From: Vreelandella andesensis
GTDB lineage: Bacteria > Pseudomonadota > Gammaproteobacteria > Pseudomonadales > Halomonadaceae
DNA length: 64,000 nt
Reading direction: 5' to 3'
Assembly: GCF_003989795.1 (NCBI RefSeq)
Contig: NZ_RZHG01000018.1
Location: 218,772-282,771 of the forward strand
A model generated the notes under the pieces. That model was not told where the DNA came from. It did no database searches and was given only the letters and a program-made list of their open reading frames with translations. Of this stretch, positions 1 to 64,000 are shown one piece after another (position 1 is the first letter of the stretch; each line of letters begins with the position of its first letter). A program made the position numbers and the translations under genes.

Positions 1-623
1 CATTGAATAAAACGGTCGCTGGCTGGCAGCTTCAAGACCACCACGGCACAATACACGGGCCTTTCGACATGGTAGTTATCAGCGCCCCGCCGCCTCAGGC
101 CAATGCATTATTAGCAGAGTGGGAACCAACGCTTGCAGCTGCTTGTGAAGCAAACCCCCAACGAGGGTGTTGGTCAGCCTGGGTTATTTTTGAGCAGCCG
201 TTACCGCCAATGGCGAAGGTGGCATCGGCATGGCACACCGTTCACGCACAGCATCCGGTGCTTCGTCTCGCATCACGCAATCACACTAAGCCAGGGCGAG
301 AGCACCAGCCAGAAAGCATCAGTTTACTTGCTCAACTGGACTGGAGCGATGACCATATTGAGAGTGACAGCGAAAGCGTTGCCCAACAATTGCTTGAAGC
401 ATTCGTGTCGCTGCTGCCCGGTAACACAAACTTGCCGAACATCATTGAACTTGGCGCGCACCGTTGGCGCTACGCCCAGCCAGCACAGGCGGGTAATCAA
501 TCGTACTTATACAGCACACGTGGATTAGCACTCTGTGGCGACAGCTTTAAGGGCAGTCGCGTCGAAGATGCTTGGTTATCAGGCGATGAGTTGGGTAGAG
601 CGTTAACAGGCCGGTCATTCTAA
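1..623 (+). CDS. FAD-dependent amine-oxidase/renalase-like oxidoreductase, 3' part
   Basis: Only the C-terminal 206 or so residues are in the window; the reading frame is open at base 3 and the N-terminal FAD-binding part must lie upstream. The final segment (ALCGDSFKGSRVEDAWLSG) resembles the C-terminal FAD-contacting motif of small flavin amine oxidases, where a glycine-aspartate pair binds the flavin and the 'EDAWLSG' helix closes the domain. By family this would be a soluble flavoprotein of unknown substrate. Genes of this type often sit beside photolyase clusters, which fits the next genes, but a hairpin and a separate promoter follow it, so it is probably not in the same transcript. The substrate cannot be told from sequence. 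Confidence 0.7.
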   Translation, partial: LNKTVAGWQLQDHHGTIHGPFDMVVISAPPPQANALLAEWEPTLAAACEANPQRGCWSAWVIFEQPLPPMAKVASAWHTVHAQHPVLRLASRNHTKPGREHQPESISLLAQLDWSDDHIESDSESVAQQLLEAFVSLLPGNTNLPNIIELGAHRWRYAQPAQAGNQSYLYSTRGLALCGDSFKGSRVEDAWLSGDELGRALTGRSF

Positions 624-640
624 AACAGGAAATGATGCTT

Positions 641-666
641 AACCTTTCATGCATACGTGAAAGGTT
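641..666. terminator. Hairpin after the first gene (possible weak terminator)
   Basis: Perfect 9-bp inverted repeat, AACCTTTCA / TGAAAGGTT, with an 8-nt loop, 18 nt after the upstream stop codon. No T-tract follows on the plus strand. The right arm runs directly into the first TTGTAC box of the next promoter, so it may instead belong to the regulatory region. Confidence 0.35.
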
Positions 667-705
667 GTACCCAGAAGCCACAAGTTGTACAAAGATGGCT
701 ATAAT
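665..705 (+). promoter_or_regulatory. Putative light-regulated promoter with two TTGTAC operator boxes
   Basis: A perfect -10 hexamer TATAAT lies at 700-705. Upstream are two direct TTGTAC boxes at 665-670 and 685-690 (the second extends to TTGTACA), spaced 20 bp apart and covering the -35 region. No good -35 hexamer is seen. TGTACA-type repeats over the -35 are the known operator style of CarH/LitR MerR-family photoregulators, so binding by the product of the next gene (autorepression) is the likely reading. That part is inference. The leader to the first start codon is about 120 nt and contains a small 6-bp hairpin (CCTGCA/TGCAGG, 800-819). Confidence 0.55.
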
Positions 706-832
706 AGCACCCAGCTATCTACACGATTAATGACGACCCGATTATGTGGCAAAACGCCTGTCAGGCGCTGAAAATCGCCACGGCACTTATTGACAGATCC
801 CTGCACTCTTATTTGCAGGCAACCAAGAGGCA

Positions 833-1762
833 ATGGCGCCCATGAGCAACAAGGCGACCCACCCACCCGACACCCCGCTTTATCCGATTAGGGAAGTTTC
901 CCGTTTAACGGGTGTAAACTCAGTCACTCTTCGTGCCTGGGAGCGTCGCTACGGTTTAATTCGTCCACAGCGCACCCCGAAAGGTCATCGTTTATACGCG
1001 CAAGACGACATCGCTCGTATTGAACGCATTTTACAATGGCTGAACCGCGGTGTTCCGGTCAGCCAAGTCGCCGATTTACTGGATCAACCTGAAACGGTAG
1101 AGACGCCAACGGCGGATTCTGGCGACTGGGCAAGTCAGCAGCAGTTACTGAAGACCACCATAGAAGCGATTGATCTTCCCAAGCTGGAAGCGCTGTACCA
1201 CGAGAGTCTGGCGCTGTATCCATTGAGCATTGCGATTAATGAACTCTGGCAGCCCGTTATTTTGGCACTGGAAGCCAAATGGGCAGACCGGCCTGACGAT
1301 CTTGTACGTCGTACCTTTGAAGCTTTTTTTCGAAGTCAGGTAGGCATCCGCCTTCATTATGCCAATCAGGCAACGCGCGGCCCGCTAATCCTACTCAGCG
1401 CGATGCCTGATGATCCTGGCCCACTATGGGTTCTGATGTGCGCGCTATTGGCCAGCGAGCAAGGCTATCGCGTACAAATGTTTGACCATTCCCTAGCCCT
1501 AGATGATCTTCCCCAAGCCGTCACCCGACTACATTCGTCGATGGTATTGTTCTCCAGCGGCCAGCGGGAAGATGACGACTATATTAGTCATGCGCTTCCT
1601 CAGGCAGCAGAAGCACTCAATGTTCCTATTGGGGTGTGCGGAGAAGTCGCAAGATTAAGAGAAAACGATCTGCGTGACGGTCCTGTAAACATGTTGGGCG
1701 ACGACTTACCGCAAGCCATTGCAAGGCTTCGTCCTTTGCTGCGCGAATCAGGAATTCTTTGA
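833..1762 (+). CDS. MerR-family regulator, LitR/CarH-like without cobalamin-binding residues
   Basis: A 309-residue transcription regulator. Residues 17-85 form a MerR winged-helix domain (REVSRLTGVNSVTLRAWERRYG, then KGHRLY). The rest has the length and fold pattern of the helical plus Rossmann cobalamin-binding region of CarH/LitR. The family's W-x9-EH motif is W-x9-KW here (W139, K149-W150). The E-x-H-x2-G motif is replaced by DDPGPL around residues 193-198, so adenosylcobalamin binding is unlikely. This matches 'class II' LitR proteins described in Pseudomonas putida, which work with a separate LOV photoreceptor. It precedes phrB and follows a promoter with TTGTAC repeats, pointing to light-controlled repression. 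Start may be ATG 833 or 842; neither has a strong ribosome site. Confidence 0.85.
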   Translation: MAPMSNKATHPPDTPLYPIREVSRLTGVNSVTLRAWERRYGLIRPQRTPKGHRLYAQDDIARIERILQWLNRGVPVSQVADLLDQPETVETPTADSGDWASQQQLLKTTIEAIDLPKLEALYHESLALYPLSIAINELWQPVILALEAKWADRPDDLVRRTFEAFFRSQVGIRLHYANQATRGPLILLSAMPDDPGPLWVLMCALLASEQGYRVQMFDHSLALDDLPQAVTRLHSSMVLFSSGQREDDDYISHALPQAAEALNVPIGVCGEVARLRENDLRDGPVNMLGDDLPQAIARLRPLLRESGIL

Positions 1763-1842
1763 GCTATTTTCAGAACTGTTCTCAGAACTATTCTTAGAAC
1801 AGTTTTCAGAGCTATTCTCAGAACTGTTTTCAGAGCTATCGG
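1761..1842 (+). repeat. 12-bp tandem repeat overlapping the regulator stop codon
   Basis: Six tandem 12-bp units of the form GARCTRTTYTCA plus a partial seventh start inside the stop codon of the MerR-type gene and end 34 bp before phrB. Units differ by one to three bases. The +1 frame relative to the regulator is open through the whole array and would read as repeated E-L-F-S, ending at TAA 1852-1854. Confidence 0.85.
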
Positions 1843-1876
1843 ATGTCATCTAAATTACCGCGGGTAAGGACATAGC

Positions 1877-3289
1877 ATGAATTTGCAGCTTGTTTGGCTG
1901 CGTAGCGACTTACGCATCCACGATAACTCTGCGCTTGCCGACGCGGCTGCTAAAGGCCCCGTTGTGGCCGTATTTTTGCGCAGTGTGGCTCAGTGGCAAG
2001 AGCATGACCACGGTGCAACTAAACTCGACTTCTGGGGGCGAGGTGTTGCTGCGGTAAAAACGTCGCTGAACGGGTTGAATATTCCACTCTTGCACCGCGA
2101 TATCGATCACTATGATGAAGCAGCCCAGGTATTGCTGGATATTGCCCGCGAGCACCAGATTACCCAGCTCCACTTTAACTATGAATACGCGCTGAACGAG
2201 CAGCATCGCGATCATTCTGTACTTGACGCTTTTCAACGAGAAGGGATAACCGCCCAGGGCCACCATGACGCGGTTGCCTTCGCCCCCGGCAGTTTATTGA
2301 CCGGAAAAGGCGATTATTACGGCGTATTTACACCGTTTTCGAAAGCGTGGCATAAACAGGTGACGACCGAGCAGCTTGCCTTACGAGACACCCCGGGGGT
2401 GCAAGCTCCGCTAGAGATTGATAGCGACCTACTCCCCGCGCTTCCATCTCTTGGTAACGAACCGGTTGATGAACGCCTGTGGCCCGCTGGGGAAGACGCT
2501 GCTAGTGACAATCTCGAACGTTTTTTACGCTTTCGTGGACGGCACTACAAGCAGCAGCGAGACTTCCCGAAGGTGCGCGGCACCAGCGAGCTTTCGCCGT
2601 ACCTGGCGCTAGGTATGATCTCCTATCGCCAATGCCTTCAAGCAGTGATGAGCGAAAATGGTGGCCACCTCGCCGACGGCGATGCAGGGCTAACCACCTG
2701 GGTAAATGAGCTTATTTGGCGTGAGTTTTATCAGCATGTAGCGGTAGGGTTTCCCCAGGTCTGCCGCCACCAGCCTTTTCAAGAACACACCAAACAGCTC
2801 AATTGGCGTGACGACGACAAAGACTTCCAAGCGTGGTGTGAAGGCCGTACTGGCTATCCAATTGTCGATGCGGCCATGCGCCAACTAGTGGCCACTGGCT
2901 GGATGCACAATCGCCTGCGCATGATCACCGCCATGTTTCTAAGTAAGCACTTACTGATTGACTGGCGTCGTGGCGAAGCGTTTTTTATGCGCCATTTAAT
3001 CGATGGTGAGTTTTGCGCCAATAACGGCGGTTGGCAGTGGGCGGCATCAACCGGCACGGATGCCGCCCCCTATTTTCGCATTTTCAACCCAACAACCCAG
3101 TCAACGCGCTTTGATCCAGATGGCGAGTTTATTGCCCACTGGCTACCTGCGCTTCAGCCACTGCCCGCAAAAGCTCGTCATGCACCGCCTCAAGACATGC
3201 TGAACGCAACGGATTACCCGGCTCCCATCGTTGATCATAAAGCAGCACGCCAGCGCGCCCTGGATGCTTTTAAAGCCCTCTCTAAATAA
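1877..3289 (+). CDS. phrB: Deoxyribodipyrimidine photolyase (class I CPD)
   Basis: A 470-residue flavoprotein that repairs UV-induced cyclobutane pyrimidine dimers using blue light. The N-terminal Rossmann antenna domain starts with LVWLRSDLRIHDNSAL. The C-terminal helical FAD domain has the family signatures WVNELIWREFYQHV, GYPIVDAAMRQL, GWMHNRLRMI and NNGGWQWAAS; the tryptophans needed for the electron-transfer chain are in these blocks. Length matches E. coli PhrB (472). ATG 1877 has a ribosome site (GGTAAGGA) 6-10 nt upstream. It lies downstream of the LitR-like gene with no other promoter seen, so light-induced co-transcription is likely. Confidence 0.97.
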   Translation: MNLQLVWLRSDLRIHDNSALADAAAKGPVVAVFLRSVAQWQEHDHGATKLDFWGRGVAAVKTSLNGLNIPLLHRDIDHYDEAAQVLLDIAREHQITQLHFNYEYALNEQHRDHSVLDAFQREGITAQGHHDAVAFAPGSLLTGKGDYYGVFTPFSKAWHKQVTTEQLALRDTPGVQAPLEIDSDLLPALPSLGNEPVDERLWPAGEDAASDNLERFLRFRGRHYKQQRDFPKVRGTSELSPYLALGMISYRQCLQAVMSENGGHLADGDAGLTTWVNELIWREFYQHVAVGFPQVCRHQPFQEHTKQLNWRDDDKDFQAWCEGRTGYPIVDAAMRQLVATGWMHNRLRMITAMFLSKHLLIDWRRGEAFFMRHLIDGEFCANNGGWQWAASTGTDAAPYFRIFNPTTQSTRFDPDGEFIAHWLPALQPLPAKARHAPPQDMLNATDYPAPIVDHKAARQRALDAFKALSK

Positions 3290-3301
3290 CAGCCCTCTTT
3301 T

Positions 3302-3325
3302 GCATCGCCCATGGTGCGGCGATGC
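3302..3325. terminator. Hairpin after phrB
   Basis: Perfect 8-bp inverted repeat GCATCGCC / GGCGATGC with an 8-nt loop. There is no immediate T-run (a TTTTTC lies about 15 nt later). It could attenuate transcription between phrB and the rest of the cluster or simply stabilise the mRNA end. Confidence 0.4.
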
Positions 3326-3375
3326 TAACCAATTACTGCTTTTTCTTCGCCTCATCGCTTTCTTATTTATCTTAG

Positions 3376-3825
3376 ATGCCACAGGACCAGATGATGCCTA
3401 ACGACCAAGCTTTGGCGAATTTTTGCGCCTTCTTTAATAAACTAGACAACACCTGTACAGAAAAACTATACGAGGTATATACTGAGGAAATTGTCTTCAA
3501 CGACCCACTGCACCACATTGAGGGGCGTGTGGCATTAGAACGTTATTTTGCCACTATGTATGAGAACGTTGAACGTTGCCAATTTACTTACCACACGCAA
3601 CAACAGCTGGCCAATCAAGCATTTGTAACGTGGACAATGGAGTTTGTTCATCCGCGTTTGGCCCATGGCAAACCGATCAGTGTCGCAGGATGCAGTGCGC
3701 TAACGTTTGAACAAGATGGGCGGGTTTCAAAGCACCGCGATTATTTTGATGCAGGGGCCATGCTATATGAACACTTACCAGTAATGGGACGTATCATACG
3801 TTGGTTGAAACGGCGTATTAGCTGA
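3376..3825 (+). CDS. NTF2/SnoaL-like family protein of the photolyase cluster
   Basis: A 149-residue protein (or 144 from the in-frame ATG at 3391). It has the alpha+beta cone pattern of the NTF2/SnoaL-like superfamily: an N-terminal helix (LANFCAFFNKLD), the 'YTEEIVFNDPLHHIEGR' segment and a C-terminal strand 'KHRDYFDAGAMLYEHLPVMG'. The asparagine-aspartate-proline and 'HRDYFD' parts are typical of small nuclear-transport-factor-2-like proteins found beside photolyase, SDR and Cfa-like genes. Its reaction, if any, is unknown; a ligand-binding or lipid-modification accessory role is inferred from neighbours. No signal peptide. Confidence 0.8.
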   Translation: MPQDQMMPNDQALANFCAFFNKLDNTCTEKLYEVYTEEIVFNDPLHHIEGRVALERYFATMYENVERCQFTYHTQQQLANQAFVTWTMEFVHPRLAHGKPISVAGCSALTFEQDGRVSKHRDYFDAGAMLYEHLPVMGRIIRWLKRRIS

Positions 3826-3844
3826 GTATCCGACCCGTTCATTT

Positions 3845-3861
3845 GCATGCAGGCTGCATGC
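3845..3861. repeat. Short perfect inverted repeat
   Basis: GCATGCA-GGC-TGCATGC lies 23 bp upstream of the SDR start. Seven-bp arms with a 3-bp centre; it may be a small hairpin or a protein site. Function unknown. Confidence 0.4.
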
Positions 3862-3883
3862 TAACAGGCCGCCATAGGAGAAC

Positions 3884-4672
3884 ATGATGAGCACATGGAA
3901 AACGCCCCAACGTATTTGGCTAACAGGTGCTACGTCAGGCATAGGTGAAGCACTTGCCAAAAAACTCATCGCCCAAGGTCATCATGTTGTATTGAGTGCC
4001 CGTAACCAACAAGCGCTTGAAACTTTATGTGGCGGACATTCTAACGCTTATTCACTGCCCCTTGATGTCAGTGACCGCCAGGCAGTGTTGGCGGCAGGTC
4101 AACAGATCAACACCTGGCTTGGCGCCCTGGATATCGCCTTATTCAATGCAGGCACCTGTGAATATCTCGATGCTCAGCACTTTGATATGGCTCTGGTGGA
4201 ACGTGTTTTTACACCTAACCTGTTTGGCACCCTGTATGGCGTGGAAGCAGCACTACCACTACTGAGAGCGGCCCGAAAGGAGGGCAAACCCGCACGGCTT
4301 GCGGCTACCTCCAGTGCTTCTGCCTATTTCCCACTGCCCCGCGCTGAAGCATACGGTGCCTCGAAAGCGGCTATCAGCTACTTTTTTGAATCATTACGTC
4401 TCGATCTCGATCAAGAAGGCATTGATGTCAGCTTAATTCACCCTGGATTTGTTAAAACACCTTTGACCGATCGCAACGACTTCCCAATGCCCATGCAAGT
4501 CACTGCAGATCAAGCGGCTGATGCAATTATTGCCGGTCTTATCAAAGGAAAGCTCGATATTCATTTTCCACGTCGCTTCACTTATCTTGTGAAATGTTTA
4601 GGCGTTTTACCGCCTGCGCTGCGTCGTCTTATCGGCCTACGCATGACAAGACGTCAAGAGGAACAACAATGA
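3884..4672 (+). CDS. Short-chain dehydrogenase/reductase
   Basis: A 262-residue classical SDR. The NAD(P)-binding motif TGATSGIGEAL is near residue 12. The NAG-type motif is 'LFNAGT'. The catalytic serine region is 'ATSSASAYFPLPRAEAYGASKAA', giving Ser, Tyr-x3-Lys (YGASK), and the C-terminal 'HPGFVKTPL' is also typical. Two adjacent ATG codons exist at 3884 and 3887; the AGGAG at 3877-3881 is better spaced for 3887. The stop overlaps the next start as ATGA, so translation is coupled. Position with an FAD oxidoreductase, DUF1365 and Cfa-like genes suggests a role in membrane lipid modification. The substrate is unknown. Confidence 0.9.
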   Translation: MMSTWKTPQRIWLTGATSGIGEALAKKLIAQGHHVVLSARNQQALETLCGGHSNAYSLPLDVSDRQAVLAAGQQINTWLGALDIALFNAGTCEYLDAQHFDMALVERVFTPNLFGTLYGVEAALPLLRAARKEGKPARLAATSSASAYFPLPRAEAYGASKAAISYFFESLRLDLDQEGIDVSLIHPGFVKTPLTDRNDFPMPMQVTADQAADAIIAGLIKGKLDIHFPRRFTYLVKCLGVLPPALRRLIGLRMTRRQEEQQ

Positions 4673-6036
4673 GCAGCAGGGCTTCACAGCGTATTGCCAT
4701 TATCGGCAGTGGTATTAGCGGTATGGCAGCAGGCTGGTATTTATCCACCCAACATGAAGTCACTCTGTTTGAAGCAGAGGGGCGGCTTGGAGGGCACACG
4801 GCCACAATGGACGTGGAGGTCGAAGGTAAGGCCTATGCCATCGATACGGGCTTTATCGTTTTCAATGATTGGACCTATCCGCATTTCCAGCGCCTGCTCG
4901 AAACACTCGGTGTGCCTAGCCAAGTCACCGAAATGAGTTTTTCAGTGCATGAAACCGATATGGATTTTGAATATAACGGTCATACACTAAGCTCACTGTT
5001 TGCCCAGCGGCGCAATTTGCTTAGCCCGCGTTTTTATCGTCTGCTACGCGATATTTTGCGCTTTAACAAACAAGCCACAGCCGACCTAGAAAGCAAGCGC
5101 CTTCCCAGCAACATGACACTTGGCGAGTACCTTGACTTACATGGCTACGGTGAAGCCTTTCAGCGACGCTACCTGCTACCCATGGGAGCAGCCATCTGGT
5201 CTGCCAGCATTGGCGATCTACGCGCTTTCCCACTGACATTTTTCGTTCGCTTTTTCCGTAATCATGGCCTGCTATCGGTCAATCACCGGCCTCAATGGCA
5301 TACCTTAGTTGGCGGCTCGAAAAGCTACATTCCCAACATGACTGCGCCTTACGCAGCGCGCATTCATCTTAATACGCCCGTAACACGCATTGAGCGAGAC
5401 GCGACAGGCGTGATGATAACGACCGCACAGGGGTCGCAACGATTTGATCACGTGGTGCTGGCTTGCCATGCTGATCAGGCGCTGGCGATGCTGGGTGATC
5501 CAACACCCGCCGAACAAGATATTCTTGCTGCCATGCCTTATCAAGATAACGAGGTAGTGCTGCATACCGATACATCGCTGCTGCCACGGCGTCAGCGCGC
5601 CTGGGCTAGCTGGAACTATCGCTTAGACGGCCGAGGAGCAGACGAGCGGGTGTCAGTGACCTACAACATGAATATTCTGCAGCGATTGGAACAGGCCGAC
5701 ACAACGTTCTGCGTTACGCTTAACGACTCAAACAGTATTGACACTTCTAAAGTGCTCGGACGCTACTGCTATGCCCACCCACAGTTCACCTTGGAAGGGC
5801 AAGCTGCACAAATGCGCCATGACGAGATATCGTCAGTTGCTCGACGCACTCACTTCTGTGGCGCTTATTGGCGCAACGGTTTTCATGAAGATGGCGTATG
5901 GAGCGCTCTACGTGTTGCTCAAGCACTCGGTTGTGATGAGGCAGCCGAACCGCCATCGACGCCGACGGCGTTACCGGCCCATGATCTTATGCCTACCAAT
6001 AGCATTGGGAATAGTATTGGGGAGGGGCTTGGATGA
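4669..6036 (+). CDS. FAD-dependent oxidoreductase (amine-oxidase/desaturase fold), lipid cluster
   Basis: A 455-residue flavoprotein. The start is set at ATG 4669 because it overlaps the SDR stop (ATGA), has AGAGGAAC just upstream and puts the dinucleotide motif IAIIGSGISGMAAGWYLS at residue 8; a longer frame reaches back to 4594 inside the SDR. 'FEAEGRLGGHTATMDV' is the second flavin-binding segment, and 'FCGAYWRNGFHEDGVWSALRVAQAL' is the C-terminal one. Homologues in this gene order (SDR, FAD oxidoreductase, DUF1365, Cfa-like) belong to the singlet-oxygen regulon of Rhodobacter sphaeroides, where such a protein desaturates methylated fatty acids on the way to furan fatty acids. Same role here is inference. 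ATGA overlap with the next gene. Confidence 0.88.
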   Translation: MSSRASQRIAIIGSGISGMAAGWYLSTQHEVTLFEAEGRLGGHTATMDVEVEGKAYAIDTGFIVFNDWTYPHFQRLLETLGVPSQVTEMSFSVHETDMDFEYNGHTLSSLFAQRRNLLSPRFYRLLRDILRFNKQATADLESKRLPSNMTLGEYLDLHGYGEAFQRRYLLPMGAAIWSASIGDLRAFPLTFFVRFFRNHGLLSVNHRPQWHTLVGGSKSYIPNMTAPYAARIHLNTPVTRIERDATGVMITTAQGSQRFDHVVLACHADQALAMLGDPTPAEQDILAAMPYQDNEVVLHTDTSLLPRRQRAWASWNYRLDGRGADERVSVTYNMNILQRLEQADTTFCVTLNDSNSIDTSKVLGRYCYAHPQFTLEGQAAQMRHDEISSVARRTHFCGAYWRNGFHEDGVWSALRVAQALGCDEAAEPPSTPTALPAHDLMPTNSIGNSIGEGLG

Positions 6037-6797
6037 TTGCCGCCCCTCGCTCACGTATTTATCGTGGCACGCTGCGTCACCGTCGCTTCACACCTAAAGA
6101 GCACGCCTTTAGCTATGGTATTTGGATGGCGTGGCTCGACTTAGATGAGTTGCCGACACTGTTTGACGGCGTGCCCTGCTTTAGTGCTCGAAGACCGGCA
6201 CTAGCGCGCTTTCGTCGCGACGATTATCTCGGCCCTAGCGATAAACCACTACGCACGGCGGTACGTGAGGAATTGATTCGCCAGCTGGGCAGCGCACCCA
6301 ATGGCAAAATTTACGTACTCACCCAGTTACGCACATTTGGCAGCGTCTTTAACCCCGTTTCGATGTATTACGCCTATGACCACTTAGGCAAGTTAGCGGC
6401 TGTCGTTGGCGAGGTCACCAATATGCCCTGGAAGGAACGTATCTGCTATGCCTGCCAAGTCGATACGACTCGCCATAGCCATCATGCAAGTTTTGATAAA
6501 GCCATGCATGTATCCCCATTCAACCCCATGGAAATGACCTACCGCTGGAAGTTTAACGCTCCCGGCGAACAACTCTATCTTCACATGGAAAACTGGCAAA
6601 GCGGGCAGCGCCATTTCGACGCCACGCTCACGCTTGACGCTGCGCCAGCGACACGCGGCGTTTTACTAACAACGCTGGCACGTCAACCCTGGATGAGTCT
6701 GAAAACAATCGCGGGGATTCATTTTGAAGCGTTTCGCCTTTGGTTGAAGCGTATCCCCGTTTATAACCACCCTAAGCGCAAGGAGACTTCAAAATGA
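6033..6797 (+). CDS. DUF1365 family protein
   Basis: A 254-residue soluble protein of the DUF1365 family, recognised by the N-terminal 'RIYRGTLRHRRFTPKEHAFSY', the middle 'RTFGSVFNPVSMYYAYD' and 'VGEVTNMPWKERICY', and the 'AMHVSPFNPMEMTYRW' block. The catalytic role is unproven. It is almost always encoded between an FAD oxidoreductase and a Cfa-like methyltransferase, as here, so it probably acts on the same lipid substrate. Both ends overlap neighbours by 4 bp (ATGA), indicating tight translational coupling. Confidence 0.9.
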   Translation: MIAAPRSRIYRGTLRHRRFTPKEHAFSYGIWMAWLDLDELPTLFDGVPCFSARRPALARFRRDDYLGPSDKPLRTAVREELIRQLGSAPNGKIYVLTQLRTFGSVFNPVSMYYAYDHLGKLAAVVGEVTNMPWKERICYACQVDTTRHSHHASFDKAMHVSPFNPMEMTYRWKFNAPGEQLYLHMENWQSGQRHFDATLTLDAAPATRGVLLTTLARQPWMSLKTIAGIHFEAFRLWLKRIPVYNHPKRKETSK

Positions 6798-8062
6798 CGA
6801 CCCTGCGTTCTACGCCCCCTGAAATACAACCGGTTAACCAGGATCGTTTCACTCGCTGGCTAAAACCTCGCTTAATGGCTCAGTTAGATGCCTTTCAAGG
6901 TGGCCGTATTACCTTAATCGAAGGCAATCAGTGTCACCATTTGGGCCAAGAAGGACCGCTTCAAGTGTCCGTCGTGATTCGCCACTCCCGCGCCTGGAAA
7001 AGGCTCGCATTTGGCGGCACGGTGGGCGCAGCTGAATCTTACATGGATGGCGACTGGGACGCTGATGACCTGGTGGCTCTGGTACGTTTGTTTGCGGCCA
7101 ACCTTGACCACGTAAACGGCAACATGGAAAACGGAAGCGCCCGCATCACTCGCTGGCTGCTTGGCGCTGCCTATCGTTTCCAACGTAACAGCCTTTCCGG
7201 CTCAAAGCGCAACATCTCGGCGCACTACGATATCGGCAATGACCTGTTTGCTACGTTTCTTGATCGACGCCACTGGATGTACTCAAGCGCTGTTTTCCCC
7301 TATCCGGAAGCCAGCCTAGAAGAGGCGTCTACCTATAAACTCGACATCATGCTCGAGAAGCTAGATGTACAGCCAGAACACCATTTACTGGAAATTGGTA
7401 CTGGCTGGGGGGGGCTTGCAATACACGCCGCCAAAACCCGTGGTTGTCATGTCACTACCACTACCATTTCTGAAGAGCAGTACGCGCACACCGCGCGCCG
7501 CATTCAAGAAGAGGGACTCGATGAGAAAATCACCCTGCTGAAGCAGGATTATCGCGAACTGACGGGGCGCTATGATCGACTGATTTCTGTTGAGATGATT
7601 GAAGCCGTCGGCCACCAATATTTGAACACTTACCTTGCGAAGGTCGACAGCCTGCTGACTGACGATGGTCAGGCCATGCTGCAAGCCATCACTATCCGTG
7701 ACCAACGCTTTGAAGAAGCCAAACGGGACATGGACTTTATTAAGCGCTATATCTTTCCCGGTGGTTTTTTACCGTCTCATCACGCCATGTTAACCAGCGT
7801 CATGCGCAAAACCTCACTGAACATAGTAGCGCTTGACGAAATCGGACAGCACTATGCCCGCACCTTGCGCGAGTGGCGTCATCGCTTTGAAGCCAGCCTG
7901 GAGCAGATAAGGCAGCAGGGTTACGACGAGCGGTTTATTCGCATGTGGCGTTACTATTTGTGCTACTGCGAAGGCGGTTTTATTGAGCGCTCCATTGGTA
8001 CGTGCCACTTATTGCTGGCGAAACCCGCCGCAAAACCCGAACCGTTAATAGGCGCACTCTAA
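6794..8062 (+). CDS. cfa: Cfa-like SAM-dependent fatty-acid methyltransferase
   Basis: A 422-residue class I SAM methyltransferase of the cyclopropane-fatty-acid synthase family. The N-terminal lipid-binding domain covers about residues 1-130. The signature 'ISAHYDIGNDLFATFLDRRHWMYSSAVF' follows, and the SAM-binding loop is 'LLEIGTGWGGLAIHAAKT'. 'ISVEMIEAVGHQY' is the family's active-site helix, and 'DFIKRYIFPGGFLPS' and 'WRYYLCYCEGGFIERSIGT' end the protein. E. coli Cfa is 382 residues. In this gene neighbourhood the enzyme may methylate an unsaturated acyl chain without forming a ring (UfaM-like) rather than make cyclopropane. That choice cannot be settled from sequence alone. No gap to the next gene. 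Confidence 0.9.
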   Translation: MTTLRSTPPEIQPVNQDRFTRWLKPRLMAQLDAFQGGRITLIEGNQCHHLGQEGPLQVSVVIRHSRAWKRLAFGGTVGAAESYMDGDWDADDLVALVRLFAANLDHVNGNMENGSARITRWLLGAAYRFQRNSLSGSKRNISAHYDIGNDLFATFLDRRHWMYSSAVFPYPEASLEEASTYKLDIMLEKLDVQPEHHLLEIGTGWGGLAIHAAKTRGCHVTTTTISEEQYAHTARRIQEEGLDEKITLLKQDYRELTGRYDRLISVEMIEAVGHQYLNTYLAKVDSLLTDDGQAMLQAITIRDQRFEEAKRDMDFIKRYIFPGGFLPSHHAMLTSVMRKTSLNIVALDEIGQHYARTLREWRHRFEASLEQIRQQGYDERFIRMWRYYLCYCEGGFIERSIGTCHLLLAKPAAKPEPLIGAL

Positions 8063-8581
8063 ATGGCTAGCCCACGCTGGCAAGGCTTGCTGTTCAATGC
8101 ACTGCGCTTCGAAGCAGGTTGGTTGTTGTGCGTCCTGGGCGGCTCGTGGGTAGCTGCTATTACAGGGGGTGTACTACTCGGCTGGCACTTTTGGCGCTGC
8201 GCGTTGCCTGGCGAATGGCGCTTTATTGGTGTGTTCGCACTGCTCGGGTTGGCGCTAGACGGCGGCCTTCATGTGGTGGGAGGTTTCAACTTCGGGGAAC
8301 AAGCTTTGGTGGCCGGTCTGCTACCACTGTGGCTCTGGATGCTGTGGCCACTGTTTGCCACGATGGTGTTTCACTCGCTTGCTTGGCTGTGGCGATATCC
8401 GCTCATTGCAGCAGTTTGTGGTGCGATCAGCGGGCCGCTGTCCTATGTTGGCGGCGCTGCGCTCACTGGCGTTAGCATGGCACCCTGGCTACTGCCTGCA
8501 CAGGCCCTTATTTGGGCAGCGCTATGTTTTGGCATCAGTCGTTACGCCAACCACAAAGCCACTGTTTCTAGCGTTAGCTAA
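8063..8581 (+). CDS. DUF2878 integral membrane protein
   Basis: A 172-residue very hydrophobic protein with about five to six membrane spans (for example WLLCVLGGSWVAAITGGVLLG, GVFALLGLALDGGLHVVGG, PLWLWMLWPLFATMVFH). Family DUF2878 is found at the end of photolyase/Cfa-type clusters. It begins directly after the Cfa-like stop codon with no spacer, so it is the last gene of the coupled set. Function unknown; a membrane accessory to lipid modification is inferred. Its last codons are part of a 24-bp tandem duplication. Confidence 0.85.
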   Translation: MASPRWQGLLFNALRFEAGWLLCVLGGSWVAAITGGVLLGWHFWRCALPGEWRFIGVFALLGLALDGGLHVVGGFNFGEQALVAGLLPLWLWMLWPLFATMVFHSLAWLWRYPLIAAVCGAISGPLSYVGGAALTGVSMAPWLLPAQALIWAALCFGISRYANHKATVSSVS

Positions 8582-8608
8582 GACACTGTTTCTAGCGTTC
8601 GCTAAGAC
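8561..8608. repeat. 24-bp tandem duplication between convergent genes
   Basis: Two copies of ACTGTTTCTAGCGTT(A/C)GCTAAGAC differing at one base. The first copy carries the stop of the DUF2878 gene and the second carries the stop of the convergent GGDEF-EAL gene. Confidence 0.9.
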
Positions 8609-10440
8609 ACTTCTTCAGCCGGTATCGGCGGTGCCCATCGCTGCTCAAGTTCCGCTGCAGATAGCGGCTTGGCAAAATAAAACCCTTGCACTAATGTACA
8701 GCCAGCGTTGATTAGAAACTGGCATTGCGCTTGTGTTTCTACGCCTTCGGCGACTACGTCTAGCCCCATACCCTCTGCCATCGCTAATACCGCCGTTACA
8801 ATAGCCGCGTCTGCTTGGTCGTGGGGCAGTTCGCGAATAAACGCACGATCTAGCTTGATTTTGTCTACCGGCAGTCGTTTCAAATAACCCAGCGATGAGT
8901 AGCCGGTACCAAAATCATCAATTGCTATCGCATAGCCTTGGTTACGCAGCGCCTGCAGACGAGGCCCCATATCCCCAGCACGCTCGTCCAACAAGACAGA
9001 CTCCGTCAATTCGAGGCCAATTTGAGACGGTGTAAGCTGATAACGTTCCAAACAACTAGACAGCTGGGTTTCGAGATCTCCCTGAAAAAGCTGCAACGCG
9101 GAAATATTGATCCACACCGTCACATTTGGCATACCGCTGTTCTGCCAGTGCGCTTGCTGAGCACAGGCTTTCTCGATAACCCAGCTACCGAGTTCAGACA
9201 TCAATCCGTGGCGTTCAGCCAGCGGAATAAAATCACCCGGCGAAATCATGCCGTCCTGAGGATGTCGCCAGCGTAGCAGCGCTTCCATGCCTACCAAGTC
9301 GCCAGTTACTGGATGATGCTGAGTTTGGTAGTGCAGCTCTAGTTGGTCGCCGGATATCAGCGCAGCCCGTAAATCATTCACCAGGGCGAGCTGGGGGTTA
9401 TCTTGTTTATCTAGCGCGGGGCGAAACCGCTGGCTGTGGTTACGTCCCAAGCGCTTAGCGCTATATAAAGCAGACTCCAGCCGCTGAAAAAGCACACCCG
9501 AATCACTTCCATCTTCAGGGGCACGGCTGCTGCCAATCGTTAACCCCAAGCGCAGTGATTGATCTTTTATTTCGAAAGGGCGACTCATGTGCTCACGAAG
9601 CGTTGCCACCCATTTATCATGATCATCAAAAGTGGTCGTGCGAATTACCATAAATTCATCGCCACCAAGCCTGCCCACTACACTGCCAGCCATATAACCC
9701 GTTAACCGCTGAGCAAAGCGAGCTAGCAAACGATCACCCTGTTCTACCCCTAGGCTGTCGTTGACCGATTTAAGTCCATCGATATCAATCAACGCCATAT
9801 CCAAACTTTCACCTGCACGCAAATGACGCAACCGAGAAGACATCAGATCATGTAAACGTCGCCGGTTTGGCAGTCCCGTAAGCGGGTCTTCATAGCCAAT
9901 TCGACGCAAATCACGCTCGCGTGTTTTTTGGGAGGAAATATCGGTAAACAAACTGATGAAATGAGTAATCTTGCCGCGCCTGTCGGTAACCGCACGAACT
10001 TTTAGCCACTCAGGGTACTCATCACCGTGCTTGCGGCGATTCCACATCTCACCTTCCCAACGGCCAGTCGACTTTAACGTACTCCAAAACGACTGATAAA
10101 ACGCTTTATCGTGACGCTGAGCAGCTAACGTTTCGAGCTTTCGGCCAATCATTTCTTGGCTTTCGTAGCCTGTGATTTGGGTAAAGGCAGGGTTAGCCGT
10201 CAACACACGGTTGTGCACATCGCTGATCACAATGGCGTCGCTCGCCAACCTTATGGCATCTTGAGTAAGCTGAAGCCGCAAGTATTGTTGACGTATTTGG
10301 TTCCAGGCATCCCACAAGCCAAATGCGACCAAACTGGCCGACACCATACGTAGCGCGGCGTCAGGAACCCACACACAGGCGGGTAGCGCTATTAACGCCA
10401 TCCACACCAGCGGACGATTAAGAGAAACAGGCAGCCACAT
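8602..10440 (-). CDS. Membrane-anchored PAS-GGDEF-EAL protein (c-di-GMP turnover)
   Basis: A 612-residue protein with two short hydrophobic N-terminal segments (residues about 10-45) that likely anchor it. A PAS domain follows (TQDAIRLASDAIVISDVHNRVL to ISLFTDISSQ, about 57-180). The GGDEF domain has an intact RLGGDEF signature and DPLTGLPNRR start. The EAL domain has intact EALLRW, 'LELTESVLL', 'DDFGTGYSSL' and 'KLDRAFI'. Both catalytic motifs look complete, so it could make or break cyclic di-GMP, with output set by the PAS. It is transcribed away from fabA and convergent with the light cluster; no operon partner. Confidence 0.93.
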   Translation of the reverse strand: MWLPVSLNRPLVWMALIALPACVWVPDAALRMVSASLVAFGLWDAWNQIRQQYLRLQLTQDAIRLASDAIVISDVHNRVLTANPAFTQITGYESQEMIGRKLETLAAQRHDKAFYQSFWSTLKSTGRWEGEMWNRRKHGDEYPEWLKVRAVTDRRGKITHFISLFTDISSQKTRERDLRRIGYEDPLTGLPNRRRLHDLMSSRLRHLRAGESLDMALIDIDGLKSVNDSLGVEQGDRLLARFAQRLTGYMAGSVVGRLGGDEFMVIRTTTFDDHDKWVATLREHMSRPFEIKDQSLRLGLTIGSSRAPEDGSDSGVLFQRLESALYSAKRLGRNHSQRFRPALDKQDNPQLALVNDLRAALISGDQLELHYQTQHHPVTGDLVGMEALLRWRHPQDGMISPGDFIPLAERHGLMSELGSWVIEKACAQQAHWQNSGMPNVTVWINISALQLFQGDLETQLSSCLERYQLTPSQIGLELTESVLLDERAGDMGPRLQALRNQGYAIAIDDFGTGYSSLGYLKRLPVDKIKLDRAFIRELPHDQADAAIVTAVLAMAEGMGLDVVAEGVETQAQCQFLINAGCTLVQGFYFAKPLSAAELEQRWAPPIPAEEVS

Positions 10441-10582
10441 CGCGATTTAGTGTGTCCAATAAATGAGTCAAACAGGGGCATGGATAACAGATATAGCATC
10501 ATGCCGCCTAACAAAAAAACACGGATACAACATACTACGTCAATAGGGCGTTTATTGTGCAAAATCGCACATTTGAACTAGT

Positions 10583-10653
10583 ACATGAACTATTACATGG
10601 CCATCACATGAACCATCACATGAACCATCACATGAACCATCACATGAACCATC
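10583..10653. repeat. 12-bp tandem repeat upstream of fabA
   Basis: Four exact copies of ACATGAACCATC (10606-10653) preceded by two degenerate copies (ACATGAACTATT and an 11-bp ACATGGCCATC). The 347-bp spacer 10441-10787 between the divergent GGDEF-EAL and fabA genes holds this array and presumably both promoters. A short TGTGC-N6-GCACA inverted repeat lies at 10556-10571. No gene is called in this spacer. Confidence 0.9.
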
Positions 10654-10787
10654 AAAATGATAATAACTGTTATCGGCAAGTAGATAAAAAACTGAAGAAA
10701 AATACGATAAGTGCCCGACGACGTGCATTCAGAGGTTTCGGGAAGTAGACTAGGCACAATTATCCTTTTAATACTCGGAACTATTCA

Positions 10788-11303
10788 GTGACCAAGCAAC
10801 ATTCCTTTGATCGCGAAGAACTGCTGGCCTGCTCGCGCGGCGAGCTATTTGGCCCTGGAAACGCACAGCTTCCGGCCCCCAACATGCTAATGCTTGACCG
10901 CATCATCCACATTCACGAAGAAGGTGGTGAGCATGGTAAAGGCGAGCTGATTGCCGAACTGGACATTACCCCCGACTTGTGGTTTTTTGATTGCCACTTC
11001 CCCGGTGACCCGGTTATGCCCGGTTGTTTAGGGCTAGACGCCATGTGGCAGCTTGTGGGCTTCTACTTGGGTTGGCTTGGTCACCCAGGTCGTGGACGTG
11101 CCCTGGGCTGTGGCGAAGTTAAATTCAGCGGCCAAATTTTACCCGACGCGAAAAAAGTGACGTATCACATTAATGTGAAACGCATTATTACTCGTCGGCT
11201 TATTCTAGGCATCGCCGACGGCACTGTAACCGTCGACGGACGCGATATATATCAGGCTAATGATCTGCGCGTTGGCCTATTCACCTCCACTGCGAATTTC
11301 TGA
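10788..11303 (+). CDS. fabA: 3-hydroxydecanoyl-ACP dehydratase/isomerase
   Basis: A 171-residue cytoplasmic enzyme that dehydrates 3-hydroxydecanoyl-ACP and isomerises the product to the cis-3 form, the entry to unsaturated fatty acids. The active site is seen as [22 protein letters not shown], giving His70 and Asp84, the same numbering as the E. coli enzyme when the GTG at 10788 is used as start. '[13 protein letters not shown]' is a conserved strand. It is followed 12 bp later by fabB with an AGGAGG ribosome site, forming the usual fabAB unit. The substrate link to the Cfa-like enzyme upstream (both concern unsaturated acyl chains) is notable. Confidence 0.97.
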
Positions 11304-11315
11304 CAGGAGGCTCCC

Positions 11316-12533
11316 ATGCGACGAGTGGTAGTCACCGGCCTTGGCATTGTGTCGTGCTTAGGCAACGACCAGCAACAGGTCTTAGACGCGCTTAAAAACG
11401 GGCGTAGCGGTATTCGTTTTAAGGAAGAGTACGCCGAACGCGGCTTCCGTAGTCAGATAGCGGGCAGCGTCGACATCGACCTTGATTCCCTCATTGACCG
11501 CAAACTTCGCCGGTTTATGGGCGACGCTGCCGCTTATGCCTATGTGTCTATGGCACAGGCGATTGAAGATGCCGGGCTCTCTGAAGAGCAGGTGTCCAAC
11601 GAGCGGACTGGGTTGATTGCCGGGTCTGGCGGGGCATCGAGTGCAAATCAGGTAGAAGCAGCGGATGTCATGCGCGAAAAAGGCCTACGCCGTGTGGGGC
11701 CGTACCGAGTTACCCGCACAATGGGCAGCACCGTGTCAGCATGTTTGGCAACGCCGTTCAAGATCAAAGGTGTCAACTTTTCTATCTCGTCCGCCTGTGC
11801 GACCTCTGCTCACTGTATTGGTAGTGCAATGGAGCAAATCCAGCTAGGCAAACAGGATATCGTGTTTGCCGGTGGTGGCGAAGAAGAGCACTGGACCCTT
11901 TCTTGCTTATTCGATGCGATGGGTGCCCTTTCAACCCATTACAACGAGACGCCAGAAAAAGCCTCTCGCCCTTATGATCAAGCTCGTGATGGGTTTGTTA
12001 TCGCCGGCGGTGGCGGCATGTTAGTACTTGAAGAGCTGGAGCACGCTAAAGCCCGGGGTGCCAAGATATATGGCGAATTGGTTGGCTACGGCGCTACCTC
12101 TGACGGTCACGATATGGTTGCCCCTTCCGGTGAAGGTGCGACGCGCTGCATGCGTCAGGCAATGGCGACGGTTCAGGGTGATATTGACTACATCAACACC
12201 CACGGCACGTCTACACCAGTGGGGGATGTTGCTGAGCTAAAAGCAATCCGTGAAGTCTTTGGTAATACGACTCCTGCCATGAGCTCAACCAAATCGCTTA
12301 CCGGCCACTCGTTAGGCGCAACTGGCGTTCAAGAGGCGATTTATTCGCTGCTAATGATGCAGCACGACTTTGTTGCTGCCTCGGCCAATATCGAGCATCT
12401 CGATGAGCAGGCGGATGGTTTCGACATCGTTAGAGAACGACGTGACGGCGTGACCATCGACCGTATGCTTTCCAATAGTTTTGGTTTTGGCGGCACTAAC
12501 GCTTGCCTGGTTTTTCAGCGCTTTAATGGCTGA
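11316..12533 (+). CDS. fabB: 3-oxoacyl-ACP synthase I
   Basis: A 405-residue condensing enzyme that elongates unsaturated acyl-ACPs. The thiolase-fold catalytic triad is visible: Cys in [15 protein letters not shown], His in [11 protein letters not shown] and His in [12 protein letters not shown]. The C-terminal '[14 protein letters not shown]' is also diagnostic. Length matches E. coli FabB (406). It is co-transcribed with fabA and ends before a 16-bp repeat array and a strong bidirectional hairpin. Confidence 0.97.
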
Positions 12534-12550
12534 TGCCAGATAATGCGGCA

Positions 12551-12598
12551 TAGCTACAATACGGTGTAGCTGCGATATGATGTAGCTGCAATATGATG
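12551..12598. repeat. 16-bp tandem repeat after fabB
   Basis: Three consecutive 16-bp units, TAGCTACAATACGGTG, TAGCTGCGATATGATG and TAGCTGCAATATGATG, starting 17 bp after the fabB stop and ending just before the terminator hairpin. Confidence 0.85.
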
Positions 12599-12600
12599 TA

Positions 12601-12629
12601 AAAAACGGCGCCTTGAGGCGCCGTTTTTT
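12601..12629. terminator. Bidirectional rho-independent terminator between fabB and plsC
   Basis: AAAAACGGCGCC - TTGA - GGCGCCGTTTTT: 12-bp stem, 4-nt loop, with an A-run on the left and a T-run on the right, so it works for both strands. Its right edge overlaps the plsC stop codon (12628-12630). Confidence 0.92.
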
Positions 12630-13383
12630 ATAGTGAGCGTGAGGTTGTTGAACGAGTGGTTGGCCTTGGCACGTCTGAAATCTCTTGAAGCTGTCCTTCA
12701 ATCCAGTCTTCAACATCAACCAGCACTTCGTCAGGGGTGCGGCCTGCTGTTTCTATCGGCGCACCAATACGGACCCTCAACACACCGGGGCGCTTGACCC
12801 AATGACGGCCAGGCCAGCGCTCACCCGCATTGTGCGCCACTGGCAGTACGGGTACGCCTGCTCGGCAGGCCACCACGCTACCACTCTTGTTGTAGCGCTT
12901 ACGGATGCCTGGGTCGACACGTGTTCCTTCTGGAAAAATAAGCACTGAAAGCCCAGTCCCCAGACGCGCGACACCTTGCTTCAACACCTGTTTCATGGCG
13001 CGGGCAGGTTTAGAACGATCTAGACTGATCGGTCGCAATAAACGCAACCCCCAACCAAAAATAGGGAGACGCAATAACTCCTGTTTTAAGACCGTGCAAA
13101 CTGGCGGCTTCATCACCTGCAGAAACACCGTTTCCCACTCACACTGGTGATTTGCCTGAATCACGCAGGGGCCAGCCGGAATATTTTCTTGCCCCTGAAT
13201 ATCATAACGAACGCCACATGCCACCTTGAACCACACCATTAAAAAATGGTTATAAAGATTCAACAACCGATAACGGGCAGCCAACGGTAGAAACGGTGCA
13301 ATTGGCAAAAAAAGCACACCAATCAGCAGCATAGCAGAAAAATAACCCGCATAAAAAAGCAAGCTGCGAACCAAATTGATCAA
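12628..13383 (-). CDS. plsC: 1-acyl-sn-glycerol-3-phosphate acyltransferase
   Basis: A 251-residue membrane-bound enzyme that acylates lysophosphatidic acid to phosphatidic acid. An N-terminal hydrophobic span (residues about 5-35) comes before the acyltransferase motifs NHQCEWETVF (H-x4-E), 'RPISLDRSKP', 'LIFPEGTR' and 'GVPVLPVAHN'. E. coli PlsC is 245 residues. The start overlaps the stop of the upstream RmlD-like gene by 4 bp, so they are translationally coupled. Confidence 0.93.
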   Translation of the reverse strand: MINLVRSLLFYAGYFSAMLLIGVLFLPIAPFLPLAARYRLLNLYNHFLMVWFKVACGVRYDIQGQENIPAGPCVIQANHQCEWETVFLQVMKPPVCTVLKQELLRLPIFGWGLRLLRPISLDRSKPARAMKQVLKQGVARLGTGLSVLIFPEGTRVDPGIRKRYNKSGSVVACRAGVPVLPVAHNAGERWPGRHWVKRPGVLRVRIGAPIETAGRTPDEVLVDVEDWIEGQLQEISDVPRPTTRSTTSRSL

Positions 13384-14288
13384 GCCAACTCTCCTGTCCC
13401 TTTACCCTGCTGTTGTTCCCGCGCCACACACCAAGCATCCAGCATTCGCCCTACCTCCAGCCGCCATGGCTTTTGATGTACACCAAATACATCCAGCACA
13501 CGCCGGCAATTTAAGACTCGCCGCAACTTGGCGTCATGGTGATGATTGAGTGCTTGCACAATGCCAAGCGCCACACGTTCACCGCGCCCCTCCAAATGGG
13601 TTGCCAGTTGGGTGCGCACCATTGAGGTAAAGGTGAACGCACTAACAGGCTCAGTGCCCGCTAGGTGGTAAGCTCCCCAAGCGTTTGCCCCACAGGACTG
13701 CTGCTGAAGTATGCCAATTAACGCCATGGCGACAGCATCAGCAGACGTAGGGCAAAAAATGACATCTTCAGCGGCACGCGCAGGCTCTCCTATCATCAAG
13801 CTATCGATTATTTCGTTTAGCCACGCATGACTGCCTTCCAGCGCAAACAAGGGGCCTAAACGGACAATGAGATGCCGGTGATACTCAGCACGAACACGAT
13901 CACCTGCTTGCACTAAGCGACGCAGGCTTTCATCCCTTGGGGCAGGTACTACGTGTTCATCGATGGGGATCTCAAAACCGTCTTCGTAAAGCTGGTCTGA
14001 AACACACCATACCAACGCGATACCTTGTGTTTGACAAGCATCCATACAGGCATCAACGGCATCAGCATGCGCCATTACATCGGCAGGTGCCATGCTAAGC
14101 GGGTGCGCCAACGGCGGGATAATCACCGCATCGGGTGTTATCGCCTGGAGCTGAGCGGAGGTAATCGTACTACCTTGGCCAATAATTAGCTCAGTATCCG
14201 TTCGACGACTGGCCTCTCGGGCTAATGCCAAACTTAAGCAGTGCCCTGCATCTAATGTCAGCAGCTTCAAGACGGACCCCTCTCTCAC
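13380..14288 (-). CDS. RmlD-like sugar-nucleotide-binding protein (degenerate NAD motif)
   Basis: About 302 residues, related to the dTDP-4-dehydrorhamnose reductase family. The C-terminal part is recognisable (AYHLAGTEPVSAFTFTSMV, the RmlD 'YHl.G...s...fa' strand-helix). However, the N-terminus reads LLTLDAGHCLSLALAREA instead of a GxxGxxG dinucleotide loop, and no YxxxK is evident, so oxidoreductase activity is doubtful. The frame opens with GTG at 14288, but TTG at 14270 has a better placed purine-rich site (GAGAGGGG). It is coupled to plsC by a 4-bp overlap. Function unknown. Confidence 0.65.
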   Translation of the reverse strand: MREGSVLKLLTLDAGHCLSLALAREASRRTDTELIIGQGSTITSAQLQAITPDAVIIPPLAHPLSMAPADVMAHADAVDACMDACQTQGIALVWCVSDQLYEDGFEIPIDEHVVPAPRDESLRRLVQAGDRVRAEYHRHLIVRLGPLFALEGSHAWLNEIIDSLMIGEPARAAEDVIFCPTSADAVAMALIGILQQQSCGANAWGAYHLAGTEPVSAFTFTSMVRTQLATHLEGRGERVALGIVQALNHHHDAKLRRVLNCRRVLDVFGVHQKPWRLEVGRMLDAWCVAREQQQGKGTGELA

Positions 14289-14325
14289 CTAACCCCAGGA
14301 ATATGACAACTTTTTTAGCCCATAC

Positions 14326-14952
14326 TTAAAATGGAATTTCGTCGTCAAAATCATCGAAGTTGCCAGGATCAGGGGCACCATAATTGCTATTTTGATTGGC
14401 GGGGGCTGGCTGGTTTTGTTGTGGGCCACGCGCAGGCTGCTGAGGAGCACCGCCTTGAGAAGGATACCCCCCCTGCTGAGGCATACCGCCGCCTTGATTG
14501 TTCTGAGGCGTGCCAGCGTGCTGAGGCGCGGGTTGCTGCTGGGCAGGAGCACTTTGCGCAGGATTGTTTTGCGCGTACCCACCTTGAGGGGCACCGCCAC
14601 CCTGGAAATCGCCACCACGGCTATCGAGCATCTGCATGTCGTTGGCGACAATTTCCGTGCTGTAACGATCCTGACCGTTTTGGTCTTGCCACTTTCGGGT
14701 CTGCAGGCGTCCTTCAATGTACACTTTAGAGCCCTTTTTTAGGTACTGCTGGGCAATCTCGGCAGTTTTATTGAACAGCACGATACGGTGCCACTCGGTA
14801 CGCTCTTGGCGCTGTCCACTCTGACGGTCCATCCATGTGTCGGATGTCGCTAGGTTCAGGTTTGCTACCGCCGTTCCCGAGGGCGTAAAGCGTACTTCCG
14901 GGTCTTGGCCCAGGTTACCAATCAAGATGACTTTGTTAATACCGCGCGCCAT
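14326..14952 (-). CDS. ssb: Single-stranded DNA-binding protein
   Basis: 208 residues. The OB-fold domain covers about 1-115 ([19 protein letters not shown], then '[31 protein letters not shown]' region). A Gln/Gly/Pro/Ala-rich low-complexity linker follows, and the acidic C-terminal tip DFDDEIPF recruits partner proteins. It coats single-stranded DNA in replication, recombination and repair. The linker is longer than in E. coli SSB (178 residues in all). ATG 14952 is preceded by AAGGAGCG. The 208-bp spacer upstream carries its promoter; an AT-rich palindromic stretch (ATATATCGATAT) lies about 20-35 bp upstream, but no LexA-type CTG-N10-CAG box was found. Confidence 0.97.
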
Positions 14953-15160
14953 AGGTCGCTCCTTTCAATAATCGGTCATATATATCGATATCAGTGCCGT
15001 CAAGGGTATCACTGATACGTCTGCCAGGCCTGAATGCCATGCAGCAAATGTGTATTACAGCTTCGGTATGCTTTAAACGTAGGTTCTAAATATAGATGTT
15101 GAACAGAATGTAAATGTTCGAACGTTTGCTGTCGTTAGGAACGGGAACGACCCAGACGTG

Positions 15161-16540
15161 TTAAGTCTTGGGTGGTGACAGCAACCTCGTCAGTGCTGCC
15201 TGGTCGAGCTCTTTACGATTTACTTTTAGGTACATCAACCGCTCTTCTGGCACCACCATCACGTCTTCCACACCCACCACATCTGCAAGATGCTCCATCA
15301 ACAGATTTAATGCATCCGGCTGAGTATCGTGCAATGCCACTACTTCGCTGGAGAGAGGCGGTGGCGACGGCATGCGCCACATCGCCAGCCACCACAGCAG
15401 GGCAAGCCCCGCACAGCCGATAAACACCGCGTCGAGTCCCCACAGATTCGACAACAAACCACCCAGCGTACCCCCTAAAAAAGCGCCCAAAAACTGGCTG
15501 GTAGAGTACACGCCCATCGCAGTACCTTTAGCGCCCGCGGGCGCCAACTTACTGAGCATTGATGGCAGCGTAGCTTCGAGCAAGTTAAATCCTGTAAAAA
15601 AAACAAATAGCCATGCGAGCAGCCAGCTCTGCTGGGAGAATGGCAGGCTGAGGCTGCTCAAACTGATCACGATGGCGCCAATAGCCAGCAGGCACATTAA
15701 TCTCATGCGCTGGCGTTTCTCAGCCACGATCACCAGCGGCACCATGGCAATAAACGACAGCGCCATAATCGCCAAGTAAGCCAGCCCGTGATACTCAATA
15801 GCGACCCCTGCATTTAATAACCGAAACGGGACAGCAACAAAGATCGCCATTAGCACCAAATGCAGCGAAAAGATCGACAGATCTAACCGCCATAAATCAG
15901 GCCGCATAATAATACGTTTAAACTGCTGGCGATCCATCCCTACATCTCGGTGGCGCAAGCGGCGCGGCGCGGGTGGCACCCATCGCCACAGCACAACCAA
16001 GCCAACGAGCGTTAACAGCGCCGTAAACCAAAAAACCCCCGCCAGCCCCTTCCAGGCTGCCAGCCAAGGGCCGAGAACCATGGCAATGGCAAACGATACG
16101 CCAATGGAAAGGCCGATGGTGGCCATTGCTGCCGTCCGCACCTGCTCACGGGTTTGGTCGGCCAGCAGTGCCATAATTGCGGCAGCAATGGCCCCACAGC
16201 CTTGAAGCGCACGGCCTAAAATAACCCCACTAATGGAATCTGCCATGGCTGCAACCACGCTACCTGCAGCGAAAATCAGTAACCCCATGGCAATGACACG
16301 TTTACGACCAATACGGTCTGACAGCAGGCCAAAAGGTATCTGCAGCGTTGCCTGAGTTAGCCCATAGATACCCAGTGCGACACCAATGAGCAGAGGAGTA
16401 GCGCCACTTAAGGTGTCGGCGTAAAGCGCCAACACCGGCAGCACCATAAACAATCCCAGCATACGAGATGCATAAAGCCCGGCTAAGCCGCTGATTGCAC
16501 GACGTTCAGTGGCCAGCAGCAGTGCGGAAACCTTGCGCAT
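15161..16540 (-). CDS. MFS transporter, YajR-like with C-terminal YAM-type domain
   Basis: 459 residues from ATG 16540; the open frame runs back over uvrA sequence, which is a shadow. Twelve hydrophobic spans are interrupted by the MFS signature '[18 protein letters not shown]' between TM2 and TM3. The last 65 or so residues are soluble ([22 protein letters not shown] ... [10 protein letters not shown]), as in E. coli YajR, a proton-driven drug-type efflux carrier whose ferredoxin-like YAM domain follows TM12. The substrate is not known. It is divergent from uvrA and sits between uvrA and ssb, which are adjacent in enteric bacteria. Confidence 0.88.
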
Positions 16541-16651
16541 AATACCCTTGTGGTCAATAAAGAGGCTGAACATCTCGAGATAACCGTTCATTCTAGCGCT
16601 TTGTACCCACGCTGGAAACGCCGAGCGCTGACCCCATCTCAATATGGAGTT

Positions 16652-16681
16652 TTGCCGGGAAGGGTACAGCAAACGTATAAT
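16652..16681 (+). promoter_or_regulatory. Candidate uvrA promoter
   Basis: TTGCCG (16652-16657), an 18-bp spacer and a perfect TATAAT (16676-16681), 30 bp before the chosen uvrA start. No LexA-type inverted repeat was recognised in the 171-bp divergent spacer. Confidence 0.6.
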
Positions 16682-16711
16682 TACGCTTTTGCCACGCGAT
16701 TCGAGGTGTTG

Positions 16712-19561
16712 ATGGACAGCATTCTGGTCAGGGGTGCACGCACCCATAACCTCAAGCAGATCGATGTGGAGCTGCCCCGCGACAAACTTATCGTTATTAC
16801 CGGCCTTTCCGGTTCGGGTAAGTCGTCGCTGGCGTTCGATACGCTCTACGCTGAGGGGCAACGCCGCTATGTGGAGTCGCTTTCCACCTATGCGCGTCAG
16901 TTTCTTTCGATGATGGAAAAACCCGATGTGGATCACATCGAAGGGCTTTCGCCTGCGATCTCTATTGAGCAGAAATCCACTTCCCACAACCCCCGCTCTA
17001 CCGTCGGCACGATTACTGAGATTTACGATTACCTGCGTCTGCTGTTTGCCCGGGCAGGAACGCCCCGTTGCCCAGAGCACGGTGAAGAACTGGAAGCGCA
17101 AACCATTTCCCAGATGGTTGACCAAGTCATGAACCTGGCCGAAGGCACCAAATTGATGCTTTTGGCGCCAGTGGTAAAAGGTCGTAAAGGGGAGCATTTA
17201 CAGCTACTGGCAGAGCTGCGGGCTCAAGGCTTCGTCAGGGTACTGATTGATGGTCAGGTGCTAGAACTTGACGATATCGCCCCTTTGGACAAACGCAAAA
17301 AACACGATATCAGCGTGGTGGTTGACCGCTTTAAAGTACGCGATGACATTGCCCAGCGCCTGGCAGAATCGTTTGAAACCGCGATCAACCTCACCGACGG
17401 CACGGCGATGATCCACTTTATGGATGGCGACCAGGAAGACCTCGCCTTTTCATCGCGTTTTGCCTGTCCGGTGTGCGGCTATTCGCTTTCTGAGCTTGAA
17501 CCGCGGATGTTTTCGTTCAACAACCCCGCGGGCGCCTGCCCCACCTGTGACGGCTTAGGTGTTCAGCAGTATTTTGATCCCGACAAGTTGATTAGCCATC
17601 CAGAGCTATCGCTGGCAGAAGGCGTCATTAAAGGTTGGGATCGTCGCAACATTTACTACTTTACCCAACTGCAAGCGCTCGCCAAACATTATCAATTTGA
17701 GCTTGAAACGCCGTGGATTGAGCTTGCAAACCATGAGCGTGAGATTATTTTAAACGGCAGTGGCCGCGAACAGATTCCTTTTGTGTATGTGGGTGACCGT
17801 GGCCGCAAGGTGACCCGCGAGCACGCCTTTGAAGGCGTACTGCCCAATATGCAGCGTCGCTATCGGGAAACCGAATCCAACATGGTGCGTGACGATTTGG
17901 CCAAATATATCGCTGTGCAGCCCTGCGCTACCTGTGGTGGCTCGCGGCTGCGCAAAGAGTCGCGCCATGTGTTTGTTGATGACCACAACATTGCCGACAT
18001 TGTGCATTTACCTATCGGTGAAGCGTGGCGCTACTTCGCCGAGCTTTCCCTACCGGGGCGCAAAGGCGAAATTGCCGATAAGATCGTTAGTGAAATTCAT
18101 GCCCGTTTAGAGTTTTTGGTCAATGTTGGGCTTAATTACCTGAACCTTGAACGTAGCGCTGATACGCTCTCAGGCGGTGAAGCACAGCGTATTCGCCTCG
18201 CCAGTCAAATTGGTGCGGGCCTGGTGGGGGTTATGTATATTCTTGACGAGCCCTCTATCGGCCTTCATCAGCGGGATAACGACCGCCTATTGAAAACCTT
18301 GGAGCGCCTGCGAGATTTAGGCAATACGGTGATTGTCGTCGAGCATGACGAAGACGCGATTCGTGCGGCTGACCATGTTCTGGATATCGGCCCAGGCGCG
18401 GGTGTACATGGCGGTGAAATCGTCGCTCAGGGCACTCCCCAAGACGTCATGGACAACCCTAATTCGCTGACGGGCCAGTACTTATCGGGAACACGAGAAA
18501 TCGCCGTTCCCCCCTATCGTATTCCTGGCAATCCCGATAAGCAGTTGGTGGTACGCGGCGCAACAGGTAACAATCTGCAAAACGTCACCATCAGCTTGCC
18601 GCTGGGGCTATTTATCGCGATCACTGGTGTGTCCGGCTCGGGTAAATCAACCCTGATTAATGGCACGTTGATGCCGATCGCCGCCCGTGAGTTAAACCGA
18701 GCCACCACGCTCACCCCCGCGCCTTATCAAAAAGTTGAAGGGCTGGATCAGCTTGATAAAGTAATCGATATCGATCAAAGCCCCATCGGCCGAACACCGC
18801 GCTCAAATCCAGCCACTTATACCGGCATTTTCACGCCGATTCGTGAGTTGTTTGCGGGCACTCAAGAAGCGCGTTCGCGGGGCTATAAGCCAGGCCGCTT
18901 TAGCTTTAACGTGAAAGGCGGCCGCTGTGAAGCGTGCCAGGGCGAAGGCATGATCAAGGTAGAGATGCACTTCCTGCCGGATATTTATGTGCCCTGCGAT
19001 GTGTGTAAAGGCAAACGCTATAACCGCGAAACGCTAGATATTCACTATAAAGGCAAAACGATCCACGAAGTGCTGGCCATGACGGTAGAGGACGCCCTGG
19101 AATTCTTCAGCCCAGTGCCGGCGATTGCCCGTCGTTTGCAAACCCTGTTGGATGTGGGCCTTTCCTATATTCGCCTTGGGCAAAGTGCCACCACCCTCTC
19201 CGGCGGCGAGGCGCAGCGTGTCAAATTAGCCCGAGAGCTAGCCAAGCGCGACACCGGAAAAACGCTTTATATTCTGGATGAACCAACCACCGGCCTGCAT
19301 TTTGAGGATATCCGCCAGCTACTCACGGTGCTCCACCGCCTGCGTGACCACGGCAATACCATTGTGGTGATCGAGCACAATCTGGATGTGATCAAAACGG
19401 CTGACTGGGTTATTGATCTTGGCCCAGAAGGGGGCTCTGGCGGTGGGCAAATTATCGCCGAAGGCACCCCAGAACAGATTGCCAAGCAAGACGTATCTCA
19501 TACTGGTCGCTTCCTTGCCCCGTTGCTTAAGCGCGGCAATCGTGCCAAAAAACCTTCCTAA
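16712..19561 (+). CDS. uvrA: UvrABC excinuclease subunit A
   Basis: 949 residues from ATG 16712 ([15 protein letters not shown]), the conserved UvrA N-terminus; the frame is open 162 bp further upstream but lacks homology there. Two ABC ATPase modules: Walker [10 protein letters not shown] near residue 32 and GVSGSGKST in the second half, each with an LSGGEAQR signature. Zinc-binding pairs CPVC/CPTC and CEAC/CDVC are present. It is the damage-sensing subunit of nucleotide excision repair and works with UvrB in the cytoplasm. E. coli UvrA is 940 residues. It complements the photolyase at the left of the window functionally, but is not linked to it. Confidence 0.98.
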
Positions 19562-19562
19562 C

Positions 19563-19580
19563 GCTGCTCCCAGGAGCAGC
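19563..19580 (+). terminator. Small hairpin after uvrA
   Basis: GCTGCTCC-CA-GGAGCAGC immediately after the uvrA stop; no T-tract. Probably a weak terminator or mRNA-end stabiliser. The rest of 19581-19758 shows no gene. Confidence 0.4.
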
Positions 19581-19758
19581 TGGCGAACATTTTAGGCTTA
19601 AGCCCTCTTCATCTGAGCCGCACCTTTAGTGCGTTGAGTGAAGGTGGCTTGGTCTTCCACGACTGCCATCACGTCATTATTGTTCGACGCCTGCTACCTG
19701 ACCGATAACCTAGGTCGTTACTCAGCGCCTAAATCAACGGCGGAATTTTCGTTTCCAA

Positions 19759-19805
19759 AACCAACAACGCCGCGTGGCCATTCAGGCCACGCGGCGTTGT
19801 TGGTT
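19759..19805. terminator. Very strong hairpin between convergent uvrA and nrdJb
   Basis: A perfect 21-bp inverted repeat (arms 19759-19779 and 19785-19805) with a 5-nt ATTCA loop. The core arm is CCGCGTGGCC / GGCCACGCGG. The left flank carries an A-run (AAAACC) and the right ends in TTGTTGGTT, so it can end transcription from both sides. Confidence 0.8.
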
Positions 19806-19827
19806 GGCTCTGGTTAGCCAGCCGAGT

Positions 19828-20622
19828 TTAGCCGCACTTAGACCAGCCGCAACCTGCGTAACAGGTTGGGCAGCCATCCATCATGATCAGTTCACCACGA
19901 CATTCAGGACAGTTACCCACGGTTGCCGGGCCACTGCCTTTAGGCTTTTTTGCGGCACTTCCTTGCTCAGCGTTACCGCCAATCGGCTCTACAGCGCCGG
20001 TCGCCAAGCTAGTGTCTGGCTCGTCGACCGGAGGTTGCCAGGCATGGCCATGTTGCATGCGGTGGGCATAGCGCTCTACCAGCATTTCTACCGGCACTTG
20101 GTTGCCATCCTGATCCAGGAAACCGCGCCGATAAAGAATCTGCTGGATCGACCAAGCAATCGCCGCCACTTCAGAATCGTGGAACATCGGCTTGCTCCAG
20201 CGGTTCATACCACAACGCACTAGCCCTTTATCCCACGCGACCTTACGCAGGTCAGCCACCGCTTGGGTTACATAGCCCCCACGTGCAGCAAGGGAAAGAC
20301 TACGCATGGTAGCCGTAATCCACTGGTGCTCGCTGGACAGCTGCCCTGACGGGAAAAAGAACTCGACCGGGCGCTCAATAACCACACGCCGGCCACCCAC
20401 CACGCCTTCTACCGGCATGAAAGAGACCAGCAGGTAGACTTTTTTGCGGCCTTCTGCCCCCACATAAGAGATCTTTTCGGAGACCGCTTCTAGCGTTCCT
20501 TCTGGACGCGAGGGAATCCTGACCGTTAGCGGGTCTTCTTCTGGAAGTTCAGGGGCAGGCGCTGCCTGCTCCTGCTGCTTGATACGGTAACCAACGATTT
20601 TTGAGGTAATTTCTACAGCCAT
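19828..20622 (-). CDS. nrdJb: Class II ribonucleotide reductase, C-terminal subunit NrdJb
   Basis: 264 residues from ATG 20622, chosen because GGAG lies 6 nt upstream; a GTG at 20634 is also in frame. It matches the separate C-terminal part of the split B12-dependent reductase known from Pseudomonas aeruginosa. It has a TSCPD-type domain (ITATMRSLSLAARGGYVTQAVADLRKV), a linker and a C-terminal cysteine-rich end with NCPECRGEL, CPTCYAGC and terminal CGWSKCG. The last cysteines are the ones expected to re-reduce the active site. It lies 55 bp downstream of nrdJa and the two products must act together. Confidence 0.9.
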   Translation of the reverse strand: MAVEITSKIVGYRIKQQEQAAPAPELPEEDPLTVRIPSRPEGTLEAVSEKISYVGAEGRKKVYLLVSFMPVEGVVGGRRVVIERPVEFFFPSGQLSSEHQWITATMRSLSLAARGGYVTQAVADLRKVAWDKGLVRCGMNRWSKPMFHDSEVAAIAWSIQQILYRRGFLDQDGNQVPVEMLVERYAHRMQHGHAWQPPVDEPDTSLATGAVEPIGGNAEQGSAAKKPKGSGPATVGNCPECRGELIMMDGCPTCYAGCGWSKCG

Positions 20623-20677
20623 GGTGTTCTCCACTTAGCAAAGGGTGTCGGGCGATGTTCTTAGCAAGGCATAGCCC

Positions 20678-22789
20678 TTACCATTTGCCGTAGGTGCCCT
20701 CTTTTAAGGCATCAAACAAGTTGGCGGCGTTATGCTCTTCACCGTCGTAGACCACCGTTTCGTCGCCGGTCAGCTCTAAGGTTTCGCCATTTTCCAGCTC
20801 AAACACGTAGGTGGTGTTTTTTAAATCATCTTCACGTACCAGAACCCCCTGGAACGCTTCTGGATTGAAGCGGAACGTGGTGCAGCCTTTCAAGCGGCTT
20901 TCATACGCTTGTAAATAGAGATCCTGGAATTTCTCAAACGGGAACTCTGTTGGCACGTTAACTGTTTTAGAGATCGCTGAGTCGATCCACTGCTGAGCGG
21001 CCGCCTGTACGGCCACATGCTGCTCAGGCGTCACCGAGTCCGCGGTAATAAAGTAGTCGGGCAAATCGCTTTCCACCGCATCGGCGGCAATAAAGTGACG
21101 GTAAGCGGCTAACTCGAACGAGACAACCTCAACTTGCTCTTTGGTTTTCTTACCCGATTGAATGATATTGCGGAAATAACGATGCGAGAACGATGGCTCA
21201 ATGCCGTTTGACGCATTATTACCCATCGATAGTGAAATCGTACCGGTAGGCGCAATAGAGCTGTGGTGGGTGAAACGCGCACCATGCTCAGCCAGCTGTG
21301 TTACCAGCTCAGGCTCGAGCTCAGCTACTTTCGCCATGTATTGGCTATAGCGGGCATGAAGAATACGCCCAGGCACTTTATCACCCACTTCATAGCCATC
21401 AGCCGCTAGCTGGGGCCGCTCGCGCATCATCTTCGGCGTAATCGTGTGCTCTTGTTCAAGCACAGGTGCCATGCCTTTCTCTTTAGACAGCTCTAGCGCT
21501 TGCTTCCAGCCTTCTAGCGCGAGGTGGCGGCTGACTTCTTCGGTAAAGGCTAGCGAGGCTTGTGAGCCATAGGGAATTTTAAGCATGGTCATGGTTGATC
21601 CAAGCCCCAAGAAGCCCATGCCATGGCGGCGCTTGGCTTCAATCTCACGCTGCTGCTGTGGTAGTGGCAAGCCAGCAATTTCCACCACGTTATCCAGCAT
21701 GCGGGTAAAGATCGCCACAACCTTGCGATAGCGCTCCCAATCAAAGCGCGGCTTGTCACTGAACGGCTCAATCACAAACTTGGTCAGGTTGACCGATCCA
21801 AGCAAACAGGCACCTTCCGGCGGCAACGGCTGCTCACCACAGGGGTTGGTCGCGCGGATATCTTCGCAGAACCAGTTATTGTTCATGCGATTGACCTGAT
21901 CAATCAGAATAAACCCAGGTTCGGCATAGTCGTAAGTCGAGGACATTATGGTGTCCCATAGCTCGCGAGCTTTGATGACTTCAACGACGCGACACGCTAC
22001 GCGGCCTTGGTCATCTACCGTATACCCCTCTTCAATGACGGGCCAATCGCGGTAAATCAAATCACCCGCTTTTACATCGTCTTTTTCACCAGGATGTAAG
22101 GGGAACGCCAGCGGCCAATCGGCGTTATGCTTCACTGCTTCCATAAATTCGTCAGTAATCAACAGGCTCAGGTTGAACTGACGTAGACGACCGGCTTCAC
22201 GCTTCGCTTGAATAAACTCACGAACATCTGGATGGCCGACGTCGAAGGTACCCATCTGGGCGCCTCGGCGGCCACCTGCGGATGCCACGGTGAAGCACAT
22301 CTTGTCGTAGATATCCATAAACGCCAACGGCCCGTTAGTGCCGGCGCCAGCGCCAAACACAAACGCGCCTTTATGGCGCAGTGTCGAAAAGTCATAACCA
22401 ATGCCGGCGCCAGACTTCAATGTCATGCCTGCATCAACGACCGAATCGAGAATATCGCGCATAGAGTCGCGAATAGTGCGGGAGACCGTACAGTTGATCA
22501 GGCTGACCGCGGGTTTGTAGGCCTCAGCGCCCGCGTTGGAAAGAATTCGCCCAGCAGGAATGGCGCCATTTTCTAATGCCCAACGAAATTTTGGCAGCCA
22601 TTCACTGGCGTGGTCGCCTTCGACCGCCGCCAATGCCTGCGCGACACGCTCAAAGGTGGCACCCACATCCTGATCCACAGGTTGGCTATGGCGATCTTTT
22701 AACCGATATTTAGCATCCCAGATGTCTTTTGACGGAACCTGTAATGGGACATCATTCGATGTTTTCATAGCCTTTGCTGCGGTGCTCAT
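20678..22789 (-). CDS. nrdJa: Adenosylcobalamin-dependent ribonucleotide reductase, catalytic subunit NrdJa
   Basis: 703 residues from ATG 22789, preceded by AAGGAG 9 nt upstream; a GTG 18 bp earlier is in frame. It reduces ribonucleotides to deoxyribonucleotides with a radical made from adenosylcobalamin, so it works with or without oxygen. Seen: the first redox cysteine in SLINCTVSRTIRDSM, the 'GSGIGYDFSTLRHKGA'-type segment (here KSGAGIGYDFS) and the active-site NxCxE as NPCGEQPLPPEGACLLGSVNL. 'SIAPTGTISLSMGNNASNGIEP' is the phosphate-binding loop. The usual C-terminal zinc/cysteine part is missing and is supplied by nrdJb. No class I nrdAB in this window. Confidence 0.95.
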   Translation of the reverse strand: MSTAAKAMKTSNDVPLQVPSKDIWDAKYRLKDRHSQPVDQDVGATFERVAQALAAVEGDHASEWLPKFRWALENGAIPAGRILSNAGAEAYKPAVSLINCTVSRTIRDSMRDILDSVVDAGMTLKSGAGIGYDFSTLRHKGAFVFGAGAGTNGPLAFMDIYDKMCFTVASAGGRRGAQMGTFDVGHPDVREFIQAKREAGRLRQFNLSLLITDEFMEAVKHNADWPLAFPLHPGEKDDVKAGDLIYRDWPVIEEGYTVDDQGRVACRVVEVIKARELWDTIMSSTYDYAEPGFILIDQVNRMNNNWFCEDIRATNPCGEQPLPPEGACLLGSVNLTKFVIEPFSDKPRFDWERYRKVVAIFTRMLDNVVEIAGLPLPQQQREIEAKRRHGMGFLGLGSTMTMLKIPYGSQASLAFTEEVSRHLALEGWKQALELSKEKGMAPVLEQEHTITPKMMRERPQLAADGYEVGDKVPGRILHARYSQYMAKVAELEPELVTQLAEHGARFTHHSSIAPTGTISLSMGNNASNGIEPSFSHRYFRNIIQSGKKTKEQVEVVSFELAAYRHFIAADAVESDLPDYFITADSVTPEQHVAVQAAAQQWIDSAISKTVNVPTEFPFEKFQDLYLQAYESRLKGCTTFRFNPEAFQGVLVREDDLKNTTYVFELENGETLELTGDETVVYDGEEHNAANLFDALKEGTYGKW

Positions 22790-22878
22790 ATCGCGAAACT
22801 CCTTCACAACGGGGTGAATATAGCGCTCAAATCGAAGCGATTATACGTCCTGCGGTGATGAAGTATAGACTTGACTTT

Positions 22879-22926
22879 ACACTATATGCGGCATTTTCTT
22901 TGTTAAAGACTACTACATATAGAAAA
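22879..22926 (-). promoter_or_regulatory. Two candidate NrdR boxes upstream of nrdJa
   Basis: ACACTATATGCGGCAT (22879-22894) and, read on the minus strand, TTTCTATATGTAGTAG (22926-22911). Each matches the NrdR consensus ACACWATATATNGTGT at about 10-11 of 16 positions, with the central CTATAT kept in both. Their starts are 32 bp apart, three helical turns, which is the spacing NrdR box pairs normally have. They lie 90-137 bp upstream of the nrdJa start. Confidence 0.5.
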
Positions 22927-22997
22927 ATCAGCGCGTTACCTTTTGCTTACCTTAAACAAACGATAGGCTAATGGTTTTCTTGTGTGGTGCTATTTAT

Positions 22998-23567
22998 ATG
23001 CCTACTTTAAAGCGTTTATCGTTAGCGGCTTTCAGCGCCGTACTGTCCAGCGCCGTACTGTCCAGCGCCGCGCTGCCTAGTTTGGCTGCAACGTTCAATA
23101 TTGATGCCACACAGCCTCATCGTCATTGGCAGTCAATGGCGCTAACGCTGGGCGACGAGCGGCACTTTCGCGCCGTGGAAACCCACAGTTATTCGGATGC
23201 CACATTGAGCGTGAACGCAACTAAGGGGGTGTGCGACTTACCGTGGCTGGAAATGCGGGTCACCTTGGCTGAGCAGCAAGGCGAAAGTCGCGCGGTTAAC
23301 CTAGTGCCCACCCGAATCCGGGTAGATGACAGGCCAATCATCGATACCATGGCAGAGTTTATTACCGAGCGTGGTGATGATGGATTTTATACGCACTTCT
23401 ACCTGAACGACCTACAAGCCTTAATAGATCAAATGAGCCAGGGCGAACAGCTGTTTATCGGCTTCGACCAACAGGATAGCGACCCTTGGTACATGACCTT
23501 TAGCCTTGACGGTGCTGATAACGCCCTTCACAGAATGCAGCGCTTATGTAACCGCGACGACGGGTAA
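22998..23567 (+). CDS. Secreted hypothetical protein
   Basis: 189 residues from ATG 22998 (MPTLKRLSLAAFSAVL), which gives a clean Sec signal peptide ending near SLAA; an upstream in-frame ATG at 22971 would add nine residues before the signal. The mature part has no family I can name: a probably beta-rich periplasmic protein with two or three cysteines (VCDLPW, QRLCNRDD) and the phrase 'FIGFDQQDSDPWYMTFSLDGA'. The signal-peptide hydrophobic core is encoded by three 15-bp tandem repeats. It is convergent with the phytochrome-like cyclase. Function unknown. Confidence 0.7.
   Translation: MPTLKRLSLAAFSAVLSSAVLSSAALPSLAATFNIDATQPHRHWQSMALTLGDERHFRAVETHSYSDATLSVNATKGVCDLPWLEMRVTLAEQQGESRAVNLVPTRIRVDDRPIIDTMAEFITERGDDGFYTHFYLNDLQALIDQMSQGEQLFIGFDQQDSDPWYMTFSLDGADNALHRMQRLCNRDDG
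23034..23078 (+). repeat. 15-bp tandem repeat inside a signal-peptide coding region
   Basis: AGCGCCGTACTGTCC twice, then AGCGCCGCGCTGCCT. It encodes S-A-V-L-S repeated in the hydrophobic core of the secreted protein. Confidence 0.9.
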
Positions 23568-23576
23568 CGAAGAAGG

Positions 23577-25619
23577 CTATTCCTGCAGCGCTTTTTTAGT
23601 GATTTCAACACGATTACGCCCATTACGTTTAGCTCGGTACATCGCTGCATCGGCTCGGGCGATGATGGTTTTGCAACTGTCATCGGGTTGCCATACGGTG
23701 ACGCCGATGCTGACCGTTATCGGTTGAACCAGGCCATTTACCTCAAGCGTGGCCACTAGGCCACGCAATCGTTCAGCAAGTCCTTCTGCAGCTTCCATAT
23801 TGGAGTGGGTCGCCAATACCACAAACTCTTCCCCTCCCCAGCGCCCTAAATGATCACAACCACGCAGTGAGCCTTCCACCAGGCGGGCTAACGAAATCAA
23901 TACATCATCACCTACGCTATGGCCGAGCGTGTCATTGATCTGTTTAAAATGATCGACATCGAATAACAACACGGAAAAAGCGGCTCCATAACGCTTTGCC
24001 GCTACCAGCTCTGCATCAATGGCCTGCTCGATGCGGTAGCGGTTCCACACCTGAGTGAGCGGGTCAAAATGTGCCAACTGTTTTAACCGCTGATTCGCTT
24101 CTGCCAGGGCTTTGCGCTCGCGCTCCAGATGCATATTGAGCGTGCTGATCTCATAAGCAGAAATGGCCAGCGTTAAATCCTCCCCCAAATCCATTGCGGC
24201 TAGCCGCTCGACCCGTTGCCATGCTTCGCTTTTTCCTGTGACCTCTTCGCACCAGGCGTCAGAAGGCGACATCATCATGGGTGGCAAAGGTACTGAAGAA
24301 GGCTGCATTGCCCAGTAGAGCGTTTCGACTTGTTCAGGGCGGAAAAACATCAGCCAGCCGCGCTGGGTAGGGTCAGTAGGTAACGGCACCGCCAGCACAC
24401 CGCTCTGCTCCAAAAGATCTAAAGAAGACGTCAATGGCTCTTTGGCTGTCTCCTGAGTACACCAAGGCCCACTATGGACGTGGGCTTTTTCAATCCGCGT
24501 AACTAACTGACTGATCACTTCCGGTTTGGGCGTATTGCCTGATTGATAGACACTGCCTTTCACCCATAACGCAACACCATTAGCACGGAAAAGAGACCTC
24601 CATGTATCGGCATGCTCAGTAAACAGCTGATAGGGGCCCTGAGGCTTCAAACGGTTATTGGTTGAAAGCACCAGGCTATCTTGCACGCGCTGCAAATAAC
24701 GCGCTTCTTGTCGAGCTCTCAACAATAAAAGCCGCTGGGTGGCCATTTGTACCAAGGTACGCACCGCATCGCGCACGGGCGGCGTCACCGGGTGGGCCGA
24801 CGCCGAGTGGCAAAATAGTAGTCCCCATAGGCCGGCATCTCCCTGCATGGCTACGCTTAATGCACCGCGTACTCCAAGGCGTTGCAAATACTGCTGCCGT
24901 TCAGGGGCCGGTGCACGCAAGAAGCAATCGCTTACATCAACTGCCACTTCCTTCGGCAGCAAGTGCTCGCAAGGTGCCATCACGTCTTGGATAAGCCGCA
25001 CCGGATGACGCTCGTAGGAGCGCCGAAGTGCGATAGGAAAGTCCTTAGCAGGAAAGCGCTGCCCTAACAAGTCAGGCAAACGACCTACCGGCAACTCGGC
25101 ACCCGGCAAAGCCCGCTCTGTCGCTAACGACCCCGCCACGATTATCCCATGCCAATCACTATCGAAATGGCACACAGATACTCGATCATGCCCCGTCAAC
25201 TGTTGTACTGCTATCACCAGATAATCAAGCAATTCTTCTTGATGTGTCGCTTCCGCTAGACGCATCAAGCGTTCATTCACTGTGCCAAGCAAACGCTGCT
25301 TACCAAGCGTGTGTAAAGGTTCGATCTCGATCAACACATGCGAGCCTGCCCGGTAAGCATGTAGTTGGAAGCGGTTTGGTCGAGCGGGACATTTAAAAGT
25401 GAGCGGCCCAGGCAAACGCTGCTGACCTTGTAGCTCGTAGCGCACGCGCTGACCTAAACGCTTTCCTAGAACGCTGGATAGTGTTGGGAGGCGCCCGTTA
25501 GGAAGGCTTATACCCAGTAGTACAGCAACGTTACTACTCATTGCCTGTATGCGTCGGCTGTCGGCATCGAGCACCAGTAATGCACCGAACGACTGTAGTA
25601 GCGAGTGATGCTTCGACAC
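23577..25619 (-). CDS. Diguanylate cyclase with degenerate phytochrome (PAS-GAF-PHY) sensor
   Basis: 680 residues. Residues 1-105 match a phytochrome PAS domain (LLQSFGALLVLD), 125-300 a GAF domain (DRVSVCHFDSDWHG, RFPAKDFP, YLQRLGVRGALSVAM), and 320-470 a PHY domain (RGWLMFFRPEQVETLYWAM). A helix leads to GGDEF 515-680 (HFDPLTQVWNR, GRWGGEEFV), whose GGEEF active site is intact. The photosensory site is damaged. There is no cysteine before the PAS, the chromophore-contacting His in the GAF is Glu240, and the PRxSF tongue motif is absent, although Asp193 of the DIP-type motif is kept. It probably makes c-di-GMP in response to something other than bilin/light. It lies 23 bp after the motD-like gene, in the fliA operon direction. 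Confidence 0.88.
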   Translation of the reverse strand: MSKHHSLLQSFGALLVLDADSRRIQAMSSNVAVLLGISLPNGRLPTLSSVLGKRLGQRVRYELQGQQRLPGPLTFKCPARPNRFQLHAYRAGSHVLIEIEPLHTLGKQRLLGTVNERLMRLAEATHQEELLDYLVIAVQQLTGHDRVSVCHFDSDWHGIIVAGSLATERALPGAELPVGRLPDLLGQRFPAKDFPIALRRSYERHPVRLIQDVMAPCEHLLPKEVAVDVSDCFLRAPAPERQQYLQRLGVRGALSVAMQGDAGLWGLLFCHSASAHPVTPPVRDAVRTLVQMATQRLLLLRARQEARYLQRVQDSLVLSTNNRLKPQGPYQLFTEHADTWRSLFRANGVALWVKGSVYQSGNTPKPEVISQLVTRIEKAHVHSGPWCTQETAKEPLTSSLDLLEQSGVLAVPLPTDPTQRGWLMFFRPEQVETLYWAMQPSSVPLPPMMMSPSDAWCEEVTGKSEAWQRVERLAAMDLGEDLTLAISAYEISTLNMHLERERKALAEANQRLKQLAHFDPLTQVWNRYRIEQAIDAELVAAKRYGAAFSVLLFDVDHFKQINDTLGHSVGDDVLISLARLVEGSLRGCDHLGRWGGEEFVVLATHSNMEAAEGLAERLRGLVATLEVNGLVQPITVSIGVTVWQPDDSCKTIIARADAAMYRAKRNGRNRVEITKKALQE

Positions 25620-25642
25620 AAAGATAGCCTCAAGAAATTGCT

Positions 25643-26314
25643 TTACCCCTCAGCCTGTTGCCTTAGCAACAGCTCGACGCGTCGGTTGGCAGACCGGCCT
25701 TCCGACGTCGCGTTACTTTCCATGGGTTGGGTATCGGCATAACCGACTGCCCGCATACGTGAAATAGCAACTCCCTGGCGCTCAAGATGCCGGACGACTG
25801 CAATAGCGCGTCCTGTCGAGAGCTCCCAATTCGAGGGGAAGCGTGAGGTGGCAATGGGAATATTATCCGTATGCCCCTCGACTGAAATTTGACCTTCAAA
25901 GGACGCTAGCACTGCCAAAAGGCTCTCCAACACATCTTGCCCCTCGGCCGTTAGCACGGCGTCGCCACTAGGGAAGAGCAAGCTGTCGTCGATGCGCAGC
26001 GTAACACCTTCTTCTCCTTGAGAGACACTCACCCCAGGGATATTAAGCTCAGCCATCCGCGGCTTCAGCCCACTGTGTCGAGGATGAATACCCGTTGCCA
26101 AGCTGGCCAACGGAAGCGAGGTGATAGCGCTTGCCGAGCGCATTCTATCGCTGTCAACGGCTTCCCCACCCCCCGGCGGCGTCATCGCAAGCAGTAGGAC
26201 AAACAGCGTGATTAGCAGCGTTAACACGTCTAAGTAGCTCGTTAGCCAGCCTTCATCGCCTTCGCCTGACCCAGCGGGCAGTTCCAGCACGTGGCGTGAA
26301 TCACGATCTAGCAT
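25643..26314 (-). CDS. motD: Second MotB-type stator protein (MotD-like)
   Basis: 223 residues with one N-terminal membrane span (GWLTSYLDVLTLLITLFVLLL) holding the proton-path aspartate Asp29. A linker follows, then an OmpA-type peptidoglycan-binding domain (SVEGHTDNIPI, NWELSTGRAIAVVRHL, VGYADTQP, NRRVELLL). It anchors a MotA-type ring to the cell wall in the flagellar motor. It differs clearly from the MotB at 45885-46805 (306 residues) and is closer in size and span sequence to MotD/PomB types. It follows the MotA-type gene by 4 bp and is downstream of fliA. Confidence 0.88.
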   Translation of the reverse strand: MLDRDSRHVLELPAGSGEGDEGWLTSYLDVLTLLITLFVLLLAMTPPGGGEAVDSDRMRSASAITSLPLASLATGIHPRHSGLKPRMAELNIPGVSVSQGEEGVTLRIDDSLLFPSGDAVLTAEGQDVLESLLAVLASFEGQISVEGHTDNIPIATSRFPSNWELSTGRAIAVVRHLERQGVAISRMRAVGYADTQPMESNATSEGRSANRRVELLLRQQAEG

Positions 26315-26318
26315 GACG

Positions 26319-27137
26319 CTACCCTTTTGCCGAAGAACTAGCGGTTGGCCGCGGTTTTATAGAGGCATCGCGGATCTCATCATGATAATTAGCCACAAAG
26401 GAATTTAGCGTTTCTTCAATAAATGAAGGCAGGCGCCGCTTGGTAATTAATGAAATACCTTCCAGCACCATGTTCATAGTAATCAAGCGTTCTTCCGTAC
26501 GCCGCTCTAACTTGACGGCAATCGGTTTGAACACCAGATTGGCGAGCAAAATACCGTAAAACGTTGTTAGCAGAGCCACCGCCATGCGCGGACCAATAAC
26601 GTCAAGATCACCGGCATCCATCACTTCCAGCATATTGACCAGCCCCACCAAGGTGCCGATCATACCAAACGCAGGTGCGTAAGTGGCCATGGTACGAAAT
26701 ATCTGCGCTTCGGCATGTTCCCGCGCTTTTAATCGCGCAATGCGCCAGCGCAACATATCGAAAATTTCGTCTTCTTTCGTGTTAGCAATCACCAGTTGAA
26801 TCCCAGTGCGTAAAAAGGGGTTACGCGTGTGCTCTAACGCCTTTTCAACCGCCCTGACATCGCCTTTAAACCATAGTCGCGACATTGAGACCAGTTCGTT
26901 AATATCGTCACGTACATAGGTATTTTCACGCCGAAACACCAACCCCACCAGGCGTACCACGCGTAGCACTTCTTTCAACGGATAACTAATAAAGGTAGCG
27001 GCCAAGGTGCCGGTAACCACGATGGCAAGCCCTGGCAAGTTGATAAAGCTTTCTGGCGACTCTGCAGTAAAAAACAGCACGCTTACCAGCAATAGCATGC
27101 TGGCAAAAATACCAATCAGCGTAGATGGGTTCATCAA
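26319..27137 (-). CDS. motC: Second MotA-type stator protein (MotC-like)
   Basis: 272 residues with four membrane spans and the MotA/ExbB-type segment MATYAPAFGMIGTLVGLVNML, followed by 'IGPRMAVALLTTFYGILLANLVF', both proton-channel helices. The large cytoplasmic loop between spans 2 and 3 carries the charged residues that touch FliG. It forms the ion channel with the MotD-like partner. A second, different MotA (289 residues) is encoded 20 kb away. It lies 37 bp downstream of fliA; in Pseudomonas motC/motD also lie near fliA and the che genes. Confidence 0.88.
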   Translation of the reverse strand: MMNPSTLIGIFASMLLLVSVLFFTAESPESFINLPGLAIVVTGTLAATFISYPLKEVLRVVRLVGLVFRRENTYVRDDINELVSMSRLWFKGDVRAVEKALEHTRNPFLRTGIQLVIANTKEDEIFDMLRWRIARLKAREHAEAQIFRTMATYAPAFGMIGTLVGLVNMLEVMDAGDLDVIGPRMAVALLTTFYGILLANLVFKPIAVKLERRTEERLITMNMVLEGISLITKRRLPSFIEETLNSFVANYHDEIRDASIKPRPTASSSAKG

Positions 27138-27174
27138 CGGCTCCTCGCCGGTTATTCGTGATTAATAGTAGCGG

Positions 27175-27876
27175 TTAGGTAGTGTCATATAAGCGAGCGC
27201 GAAGCCTGCTAATCGCTTGGCTGTGTAGCTGGGACACACGAGACTCGGTCACGCCAAGCACCGCCCCAACTTCTTTAAGGTTCAACTCTTCTTGGTAATA
27301 AAGTGCCATCAGCAGCTTTTCACGCTCAGGTAAGGCATCAATCGCATCAATTAACGACTGGCGCTGCTGTTGATCTAACAACTGATCAAAGGGCAGGGTA
27401 CTGGCGTCTTCTTTCGCCGGCTCAGCTCCTTCAGCCACCAGTTCTTCAAAGGGCAACAACTGACCACTGTTCGTATCATTAAGTAATTGCTGATACTCAC
27501 TGAGCGGCATCTCCAAGTCGCGTGCAATTTCACTTTCTTCCGGCGGGCGTCCCAGTTGCTGCTCCAGGCGGCGCACCGCATCATCTACCGCTCTGGCGGA
27601 ACGGCGCACACTGCGAGGCAACCAATCACGTGTGCGCAGCTCATCCATCATGGCACCGCGAATACGCTGGCTTGCAAAAGTAGCGAACGTTGCCCCCTGG
27701 GTCGCATCAAAGCGCCCCAGTGCTTCTAATAAACCCACCATGCCGGCTTGGATAAGATCATCTAACTCAATACTTGCGGGTAACCTTACCTGCAGCGTTA
27801 AGGCCTGACGTCTTACCAGTGGCATGTATTGGGTTAACAGCTCGCTCTGTTTAATTCTGCCTTGTGCTGTATACAT
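27175..27876 (-). CDS. fliA: Flagellar sigma factor sigma-28
   Basis: 233 residues with sigma regions 2 (LPASIELDDLIQAGMVGLLEAL), 3 (LPRSVRRSARAVDDAV ... GRPPEESEIA) and 4 (YYQEELNLKEVGAVLGVTESRVSQLHSQAISRLR). It directs transcription of late flagellar genes from TAAA-N15-GCCGATAA promoters; two such promoters are visible in this window (51328-51354, 53395-53421). It is placed after flhE, not next to fliC/fliZ as in enteric bacteria. No anti-sigma FlgM gene is in the window. Confidence 0.97.
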   Translation of the reverse strand: MYTAQGRIKQSELLTQYMPLVRRQALTLQVRLPASIELDDLIQAGMVGLLEALGRFDATQGATFATFASQRIRGAMMDELRTRDWLPRSVRRSARAVDDAVRRLEQQLGRPPEESEIARDLEMPLSEYQQLLNDTNSGQLLPFEELVAEGAEPAKEDASTLPFDQLLDQQQRQSLIDAIDALPEREKLLMALYYQEELNLKEVGAVLGVTESRVSQLHSQAISRLRARLYDTT

Positions 27877-27919
27877 CCTCGTGCCTCACGGCTAAACACT
27901 GTTCGCTGGTAGTTCACGG

Positions 27920-28336
27920 TCATTGATAGTTCACAATCACTTGTAATTCCTGCACCCGCACCGGACGCTGGCCCGGCGTTAACGCAAAACGAAAGTGCAG
28001 CGGCCCCTTCACCTGTTTACCGGCTAACGCAGCGGTTGAGCCTCGCATAGCGGTCAAAAGCACGCACTGCTCCGGGTGGCATAGCCACGCACTAACCGGC
28101 GCGTTGACCGGCATTTGAAAGCGCCAATGAATACGCTTTATCACCGCATGCTCTACTTGAAGCCCTGCCGGAGGGTGAATGGGCTGACTACTAACAGCTC
28201 GGTCGCTCATCGCTACCAGCACGCTGGGCATCTCGGTACTCCAACTGCCAGTAGCCGCATAAGCACTCATTGTAATGGCGCTTAGTGCGACCATCAGTGC
28301 GCTTTTAAGCAACCTACCGACCTTGAAACAGCCCAT
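27920..28336 (-). CDS. flhE: Flagellar periplasmic protein FlhE
   Basis: 138 residues from ATG 28336; the frame extends to 28417, but only the shorter form begins with a normal signal peptide (MGCFKVGRLLKSALMVALSA to AYA). The mature part matches FlhE: 'GSWSTEMPSVLVAMSDRAV', 'HPPAGLQVEHAVIKRIHWRF', 'AWLCHPEQCVLL', 'GSTAAL' and the terminal 'LQVIVNYQ'. In enteric bacteria FlhE is encoded after flhA and prevents proton leakage through the flagellar export gate. Here flhF and an unknown gene separate it from flhA. No strong ribosome site is seen for either start. Confidence 0.85.
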   Translation of the reverse strand: MGCFKVGRLLKSALMVALSAITMSAYAATGSWSTEMPSVLVAMSDRAVSSQPIHPPAGLQVEHAVIKRIHWRFQMPVNAPVSAWLCHPEQCVLLTAMRGSTAALAGKQVKGPLHFRFALTPGQRPVRVQELQVIVNYQ

Positions 28337-28470
28337 TATGTTGAAACTTTTTGGGTAACAACCATGTTGCAATAATGCGTCTTGAAACCAGCGGGCATCG
28401 ACATTGTTGTTCCTCATAGAAGCGTTTATTAACTTCTGTTAAAACACAGCCATATTGCGTCAGGCTAGCG

Positions 28471-29013
28471 TCATCGCGCCAGCAGTAAAAGCTCTATGTC
28501 CAAATAATAACTGGCGGCTTCCCGCAAGTTATCGAGCAGTCCTCGGCGCGGCAAGTTAGGTTCGTGCAATGCTAACAGCTGCCTAGGGCCGCCATTTTCC
28601 TTAATTTGCCGAAGCGAGCGATACATCTGCGAAAAGGCATCGGCATCGCTATTAATCCATAGCGCCCAACGCGAAAAGCGGTCGTTCAGTTGGCCAAGAT
28701 TAGCGGCATCGCCACTGACAATATGAATCTCCCAATCGTCCGGATCGCCAGCCCAGCGCCGACCCAACGCTGACCACTGGGCTAAGCGCCCTTTTACTCT
28801 AGCCACCTGCAGATCTCCGCCGTTGGGCATGCCAATCACTACCAGCGGTTTTTGCGGCACAGAGGACAGCGTCGAAGGATCGGTCGGCGCTGTCAGTGGC
28901 TCAGCCGCTACTACGCCTTCCGCGGGCTCACTTTCTGCTGATTGCGTTTGATGCTGTTGGCGCTGTAAATCGGCCCACTTACGCAGGCCTGCTGCCTGAT
29001 CGTGGGCACTCAT
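28471..29013 (-). CDS. Unknown protein in the flhG position
   Basis: 180 residues, overlapping the flhF stop by 4 bp, in the place where flhG/fleN (a MinD-type ATPase) usually lies. No P-loop: no KGGVGKT and no other Walker motif. The first 55 or so residues are polar and Ala/Glu/Pro-rich. The C-terminal part (KPLVVIGMPNGGDLQVARVKG ... WEIHIVSGDAANLGQLNDRF ... EASYYLDIELLLLAR) looks like a compact alpha/beta domain. A degenerate MinD-like fold is possible but not shown. Coupling to FlhF suggests a partner of that GTPase. I do not recognise the family. Confidence 0.7.
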   Translation of the reverse strand: MSAHDQAAGLRKWADLQRQQHQTQSAESEPAEGVVAAEPLTAPTDPSTLSSVPQKPLVVIGMPNGGDLQVARVKGRLAQWSALGRRWAGDPDDWEIHIVSGDAANLGQLNDRFSRWALWINSDADAFSQMYRSLRQIKENGGPRQLLALHEPNLPRRGLLDNLREAASYYLDIELLLLAR

Positions 29014-31220
29014 ACCAGCCCCTCTCGGCTAACGCTGCTAAGTTGGCGAATAGCATCACGGGCCATAAACGCGTGGACAAGCGCACCTAGCATTGCCGTG
29101 TCGCGCCGCTTGCGAGTGGTTCCCAACAGCCTTAACAAATCAGAGCGCAGCGCTATCGCAGCAGCATCATTAGCAACGTCTAAGTGCACCGCCACTGCCG
29201 CGATACCGCTAGCCATCAATAAGCGTATCTCGGTGCTTACCTCGCCATCATCCGAAGCTTTCAACTGCTGCCAAGCACGTTTGGTAAGGCTAGACACCCC
29301 TTCACTTTGGAGCTGGATAACCAGAAGCGAACGCACGTCTACGCCTAATCGGGCAGGCGTTAACCAATAGCGACGTGCGATGCATTTGCTATTTTCAGGA
29401 TCACGAACCTCGCCGTACCATGCCAACAGTGAGGTACCGGCGGCATCCTCCACCGCCATATGGGTGTGCCATAGCTGCATTGTTTGGCCGCGAAAACGCA
29501 GGTCGGTGTGATGAGTGAGCGGGCTATCTGTGAACAGCTGACGCAGGGCATAGCGCTCGCCCTGGCAATATACCCGCTGACTGGCAGCGACTAGCGTGAC
29601 CCAAGTAAGGTGTTGAGCTTCTAACCACGCTAACGTGGCTGGGTCGGGAAGCGCGGGTAGCAGATGGACAGCGGCCCCCATCGATTCACCCTGACGCAAC
29701 AGCCGGGATTGCCAGCCAGCGGGTTGACGGTGCTGCAGGCTGGTTAGCGCAAGCAAACCGCCGTCTACATCTAACCCAATATCGGGCATTGACCAGTCAC
29801 AGCCCCGCTCATTACGGCGCGGATACCATGCCATGCCCAGCCCCTTACCCGCACAGGGCTCGCTAGCCAGTAGTGCATCCAGGCGCTTATCGTGCAGCAC
29901 CCCCGGTAAAGAGGCGATATCCCATACCGACTCTAGCGCTGAAAAACCGACAATTCTTTCACGTAGCCGTGTTAGCACAGAACTAAGGCGACGTCCTTGG
30001 CCCAGCACGTCTCGGGACCAGCGCGGCAAACTCACCGAGTGAGCCCCGGGCGGGCGGCCAGCGGCGGCGGAATCTCGCTCTTGGCCTAACGGAGTACTCA
30101 GGGCTTGATTAATCAGCGCGGCAGGGTCGGCAACCGCCATATCTTCGGGAACACGCTGCCCGTATGAACCAAATAACACACGCAGGCCATGACGCATAAC
30201 AATATCAAGCACTGGGGCTAAACGACCGGCTTCGTCTTGCTTGGTAATAATGCAGTCATTTATTTCAGCGCCCGCAGCCCGTGCCGCTTGGCGATACCGC
30301 AACACGACTTCTTCGAGCGTTTCAGGCTGGCTAGCAGCATTTAGCAGCAGCACTAATCGCACCGACGTTTGACCACCCTGTAAATGGGCGATTTGCTCAA
30401 TTACACGCTGGTCACGCTGGCTCATACCGACGGTGTCGATGATGACCCACTGTTTACCCTGCAGTCGTCCGACGAGTTCATCGATCGGCTGCTCGGCGTC
30501 TAAGGCATACATGGGGGTATCAAGCAGCCGGGCATAAATTCGCAGCTGTTCGTGGGCACCGATACGAAAGCTATCGGTAGTGACAAGGGCCACAGGGCGC
30601 GTGCCGTGGCGCATCACGAAACGCGCGGCTAGTTTCGCCGTGGTGGTGGTTTTTCCCACTCCCGTTGGCCCCACCAGCGCCACAATACCCGCTTGATCAA
30701 AAAAGCCGGTTTCTTCTTTCAGCACGGGTAACCGGGCCATTAACTGTCCACGAAGCCACTCCATGACGAGCGCGCTATCAGCCTCTGGCTGAGCCAACGA
30801 TGTCGGCAGCTCTGCCAACACTTCCTCGCTTAGCTCTTGGCTGAAGCCAACGCTGAGCAGTTGCTGGCGCAAACGGGAGTAGGAATCGTCAGCGGCTGCG
30901 GAGGTGGGCGCATCGGTAGTTGACTGCCGCTGGGAAAGCAGTTCCCGCATTTCCTGCATCTCGCGCAGCAAGCGCTCACTCATTTCCTGGAGCGGATCTG
31001 AATCTCGCGCTGGAAAAGCAACTTCAGAAGTAGGGCTCGATGGTGGAGGTGATGGGGGGGAAGGCTCAAAATGATCGACCGCTTCATCCGCCATCGCCAG
31101 TATTTCAACCCCCCCCTCGGTACGGCGATTGGCGACAATTAAAGCGTCATCGCCTAATGCTTCGCGCACTTGGCGCATCACATCGCGGCTGTTTGCTCCA
31201 ACAAATCGTCTCACGCTCAT
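29010..31220 (-). CDS. flhF: Flagellar GTPase FlhF with long C-terminal extension
   Basis: 736 residues, about 250-350 more than usual FlhF. Residues 1-45 are the FlhF B-domain start (RRFVGANSRDVMRQVREALG). Residues 46-115 are a Pro/Ser-rich linker, and 115-375 are the N and SRP-type G domains. These hold P-loop GPTGVGKTTTT (183-193), DTVG (262-265) and the specificity motif TKQDE (326-330). Residues 381-736 form an extra region of no family I know, with patches such as 'CDWSMPDIGLDVDGGLLALT' and 'HLTWVTLVAASQRVYCQGER'. FlhF normally places polar flagella with FlhG. Here FlhG is absent at the locus and FlhDC/FlhE are present. It follows flhA by 52 bp. Confidence 0.93.
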   Translation of the reverse strand: MSVRRFVGANSRDVMRQVREALGDDALIVANRRTEGGVEILAMADEAVDHFEPSPPSPPPSSPTSEVAFPARDSDPLQEMSERLLREMQEMRELLSQRQSTTDAPTSAAADDSYSRLRQQLLSVGFSQELSEEVLAELPTSLAQPEADSALVMEWLRGQLMARLPVLKEETGFFDQAGIVALVGPTGVGKTTTTAKLAARFVMRHGTRPVALVTTDSFRIGAHEQLRIYARLLDTPMYALDAEQPIDELVGRLQGKQWVIIDTVGMSQRDQRVIEQIAHLQGGQTSVRLVLLLNAASQPETLEEVVLRYRQAARAAGAEINDCIITKQDEAGRLAPVLDIVMRHGLRVLFGSYGQRVPEDMAVADPAALINQALSTPLGQERDSAAAGRPPGAHSVSLPRWSRDVLGQGRRLSSVLTRLRERIVGFSALESVWDIASLPGVLHDKRLDALLASEPCAGKGLGMAWYPRRNERGCDWSMPDIGLDVDGGLLALTSLQHRQPAGWQSRLLRQGESMGAAVHLLPALPDPATLAWLEAQHLTWVTLVAASQRVYCQGERYALRQLFTDSPLTHHTDLRFRGQTMQLWHTHMAVEDAAGTSLLAWYGEVRDPENSKCIARRYWLTPARLGVDVRSLLVIQLQSEGVSSLTKRAWQQLKASDDGEVSTEIRLLMASGIAAVAVHLDVANDAAAIALRSDLLRLLGTTRKRRDTAMLGALVHAFMARDAIRQLSSVSREGLV

Positions 31221-31272
31221 GCGTTACCTGTGCCTTTGCTTGATGGTTTGAAGCGGGTATTTTTCGTCAATT

Positions 31273-33357
31273 TCATGCCCGCCCTCCTACTACCGTGGTG
31301 ACTCGCAAGGTACGGTCGTCTGGTATTTCTGCCTGGGACATGACCACTAAATGACGCATGCGCCGACGCAAAAAGCGCGACAGCACCGCCCTCAGTGAGT
31401 GCTGCACAACCAGCACCGGCGCTTCGCCGCTACCTTCATGGCGCTCCAGGGCCTCTTGCGCCTGGGTCATGAGCGTCTCCGCAAGCCCTGGCTCCATGGC
31501 GCCGTTACCATTCATGGCCTGCATTAGTACTTGCTCTAACTGGGCATCAAGCCCAATCACATTGAGCGTTTCCTGGCCAGCGAACCACTGCTGGGTAATC
31601 GCACGCCCCAACGCCATGCGCACTAGTGCGGTCAGTTCGTTGGCATCTTTCTGCTGCCCAGCATGTTCTGCCAGGGTATCCAGCACCGAACGCATATCAC
31701 GTATCGAGACATCTTCATCCAGCAGGTTTTGCAGAATACGCTGCAATACGGTGAGCGAAATTGCTTTCGGCACCACCTCTTCGACTAGTGACTTTTGATC
31801 CTCACCCAGCTTATCGAGCAGCTTTTGTACTTCTTGCCGCCCCAGCATTTCCGGTGAGTGGCGATGCAGCAGGTGGTTTAAGTGCGTTGCAATGACCGTG
31901 CTGGCATCCACCACGGTATAACCGTACACCTGGGCATGTTCACGCTGGTTGGCATCAATCCAGATAGCGGGCAAACCAAAGGCGGGGTCTTGGGTTGGCG
32001 TTCCCTGTAATTCTCCCGATACCTGACCTGGGTCGATTGCCAGCCATTTACCCGGCTGAGCCTCAGCGCGACCAATTTCCGCCCCCTTCATAGAAAGTAC
32101 GTAGGTATTCGGAGGCAGCTCTAGGTTGTCGCGTATGTGCACCACGGGCGGTAAAAACCCAACTTCTTGGGCAAACTTCTTGCGCACACTTTTAATGCGC
32201 CCCAGCAACTCGCCCTTTTGGCGGGAATCCACCAGGGGAATAAGGCGATGCCCTACCTCAAGCCCCAACGTATCTACCAGTTGCACGTCTTCCCAGCTGG
32301 CCTCTGGCGACTCTTGTTGGGGCAGCGGCGCTGCTGATATCTCCTCTTTTACCAGCGCCTGCTCTTTCTGGCGGATCAAATACCAAGCCAAGCCCGCCAA
32401 CAGCGCGGTAAAAATCAGAAACACCAAATTGGGCATTCCTGGCACCATGCCCAGCAACCCCATCACCATCGCAGAAAGGATCATGACCTGAGGGTTAATA
32501 AACAGTTGGCTAATCATTTGCTGACCGACATCTTGGTCAGTATTGACCCGCGATACAGTGACACCAGCGGCGGTTGAGATTACCAGCGCGGGGATCTGAG
32601 CCACCAGGCCATCGCCAATCGTTAGCAACGTATAGGTACGGGCCGCGTCAGAAAAGCCCATATCGTGCTGCATCATACCGATCAGCAACCCACCAATAAT
32701 ATTGACCACCATAATGACCAGGCCAGCCATGGCATCGCCACGTACAAACTTACTCGCACCATCCATGGAGCCATAAAAATCTGCTTCCTGGGCGACTTCA
32801 GCACGCCGTTTTTTAGCGTCTTCTTCACCAATCATGCCAGCGTTTAAGTCCGCATCAATCGCCATCTGCTTGCCAGGCATTGCATCCAACATGAAGCGGG
32901 CACCTACTTCGGCAATACGACCAGCCCCCTTGGTAATCACCATGAAGTTAATGATGACAAGGATCAAAAAGACCACCAAGCCAACAGCAAAATTACCGCC
33001 GACCAGAAAGGTACCAAACGCCTCAATGACTTTGCCGGCGGCATCTCCGCCTTGATGGCCTTCCATAAGCACAACACGGGTCGAGGCCACATTGAGTGAT
33101 AGTCGCAATAGCGTGGTAAATAACAGCACCGCAGGAAAAGCGGCAAAGTCGAGTGGCTTTTGCGCAAACATGCTGACCAACAGCACCATAATGGCCAACG
33201 CGATATTAAACGTGAACAGTAAATCGAGCGCGAAAGGCGGCAAGGGCAGAATCATCATGCCCAAGATCATCAGAATCAGCAGCGGCCCTGCGAGCAACTG
33301 CATGCGCACACCGCCCATCCAATCGCGCTGATTGATCAATTGGCTTAAGCCTTTCAT
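31273..33357 (-). CDS. flhA: Flagellar export gate protein FlhA
   Basis: 694 residues with about eight N-terminal membrane spans. The FHIPEP-type signature region is seen as 'TRVVLMEGHQGGDAAGKVIEAFG ... GGNFAVGLVVFLILVIINFMVITKGAGRIAEVGARF', followed by 'DADLNAGMIGEEDAKKRR'. The C-terminal cytosolic domain begins near residue 340 and binds chaperone-substrate complexes. E. coli FlhA is 692 residues. It overlaps flhB by 4 bp. Confidence 0.98.
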   Translation of the reverse strand: MKGLSQLINQRDWMGGVRMQLLAGPLLILMILGMMILPLPPFALDLLFTFNIALAIMVLLVSMFAQKPLDFAAFPAVLLFTTLLRLSLNVASTRVVLMEGHQGGDAAGKVIEAFGTFLVGGNFAVGLVVFLILVIINFMVITKGAGRIAEVGARFMLDAMPGKQMAIDADLNAGMIGEEDAKKRRAEVAQEADFYGSMDGASKFVRGDAMAGLVIMVVNIIGGLLIGMMQHDMGFSDAARTYTLLTIGDGLVAQIPALVISTAAGVTVSRVNTDQDVGQQMISQLFINPQVMILSAMVMGLLGMVPGMPNLVFLIFTALLAGLAWYLIRQKEQALVKEEISAAPLPQQESPEASWEDVQLVDTLGLEVGHRLIPLVDSRQKGELLGRIKSVRKKFAQEVGFLPPVVHIRDNLELPPNTYVLSMKGAEIGRAEAQPGKWLAIDPGQVSGELQGTPTQDPAFGLPAIWIDANQREHAQVYGYTVVDASTVIATHLNHLLHRHSPEMLGRQEVQKLLDKLGEDQKSLVEEVVPKAISLTVLQRILQNLLDEDVSIRDMRSVLDTLAEHAGQQKDANELTALVRMALGRAITQQWFAGQETLNVIGLDAQLEQVLMQAMNGNGAMEPGLAETLMTQAQEALERHEGSGEAPVLVVQHSLRAVLSRFLRRRMRHLVVMSQAEIPDDRTLRVTTVVGGRA

Positions 33358-34520
33358 GATTGCGCCTCACTGCCACCGGCATCTCGACTGGAACGTTCCA
33401 TATCGGGAGGAACGGATAAATTATCAGGGGTTGGGGGCACCTCGCCTCCTTGTTGTGCAACCTGCTTCAAGCGGTAAGCCCAGGCCATCACTTCAGCAAC
33501 CGCGGTATAAAGTTCTGCTGGCACTTCAGCGTCTAAATCCACGTGGTGATATAGGGCGCGCGCCAAAGGCGCTGCCTCCAATCGCGGCACACCGGCATCT
33601 AACCCTATTTCGCGGATGCGCGCGGCCACTGCATCGGCTCCTTTGGCCACCAGCCGTGGGGCACCCATGCTACCTTCCTGATACGACAGGGCCACTGCAT
33701 AGTGGGTTGGGTTAGTGATAATGACGTCGGCGTCTGGCACTTTGCTCATCATTCGCCCCCTGGCCATTGCTTGCTGCTGCTGGCGAATACGGCCTTTTAC
33801 CTGGGGGTCGCCTTCCGACTCTTTATGCTCTCGCTTAACTTCTTCCTTGCTCATACGCAGCTTTTTCGCATTGCTCCAAAGCTGAAAAGGCACGTCAATC
33901 AAGATAACCACAATTAACGATAAGACCATCAAGCCAGCGGCGAGCGCCGACATATTCAATGCGGTCGCCAGTGCTTGTTGCACGGGCTGATTCATCAACC
34001 CCATAAACTTACCAAGGTTGGCATACAAAAACGCCGAGGCAATACCACCGACCAGGATTGATTTAGCAATCGCTTTAGTTAATTCAATCAATGCCTGTGA
34101 CGAAAAAATACGCGCTAACCCTTTAATCGGGTTGAGCTTTGACAGTTTGGGCTGCATTGATTTTGCCGAAACTAACCAACCTCCCAATAACGCGGGCGCC
34201 ACCAAGGCAATCACCGTCAGCAACAAAAATAACGGCATCATGGCAAACAGCGTGCGCTGCCCTAGATCAAGGGCATTGACCAGCATTGGGGTGCTTTCCA
34301 TGGCATGACGGCGCTCAAATAGGAAAGCTTGCTCCATCACCATGCCCAACTGGTCATAGAGCATTTGCCCCATGCTCCATAACCCAATAACGCCACCTAA
34401 TAGCAGCAAAAAGGTCGCCAGCTCTCGGGAGCGGGGTACTTGGCCCTCTTCCCGCGCTTTGTCTAAGCGTCGGGGCGTGGCCTCTTCCGTCTTTTCCTGA
34501 TCGCTGTCGTTATCTGCCAT
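33354..34520 (-). CDS. flhB: Flagellar export switch protein FlhB
   Basis: 388 residues: a polar N-terminus (EKTEEATPRRLDKAREEGQV), four membrane spans and the cytosolic autocleavage domain with N270-P271-T272-H273 in IITNPTHYAVALSY. Cleavage at NPTH switches export from rod/hook to filament proteins together with FliK. E. coli FlhB is 382 residues. It follows a terminator hairpin after cheZ, so flhB-flhA-flhF likely have their own promoter, as in enteric flhBAE. A free-standing copy of the C-terminal domain is encoded at 48859. Confidence 0.98.
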   Translation of the reverse strand: MADNDSDQEKTEEATPRRLDKAREEGQVPRSRELATFLLLLGGVIGLWSMGQMLYDQLGMVMEQAFLFERRHAMESTPMLVNALDLGQRTLFAMMPLFLLLTVIALVAPALLGGWLVSAKSMQPKLSKLNPIKGLARIFSSQALIELTKAIAKSILVGGIASAFLYANLGKFMGLMNQPVQQALATALNMSALAAGLMVLSLIVVILIDVPFQLWSNAKKLRMSKEEVKREHKESEGDPQVKGRIRQQQQAMARGRMMSKVPDADVIITNPTHYAVALSYQEGSMGAPRLVAKGADAVAARIREIGLDAGVPRLEAAPLARALYHHVDLDAEVPAELYTAVAEVMAWAYRLKQVAQQGGEVPPTPDNLSVPPDMERSSRDAGGSEAQS

Positions 34521-34558
34521 GCGGCCATCCGGCGGTATCTTGCGTGGCGTATCATAAA

Positions 34559-34584
34559 TTCAGCCGCCCCTAGGGACGGCTGAA
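34559..34584 (-). terminator. Terminator after cheZ
   Basis: On the minus strand TTCAGCCG-TCCCTAGGGG-CGGCTGAA: 8-bp arms extended by CCC/GGG around a single mismatch, followed by TTTATG. It separates the motAB-che transcript from flhB. Confidence 0.65.
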
Positions 34585-34637
34585 CAAATGTCTATAGTGC
34601 CAGATACTGCTTTTCACAATGGCTTAATAACAACGCA

Positions 34638-35333
34638 TTAAAAGCCCAATTCGTCCAATAAGTCGTCTACCTGATTCTGACCAGTAACAATATCAGGTGC
34701 ACTTTCCTTAACCTGTGGGCCATTCAGCAACTCTTCGTTGCGACGCGCATTGTCATTTTTCCACTGGTCTTCAGCCTTGCGCTGCATCGACTCTCGTACC
34801 TGCGCACCCGGCACGTTATCGATCAACACCTGCACCAACTGGTGCTCAATTTCTCGGATGACATCCATCATCTTCTTGATGACTTGGCCGGTAAGGTCTT
34901 GAAAATCTTGAGCCATCATAATGTCGAGCAGCTCTTTATTAGTTGCTGCGGCTATGGTTGGCACGTCACTTAAGTAGGTACGCGTTTCTTGTACCAAGGC
35001 CTTGGCATCGTCCAGTTCTTTGGGCGCTTCAAACCACTCGGCCCAGCGCTTATCAAGCGCTTCAGCACGGTCAGAAAGCTGGTCTTGCAACGGCTGAGCG
35101 CGATCAATGGCGTTCAACGCACGTTCTGCTGCCTGCTCCGTCATGGTAGCGACGTAATGCAACCGGTCACGCGCGTCAGGAATTGCTTCCGCCGCTTTCT
35201 CGATCTCTTTATCCAGGCCCAGTTCTCGCATATTGTCGCGCAACATGCGGGTAAGTTTGCCGATGCGAAAGATCAGGTCTTCAGCGGCTTCTTCGGATAG
35301 CTGATTAGCGCTATCCTGCTCATGCTGACTCAT
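34638..35333 (-). CDS. cheZ: CheY-phosphate phosphatase CheZ
   Basis: 231 residues forming a long helical hairpin. The catalytic segment is '[20 protein letters not shown]', with the Asp and Gln (QDFQDLTGQ) that attack CheY-P, and the CheY-binding C-terminal peptide is '[12 protein letters not shown]'. It ends the tumble signal by dephosphorylating CheY. It is co-transcribed with cheY, 42 bp upstream, as in enteric bacteria. Confidence 0.96.
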
Positions 35334-35375
35334 CGTGTTGTCTCCTCGTTAACCGAGCACTCAGGCGCAGCCGCT

Positions 35376-35765
35376 TCATTTACCCATCTTGTCGAAGATT
35401 TTATTCAGTTTTTCTTCAAGCGTAGCGGCAGTAAACGGCTTGACGACGTAGCCGTTTGCGCCCGCTTGGGCGGCCGCGATGATGTTTTCTTTTTTGGCTT
35501 CTGCCGTCACCATCAGTACGGGTAGCCCTTTCAGCGCCTCATCCTGGCGGATCTCTTTAAGCATTTCTAAGCCATCTAGATTGGGCATATTCCAATCAGA
35601 GACGACGAACTCGAAGTTACCTGCACGCAACTTATTCAGGGCGTCTTGGCCATCTTCCGCTTCATCGACATTGGTAAAGCCAAGTTCTTTTAGTAGGCTG
35701 CGAACGATCCGACGCATGGTGGGAAAGTCGTCAACTACCAGAAAACTCATGTTCTTATCGGCCAT
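35376..35765 (-). CDS. cheY: Chemotaxis response regulator CheY
   Basis: 129 residues, a single receiver domain with all five key residues at E. coli numbering: Asp12, Asp13, phospho-acceptor Asp57 (VVSDWNMP), Thr87 (MVTAEA) and Lys109 (VVKPF). When phosphorylated by CheA it binds FliM and the motor. ATG 35765 has an AGAGGATG site just upstream. Confidence 0.98.
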
Positions 35766-35790
35766 TGGTCATCCTCTCAATCAAATTATT

Positions 35791-35842
35791 GCTAAAAAAC
35801 GATGCTTAAAAACGGTTCTTAAAACTAGTTCTTAAAACCTAG
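35791..35842. repeat. Degenerate 12-14-bp repeat between a chemoreceptor gene and cheY
   Basis: Four tandem degenerate units: GCTAAAAAACGAT, GCTTAAAAACGGTT, CTTAAAACTAGTT, CTTAAAACCTAG. The last overlaps the stop codon of the receptor gene. Confidence 0.6.
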
Positions 35843-37539
35843 AACGCCTCCCACTCGTCGTGGTGGCTAGGCGCTGGGGTTCGGCGATTGCCGGGCGCAG
35901 TGGCTGCCTGCGACCCAGCAGCAGGCACATTTGACCCGAGGCTACTCGCTGGCAATGCGCGACGCGGTGTACTCTCTTGGCTATTCAACAAAGCAAAAAC
36001 AGCCACCGCCTCTTCTAACCTGTTTGCTTGTTCTTCAAGCGACGTTGCTGCTGCGGAGGCTTCCTGAACCAGTGCCGCATTCTGCTGAGTCACTTCATCC
36101 ATCTGCCCGACCGCTTGGCTTACCTGCTCAATGCCATCGCTCTGTTCCTGAGATGCAGCAGATATCTCATCCATAATATCGGTCACCCGACGCACGGCAG
36201 TAACAACATCGGACATGGTGGTGCCCGCTTGTTCTACCAGCGTAGAGCCTTGCTTGATTTGTGCAACAGATGCATCAATCAGCGTTTTGATCTCTTTCGC
36301 CGCATCAGCACTGCGGCTGGCAAGGTTGCGAACCTCACCCGCGACGACCGCAAAGCCACGCCCTTGCTCACCAGCGCGGGCCGCTTCTACCGAAGCATTT
36401 AGTGCCAAGATATTGGTTTGAAAAGCGATGGAATCAATCACACTGGTGATGTCTGCCACTCTCTGGGAGCTGGTAGAGATACCGTGCATGGTCTGCACCA
36501 CCTGCTCGACCACTTGGCCTCCTTGCTCGGCGGTAGTGGAGGCGTCTGCTGCCAGCGTGCTTGCCTGACGTGCATTATCGGCATTTTGCTTAACCGTTGC
36601 CGTCATTTGCTCCATGCTGGCTGCGGTTTCCTCAATCGACGCAGCCTGCTGCTCTGTGCGTGACGACAGATCCGCATTGCCACTCGCTATCTCTCGGGTG
36701 CCGTGATGGATTTCACTACTGCCTTCACGTACCCGCATCACGATCGCCGTCAGATTTTGCTGCATCATGCCCATCGCTGCAAAAAGCTGACCCACTTCAT
36801 TTTTGCCTGATTCGGGAACGGGCTCGGTCAAATCAGCCTGGGAAATTTTGTCTAGGCGTCTTACCGCGTCATTTAGCGACGCAATAACGGTGCGGCGTAA
36901 CGCCATATAAATCAGCACTGTCACCAGCAGTGCAATCGCCACGGCAAGTGCATTGATCAACATGAACACATCGCCTTGTGCTTCAGCTTCGTCGCGAATA
37001 GTTTCCACCCGCTGAAAACCATATTGCACAAACGCCGTGACACTGTTGGATAAGTTCTCCAATGGTTCAGCCAGCTCCCCTCGAAGCCGATTGAAGGTAT
37101 TAATATCCATGGTTTCAAACGTCGCATGCTGCTGCTTGACTAAGCTCATTGCTGCACGGAAATCTGACGCTAATGCTTCTCCCAGAGCGTCGCCCTGCGT
37201 CGTGCGAGGCGTCGCAGCGAAACGTTCAAAACGCCTTTCGGCGCGCTCTATTCGATTCAGGGCGATGTCGACCTGCGCATTGGATTGCTGGGTTTGGCCT
37301 ACCATTAAGAAATTGGAGGCTGTTTCCATCGCCAGCATCGCCTGGTTGAGCAGCGAGTCAGCGCGATTAATTTCGTTGAGCTGATCATTACTGATCTGGC
37401 TAAAGGTTGATAGGTTAGCCTGTGCGTTACGGTCTGCCATAAAGCTGATACCGGCTAACACCACTATCAGCGTGACAAAGCTTGCCAACGCAACAATAAC
37501 CGCAGCGTGAATACTGATGTGACGCAGTGAGCGTGTCAT
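35839..37539 (-). CDS. Tar-type methyl-accepting chemotaxis protein
   Basis: 566 residues: TM1 (about 13-33), a periplasmic four-helix-bundle sensor of roughly 160 residues, TM2 (about 195-215) and a HAMP ([19 protein letters not shown]). The signalling hairpin tip is '[40 protein letters not shown]'. Methylation helices flank it and the protein ends in DEWEAF, a CheR/CheB-docking pentapeptide like enteric NWETF. It senses an unknown small ligand. It is inserted between cheB and cheY, which are adjacent in E. coli. Confidence 0.94.
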
Positions 37540-37582
37540 GTTTTTTGGTTCCCCTTATTTATTAGCGTAATGGGTGGGGTGG

Positions 37583-38644
37583 TTATACCCGCTGGGCACG
37601 CCCTGAAGCGGCAATTAAGGCCATCAAACGCGATGGAATATCGTCTAACGCAACCACCTCTACTGCGCCGCCTACTGCAATGGCTTCTCTTGGCATACCG
37701 AACACCACACAGCTTTCTTCGTTTTGCGCAAGGGTGGCTGCGCCGGCGTCGCGCATTTCTAGCAGCCCTGCGGCGCCATCTTTACCCATGCCGGTCAGAA
37801 TCACTCCAATGGCGTTTTTACCAGCATGCTTGGAAGCAGAGTGAAACAGCACATCAACAGAGGGACGGTGTCGATTAACCGGCGGGCCATCGTTAAGGCG
37901 CACGACGTAATTGGCACCACTGCGGCCAAGCTCTAGGTGTTGGTCGCCTGGGGCAATGTAGGCATGGCCTGGCAAAACACGTTCGCCATCGGTGGCTTCT
38001 TTTACGCTAATTCGGCACAGCCGATCTAGCCGCTCAGCAAAGGAGCGGGTAAAGCCACCCGGCATGTGCTGGGTAATCAAGATGGCAGGCGCATTCGCGG
38101 GAAGTGGCTCAAGCACCGACCTGATCGCTTCTGTGCCGCCAGTAGAAGCGCCAATGATAATCAGCTTTTCACTCGACACCATGGGCGCTTTTAGCTGCGT
38201 GGGCGGCGGCGCATTTTTATGACGGGCTTGACGAGGACGCGAGCGCGCAGCGGCGCGAATCTTGTCGGTAATTTCAGTCGCGTATTCCATCATGCCGCTA
38301 CGAATACCCAAGCTGGGCTTGGCCACAAAATCCAATGCGCCTAACTCTAACGCACGCAGGGTAATCTCTGAGCCACTCTGGGTTAGCGATGACACCATGA
38401 GTACCGGCATGGGGCGAAGCCGCATTAACCGCTCAAGGAAATCAAGACCATCCATCCGCGGCATTTCCACGTCCAGTGTCAGCACATCAGGATTGTGTTG
38501 TTTGATCAAATCCCTTGCGGCAATGGGGTCTGGCGCGACAGCGACGACGTCCATGTCTGGTTGAGAGTTGATTATTTCCGTCAATAAGTCACGAATCAGC
38601 GCCGAATCATCGACGCACAACACTTTGATGTTGGCTGCGCTCAA
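37583..38644 (-). CDS. cheB: Chemotaxis methylesterase CheB
   Basis: 353 residues: a receiver domain with Asp11/Asp12 and phospho-acceptor Asp58 ([12 protein letters not shown]), a linker, and a methylesterase domain with the catalytic triad Ser167 (GASTGGTEA), His193 (TQHMPGGFT) and Asp289 (TGMGKDGA). It removes methyl groups from receptors for adaptation. It lies downstream of cheR in the same transcript. Confidence 0.97.
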
Positions 38645-38731
38645 AGCACGCCTCCTTTATACGGTAGCCATCTGTGTGTTAACCCACTCCAGTAGGCCGA
38701 TTGCCAACAGGAGTAAACACACGTAACCGAT

Positions 38732-39616
38732 TTATTTTTTTGCGAGGGTATAAACCGTTTGCCCGCGCAGCTTGAATGCATCGCTGATATACGAAAAATT
38801 TTCCGAGTGTCCCGCAAACAGTAACGCGTCCGGCTTCATTAGCGGAGCAAACCGTTTTAAAATCTTAGCCTGGGTATCTTTATCGAAATAAATCATAATG
38901 TTGCGGCAAAAAACGGCATCAAAAGGGCCTTTTACCGACCACTGGGACGCCAGCAAATTAAGCGGTAAAAACTCCACCAGTGCCGACACTTCGGGCCTTA
39001 CACGCGCCAAACCTGAATGTCCACCGGTGCCTTTCTGAAAAAACCGTTTAACACGCCCTTCATCTAATTTACGCACCTGTTCAAGCGGATAGACGCCTGC
39101 GCGCGCTTTACTTAGTGCGTCGGTGTCGATATCGGTGGCAATAACCTTGGCCTGGCTGGCTTTAGCCCCCAATGTTTCTAACAGCGTCATGGCAATCGAG
39201 TAGGGCTCTTCCCCTGTGGACGCGGCTGAACACCAAATAGTAATAGGGCCTTGCTGTTTATTGATGTGCTCAGCGAGTAGCGGAAAGTGATGTGCCTCAC
39301 GAAAGAAAGCAGTGAGGTTGGTGGTTAACGCATTGGTAAACGCTTCCCACTCTTTAGCGTCCGGCTGACGCTCTAGCCGCGACAGGTAGTCGGTGAAACG
39401 CGTAATACCATGGTGACGCAGTCGCTTCGCTAAGCGGCTATAGACCATTTCACGTTTGTGTTCAGCAAGTACTATTCCGGCGCGCAAGTAAATTAATTCC
39501 CGTATGCGCGCAAAGTCGGCATCGGTTAACACCAGATCACGTTCGATCTGCCCGCCCGATGCCCACTGGCCGACGTCAACTCCCCGCTCGCGTTGGTCGA
39601 TCAAAATTCTTCCCAC
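38732..39616 (-). CDS. cheR: Chemotaxis receptor methyltransferase CheR
   Basis: 294 residues in the GTG (39616) reading; a TTG at 39604 that overlaps the upstream TGA is an alternative start. The N-terminal helical domain covers about 30-105. The SAM domain has [20 protein letters not shown], '[19 protein letters not shown]', '[18 protein letters not shown]' and '[10 protein letters not shown]'. It methylates receptor glutamates; the three receptors here all end in a docking pentapeptide. It overlaps the preceding receptor gene. Confidence 0.97.
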
Positions 39617-41769
39617 TCCTCTACCGAGGCCAGCTGCCGTGTAGTTGACGACGAAGGCGATTTAGTTGGGCTGTCTGGCAACTGAGCATACGTCCGATTG
39701 CCAATAGGTGGGGGGGTAAGCGCAGTGTTTGGCGAGCCCTGTTGATTTAAACGAAACGCTTCAACAGACAAGGCTAATAGACTCGCTTGCTGCTCTAATG
39801 CTACGGCGGCGCGGGCCGTTTCCTGAACGCGCACGGCGTTCTGCTGTGTCGCTTGATCCATTTCGGCAACGGCTTCATTCACTTCGGCGATGCCGTGACT
39901 CTGTTCTTGCGAAGCCGACGAAATATCGTGCATGAGCTGCGTAACATTGCGCGCCGCGTTGGCAACGTCACTAATCGCTACCTCGGCTTTTTTAACCAGC
40001 CCAGCGCCAACCGTTATTTCTTGATTAGAGCCGTCGATTAACACGCGAATCTCTTGTGAAGCGCTTGCGCTTCTTCCTGCCAGCTTACGCACTTCCTCAG
40101 CCACCACGGCAAATCCGCGGCCATGCTCTCCTGCCCTGGCAGCTTCTACCGATGCGTTAAGTGCCAAAATATTGGTTTGGAAGGCAATCGAATCAATCAC
40201 ATTGATAATGTCAGTCATTTTTTGCGAACTTTGGGTAATTCGCTGCATATTCTCGACTAACTGCGACATGAGCTCTCCGGTCTGAGTCACTTGCTTAGCA
40301 TTATTATCGGCAAGGCGACTCGCTTCTTGAGCGTTATCGCTGTTTTGACGAACGGTCGTTGTCATTTCTTCCATGCTGGATGCCGTTTGCTGTAGCGATG
40401 CTGCCTGTTGCTCAGTACGAGACGATAGCGCTTCATTACCACTGGCGATATCCTGAGCGGCGGGGGTGACGACATGAATACCGCCTTTTACATCGCTGAT
40501 AATGCTGCTCAAGCTTTTCCGCATGGTATTAAGCGACTCCATCAGCATCCCAACTTCATCACGCTGGTGGGGAGGTACTTTTGCGGCTAAATTTCCGCCT
40601 GCTATTTGCAAAGTAAAACGGGAGGCGCTTTTTAATGGCCGAACGATGGAACGCAGCGTAATCACTCCCAGTAAGATAAGCGCCAGCACACCAACGCCCA
40701 GAACAGCAGCTTGAGCGCTGAGCATACGGGCTTGAGCTTGCTCAGCATCGACAGCCATTGCCTCGGCGGCGGTTTGCTTTTGAGCGATGAGCTGATTCAC
40801 CATCGAAGAAAGTTCGCGCCCTTGGTTATTCATTACACTGATGACGGCATCCAAGCCGGTAAACACTAAATACGTGTCTTCTGCTTTCAGGACGGCTTCC
40901 GCCTGGTACATGCCATTATCTAAAAATGATTCCAGCTGGGCATTGAAGGAGGTGGCAAGTGCTGACGAGTTTACGTCTCGGGAGTAGTATTGCTGCCAAG
41001 CGGACTCAATTCCTGCCGCACTAGTGGCAATCATGTCCCCCATCTCAAAGCGCTGTTGAATCAGCTCCATCCGCTCTGGTTCAATCATCGCTTGACGCGT
41101 TTGCGCAATGGTCTGATCAATTTGCTGTAAACGAATAACATCTTGCAGGCCATCATTATTGAGCGCCGCTAACCGCTCTCCCGCAACATTAAGACCATAC
41201 AAACCAAGGCCACCACTCAGCAGCAGCAGCGCGCCAGCCACCACAATCATGCCAACCAACTTAGCGCGAATGGTATCCAGCCGTATCCGTTTGAGGCCTT
41301 GCGTTAGGCCTTTCTTGCGCAGCCGCCCCTTGTCTAAATAAAGGTGCTTGTTACGGCCTTCACGTATTTCCGCGTAGGCTTGCTCCGCGTGAGCAATCGC
41401 CTCTCTGGATGCCTGCACCCTGACAGAGGCGTAACCAACCACGTGGTCGTCCTCGACAATCGGCGTCACGCTGGCACTTACCCAGTAGTGGTCGCCATTT
41501 TTACAACGGTTTTTAACCAGTCCTTGCCATGTCTCACCGTTTTTCACGGTCTGCCATAGGTTTTCAAATGCTGCTGGCGGCATATCAGGGTGGCGAATCA
41601 AATTATGGGGGGCGCCTATCAGCTCTTCGTGCTGGAAACCACTTATCTGGATAAACGCAGGGTTTGCGTAGGTAATGCGCCCTTTAAGATCCGTACGCGA
41701 AACGAGAAAATCATCACTCTGGAGTTCAACTTCACGCTGAGTGACTGGCTGGTTATTACGCATTCGCAT
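39601..41769 (-). CDS. Aer/Tar hybrid chemoreceptor with N-terminal PAS
   Basis: 722 residues. Residues 14-125 are an Aer-type PAS domain with the FAD-related residues Asn36, Arg59, His60 and Asp62 in [11 protein letters not shown] and '[12 protein letters not shown]'. Unlike E. coli Aer, which has one membrane loop, TM1 (171-193) and TM2 (353-373) enclose a periplasmic domain of about 160 residues of four-helix-bundle type. HAMP ([21 protein letters not shown]) and an intact signalling tip follow. The C-terminus ends EWEEF, a CheR-docking pentapeptide, which Aer lacks. It may integrate redox/energy state with a periplasmic ligand. It holds the tap position in the enteric-like order. Confidence 0.93.
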
Positions 41770-41821
41770 GCCTTATTTTTCGTGTTGAAGCCGAGGAGGT
41801 AATGAGCCTAAACCGCAAGAA

Positions 41822-43138
41822 TTAAAACGCTTCCCACTCATCTGCTGCCGTGTTGCGAGCGGGGGTTTTCTTAGCTGACGACGTTGACGCGGTAGATGCT
41901 TGCTGAAGTGCGCGAGGCGGCAAAGCATAATCAGACGCGGTCTTCCCGGTTTCCTGGGAAGGCATCACATGAAAGCGCTCGACTGCTTCTCTAAGGCGCG
42001 CCGCTTCGCTCTCTAATTCATTGGCGCTGCGTGCCGCCTGTTGAACCAGCTGGGCATTTTGTTGAACGACCTGATCCATCTGGGCAACCGCTTGATTAAC
42101 TTGTCCGATACCGTTGCTTTGCTCCTCAGAGGCAGCCGCAATCTCATCCATAATATCGTTGACCCGCTGCACCGCAGCGACAAGATCCTGCATGGTTTTT
42201 CCCGCATGGTTCACTCGCTGGGTGCCCGCGTCCACTTTGCCAAGCGATGCATTAATCAAGGTGCGAATTTCTTTGGCGGCATTGGCACTGCGGCTAGCGA
42301 GGCTGCGCACTTCTTGCGCGACGACAGCGAACCCTTTGCCATGTTCGCCTGCACGGGCGGCTTCTACCGACGCATTCAAGGCGAGAATATTGGTTTGAAA
42401 AGCAATGTTATCGATGACCGTGATAATGTCGGCAACTTGGTGGGAGCTAGCGCTAATGTCTTGCATGGTTTCAACAATGTTGGCAACTTCTTCGCCGCTG
42501 CGTCTGGCGGTTAGCGTTACCTCATTGGCGAGTTGGCTTGCTTGAAGTGCGTTGTCAGCATTGTGACCCACGGTAGAGGCCAGTTGCTCCATACTGGAGG
42601 CAGTCTCTTCTAGTGAAGAGGCTTGCTGCTCGGTACGTGAAGAGAGGTCATTATTGCCACTGGCGATATGCTGAGAGCGCTCAAAAATGGACGCGCCGCT
42701 TTGACGCACGATGCCAACTGTGTCTGACAGTGACGATTGCATATGCGCCATTGCACTGTATAACCTGCCAATTTCATTATTACCGGGTGATGTTATTTGC
42801 TGGCTTAGATCGCCCTGAGCCATTTTTTCAAAGTAACCAACCAAACGATCCAAGGGACGCAACACATTAGCGGCCACCCCCCAAACCACCACCACGACGG
42901 TTAACCCCGTCATTACGACCACGCCAATCAACACCCAACGAATGCGCGTAGCAAACTCGCTGAACGCCGCTTGCTGCGTTTGCAAATCACTCGACGCCTG
43001 CGCAATAGCAGCACCCTGGTGGAGCGCATAAAGACCTATACCACAGGCCACCACGACTAAGATTGAAAACGTGGCTAATACCAGCCCCCAGCTAAGGCGC
43101 ACGGTCATATTGCTCATCATTTGACGCAGTAGCGACAT
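41822..43138 (-). CDS. Chemoreceptor with a minimal periplasmic loop
   Basis: 438 residues from ATG 43138 (GGAGT 10 nt upstream); the frame opens at a GTG 51 bp earlier. TM1 is about 17-39 and TM2 about 67-90, leaving only about 27 periplasmic residues, too few for a ligand domain. A HAMP ([23 protein letters not shown]) and a full methylation/signalling region with '[32 protein letters not shown]' follow. It ends DEWEAF. It occupies the tar position, directly after cheW. It could sense membrane state or pH, or act through other receptors in the array. Confidence 0.92.
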
Positions 43139-43250
43139 CACACGCAGTACTCCAAACACAACCGTAGTGGCCGATGCTTTCCGTAGCACCAGAGGGGGCT
43201 GTTTTTTTTGGCTTAAGAAGGCACGCTCCCTGTGCCCAGTCGCAAAGGGG

Positions 43251-43751
43251 TTAGCGGGTGCTTGTGCTATCGACTAAGGCCATTTCTTCGCTGGTCAGCA
43301 GTTTGTCGATGTCGACTAATACCAACATGCGGTCTTCAAGGCTGCCTAATCCGCTCAAGAAATCAGAGGAGAGCGTGACACCAAATTCAGGCGCTGGCTT
43401 TATTTGCTCAGGTGTTAATGTCATGACATCGGAGACGCCATCCACCACAATGCCAACGACGCGGTCAGCGACATTGACCACGATGACAACGGTCTGACCA
43501 CCGTACTCCACGCTGTCTAAGTGAAACTTAATACGCAGATCGACAATAGGCACAATGACGCCGCGAAGATTGGTCACCCCTTTTATAAAATCAGGGGCGT
43601 TGGCAATACGCGTGACGTTTTCATAGCCGCGTATTTCCTGAACCTTGAGAATATCAATGGCGTACTCTTCATCCCCTAAAGAGAACACCAAAAATTCGCG
43701 ATTATCGGCTTCTGCGGCAGATAGAACCGCTCCATTGTTTGCCTGGCTCAT
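43251..43751 (-). CDS. cheW: Chemotaxis coupling protein CheW
   Basis: 166 residues, single CheW/SH3-like domain: '[58 protein letters not shown]'. It links receptors to CheA at the membrane. The start overlaps the cheA stop (ATGA). Confidence 0.98.
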
Positions 43752-45841
43752 GACAGCTCAGCCTCCTGGTAATAAGAGAGATGTGGATAATTCACCTGTT
43801 TTCCGGCTTCTTTCTTAGCGCGGCTTAACCGGTGTAAACCGGTGATATCTAGAATTAGCGCGACGCTACCATCCCCCAGGATAGTGGCCGCCGACACGCC
43901 CGGCACTTTGCGATAATTGTCTTCTAAGTTCTTTACCACCACCTGCTGCTGGCCAATGAGCTCATCAACCAACATGGCATAACGGCGCCCCTCGCCCTGA
44001 ACAATCACTGCAATACTTTTGGTCGGGTCGGTAATGGCATTCTCGACATCGAGAACTTCATGAATAGCGATAACCGGCAGGTATTCATCGCGCACCTTAA
44101 GCACCACATCATCTCCCGCCATGGCATACATATCGCCTTTGGCAGGCTGCAACGACTCAAGTACCGTGGAAAGCGGCAAAATGAAGGTTTCACTGCCCAC
44201 CTTAATAGACATGCCATCAAGAATGGCGAGTGTCAGCGGCAATACAATGCGGGTGTTGGTGCCCTCACCTTTCTTAGATTGAATTTCAACCCGGCCACCC
44301 ATGCCTTGAATGTTCCGCTTCACGACATCCATTCCGACACCACGACCAGAGACATCGGTGACTTCTTTTGCCGTGGAGAAACCCGGCGCAAAAATCAGCT
44401 GGAAGACATCTTCGTCGGACATGTTGTCGGAAACGTTCAGGCCATTTTCACGCGCTTTAGCCAACAACCGGTCACGGTCCATGCCAGCGCCATCATCACG
44501 CACCTCAATCAGAATATTGCCCCCCTGGTGGCGTGCCGATAACACCAGCTTACCAACACGGGGTTTACCTAACGCTTCGCGCTCATCGGGCATTTCAACG
44601 CCGTGATCCAGGCTATTACGCACTAAGTGTGTTAGTGGGTCGGTAATGCGCTCGACCAGGCTTTTATCCAACTCAGTGGACTTACCTTCGGTAATAAGCT
44701 CAATTTCTTTGCCTAATTTACCGGCAGTATCACGTACAACGCGGGGGAACCGACTAAACACAAACTCCATTGGAATCATGCGGATCGACATCACTGCTTC
44801 TTGAAGATCCCGCGCATTACGTTGAAGCAGGCTCATACCGTTTTGTAGCGAGCTGTTGCCAACGGATTGATCATCAAGATCACTGACCGTTTGATCCAAC
44901 ATCGACTGGGTAATAATCAGCTCGCCAACTAAATTGATAATTTGGTCGACTTTATCTACCGACACCCGGATCGAGGCAGATTCGGCCACCGCTTTTTTGG
45001 GGGCGGGCTTTGCCGACTTTTCTGGCGAAGGTGCTTTATCAACAGGTTTAGCCGCGGCAGGCACCGCAGGCTCAGCAACGTCAGCGGGCGCTTCTGCTAT
45101 CGGTGCTGGCGCGCCTACATCAGAGCTGGCGGTTGCGTCTTCTTCAACCTCGACCACGCTAATTTCGATCTGCTCTGGCTCAATAATGAAGCACATCACC
45201 GCTTCAATATCGTCAGCACTCACGTCACCAGTCAGCGCCACTTCGTAACGCTTTTCATCACCCGAGTGGGATTTAACCTCGCCCAGCTGCTCCAGCTCTT
45301 CTACCAACAGCGTGCGGTCTTTTTCGTTAACGTTAAGTAGCGCAACCAGCAGATGGCGCTCGCTCGGCGATAAGGATTCAGCAGCCTCAGCGCTGGCCGA
45401 GGCTTTTTTTTCAACAGTGGGGGCAGGGGCAGCGGGCGCGTCCAACGTTTGACCAATTTCTTCTAGTGCGATCTGCTGCAGTGTCTGGCAAATTCGCTCA
45501 TAGGCCTCTTGGTTGGGCTCTTCCTCGTTGCGATAGGCATCGAGTTGCTCATGCATGATGTCTTTTGCCTCTAAAAATGTATCAACGAGGTCAGCACGCA
45601 ATGTCAGCTCACCTTTTCGCGCGTGATCCAACAGGTTTTCAAAGATATGCGTGGTTTTCTGCAAAACACTGAAGCCGAAGGTACCTGCGCCACCTTTTAT
45701 GGAGTGAGCGGCGCGGAAGATAGCGTTTAGCTGCTCGCTATCTGGATCATCGACATCCAGTTCCAGTAGATGCTGCTCCATATCGGCCAGCAGCTCTTCA
45801 GCCTCTTCAAAAAAGGTGTCAAAAAAATCCGCTATATCCAT
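43748..45841 (-). CDS. cheA: Chemotaxis histidine kinase CheA
   Basis: 697 residues from ATG 45841, preceded by GTGGAG; the frame reaches 45853. P1 contains phospho-acceptor His46 ([18 protein letters not shown]). A P2-type CheY-binding region is near residues 165-235, and an Ala/Pro/Lys-rich linker follows. P3 dimerisation ([19 protein letters not shown]), the P4 ATPase ([35 protein letters not shown]) and a P5 CheW-like domain complete it. It phosphorylates CheY and CheB. It is translationally linked to cheW. Confidence 0.97.
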
Positions 45842-45884
45842 GCACCGCTCCACATAAACGTCTTAGTGTTGTGATAAGCCCTGC

Positions 45885-46805
45885 TCATTCGCTTTCATCG
45901 CTCTGTGGCTCGCTTTGCGGCGACGCTTCTGCAGGTGCGTCTTCATCGGGCAATGGGTTATCAAGCCCCATAACGCCGGGGTTCCGAATCGCCTCAGCGA
46001 TTTCTGGCAATAAGACGACAAGCTCAATGCGGCGATTAACGGGATCGGTCGGCGCAGTGTCAGGCAACCTGACACGATCAGCAAAGCCCGATACGCGTAG
46101 CAGTTGATCTGGATCAAGCCCGCCAGCCACTAATTCACGCCGAGAAGCATTGGCTCGGTCGTTGGAAAGCTCCCAGTTGCTGTAACCTCGGTAACCACCC
46201 GCATAGGGCACACTGTCGGTGTGCCCGCTAATACTTAAGACATTGGGCAATTCGTTGAGTAGCGGTGCCATCGTGCGTAACAAGTTGCGCATGTAAGGGG
46301 CTACTTGATTACTGCCTAGCTCAAACATGGGCCGCTGTTCCGTATCGAGCAGTTGAATGCGCAGCCCTTCGCGAGTTAAATCAAAGCGCATTTGACTGCG
46401 CAGCTGGCGCAGCTCCGGGTCTTGCTCAATGGCTCGCTCAATGCGTTCTTGCAAATCATTAAAGAAACGCCGCTCCTGAGCGCTGGGTCGGCTATGTTGA
46501 AGAACATCAATCCGTGCGCGCTCGCCGTCGCTGTGAGTAGGATCTGGGCCACCGCCCGGAATCACCTGGGTGCTTCCAGACCGGTCACCACTAGTCATTG
46601 CTGTTATTAATGGGGTGCTGAAATACTCTGCAACGCTGCGCCGGGTTTCATCATCGGAAACACTTAAAATCCACATCACCAGAAACAGCGCCATCAGGGC
46701 TGTCATGAAGTCCGCAAGGGCAATCTTCCACGCACCGCCATGGTGGGCATGCACCACTTTTTTGCGCCGAATAATAATCGGACGCTTATCGCCCCCCTTA
46801 CTCAT
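45885..46805 (-). CDS. motB: Flagellar motor stator protein MotB
   Basis: 306 residues, the enteric MotB length (308). The positively charged N-terminus (RRKKVVHAHHGGAWK) comes before the span IALADFMTALMALFLVMWIL with proton-carrier Asp32. The OmpA-type peptidoglycan domain is 'LSISGHTDSVPYAGG', 'NWELSNDRANASRREL', 'VSGFADRVRL' and 'NRRIELVVLLPE'. The span sequence is of the proton-type MotB rather than sodium PomB. It overlaps motA by 4 bp. Confidence 0.97.
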   Translation of the reverse strand: MSKGGDKRPIIIRRKKVVHAHHGGAWKIALADFMTALMALFLVMWILSVSDDETRRSVAEYFSTPLITAMTSGDRSGSTQVIPGGGPDPTHSDGERARIDVLQHSRPSAQERRFFNDLQERIERAIEQDPELRQLRSQMRFDLTREGLRIQLLDTEQRPMFELGSNQVAPYMRNLLRTMAPLLNELPNVLSISGHTDSVPYAGGYRGYSNWELSNDRANASRRELVAGGLDPDQLLRVSGFADRVRLPDTAPTDPVNRRIELVVLLPEIAEAIRNPGVMGLDNPLPDEDAPAEASPQSEPQSDESE

Positions 46806-47671
46806 GCATTACCGCCCTTTTTAGCGTCGCGCACATACTCTTCTAGCTCTGAAAAACTGGGGCGCTCGGTGCTATGTAATGCTTTACGACCAAATTCAAC
46901 CGCTAACTGGGGAGCATATCCATGCAGGCTAGCCAGCAGCGTAACGCGGATACACTGCAGCATTTTTTCTGCTTCTTTAGCTTGCCGTTCGGCATAGCTC
47001 GCGATAGGGCTAATAAACCCGTAGCCCATCAAAATACCCAGGAAGGTACCCACTAACGCCATCGCAATCATTTGCCCCATTTGGTCAGGGCTGGCATCCG
47101 CATAGGTCAGTGCTTTAATAACCCCCATAACCGCAGCTACGATACCGAACGCCGGCATTGCATCACCTACTTTGGCAATCGCATCGATGGGAATATGGGC
47201 TTCTTGCTCAAATACTTCGATTTCGTGGAGCATTAGCTCATCGATTTCCATCGGCTCCATGCCGCCGCTCACCATCAACCGAAGATAATCGGTTAAAAAA
47301 TCCATAATATGAGGGTCTGCAAGCACCGTGGGGTGTTCTTGGAACAACGGACTTTCCTGAGGATTATCGATATCGCGCTCGATCCCCAGCATCCCCTCAC
47401 GGCGCACTTTGGAAAGAATTTTGTATTGAAGCGCCATTAACTCCATATACAAGGCTTTATTGTATTTTTTGGTTCGTTTAAGCCGGGGAAGTATTTTAAA
47501 CGTGGCTTTAATCGCTTTGCCGTTGTTTGCGGCAATAAAGGCACCAACGCCAGCACCGCCAATGATCAGCAGCTCCAGGGGTTGATACAGGGGGCCTAAG
47601 CTACCGCCTGCCAACACATAACCGCCAAAGACAGATAGCAATACGACCAAATAACCCAGAGGAATCAGCAC
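46802..47671 (-). CDS. motA: Flagellar motor stator protein MotA
   Basis: 289 residues starting at GTG 47671 (AAGGA 9 nt upstream). Four spans, with 'DAMPAFGIVAAVMGVIKALTY' and 'GQMIAMALVGTFLGILMGYGFISPIA' for spans 3 and 4, and the FliG-contacting cytoplasmic loop between spans 2 and 3. It begins the motA-motB-cheA-cheW series downstream of flhDC. The 230-bp spacer 47672-47901 should hold its promoter; no sigma-28 match was found there, only an imperfect GCAGATAA. Confidence 0.97.
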   Translation of the reverse strand: MLIPLGYLVVLLSVFGGYVLAGGSLGPLYQPLELLIIGGAGVGAFIAANNGKAIKATFKILPRLKRTKKYNKALYMELMALQYKILSKVRREGMLGIERDIDNPQESPLFQEHPTVLADPHIMDFLTDYLRLMVSGGMEPMEIDELMLHEIEVFEQEAHIPIDAIAKVGDAMPAFGIVAAVMGVIKALTYADASPDQMGQMIAMALVGTFLGILMGYGFISPIASYAERQAKEAEKMLQCIRVTLLASLHGYAPQLAVEFGRKALHSTERPSFSELEEYVRDAKKGGNA

Positions 47672-47901
47672 AAGCAGTGTCCTTGCGATATCAGTTTTTA
47701 TATCAAGGGAACGCTATTCCCGTGTTTCAAAAAGAAGACACAGAAAAGTCTCGCTCCACGCGTTTCATCGCCATAGCATACGCAGGCGTAAACAAATTTA
47801 ATGAAAAAGTACCAAGCGCTTTTGGTGCTATCTATGCGCTCAAAGACGCATCTTTTTAGTTGTAGATTTATCTGCCGCCGGTGTGACCATACTGTTATCT
47901 T

Positions 47902-48426
47902 TCAACACCGCGCCTTGCGCGTTTTCCCGGCTCGCGAAGGCGGCTGGCAAATACCGCAAACGTAATCATGGGCGGGGCTATGGGCATGCGCGACGAAGTG
48001 TCCTTCACAGCGCGTACACGTGTTGAGCTGCAGCAGGTCACTTTCAAAAAACCGTACCAGCGTCCACGCGCGAGTGAGCCCCAGTACCGGCTCAACGTTT
48101 TCAAGATTTATCTGCTCTTCGTACAAGCGATAGGCTTTGACAAAAGCATCAATACGCTCGCAGCACGTATTGTTTTGTATGCTGTTATAAATGTTATAAA
48201 ACAGCGACGAATGCACGTTTGGCAGCCACGTTACGAACCAATCTGCTGAAAAGGGCAGCATTCCCTTGGGCGGCGACATCCCACGCACTTCCTTGTACAA
48301 CTTAATCAAACGCGTGCGACTCAGGTCTGTCTCTGTCTCCAATACTTGTAAACGTGCACCTAATTCAATCAGCTCTATGGCCAGCTGTACTTGGTGCATT
48401 TCATCGACCAAGCTTTTCTGGCTCAC
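47902..48426 (-). CDS. flhC: Flagellar master regulator subunit FlhC
   Basis: 174 residues with the zinc-binding cysteine set of FlhC at the C-terminal side (LNTCTRCEGHFV and YVCGICQPP). The N-terminal region 'QLAIELIELGARLQVLETETDLSRTRLIKLYKEVRG' is typical. With FlhD it forms the FlhD4C2 activator of class II flagellar genes. E. coli FlhC is 192 residues. The ATG overlaps the flhD stop (ATGA). Confidence 0.96.
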   Translation of the reverse strand: MSQKSLVDEMHQVQLAIELIELGARLQVLETETDLSRTRLIKLYKEVRGMSPPKGMLPFSADWFVTWLPNVHSSLFYNIYNSIQNNTCCERIDAFVKAYRLYEEQINLENVEPVLGLTRAWTLVRFFESDLLQLNTCTRCEGHFVAHAHSPAHDYVCGICQPPSRAGKTRKARC

Positions 48427-48755
48427 TCCGACTCTCCTACTGGCAATTCCTCAAACGCTTCGCGGGCCGATAACAATGAGGCATGAAGCCCCGAAAGCCC
48501 TTGATCCCTAGGATTCTGGGTAATGACGCGCAGCTGATGGACGCTCGTTTGGCTAAACCTGCATATCAACTGGTTGTTACGTGCCAATTTTGTTAACTGC
48601 CGAGCGTTTAACGACACGAGCAAGTCGGCAAGCTCGCTGTCTATTTTTAAGCGAAACATCGCCGCCTCACGGTCTTCAACCAACAGGCGTTGCGCAAGAA
48701 GTAAATACGCTAAATTAATTTCTTGAATTTCATCGAGAAAGCTTGTTTGACTCAT
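48423..48755 (-). CDS. flhD: Flagellar master regulator subunit FlhD
   Basis: 110 residues, all-helical FlhD: 'FLDEIQEINLAYLLLAQRLLVEDREAAMFRLKIDSELADLLVSLNARQLTKLA'. It dimerises and binds FlhC; the heterohexamer recruits RNA polymerase at fliA, flhB, fliE/fliF and similar promoters. The 103-bp spacer to the next gene includes a TATGACGTCATA palindrome, possibly a regulator site. The presence of FlhDC places this flagellar system in the enteric regulatory class. Confidence 0.96.
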   Translation of the reverse strand: MSQTSFLDEIQEINLAYLLLAQRLLVEDREAAMFRLKIDSELADLLVSLNARQLTKLARNNQLICRFSQTSVHQLRVITQNPRDQGLSGLHASLLSAREAFEELPVGESE

Positions 48756-48858
48756 AGTGTTCCATCGAACGGCATAGGCGTTTTATTATGACGTCATACT
48801 TACGCCTTAAAGGTTTTTAACATTTCGCAGCCATGGTTACATACAACGTTTGTGTTGG

Positions 48859-49152
48859 CTACTGACGCTCTTGACGAGAAGTCAACCCTACTTCGGATAA
48901 CTCAAAGACCCATACCAGCAGTTCCGCCACGACCTGATATAAACTGGCAGGGATCTCGGCATCGAGATCTAACTGCATAAGCAGTGCCACAAGCTCAGGC
49001 GCATCGTGCACATAAATCCCTTGGCGCTTGGCCTCTGTCATAATCCGTTCCGCCAACTCGCCATAACCTTTAGCGATCACCCGTGGCGCTTGGTCTTTAT
49101 TTTGATAGGCCAGCGCGACGGCTTGCCGACGATGCTCACCCGAGGTCGCCAT
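48859..49152 (-). CDS. Stand-alone FlhB C-terminal-domain protein (FlhX-like)
   Basis: About 97 residues; ATG 49152 (or 49155) is chosen because GGAG lies 7 nt upstream, and the frame overlaps the previous gene by 17 bp. The sequence 'HRRQAVALAYQNKDQAPRVIAKGYGELAERI ... DAPELVALLMQLDLDAEIPASLYQVVAELLVWVFEL' matches the part of FlhB that follows the NPTH cleavage site. It has no membrane part and no NPTH. Such proteins can stand in for the cleaved FlhB-CC fragment. It is the last gene of the fliS-fliT-FliK-like operon. Confidence 0.88.
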   Translation of the reverse strand: MATSGEHRRQAVALAYQNKDQAPRVIAKGYGELAERIMTEAKRQGIYVHDAPELVALLMQLDLDAEIPASLYQVVAELLVWVFELSEVGLTSRQERQ

Positions 49153-50374
49153 CATGGCTCTCCACGCTGGCATAGTGCGCCTTTACCTGAACACTGCGAA
49201 AATCTAGCGCTTGCAGGCGATTTTCTAAACGCTCGAGCCCCTGCTCCAGAGACTGATACGTTGACGCAGCATCCGTCGTCAGATCAATGCTTAACACTGA
49301 CTTGGAAAGCCTGAGCGAGGCACTAAATGCCCCCAAATTAGGCACGTCGAGCTGCATGTCCGACCGCCAGTCTTCATCACCGCCGGCCTCTTGCTGGGTG
49401 CTTTCTCGCTCATCCTCTCGGGTGGGCATATGAATAACTAATGCCATAAAAATACCGGCCCAAACATCGCCTTCCCAGCGGACAACAGGCATCACAAGCA
49501 TATCGAGCTGCTGGCGTACCAGACTCTGCAAGCTTTCATGGACAATCTCGCGACCACCGCGCACCAGCGAACTGTCGTCAATTGCCCTCGCACTGGCCAT
49601 ATCAATGCTGGCAGAAGCGTTCGAAGAAACGCTCGCAGAGACATTGGCAGGCACACTTTCACGCTGCGCACCTGCTGTGAGCAGGTTATCCATTGACATC
49701 GGCAGAGCAGGTCGCATCACGCCAGCGTGGCCACTTGAAACAGGTACAAGCAGCGAGTTCGGCAATATAGCAACGTTTGTATTACTTGCCCCCACGGCGG
49801 CATTCGGTGCCAGAGAAGACATTACAAACGTGGCAACACTGGCAGGCGGTATAGGTCGCGGGCCCGGCTGCATCTGCGGTTCTCGCAGCAACTGTTGTTG
49901 TGAAGATGCTCCTTGAAACCAGCGCTTTAAATGAGATTCGTAAAACAGGCCGCTGTCACGGATGCTGCTTTCTAGCCGATTCGCCAGCGCAGGCGCAGAG
50001 GGTGTTTCTTGCAACCCCATCAATGGCGCTTGGGGACGTATCGTCGCGGGCGGTGCGGGAAAACGCAGCAATACATCAGCGATAGTACGCGCAGCTGGGC
50101 TAAAGTGAGTTTGCGTCGAGCCTGGTGGCGCGTTGGTGGCCTCTCCCTTCGCGGGCAGCCGCTGGCCATCCAGCGAAGAGGGAAGACGCCGAAGATCATT
50201 GAGCGGTGATGATAGAGGGCGCCCATCCAAGCTTGAATCGCCGTGCAGCGCACGTGGTCCTTCGCCCGGAGGTATCGGCTGCACCGGCGCATTGAGCGGG
50301 CGTTGGGAGAGCTCGCCCTGGCGCCCAAGCACCTGATGCATGAGCGTATCGATAAGTGGCGTGATGCCACTCAC
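49136..50374 (-). CDS. Second FliK-like hook-length/export-switch protein
   Basis: 412 residues from GTG 50374, which overlaps the fliT stop (GTGA) and has AGGAGAAGGGGG upstream. Pro/Ser/Ala-rich disordered N-terminal two thirds; the C-terminal 110 residues are compact (SDMQLDVPNLGAFSASLRLSKSVLSIDLTTDAASTYQSLEQGLERLENRL region), similar in layout to FliK C-terminal domains. It is co-encoded with the FlhB-like domain protein, the known FliK partner. It is distinct from the main FliK at 60091-62025. The FliK assignment rests on architecture and context rather than a strict motif. Confidence 0.7.
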   Translation of the reverse strand: MSGITPLIDTLMHQVLGRQGELSQRPLNAPVQPIPPGEGPRALHGDSSLDGRPLSSPLNDLRRLPSSLDGQRLPAKGEATNAPPGSTQTHFSPAARTIADVLLRFPAPPATIRPQAPLMGLQETPSAPALANRLESSIRDSGLFYESHLKRWFQGASSQQQLLREPQMQPGPRPIPPASVATFVMSSLAPNAAVGASNTNVAILPNSLLVPVSSGHAGVMRPALPMSMDNLLTAGAQRESVPANVSASVSSNASASIDMASARAIDDSSLVRGGREIVHESLQSLVRQQLDMLVMPVVRWEGDVWAGIFMALVIHMPTREDERESTQQEAGGDEDWRSDMQLDVPNLGAFSASLRLSKSVLSIDLTTDAASTYQSLEQGLERLENRLQALDFRSVQVKAHYASVESHDGDLG

Positions 50375-50790
50375 GTTACCCCCTTCTCCTGGTCGCTTTC
50401 CTGATGACTACCGGTATTGAACAGTGCCGTTTCGCCTTGCTGGGGTGCATAGGCACGATGCAGGTTTCGCTGGCGTTGCGAGACACCTATCAGCTTGCCT
50501 AGCTCATCTCGCCTAGCCAACAGACGACGACGAATTTCAACATCATGCTCGAGAATGCTTTCCAGCAATTCTGCCTTGCGCTTTCGGGCATTATCGTCAA
50601 GCACCGTCTCGCCATCGCGCTTGCGCAGCGCTTCAACCGACATCACGTAGTGAGTACGTTGCTCGATAAGCTCTGCCCACTGCTCCGCATTGGCGAGCTC
50701 ATGCATTTGTGTCACACAGGTGAGTAGCTCGGCGTACGCATCAATAAGCGCTTGCTGGGCATTTTCACGAGCCGTTTCAGAAACCGACAT
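50371..50790 (-). CDS. fliT: FliT-like flagellar chaperone
   Basis: 139 residues from ATG 50790 (GAGG 7 nt upstream); a GTG at 50802 overlapping the fliS stop is also possible. It is an all-helical protein (ALIDAYAELLTCVTQMHELANAEQWAELIEQRTHYVMSVEAL ...) of FliT size and position. FliT escorts the filament cap FliD and can inhibit FlhDC. Sequence conservation in this family is low; the call relies strongly on its place after fliS. No fliD is in the window. Confidence 0.75.
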   Translation of the reverse strand: MSVSETARENAQQALIDAYAELLTCVTQMHELANAEQWAELIEQRTHYVMSVEALRKRDGETVLDDNARKRKAELLESILEHDVEIRRRLLARRDELGKLIGVSQRQRNLHRAYAPQQGETALFNTGSHQESDQEKGVT

Positions 50791-50798
50791 GCTTTGCC

Positions 50799-51215
50799 TC
50801 ACGCACTTTGTTGTTGACCTATTTCACGCCATGCAGAGGCGATGTCTTCAAGCAAACGTTCTGCCTGGTTGAGGCTGTCTTCATCGTTTCGAAGGTTAGC
50901 GGCGAGTAATAAGCGGGAAATGTAGTCATAAAGAGAAGCAAGGCGCTCAGCAATATCACCCCCTTTTTCTTGATCTAAAGCGGATGCCAAGCCGTTATTG
51001 ATAATGTCTAACGCCTTGGAAATCGACTTCCCTTTTTCCGCCGTATGGCCCGCCTGCATATGAATACGCGCTGCACGGATGGCCGCCTGAGCACCATCAA
51101 ACAACATTACAATGAGCTGATGGGGATCAGCTGACATAACGCCGCTTTCTACGCCAACGCGGGCGTAGGCATTGGCACCTCGGCCATAAGTGGCGCCACC
51201 GCGAGAGTATGTCAT
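50799..51215 (-). CDS. fliS: Flagellin export chaperone FliS
   Basis: 138 residues from ATG 51215 with AAGGAGAG upstream. FliS family hallmarks: YGRGANAYARVGVESGVMSADPHQLIVMLFDGAQAAIRAARIHM, 'KGKSISKALDIINNGLASALD' and 'LYDYISRLLLAANLRND'. It binds flagellin in the cytoplasm and prevents early polymerisation. It heads an operon driven by the sigma-28 promoter at 51328-51354. Confidence 0.95.
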   Translation of the reverse strand: MTYSRGGATYGRGANAYARVGVESGVMSADPHQLIVMLFDGAQAAIRAARIHMQAGHTAEKGKSISKALDIINNGLASALDQEKGGDIAERLASLYDYISRLLLAANLRNDEDSLNQAERLLEDIASAWREIGQQQSA

Positions 51216-51327
51216 AAGCGGGCTCTCCTTTATTAATGTGAACAACAGCCACATGATCAGCGGCTCGCGCTGTTTCTCGTTAGCTATGTATCGTTCAAAA
51301 TCGAGCTTATTTGCTCACTTATAACTA

Positions 51328-51354
51328 TTATCGGCATCTGGCTAATAGACTTTA
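51328..51354 (-). promoter_or_regulatory. Sigma-28 (FliA) promoter for fliS operon
   Basis: On the minus strand TAAAGTCT-N11-GCCGATAA: -35 at 51354-51347 and a perfect -10 at 51335-51328. Seven of eight -35 positions match the enteric sigma-28 consensus TAAAGTTT. It lies about 113 bp upstream of fliS. Confidence 0.9.
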
Positions 51355-51424
51355 ATGTTTACCTTACTTTTCGCTCAGAAAATTTTGCTTTCTTTGTAGA
51401 GCGGCAACCATAGCGGCAAATTGG

Positions 51425-53116
51425 TTACGTCGACACCGCCACTTCTCGGGTTGGTTTACCCAGCCGTTCTAAAACGTCACCGCGCAGCGTATTGCCCAAG
51501 GTGTCGCGCATAGGCGATTCTGCCTGATGAGCCAACGTGACTTCAGCTGGCGAGCCCTGCTCGTCAAGGCGAACAATCCAGGCCATCTGTTCACTGGAAA
51601 AATACGCAAGCGACCCCACCGGCAGTGTCTTAAAATGCTTGATGTAGCGTTTGGTCCAGCGGGGATCAAATTGATGAGGATGGCTCAGCAAATGACGATA
51701 AATTTGCTGCACTGTTTTAGCGGGTCGGTCAGCTCGATCGCGCCGCATCGCTTCTACCACATCGACAACAGCACTTGCCTTTGCCAACTCGTTGATATCA
51801 TTACCTGTTAAGCCGTCAGGGTAGCCGCTGCCGTCCAACCGCTCATTAATACCGCCAATCACCGCCTGGGCAACAGCAGCAGAAAGCCATTGGCAGTGCT
51901 GAAGGCGATCTAACAGCAATGACACATGCTCACTCATGGCTTGACGGTGAGTGGCTTCGAATTGCGGCGCTTTAAACAGTATTTGCGGAACCAGTGCTTT
52001 ACCTAGATCGTGCACTAAACCACTTGCCACAATCGCTTTGCGTACGTCATGGGGCATATTAGCGCCAACCAAATCGAGTAAATGCACCGCGACTGCAATT
52101 CCATGACGAACCAACAGCGGCTCAGGTGACAGGCAACGCGTCGCAAACAGCAGCGCTTCACGGTCTTCCTCATGAAGCAACAAAAGACGATCTGCATTGC
52201 GTGACAGCTGGCGGGAGTCGATATCGCTACCCTGTTGCAAAAGCAGCAGTTGAGCATCCAGGTAAGCCGCTACTTTCACCAAGCGCCGCGCCATAGGCGT
52301 TGCATATCGCCGAACATCACGCCGCCCGACATGCTCATTCCCTAGCGTACGCTTGCCGGGCTGCTCGAATAGCGGTGACGGCTGACGATCGTCCTGCGCT
52401 TCTTTTTTATAGCGAGCGGCTTCGCGCTCTATTTCACAAACAAAATACCAAATTTGCCGCTCTTGCTCGGAAGTGCAATTGGTAAAACGGAAGCCAACGC
52501 GCAGCAAATGTCGTTCAGCATCGGTTTTTTGATGGCGAGGCACTCCCTGTACTTCAAAATAGGTGCCATCTGGAAACGTAAAGGCAAGCGTTAACGCCAG
52601 ATCAGCGTCGGCCAACACACCACTAGCAGTCAGCGGTAACTCTATTTGACAGCCGTCTTGGGAAAGGTCGCGTAGCTCACCATGAACCCCTTCACCGCTT
52701 TCACCACGTACAAAGGAAGGCACAACCATCCCTAAACGCAGTTCAGCGCGAAACGATTCACGGCGTTGAAGCACTTCCAGAGTAACGGGGTAGTCGCTGC
52801 AGCATAAAAAGCGCCCCCCTGCATGGCGGGTTTCGGTTAACGATAGAAGTGGCGTGCGCACTACCTTGCCCTGGGACTGACCGCGCAGGAAAAACGATTC
52901 ACCTTGCTGCAAACGGCTTAATAGATGATCGACTGAGGATAAGTCCATCACTAACGTCTTACCGGCATGCTGTTCCATTAACACGATGGGCTCTGGGCGC
53001 GCTTGCGCAGAGGTCAAGCAAAGCGACACGCCTCCCCCTTCGATCATGGTATTTAAAAGGGAGCTTACTGCCGTTGGGCTAGTAACACTTTCATACTCAT
53101 CTTGTTGGACTGACAT
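51425..53116 (-). CDS. YcgR-like PilZ protein fused to a degenerate HD-GYP domain
   Basis: 563 residues from ATG 53116; the frame opens at GTG 53155. Residues about 25-115 resemble the YcgR N-terminal domain (GESFFLRGQSQGKVV). A PilZ domain follows with c-di-GMP motifs RESFR (119-123) and DLSQDG (150-155). After a linker comes an HD-GYP domain (about 330-500) with RHGIAVAVHLL, GLVHDLGKALVP (HD 369-370), a later His397, and INERLDGSGYPDGL. The normal HHE before DGxGYP is INE here (423-425), so two metal-binding histidines are lost and phosphodiesterase activity is doubtful. It is probably a c-di-GMP-responsive motility protein. It is located between fliS and flaG. Confidence 0.88.
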   Translation of the reverse strand: MSVQQDEYESVTSPTAVSSLLNTMIEGGGVSLCLTSAQARPEPIVLMEQHAGKTLVMDLSSVDHLLSRLQQGESFFLRGQSQGKVVRTPLLSLTETRHAGGRFLCCSDYPVTLEVLQRRESFRAELRLGMVVPSFVRGESGEGVHGELRDLSQDGCQIELPLTASGVLADADLALTLAFTFPDGTYFEVQGVPRHQKTDAERHLLRVGFRFTNCTSEQERQIWYFVCEIEREAARYKKEAQDDRQPSPLFEQPGKRTLGNEHVGRRDVRRYATPMARRLVKVAAYLDAQLLLLQQGSDIDSRQLSRNADRLLLLHEEDREALLFATRCLSPEPLLVRHGIAVAVHLLDLVGANMPHDVRKAIVASGLVHDLGKALVPQILFKAPQFEATHRQAMSEHVSLLLDRLQHCQWLSAAVAQAVIGGINERLDGSGYPDGLTGNDINELAKASAVVDVVEAMRRDRADRPAKTVQQIYRHLLSHPHQFDPRWTKRYIKHFKTLPVGSLAYFSSEQMAWIVRLDEQGSPAEVTLAHQAESPMRDTLGNTLRGDVLERLGKPTREVAVST

Positions 53117-53223
53117 TCTCGTCTCGCTCACTACCACGTTGTTATTACGCGCCACGTTGTTACGTACACACCCAAAAGCGACAGAGCATATCAGAAGCCC
53201 CTAGGCTGCCGTATGCCTACTAA

Positions 53224-53262
53224 AGAACTAACTTAAACAACCAACTTAAAGAGCCAGCTTAA
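53224..53262. repeat. 13-bp tandem repeat upstream of the PilZ/HD-GYP gene
   Basis: Three units: AGAACTAACTTAA, ACAACCAACTTAA, AGAGCCAGCTTAA. It lies in the 353-bp spacer 53156-53508, which also holds the sigma-28 promoter of flaG; no gene is seen there. Confidence 0.75.
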
Positions 53263-53394
53263 AGGTCTTACAACCTATTTCATTTATCTATCGTCAATGA
53301 GCAACAACAGTAGAGCAGCGATGGCGGCATGGATGGTTTTTTCGATGTGACAACCAAAGGGCACGCTAGGCAAACGATCACACCAGACAAACGG

Positions 53395-53421
53395 TAAAGT
53401 TTGTAACGCGCCTGCCGATAT
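53395..53421 (+). promoter_or_regulatory. Sigma-28 (FliA) promoter for flaG
   Basis: TAAAGTTT (53395-53402), an 11-bp spacer and GCCGATAT (53414-53421). The -35 is a perfect sigma-28 match and the -10 has seven of eight positions. It lies about 88 bp upstream of flaG. Confidence 0.92.
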
Positions 53422-53508
53422 CGATAAAGAGGCCCATAGCTACGATTCGACGGCCTTATTACCTTTTTGCCACCCCGTCGCGTGGCTTTCTTTTAAAGGA
53501 CTTTCCCT

Positions 53509-53925
53509 ATGGGCCCAATGTCAATTGATGAGCTAATCTCGATCGCAGCAACGCCTTATCAATCAGCCAACTATCAATCAACCAACTTTCAATCAAACAG
53601 CGACAAATTAGCCAACCACCAACCAACCGCCATTCTGCCAAAACAGGCGCCTGCTCTTGCGGGCATGACACGTATTAACGGGGAGCAAACCGAACCTCTC
53701 AACATAAGCAAAGAATCACTTGCGGAGCCTATACAGCGAATCAATGAAACATTTCGGCCACGAGGACTGGAATTTGCATTGAGCGAGCAATCGGGACGCG
53801 TCATTACGAAGGTCATCGACCGCGAAACCGGTGATGTTATTCGTCAAATACCCGCCGAAGAAGTGCTGCTCGTCGCTGAGCGACTGGAAGAATTACAAGG
53901 GCAGATTATTTCTCTGAAAGCCTGA
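53509..53925 (+). CDS. flaG: FlaG family protein
   Basis: 138 residues. The C-terminal FlaG domain (about 75-138) reads 'PIQRINETFRPRGLEFALSEQSGRVITKVIDRETGDVIRQIPAEEVLLVAERLEEL'. The N-terminal part is low-complexity and includes three 15-bp repeats encoding YQSAN, YQSTN and FQSNS. FlaG proteins affect filament length or motility; the exact role is unclear. The gene has its own sigma-28 promoter, so it is a late gene. ATG 53509 is used; an ATG at 53518 is also in frame. Confidence 0.9.
   Translation: MGPMSIDELISIAATPYQSANYQSTNFQSNSDKLANHQPTAILPKQAPALAGMTRINGEQTEPLNISKESLAEPIQRINETFRPRGLEFALSEQSGRVITKVIDRETGDVIRQIPAEEVLLVAERLEELQGQIISLKA
53557..53601 (+). repeat. 15-bp tandem repeat inside flaG
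   Basis: TATCAATCAGCCAAC, TATCAATCAACCAAC, TTTCAATCAAACAGC, in frame within the variable N-terminal part of flaG. Confidence 0.85.
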
Positions 53926-54032
53926 TGTAGCCATAGGAGAGGTTGCTCTGCCACAGCCAGTGATCTCTCTTTCTTAAGTCACCCACCCTTGATGTTACCC
54001 GTCGTTTTTCGATGACAACGAATAAGCGCTAT

Positions 54033-54365
54033 CTACACCTGCATATTCATTACGTCGCGATAAGCCGTTACCAGACGATTTCGCACCTGCAATCCCATCT
54101 GAAAAGCAACGCTGGCTTTCTGCATGTCGACCATCACGTCACTTAGCTCAACATTGGGCTCACCTGCCTGAAAAGCCATCGCTTTTGTGTTAGCAGCCTG
54201 CTGCAACCGATTGATACGCTGAATGGATGCCTGCAACTCGCTACCAAAACTGCCCTGACCCACCGCGGTGGCAATATGTTCGCCCTTAATGGGCTGGGCA
54301 GCTTGGGTAGCTAACCCCTGCATTTGCTGTAGCGCTGATTGTATGGCGGGTGAACTCATAAGCAC
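54033..54365 (-). CDS. fliE: Flagellar hook-basal body protein FliE
   Basis: 110 residues. It ends with the conserved 'VMVDMQKASVAFQMGLQVRNRLVTAYRDVMNMQV'. It forms the junction between the MS ring and the rod and is exported. It is divergent from fliF, as in enteric bacteria; the 251-bp spacer 54366-54616 should carry back-to-back FlhDC-dependent promoters, which I could not pin down. Confidence 0.97.
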   Translation of the reverse strand: MLMSSPAIQSALQQMQGLATQAAQPIKGEHIATAVGQGSFGSELQASIQRINRLQQAANTKAMAFQAGEPNVELSDVMVDMQKASVAFQMGLQVRNRLVTAYRDVMNMQV

Positions 54366-54616
54366 GCCTCATCCGAAGGAAGGTGAAGTAATACCAAAAG
54401 CCTATCACTGGTAGCAGAACCCTCATACGTACAAATACGCCTTAAAAGACAACCTGTTCGTTCATTTATGCTCGACCTGCCCCAGGATAATGGCGTCCAT
54501 CACAATTCCGCTTCATCTTTTTAGCGGATAACCGCGATTGACGGATATTAGCCTATGCCTTCTTTGGTGATGCGCCTGAGCCGTCGTCAGTTTTGCCTGC
54601 CTTCGTGGAGGCACGC

Positions 54617-56374
54617 ATGAGCGAAACTGGTGCTACGGCAGGCCGTCAGAACAGTACAACACAACATGCACCCCGCAGTGGAACGGCAGAAAGTGATACT
54701 CAAAGCCCATCAACGGTTGAGCGCACATTAAAGCAGCTGCGCGGCAACCCGTTGGTGGTGTTGTTGGTCGCTGCCGCTGCCTCTATCGCCATTATTGCCG
54801 CGCTCTTCATGTGGGCCAGCAGCCCAGAGTATCGGGTTCTGTATAGCAACCTGAATGAAGCTGATGGCGGTCGCATTATTGCCGAGCTGGACAGCCGTGG
54901 CGTTCCCTATCAGTTCAGCGAAGGCGGCCAAGCGCTGTTAATTCCAGGCGGCCAGGTGCATACGCTAAGGTTACAACTTGCTGAGCAAGGGCTCCCCCGT
55001 GGCGGCAACTTGGGCTTTGAGCTGATGGAAAATCAAGCCTTTGGTATCAGTCAGTTTGCTGAACAAGTTAACTTTCAACGTGGCCTTGAAGGTGAACTGT
55101 CTCGTTCCATTGAGTCACTGGGCCCCGTCGATAAGGTTCGTGTGCACCTATCGATGGCCAAGCCTTCGGTCTTCATTCGTGATCGTGAGCCAGCCAAAGC
55201 ATCAGTAGTGCTGACGATGTTGCCTGGGCGTGTTCTGGGCGAGGGGCAAGTCAGCGCCATCGTCCACATGGTTTCCAGCAGTGTTCCTGAGCTGGCACCA
55301 GAAGATGTCACCATTGTGGATCAGAATGGTCGCTTGCTTTCATCTACAGCGGCACAAGGAAACGACCTGGATGGCTCTCAGCTTGCTTATATTGCTGAAG
55401 TCGAACGCTCCTATCAGCGCCGTATCGAAAACATTTTGTCTCCCATTCTCGGCAATGACAACGTACGAGCCCAGGTAGCAGCACAGATCGATTTCTCTCG
55501 CCGTGAGCAAACCTCTGAGCGCTACGCACCTAACCAGGCCCCCAATGAGTCTGCCGTTCGTAGCCGCCAGCTCAGCCTGTCTTTCGATGGTGAAGATCCG
55601 CTAGCAACTGGCATCCCAGGGGCATTAAGCAACACCCCTCCAGGCGTGGCACCAGCGCTCATCAATCAACCCGATGCAGATGAAGAAGGCGCTGATGTAC
55701 CTGAAAACGCCTTACAAAACCTGCGTCAAGAAGACGTTGTGAACTACGAAGTTGACCGCAGCATTGAACACATTCAGCACCGCCTTGGCCAGGTAGAGCG
55801 CTTGTCGGCAGCGGTCGTCGTGAACTTCCGTCAAGTCGTTAATGACGAGGGCGAAGTAGAGCAAGCCCCCCTCAGCCCTGAAGAAGTGGCTCAGCTTGAG
55901 CGCTTGGTTCAACAGGCAATGGGCTTTTCGCAAGCGCGTGGTGACCAAGTGGAAGTCGTCAATACGCCTTTCGCTCGTGTCGATGACAGCACGTCTGACA
56001 TCGTTTGGTGGCAACAGCCGGAAACACTGTCCATCGCATCAACCTTGGGCCGCTATCTGCTTGTCGCTTTAGCAACTCTGTTGCTTTATCTGTTGATTCT
56101 GCGGCCACTGATCAAGCGCTATACCCAGCCACCCGTCATGGCTGCCGCTATGCCTGGCAGTACATTTAGCGCCAGCGTTGGCGGGGAAGAAGATGAGCAA
56201 GAGAACGAAGCATCTGCGTCTGGTGAGAATGAAGATACCTACAGCAACAAGCCCAAACGGCGTCGCAAGACCTCGCTGTACGAACACAATCTTAACGACC
56301 TGCGTGAAATGGCCCAGGAAGACCCCCGCATGGTCGCAATGATTATCCGCAGCTGGATGAACACAAATGAGTAG
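54617..56374 (+). CDS. fliF: Flagellar MS-ring protein FliF
   Basis: 585 residues from ATG 54617 with GGAGG 5 nt upstream; the frame is open from 54593. The first span is '[21 protein letters not shown]'. The ring-building motifs follow ([20 protein letters not shown], '[37 protein letters not shown]'). The second span is near 475-500 ([19 protein letters not shown]) and the acidic/helical C-terminus binds FliG. It is the first gene of fliFGHIJK and overlaps fliG by 8 bp. Confidence 0.97.
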
Positions 56375-57374
56375 CCCGATTGCCGAGATGACCGGCGCAC
56401 GCAAAAGCGCCATTCTCTTGCTTGCGCTGGACGAAGACAGCGCAGCAGAGGTTTTCAAGTACTTAAGCGCCAATGAAGTACAAGACATCAGTATGGAAAT
56501 GGCCCGCTTGCATCAAGTCTCACACGAAGACATGAAGGCAGTGCTGGAAGCCTTCCATAATGAATCCGAAGAGTTTGTAGCCCTGAACCTCAACTCTAGT
56601 GAGCACATTCGATCCGTACTCACCAAAGCACTGGGTAGCGAACGTGCCACCAGTCTTATCGAAGATATTCTTGAGACCACGGGCGGCAACTCAGGCATTG
56701 ATGCACTGAATCTCATGGAAGCATCCATGGTGTCTGAGCTAATCCGCGACGAACATCCGCAGATTATCGCCACCATTTTGGTTCATCTGGACCGGCACCA
56801 GGCGGCCGATATTCTCGAGCTATTTGAAGAGAAACTGCGTAACGATGTGGTATTGCGGATTGCGACTTTTAGCGGTGTTCAGCCAGCCGCGCTGCAAGAA
56901 CTGACAGAAGTGCTGACCAGCATGCTGGATGGCCAAAACCTCAAGCGCAGCAAAATGGGTGGCGTAAGAACCGCAGCCGAAATTCTCAACTTAATGAATT
57001 CGTCTCAAGAAGAAGTGGCCATCGAAACCGTTCGCTCGCACAGCGAGGATTTGGCTCAAAAAATTATCGACGAAATGTTCCTTTTCGAGAACCTACTCGA
57101 CCTGGACAACCGTGCCATCCAGATGGTGCTTCAAGAAGTCGAAACCAACTCCCTGGTGGTGGCCCTCAAAGGTGCCCAGGAAGCGCTGGTCGACAAGTTC
57201 TTGCGCAACATGTCGCAGCGGGCAGCGGATCTTGTTCGCGAGGATATGGAAGCCCGAGGCCCTATTCGTGTTTCACAGGTAGAAACCGAACAGAAAGCTA
57301 TTTTGCAGGTAGTGCGTCGATTGGCGGATTCCGGTGAGATCGTCTTAGCGGGTGGGGACGATGAGTATGTCTAA
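56367..57374 (+). CDS. fliG: Flagellar motor switch protein FliG
   Basis: 335 residues (E. coli 331). The N-terminal FliF-binding domain is '[41 protein letters not shown]'. The middle domain has '[25 protein letters not shown]', and the C-terminal torque domain has the charged helix '[23 protein letters not shown]'. It converts stator force to rotation and is the switch. It overlaps both neighbours. Confidence 0.98.
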
Positions 57375-58131
57375 CGCCAAAACGCCTGAATTCGACCGGC
57401 ACGGCAGTTGGCGACGCTGGCAGATGGATGAGTTGGCTGAGCAGACTGACTCACAACAGAGCGGCATGCCAGCGCCTTCCGCCCAGCAACGCAAAGTAGA
57501 AGCTGCCAAGAAAGCCGCCGAGCAGGCGCGCCAACGAGAAGAACGGGAACGTCAGGCACTTTACGAACGCGTTCGTCAGGAAGCCGAGGACGCGGGCTAT
57601 CAGGCTGGCTTAGCCCGCGGCCATCAAGAAGGCCTTGAACAAGGCCTCAGCGAAGGGCGCGCCCAAGCAGAGACAGAGCTTGAGCAGCACATACGTAAGA
57701 CCGTAGCCCCCCTTCAGTCACTCGCGAAACAATTTTCCGATGCGTTAGAACGCATTGATGAGACGGTGGCACATGACCTCGCCGAGCTTGCACTGGCCAC
57801 CGGCAAGCAGTTAGCCGCAGATGCGTTGCAAGAGAGCCCTGAGCAGATTCTTGAGATTGTTCGTGAGCTTCTGCACACCGAGCCACCGCTGGTGGGCAAG
57901 CAACGCCTTTGGCTTAACCCGCAAGATCATGCGCTCGTTAAAACGCATCTTGGTAACGAGCTACACGCAGCCAGTTGGTCGCTTCAGCCAGATGATCAGC
58001 TTGCTCGTGGCGGTTGCCGAATCACCAGTGCCAAAGGAGAGCTGGACGCCACCTTTGAAAGCCGCTGGCAGTCGGTGGTTGCCCAGCTACGTAAGCGCCA
58101 TCACAACAGTAACGCTTCATCCTCTTCTTAG
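57361..58131 (+). CDS. fliH: Flagellar export ATPase regulator FliH
   Basis: 256 residues from ATG 57361, overlapping the fliG stop by 14 bp (an ATG at 57367 is also in frame). The middle has an Ala/Glu/Arg coiled coil and a GxxxG-type stretch '[24 protein letters not shown]', typical of FliH. The C-terminal domain that binds FliI begins with '[23 protein letters not shown]'. Its stop TAG is followed in frame by 12-bp repeats that are open until fliI. Confidence 0.95.
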
Positions 58132-58226
58132 TTAATGAAAACGTTAATGAAAACGTTAATGAAAACGTTAATGAAAGGGTTGATAAAAAGGTTAATGCAA
58201 TCGTTGATGAAACAGGTAATGCAATG
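58131..58226 (+). repeat. Eight 12-bp tandem repeats between fliH and fliI
   Basis: Units GTTAATGAAAAC (three exact), then GTTAATGAAAGG, GTTGATAAAAAG, GTTAATGCAATC, GTTGATGAAACA and GGTAATGCAATG. The first unit starts on the last base of the fliH stop and the last unit ends with the fliI start codon (58224-58226). Seven of eight units carry an ATG in the same frame. Confidence 0.95.
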
Positions 58227-58227
58227 A
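58135..58227 (+). CDS. Possible repeat-encoded 30-residue leader peptide coupling fliH to fliI
   Basis: An ATG 3 nt after the fliH stop, in the fliH frame, opens a 30-codon frame made of M-K-T-L type units, rich in Met, Leu and Lys. It ends at TGA 58225-58227, which overlaps the fliI ATG as ATGA. The product would be a basic amphipathic peptide. Whether it is translated is unknown. Its most likely value is carrying reinitiating ribosomes from fliH to fliI, because fliI has no obvious Shine-Dalgarno of its own. Confidence 0.35.
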
Positions 58228-59612
58228 GTGACGCGACGTGTCCTCACCTCTATCGCTGGCGCCGAGCACTGCACCGTACCACGCAGCGCGTTAGCCAGTT
58301 GCCTCACTACCGTACCAGTGGCCGTGTGATACGAGCCACTGGCATGGTTATTGAGGTCGTGGGGTTACGCGTAGCGGTGGGAAGTGCTTGCCGCATCGAG
58401 TTACCTGGCGCCGATGGGCGCTTGAACGATAGCGACAAACATGCAGAAGCAGAAGTCGTTGGTTTTTCCGACGACAAGCTGTTTCTTATGCCTCTGGAAG
58501 AGATTTCTGGCCTTATGCCGGGTGCCAGAGTGTCTCCGCTTAGTGATGGCAGCGGTCACAGCGCACGTCGTTTTCCGGTTGGCGATGACCTGCTGGGGCG
58601 AGTGCTTGATGGCAACGGCAACCCATTAGACGACCGCGAAAGTTTTGAGGATACGCCCCGGGCAACCCTTAACGCGACGCCGCTTAACCCGCTTTCCCGC
58701 GCGCCTATCGAGGCACAAATTGACGTCGGTATCCGCGCCATCAATGCGCTACTTAGCGTTGGCCGTGGCCAGCGCATGGGGCTGTTCGCTGGTTCAGGGG
58801 TAGGTAAATCAGTGTTGCTCGGCATGATGGCCCGCTATACCCAAGCGGATGTCATCGTGGTGGGGCTCATTGGCGAGCGCGGCCGTGAAGTACAGGACTT
58901 CATCGACAATATTCTCGGGCCTGAAGGCCGTAGGCGTGCGGTGGTGGTGGCAGCCCCCGCCGATACGTCACCGCTTCAGCGCTTACAAGGAGCTGCTTAC
59001 GCAACGCGACTTGCCGAAGGGTTTCGCGATGCGGGGCGAAACGTTCTGCTGATTATGGATTCGCTGACCCGCTACGCCATGGCACAGCGTGAGATTGCGC
59101 TCGCGATTGGCGAGCCGCCCGCCACTAAGGGTTATCCACCCTCGGTGTTTGCTAAGTTACCTGGGCTTGTCGAGCGGGCCGGAAACGCTGAGCGCGGCGG
59201 TGGTTCAATCACCGCGTTTTACACGGTGCTAACCGAAGGTGATGACCAGCAAGACCCTATTGCCGATTCAGCCAGGGCAATTCTTGATGGTCATATCGTG
59301 CTGTCTCGAACGCTAGCAGAAGCGGGGCACTACCCAGCAATTGATATTGAAGCGTCGATCAGTCGTGCGATGACTGCCATTAACTCAGTTGAACAGCTTC
59401 AAGAAGCGCGCAATTTTAAACAACTTTTTTCACGCTATCAGCGCAATCGTGACTTGATCAGCGTAGGGGCTTATAGCCCAGGGCACGACCCAAGACTGGA
59501 CGAGGCGGTAAACCGCTTTCCGTCATTGGAACGTTTTCTTCAGCAAAATATTGATGAGTGTGCAACGCTCGAAGCATCACGCCAAGCGCTGCACGCGGTA
59601 GTGGGAGGTTAG
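58224..59612 (+). CDS. fliI: Flagellum-specific export ATPase FliI
   Basis: 462 residues (E. coli 457). The P-loop [20 protein letters not shown], '[16 protein letters not shown]' and '[36 protein letters not shown]' are the F1-beta-like ATPase motifs. It forms a hexamer under the export gate with FliH and FliJ. The ATG sits inside the last unit of the 12-bp repeat; the upstream context lacks a clear ribosome site. Confidence 0.97.
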
Positions 59613-59614
59613 CG

Positions 59615-60067
59615 ATGAGTCATTCACAGCTCGACATGCTGACAGGCTTAGCTCGTGATGCCCGGGATAAAGCCGGGAAGGTACTGGCAGAAGAACGGCA
59701 AACGCAGCAACAAACAGAAGCACAGCTTCAATCGCTTAACCGCTACCGGGCCGAATATGCCGAGCGCTTACAGCAGTCAATGCGCGACGGCATCGACCCT
59801 GCCACCATGTACAATTACCAGCAATTTCTAGCGTCATTGGATGCCGCGCTCAGCCGGGCACGGCAGGCGCTTGTGGCTCAGCAAAAACGTGTCGAGCAGA
59901 GCCAACAGCATTGGCAGCAAGAACAGCGCAAACTCTCCTCCTACGATACGCTGACATCACGACGTTTATCAGAAGAGCATCGCCGCCAAGAACGTCATGA
60001 GCAAAAATCGAATGATGATTTTGTGACTAACCGTTTAGCTCGCCAGCCGAACGATAATGCCCGTTAG
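59615..60067 (+). CDS. fliJ: Flagellar export protein FliJ
   Basis: 150 residues from ATG 59615, 2 bp after the fliI stop, with GGGAGG upstream. Predicted as one long antiparallel coiled coil rich in Gln/Arg/Glu (QQQTEAQLQSLNRYRAEYAERLQQSMRDGIDPATMYNYQQFLASLD). It sits in the FliI ring and links it to FlhA. E. coli FliJ is 147 residues. Confidence 0.94.
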   Translation: MSHSQLDMLTGLARDARDKAGKVLAEERQTQQQTEAQLQSLNRYRAEYAERLQQSMRDGIDPATMYNYQQFLASLDAALSRARQALVAQQKRVEQSQQHWQQEQRKLSSYDTLTSRRLSEEHRRQERHEQKSNDDFVTNRLARQPNDNAR

Positions 60068-60090
60068 CGCCGCACCAAGGAGCTGTATTT

Positions 60091-62025
60091 ATGACTATTG
60101 AGCGATTGCTATCACTGCAGGGCCAAGGGGCTAACTCGCCATCAAGTGCTTCTGCAACCCCAAGCTCTCCGCGTGCGGCGCAAGGTATGTTTCTTCAGGC
60201 GTTTACACAGGCTGCCAGCCATCAAGCACGCACGCTTACTAATGCCCAAGCTGAAAACACGCCTACCGTTCCACTGCGCGATATCGTTGAACAATTAGCA
60301 TCATTCGATCGCGAGCTGGATGAGGAAACACTTTCGAATCTGGTAACAACGGTCGCCGCTCAGGGGCAGGCTGCTGACACTTTATCTTCGGGTGCTGAAA
60401 CCTTTGCATCTGCCCAAACGCTAGAAATGCTATCCGTCGAGCAAGAAAACGCGCGGACACCAGAGCAAGCGTCCTCGTCACTCACCAGCACAAGCGCAGA
60501 AACCACCACGCGGATGACTATTGAGGAAGTCGCCTCACGTTTAGCCCTCATCGCGTCTTATTCTACGCCGCCAACTACCCACATTGATGCGGCTTCCAGT
60601 GCGCAGACTGCTCACAGCGCAGCGCCTACGGCGGCATCGAAATCAGGCACGGCAACAGCTCAAGCAGCTTCTACCGTAGCGCCATTACCTGCTAATACTC
60701 CAGCGGCCACGCTGCAAGACGCTCCCACCAGCACTGCGCCGCGGGATGGGCAGCTAGCGCTAACCGGTGAAAAAGCCACGGCTGAAGCACCACGCCCAGC
60801 CGCACAACCGCCTAGCAATGCGGCTACGCCAGTGATGCCGACGTCGCCTGCTAATACTCCAGCGGCTACACTGCAAGATGCTTCCACCAGCACTGCGCTG
60901 CGGGATGTGCAGCTAGCGCTAACCGGTGAAAAAGCCTTAGCTGAAGCACCACGCCCAGCCGCACAACCGCCTAGCAATGCGGCTACGCCAGTGATGCCGA
61001 CGTCGCCTGCTAATACTCCAGCGGCTACACTGCAAGATGCTTCCACCAGCACTGCGCCGCGGGATGTGCAAGTAGCGCTAACCGGTGAAAAAGCCTTAGC
61101 TGAAGCACCACGCTCAGCCGCACAACCGCCTAGCAATGCGGCTACGCCAGTGATGTCGACGTTGCCTGCTAATAATTCAGCCAATGCATTACCCAATAAC
61201 ACGGGTGAGCTGGCTCAGTCTGCCGCTAGCACCTTGCTAACTAGCGCCCTGGCGGCGGGCAGCACCAACACCCCGCGCTTAACCCCATCAAGCGTTAACA
61301 CATTGAAAGCGGAAGCAGCCACCGCGCCTGCTAACGTCTCGGTACTAGCGGCGTCGCTGGAAACCATTTCAGCCCAGCCGTTTACGACTATGCAGCCAGG
61401 CATGCATGCGCTGTCTCCGCTCAATACGGCACTAGCATCAGCGCCGATCATGAGCGCTGACGCGATAGCTGGTTTACTTGCTGAAGCAGACACGGCGATG
61501 ACCACCAGCAGCACCAGCAAAGGCAGTGAACAGGTGTTGCCTGCCTCTCAACTTCAAACCCAAGCAATGCCAAACAGCCCAGCGACAGCGACCTTAAACA
61601 CGCCGCTTACCAGCCCTGCTTGGCCTTCCCAGTTAGGGCAACAGTTAATTCAGTTTGCTCAGCGTGGCGGCGAGCATCAGGTTAAAATGCAGCTGCACCC
61701 TGCCGAGCTAGGGCCATTATCGATCACGCTTAAAGTGACCGAACAGGGCACTCAGGCACACTTTTTGTCGTCACACGGCCCTGTTCGCCAAGCCATTGAG
61801 CAAGCCATTCCGCAACTGCGCGAAGCACTTGCTGAACAGGGCATCTCATTAGGCGAAACGTCAGTTGGCGAGCAACAGACCCCGAACGAACAGGCCTTTG
61901 CCCAGCAAACGCCAGGAAAAACACCTGGCAATCAAGGCGGTGAACTGGGTAACGATAGTGCCCCTTCGCCTATTGAGTCGGATGACCAAGATCGGAAAGA
62001 TGGTCGTGTAGACCTCTATGCTTAA
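60091..62025 (+). CDS. fliK: Flagellar hook-length control protein FliK with internal repeats
   Basis: 644 residues, longer than the 375 of E. coli. The N-terminal 450 residues are low-complexity Ala/Thr/Ser/Pro and contain three near-identical 53-residue repeats (60688-61164) plus the start of a fourth. The C-terminal FliK domain has 'HQVKMQLHPAELGPLSITLKVTEQGTQAHFLSSHGPVRQAIEQAIPQLREALAEQGISLG', which contacts FlhB to trigger the export switch. An AAGGAG site lies upstream. Since FliK acts as a length ruler, repeat number may alter hook length. Confidence 0.96.
   Translation: MTIERLLSLQGQGANSPSSASATPSSPRAAQGMFLQAFTQAASHQARTLTNAQAENTPTVPLRDIVEQLASFDRELDEETLSNLVTTVAAQGQAADTLSSGAETFASAQTLEMLSVEQENARTPEQASSSLTSTSAETTTRMTIEEVASRLALIASYSTPPTTHIDAASSAQTAHSAAPTAASKSGTATAQAASTVAPLPANTPAATLQDAPTSTAPRDGQLALTGEKATAEAPRPAAQPPSNAATPVMPTSPANTPAATLQDASTSTALRDVQLALTGEKALAEAPRPAAQPPSNAATPVMPTSPANTPAATLQDASTSTAPRDVQVALTGEKALAEAPRSAAQPPSNAATPVMSTLPANNSANALPNNTGELAQSAASTLLTSALAAGSTNTPRLTPSSVNTLKAEAATAPANVSVLAASLETISAQPFTTMQPGMHALSPLNTALASAPIMSADAIAGLLAEADTAMTTSSTSKGSEQVLPASQLQTQAMPNSPATATLNTPLTSPAWPSQLGQQLIQFAQRGGEHQVKMQLHPAELGPLSITLKVTEQGTQAHFLSSHGPVRQAIEQAIPQLREALAEQGISLGETSVGEQQTPNEQAFAQQTPGKTPGNQGGELGNDSAPSPIESDDQDRKDGRVDLYA
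60688..61164 (+). repeat. Three 159-bp direct repeats inside fliK
   Basis: Unit starts at 60688, 60847 and 61006, each beginning CCTGCTAATACTCCAGCGGC; a truncated fourth starts at 61165. Copies two and three are almost identical, which points to recent duplication. Each encodes 53 residues and keeps the reading frame. Confidence 0.95.
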
Positions 62026-62098
62026 TGTTTAATTCCAGGATTAACGCTGAGTATGACGACACTGATGTTCACGACATCACGTAACTAAACCAAAAGAT

Positions 62099-62116
62099 AG
62101 GCTCATCCAATGAGCT
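62099..62116. terminator. Hairpin between fliK and fliL
   Basis: GGCTCAT-CCA-ATGAGCT, a 6-7-bp stem with a 3-nt loop in the 168-bp spacer 62026-62193. It is weak with no T-run. A CATAAT at 62148-62153 with a poor -35 could be a promoter for fliLMN. Confidence 0.35.
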
Positions 62117-62193
62117 TGTTCATTTCATCACCTGTAACAACGTTAGGCATAATGCTTGGCTAGTGTTATGGGTGAAATTTATGGGAACAACAA

Positions 62194-62670
62194 ATGGCAG
62201 AAGCAAGCGGCGGGTCTAAAAAACTGCTTTGGATAATGATTGTGTTGGTACTGCTTTCGTCAGCGGGTGCAGCGGCAGCTATTTATTTAGTGCTGGATCA
62301 GCGCGGCGAAAATGCAGACAACGATGAAACACAGCAGAAAGTTGAACATGTTCCGCCTGTTTTTACACGTATTGACCCGTTTACTGTCAATCTTGCGGAT
62401 GACCGTTATGGCTCCCGTTTGCTCTATACCGGCATTACGCTTCGGGTGGGTAACGAGCAAAGTAAGGCGATTATTGAAGAACACATGCCCCAGGTGCGTA
62501 GCCGCTTGCTTATTTTATTATCAGGCAAACAGGCCAATGAATTAACGTCCACTGAGGGTAAAGAAGAGCTGGCCCAAGCAATCATCAGCCGCTTGCACGT
62601 TCCTCTTACTGAAAACCAGCCTCCCCTAGACTTACGGGAAGTGCTGTTTACCGAATTCATTGTGCAATAA
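62194..62670 (+). CDS. fliL: Flagellar basal-body protein FliL
   Basis: 158 residues: one N-terminal span (KKLLWIMIVLVLLSSAGAAAAIYLVL) and a periplasmic stomatin-like domain (IDPFTVNLADDRYGSRLLYTGITLRV ... EHMPQVRSRLLILLSGKQANELTSTEGKEELAQAI). It surrounds stator units. It ends 'LREVLFTEFIVQ', the family C-terminus. It begins the fliLMN part after a spacer. Confidence 0.97.
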   Translation: MAEASGGSKKLLWIMIVLVLLSSAGAAAAIYLVLDQRGENADNDETQQKVEHVPPVFTRIDPFTVNLADDRYGSRLLYTGITLRVGNEQSKAIIEEHMPQVRSRLLILLSGKQANELTSTEGKEELAQAIISRLHVPLTENQPPLDLREVLFTEFIVQ

Positions 62671-62691
62671 CCCCGGGAACTGGAGCCGTTC

Positions 62692-63747
62692 ATGTCGCAG
62701 GACGATCTACTGTCCCAGGAAGAAATTGATGCCTTGCTAAAGGGCGTTAGTGGAGATGATGAGCCTTCGGCCCCATCTTCCTCCACACAAGAAGAGGCGC
62801 GCGTTCGCCCCTACGATCCCTCGACACAACATCGGGTGATCCGTGAGCGATTACACGCGCTAGACTTTATCAATGAGCGTTTTGCACGCTACTTCCGCAA
62901 TGGTCTATTCAACTTGATTCGACGTAGTGCCGATATCACCGTTGAATCAGTGCGATACCAGAGCTTTAGCGACTTTTCGCGTAATGTTCCGGTACCCACC
63001 AACCTAAACCTTGTGTCAATGAAGCCGCTACGCGGGTCGGCACTTGTGGTCTTTCCACCTAACCTAGTGTTTATGGTGGTGGATAACCTGTTTGGCGGCG
63101 ACGGTCGTTTTGTGACGAAATCAGATGGCCGTGAATTCACCAATACTGAGCAGCGTATTATCCAGCGCCTGCTTAACTTGGCCATTGATGCCTACCAAGA
63201 GGCGTGGAAAGTTGTTTATCCGTTAGAAGTATTTTTTATGCGCTCCGAGGTGCAATCCAAGTTTGCCAACATCACTAACTCGCCCAACGAGATTGTGGTC
63301 AACACCAAGTTCAATATTGAAGTTGGCAACCTGTCGAGCAACTTTCAGATTTGCATGCCCTACGCCATGATTGAACCGCTTAGGGATTTACTCGCCAACC
63401 CAATTAACGACAGCAACCATGACCATGACGGCACATGGTCACGGCGCATGGCGAACGAGCTTCGCCAATCAGAAGTTGAACTGGTTGCTGAATTTGCACA
63501 ACTACCTAGCCGCATTGGCCACGTCATGGGGCTTAAAAAGGGCGATGTATTGCCCATGGATATTCCCAGCACGATTACCGCTCGTGTCGACGGCGTTCCC
63601 GTAATGGAGTGCGAGTATGGGAGCCAACAGCAGCAACGCGCGCTACGTGTACTGCGGATGATCGACCATGCCGCTATGAATAATTTATCGTCCAAGGACT
63701 TTATTAAAGGTTCAACGCGACAGAAAGCCAAGGAACCCAAAGCATGA
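62692..63747 (+). CDS. fliM: Flagellar motor switch protein FliM
   Basis: 351 residues. The N-terminal CheY-P-binding helix is LLSQEEIDALLKGV. The CheC-like middle domain has 'RYFRNGLFNLIRRSADITVESVRYQSFSDF' and 'GGDGRF', and the C-terminal SpoA domain is 'LPSRIGHVMGLKKGDVLPMDIPSTITARVDGVPVMECEYG'. It passes the CheY signal to FliG. It overlaps fliN by ATGA. Confidence 0.98.
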   Translation: MSQDDLLSQEEIDALLKGVSGDDEPSAPSSSTQEEARVRPYDPSTQHRVIRERLHALDFINERFARYFRNGLFNLIRRSADITVESVRYQSFSDFSRNVPVPTNLNLVSMKPLRGSALVVFPPNLVFMVVDNLFGGDGRFVTKSDGREFTNTEQRIIQRLLNLAIDAYQEAWKVVYPLEVFFMRSEVQSKFANITNSPNEIVVNTKFNIEVGNLSSNFQICMPYAMIEPLRDLLANPINDSNHDHDGTWSRRMANELRQSEVELVAEFAQLPSRIGHVMGLKKGDVLPMDIPSTITARVDGVPVMECEYGSQQQQRALRVLRMIDHAAMNNLSSKDFIKGSTRQKAKEPKA

Positions 63748-64000
63748 CTGATCCAAATAAACCCGATCAAAAGGTCTCTGATGATGATTGGGCGGACGCC
63801 ATGTCTGAGCAAGAAGAACCCAGTTCAAGTGCCGATGCCGCAGGTGAGGAGGAAGATCCTTGGGCAGCAGCCATGGCCGAGCAAGAAGCCGCTGAGGAAG
63901 CAGATACCTCAAGCAGCGAGCCGGAGACAGAAGCGCCTGTTGCTAAACCAGCAAGCGATGAAGTGTTTCGCCCATTAAGTGCTGACAATGGCCATGCCGA
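63744..64000 (+). CDS. fliN: Flagellar motor switch protein FliN, 5' part
   Basis: The first 85 codons only; the conserved SpoA domain lies beyond the window. The visible N-terminus is a very acidic extension with two related segments, DDDWADAMSEQEE and EDPWAAAMAEQEA, longer than the short E. coli leader. Identity is based on the ATGA overlap with fliM, the 'D-W-A-x-A-M' start typical of gammaproteobacterial FliN and the usual fliM-fliN order. Confidence 0.9.
   Translation, partial: MTDPNKPDQKVSDDDWADAMSEQEEPSSSADAAGEEEDPWAAAMAEQEAAEEADTSSSEPETEAPVAKPASDEVFRPLSADNGHA

Follow-up and report, generated by a model that had tools for sequence, protein, structure and literature searches.

The flhF gene of the window, by which we mean the whole 64,000-nucleotide stretch of Vreelandella andesensis DNA analyzed here, encodes a long form of the flagellar GTPase FlhF that differs from ordinary FlhF in having ~340 additional residues beyond the G domain. 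Structure prediction indicates that this C-terminal portion (the C-domain) is a separately folded unit, and comparisons of the model with known structures give good support to a Tn5 transposase-like fold. Judged from its sequence, the gene that overlaps the end of flhF appears to encode a reduced FlhG (mini-FlhG) without a MinD-type ATP-binding site. On balance, and with only slightly more confidence than doubt, we favor a model in which a B-NG FlhF carries an ancient, non-catalytic Tn5-fold binding module and the helix of the reduced FlhG triggers the GTPase in trans.

The genes on the minus strand run in the order cheZ, flhB, flhA, flhF, the mini-FlhG gene, flhE, a fliA-type sigma factor gene and a motA/motB-like pair, with flhD and flhC ~17 kb upstream of the flhF region on the same strand (Table 1). 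As the original prediction held, the SRP-type GTPase ends near residue 375 (the Pfam SRP54 match, E 1.2e-29, stops at residue 374) and the frame continues without interruption for 736 codons; positions 29010–30080 correspond to residues 381–736 plus the stop codon. The GTPase motifs GPTGVGKTTTTAKLA, DSFRIGA, DTVGM, TKQDE and GQRVPED are intact, as judged from the sequence and its alignment, whereas in the N-terminal B part and linker, which have a net charge of -7, the linker is weakly conserved. FlhF scored above cut-off in 90 of 185 genomes of the class, and the frames of 89 span 380–605 codons, compared with 737 for that of the window. A review gives FlhF a B-domain, a linker and an NG domain only (PMC12826062).

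Table 1 Features of the flhF locus and of its encoded proteins
Feature	Position	Strand	Basis or remark
flhD and flhC, master regulator genes of the cluster	47902..48755	-	Pfam FlhD E 1.5e-30, FlhC E 4.8e-87
flhA	31273..33357	-	Upstream of flhF; Pfam FHIPEP E 8e-272
flhF, long form, 736 aa	29010..31220	-	Open frame; TIGR03499 FlhF 227.2 bits versus cut-off 174.15
FlhF residues 1-110, N-terminal B part and acidic linker	30891..31220	-	TIGR03499 match begins at residue 1
FlhF residues 111-374, NG domain (SRP-type GTPase)	30099..30890	-	Pfam SRP54 at 179-374
FlhF C-domain, residues 400-735, predicted Tn5 transposase fold	29016..30023	-	AlphaFold2 model, Foldseek and VIA matches
C-domain N-terminal three-helix part, residues 400-452	29865..30023	-	Model helices 11-33, 37-47, 51-63
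C-domain alpha/beta core and long beta strands, residues 462-622	29355..29837	-	Model; without conserved acidic triad (31 sequences)
C-domain C-terminal long helices, residues 623-735	29016..29354	-	Model helices 234-268, 274-293, 297-310, 317-346
Mini-FlhG (putative reduced FlhG), 180 aa, without P-loop	28471..29013	-	
Mini-FlhG residues 4-26, helix with DQAAGLRKW (FlhG enhancer-helix motif DQAxxLR)	28936..29004	-	Helix in model
Mini-FlhG residues 55-177, Rossmann-like core	28483..28851	-	Model; HHalign with canonical FlhG
flhE	27920..28417	-	Pfam PF06366 E 1.7e-18
fliA-type sigma factor gene, downstream	27175..27876	-	Sigma70 regions 2-4

The extra region had been described as belonging to no nameable family, and this holds for Pfam: the best match of the window's C-domain has an E-value of 0.95, and none of 28 members scanned scored below 0.06 or matched a Pfam transposase family. 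PHROGs and PDB sequence searches gave no convincing match, and tblastn found no C-domain in plasmid and phage records. A DicD/YjdC identity, suggested by NCBIfam at E 0.006, was rejected as weak, there being no such structure among the six significant fold matches described below. NCBIfam does, by contrast, hold a model that spans the region, NF011312 (PRK14723), a 768-position FlhF model whose positions 537–756 are matched by the C-domain alone at E 3.2e-8. The same model also matches FlhF residues 1–377, and the entire protein scores 442.2 bits, below the curated cut-off of 951. Long FlhF is thus already in the database as a protein family, and the C-domain can be called a known FlhF extension only in the weak sense that this model spans it; both NF011312 and the window protein are long FlhF forms, but the family model names no domain.

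The AlphaFold2 model of the C-domain, built with 54 sequences, has a pLDDT of 91.1 and a pTM of 0.89, and passes from three helices into an alpha/beta core, then four long strands and finally long helices. Foldseek searches of the PDB with this model returned six chains at E ≤ 1e-3 (best 2.8e-7), every one of them Tn5 transposase or inhibitor. VIA-align superimposed 1b7e with a Z score of 14.7 across 285 of 347 residues at 4.6 Å, and the other five Tn5 chains scored 11.3–12.4; after these ranked the piggyBat transposase (6.8), OXA beta-lactamases (5.7 at most) and, with Z scores below 5, Argonaute, EndoV and proteins like them. Foldseek TM-scores for the Tn5 matches are about 0.4 with large rmsd values, indicating that parts of the C-domain are displaced relative to Tn5. 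No entry in a viral structure library matched at E ≤ 1e-3; among its best 50, an IS4 family transposase ranks second by E-value and has the highest probability, 0.63. Structure prediction and Foldseek, two of the checks that the original prediction had proposed for the extra region, lead to a Tn5 transposase fold in the model.

Sequence comparison does not extend this likeness to homology. HHalign of the C-domain against Tn5-type transposases gave non-significant E-values of 0.51 (8 sequences) and 0.41 (18 sequences), the reversed C-domain profile outscored the true one, with an E-value of 0.097, and the true score was reached by 5 of 99 column shuffles, so that decoys did as well in these profile comparisons. 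Lack of significant sequence similarity is what would be expected if the C-domain were an RNase H-like domain of separate origin that had converged on the Tn5 layout, and the weaker structural matches, which include the RNase H-like proteins Argonaute, EndoV and NurA, could be read in the same way. Yet the Z score for 1b7e lies far above those of the other RNase H-like proteins and of the second transposase, and the Tn5 match extends from the core through the strands into the C-terminal helices. We consider convergence unlikely, and descent from a transposase probable.

Catalytic activity is a separate question. Across 31 diverse C-domains, the most acidic columns (E430, E609 and D722 are the best) are at most 87% acidic, whereas in a set of 18 Tn5-type transposases that includes fragments, D84, D181 and E324 are conserved at 92%, 100% and 100%. 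This numbering is that of L262, a sequence that aligns to a Tn5 chain at E 1.7e-41, and we take the three columns to be the catalytic D97, D188 and E326 of Tn5. It is likely that catalysis has been lost, and the C-domain is probably a transposase fold that has been exapted in a catalytically dead form.

Whatever its origin, the C-domain is conserved. A single-sequence search of relatives found the FlhF tail in 30 of 58 genomes, including the window's own and all belonging to its genus, at 60–72% identity when the window itself is excluded; a scan of genome contigs identified the closest C-domains in V. alkaliphila (90% identity) and V. venusta (89%). With a profile of 19 genus-level sequences, the C-domain was detected in 169 of 275 genomes and 13 of 24 genera of the family, its carriers belonging to the Halomonas/Vreelandella group, and in 3 of 369 genomes of the class, all three within the family. 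A broader profile applied to 390 genomes of the order gave 24 with the C-domain, nine of them outside the family (seven in f222 and two in f219). Eleven family genomes that gave no match were examined: nine lacked an FlhF above cut-off, and in the other two the FlhF frame has 746 codons and a tail that can be aligned with the C-domain. In the searches made, the C-domain was found only within FlhF frames, and at the loci read it is an internal part of flhF.

The C-domain evolves under purifying selection. Its dN/dS is 0.054–0.106 in six of nine pairs (Ks is saturated in the rest). The three closest pairs give 0.099, 0.082 and 0.095 for the C-domain, compared with 0.036–0.053 for NG and 0.145–0.22 for the linker. 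Presence in so many genomes of the genus and family together with low dN/dS places the tail beyond chance. A decaying or neutral remnant of a transposon insertion might be expected to evolve faster than the GTPase core, as the C-domain does (dN/dS about 0.1 versus about 0.02), and to be eroded in places, and part of the C-domain is indeed unmatched in three loci discussed below (L135–L137). Such a remnant is nonetheless very improbable for a domain that has stayed open and conserved across three families of the order, with near-invariant residues and the dN/dS values given above. The idea of a new regulatory or localization domain has gained a conserved, selected and, in the model, separately folded unit, whereas its regulatory or localization role is something that we infer.

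What might the C-domain bind? In the window its pI is 9.2, whereas the other parts of FlhF have values of 4.6 and 5.2, and its net charge is positive in 27 of 31 members, many of them at only +1 to +5, with two negative. The near-invariant residues in the 31 sequences include many Trp, Leu, Gly and Pro. The Tn5 transposase fold binds DNA and also dimerizes. Nucleic-acid binding is a reasonable guess, only a little more likely than binding to a protein. Indeed, a domain of transposase ancestry could serve purely as a protein–protein or dimerization platform, contacting the C-ring, FlhA or FlhF itself and no nucleic acid. We give this alternative substantial weight, though well short of even: the near-invariant residues are those expected for a protein core or protein surface, and many members carry little net charge, but a basic C-domain beside acidic B and NG parts, positive in most members, and a resemblance to a DNA-binding fold count against it. 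At the other extreme, a captured Tn5-type transposase might act as a DNA or nucleoid anchor, so that in this group, which is under FlhDC control, flagellar placement or expression would be read from the chromosome, with FlhG cut down to a GTPase-activating helix and a small core; we regard this more specific scheme as possible but tentative.

The second unusual component is the gene that follows flhF. It had been noted as an overlapping unknown gene; the overlap, of four bases, stands, and the start lies at an equal overlap in 30 of 30 loci of the genus, but the product can now be given a probable identity. FlhG, encoded directly downstream of flhF, has an N-terminal enhancer helix with a DQAxxLR motif whose glutamine stimulates the FlhF GTPase, according to the review (PMC12826062). 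Mini-FlhG begins with MSAHDQAAGLRKW, and D5, Q6, A7, G9, L10 and R11 do not vary in an alignment (A5) of 49 sequences, made up of the window protein and 48 of 63 complete frames; the sequences left out include L157 (42 aa), L162 (101 aa) and the shortened or cut frames L193 and L188. In the model of the protein, a helix is joined to a Rossmann-like core by a linker that is poorly predicted. HHalign of the core without the helix gave E 0.0049 against the second half of canonical FlhG, a score reached by none of 100 shuffles, while the decoys run gave E-values of at least 0.12. The window protein lacks the Walker A P-loop of the MinD-type ATPase.

Could this instead be an unrelated Rossmann-like protein that happens to have a similar N-terminal helix? 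Single-sequence searches assign it to no Pfam or NCBIfam family, a PDB sequence search with the mini-FlhG profile found no match, its best Foldseek match is a flavodoxin, and in VIA-align a CheY-like protein (Z 7.1) ties with FlhG (Z 7.2), in a range of Z that is possibly generic, so that the fold by itself does not clearly point to FlhG. Canonical FlhG of the class also begins with DQAAGLR, however, the gene occupies the flhG position, HHalign of the core alone favors FlhG over all decoys run, and a longer DQAAGLR protein without a P-loop occupies the equivalent position at another locus (L257). An unrelated protein is thus quite improbable, and we retain the reading as a reduced FlhG with a putative FlhF-stimulating helix.

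Across genomes, the long FlhF and the reduced FlhG go together. A P-loop FlhG was found at 0 of 129 C-domain loci and the DQAxxL[RK] motif at 124 of them (the sets overlap in species), whereas 57 of 60 class genomes without a C-domain have a P-loop FlhG near flhF, 40 of the 57 with a recognizable [DS]QAxx[LM][RK]. These 60 are a subset of the 89 non-window class genomes with FlhF above cut-off, absence of the C-domain being judged by frame length and profile. The other three are L257, which has DQAAGLR but no P-loop, and L341 and L342, where neither a P-loop FlhG nor a DQAxxLR-type motif was found near flhF. A match to the P-loop pattern at L179 proved to be a repeat in the linker. The MinD/ParA-like loci that were scanned for a second FlhG in other parts of the window's genome (L037–L053) all lack DQAxxLR.

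At five C-domain loci, L123 and L124 (genus g300) and L135–L137 (g333), no mini-FlhG was found, indicating that it is dispensable in some lineages. The P-loop of FlhF survives at L135–L137, but TKxDE and the second GTPase motif do not, and the profile matches the C-domain there only beyond its first third. At L123 and L124 the GTPase motifs of FlhF are divergent, yet present when aligned. Loss of the helix accompanies decay or drift of the GTPase, in two lineages at most, which fits a working FlhF/mini-FlhG pair; that L135–L137 retain most of the C-domain fits an independent role for that domain.

In the mechanism that we favor, a normal B-NG FlhF would have gained a Tn5-type transposase-fold domain long ago, and this domain, having lost its conserved catalytic acids, would have been retained by selection as a non-catalytic binding module. 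FlhF would keep cycling between a GTP-bound dimer and a monomer, with the DQAxGLR helix of mini-FlhG triggering GTP hydrolysis in trans, by analogy with characterized FlhG, and hydrolysis would be uncoupled from the ATP and membrane cycle of FlhG. The mostly basic C-domain could then provide FlhF with a new anchor or partner, either nucleoid DNA or a basal-body protein, and this contact might replace the cues that come from FlhG and polar landmarks elsewhere.

More broadly, FlhF/FlhG is a well-studied switch for flagellar site and number, and both of its parts have been rebuilt in this lineage. If the mechanism holds, this would be a natural system in which GTPase stimulation runs apart from the ATP cycle, and the C-domain would be a conserved bacterial example of exaptation in which a transposase fold has come to serve organelle assembly. 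The lineage may also be an intermediate between FlhF/FlhG systems and the enteric flagellar system, which is without both genes. The open-licence literature searched yielded no description of the FlhF extension, its Tn5-like fold or a reduced FlhG; the accessible part of the review mentions neither an FlhF extension nor an ATPase-less FlhG, and describes FlhF/FlhG action outside monotrichous bacteria as largely open (PMC12826062).

The system is a variant of FlhF/FlhG, and its architecture looks new. Long FlhF shares with the known B-N-G form its B part, NG domain, GTPase motifs and position after flhA. The C-domain, in its modeled form, shares the overall fold of Tn5 transposase and inhibitor, of the IS4-type DDE group, but differs from Tn5/IS4-type transposases in having no conserved acidic DDE triad, no significant sequence similarity to Tn5 and a fixed place in FlhF instead of a mobile gene. 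Similarly, mini-FlhG has in common with FlhG/FleN/YlxH its position after flhF, the DQAxxLR helix and a core that aligns to the second half of FlhG, but is 131–296 residues long in 23 copies and lacks Walker A. Finally, the window protein stops three residues past the last strand of its model, whereas FlhG, as the review describes it, has a C-terminal membrane-targeting sequence (PMC12826062).

At three loci of f222, a family of the same order (L135, L136 and L137), the GTPase domain of FlhF is eroded, with the second motif and TKxDE missing, and the C-domain is mostly retained. Mini-FlhG, the reduced FlhG that follows flhF in the window, was looked for at these loci and not found; the next frame is flhE-like. 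Mini-FlhG is also absent from the flhF-flhE interval of L123 and L124 (genus g300), where the FlhF GTPase motifs are divergent and read DTHRVGG, DTVGV, SKTDE and GQNITEH. At L143 (genome G925, order family f219), flhF is divided between a 326-codon and a 388-codon frame and is accompanied by a shortened mini-FlhG frame, reflecting either decay or an assembly error.

The flagellar cluster of the window holds two separate motA/motB-like stator pairs, listed below with other genes in or adjoining it. Elsewhere in the same genome, contig C8 carries a shortened Tn5-type transposase gene (L261) with a frame of 267 codons.

Additional genes in or beside the flagellar cluster of the window
Feature	Position	Strand	Remark
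Phytochrome-like protein (PAS_2, GAF, PHY) with GGDEF domain	23577-25619	-	adjoins flagellar genes
motA/motB-like stator gene pair 1	25643-27137	-	
motA/motB-like stator gene pair 2	45885-47671	-	
Small gene with a match to the C-terminal part of FlhB only	48859-49173	-	Pfam PF01312 positions 262-335
Protein with PilZ and HD domains	51425-53155	-	inside flagellar cluster

In a class-level genome whose FlhF lacks the C-domain (G164, locus L257), the protein encoded 3' of flhF, at ~250 aa, has full-length size, carries DQAAGLR and has no P-loop. This protein is an FlhG that has lost its ATP site, either independently or as an earlier stage.
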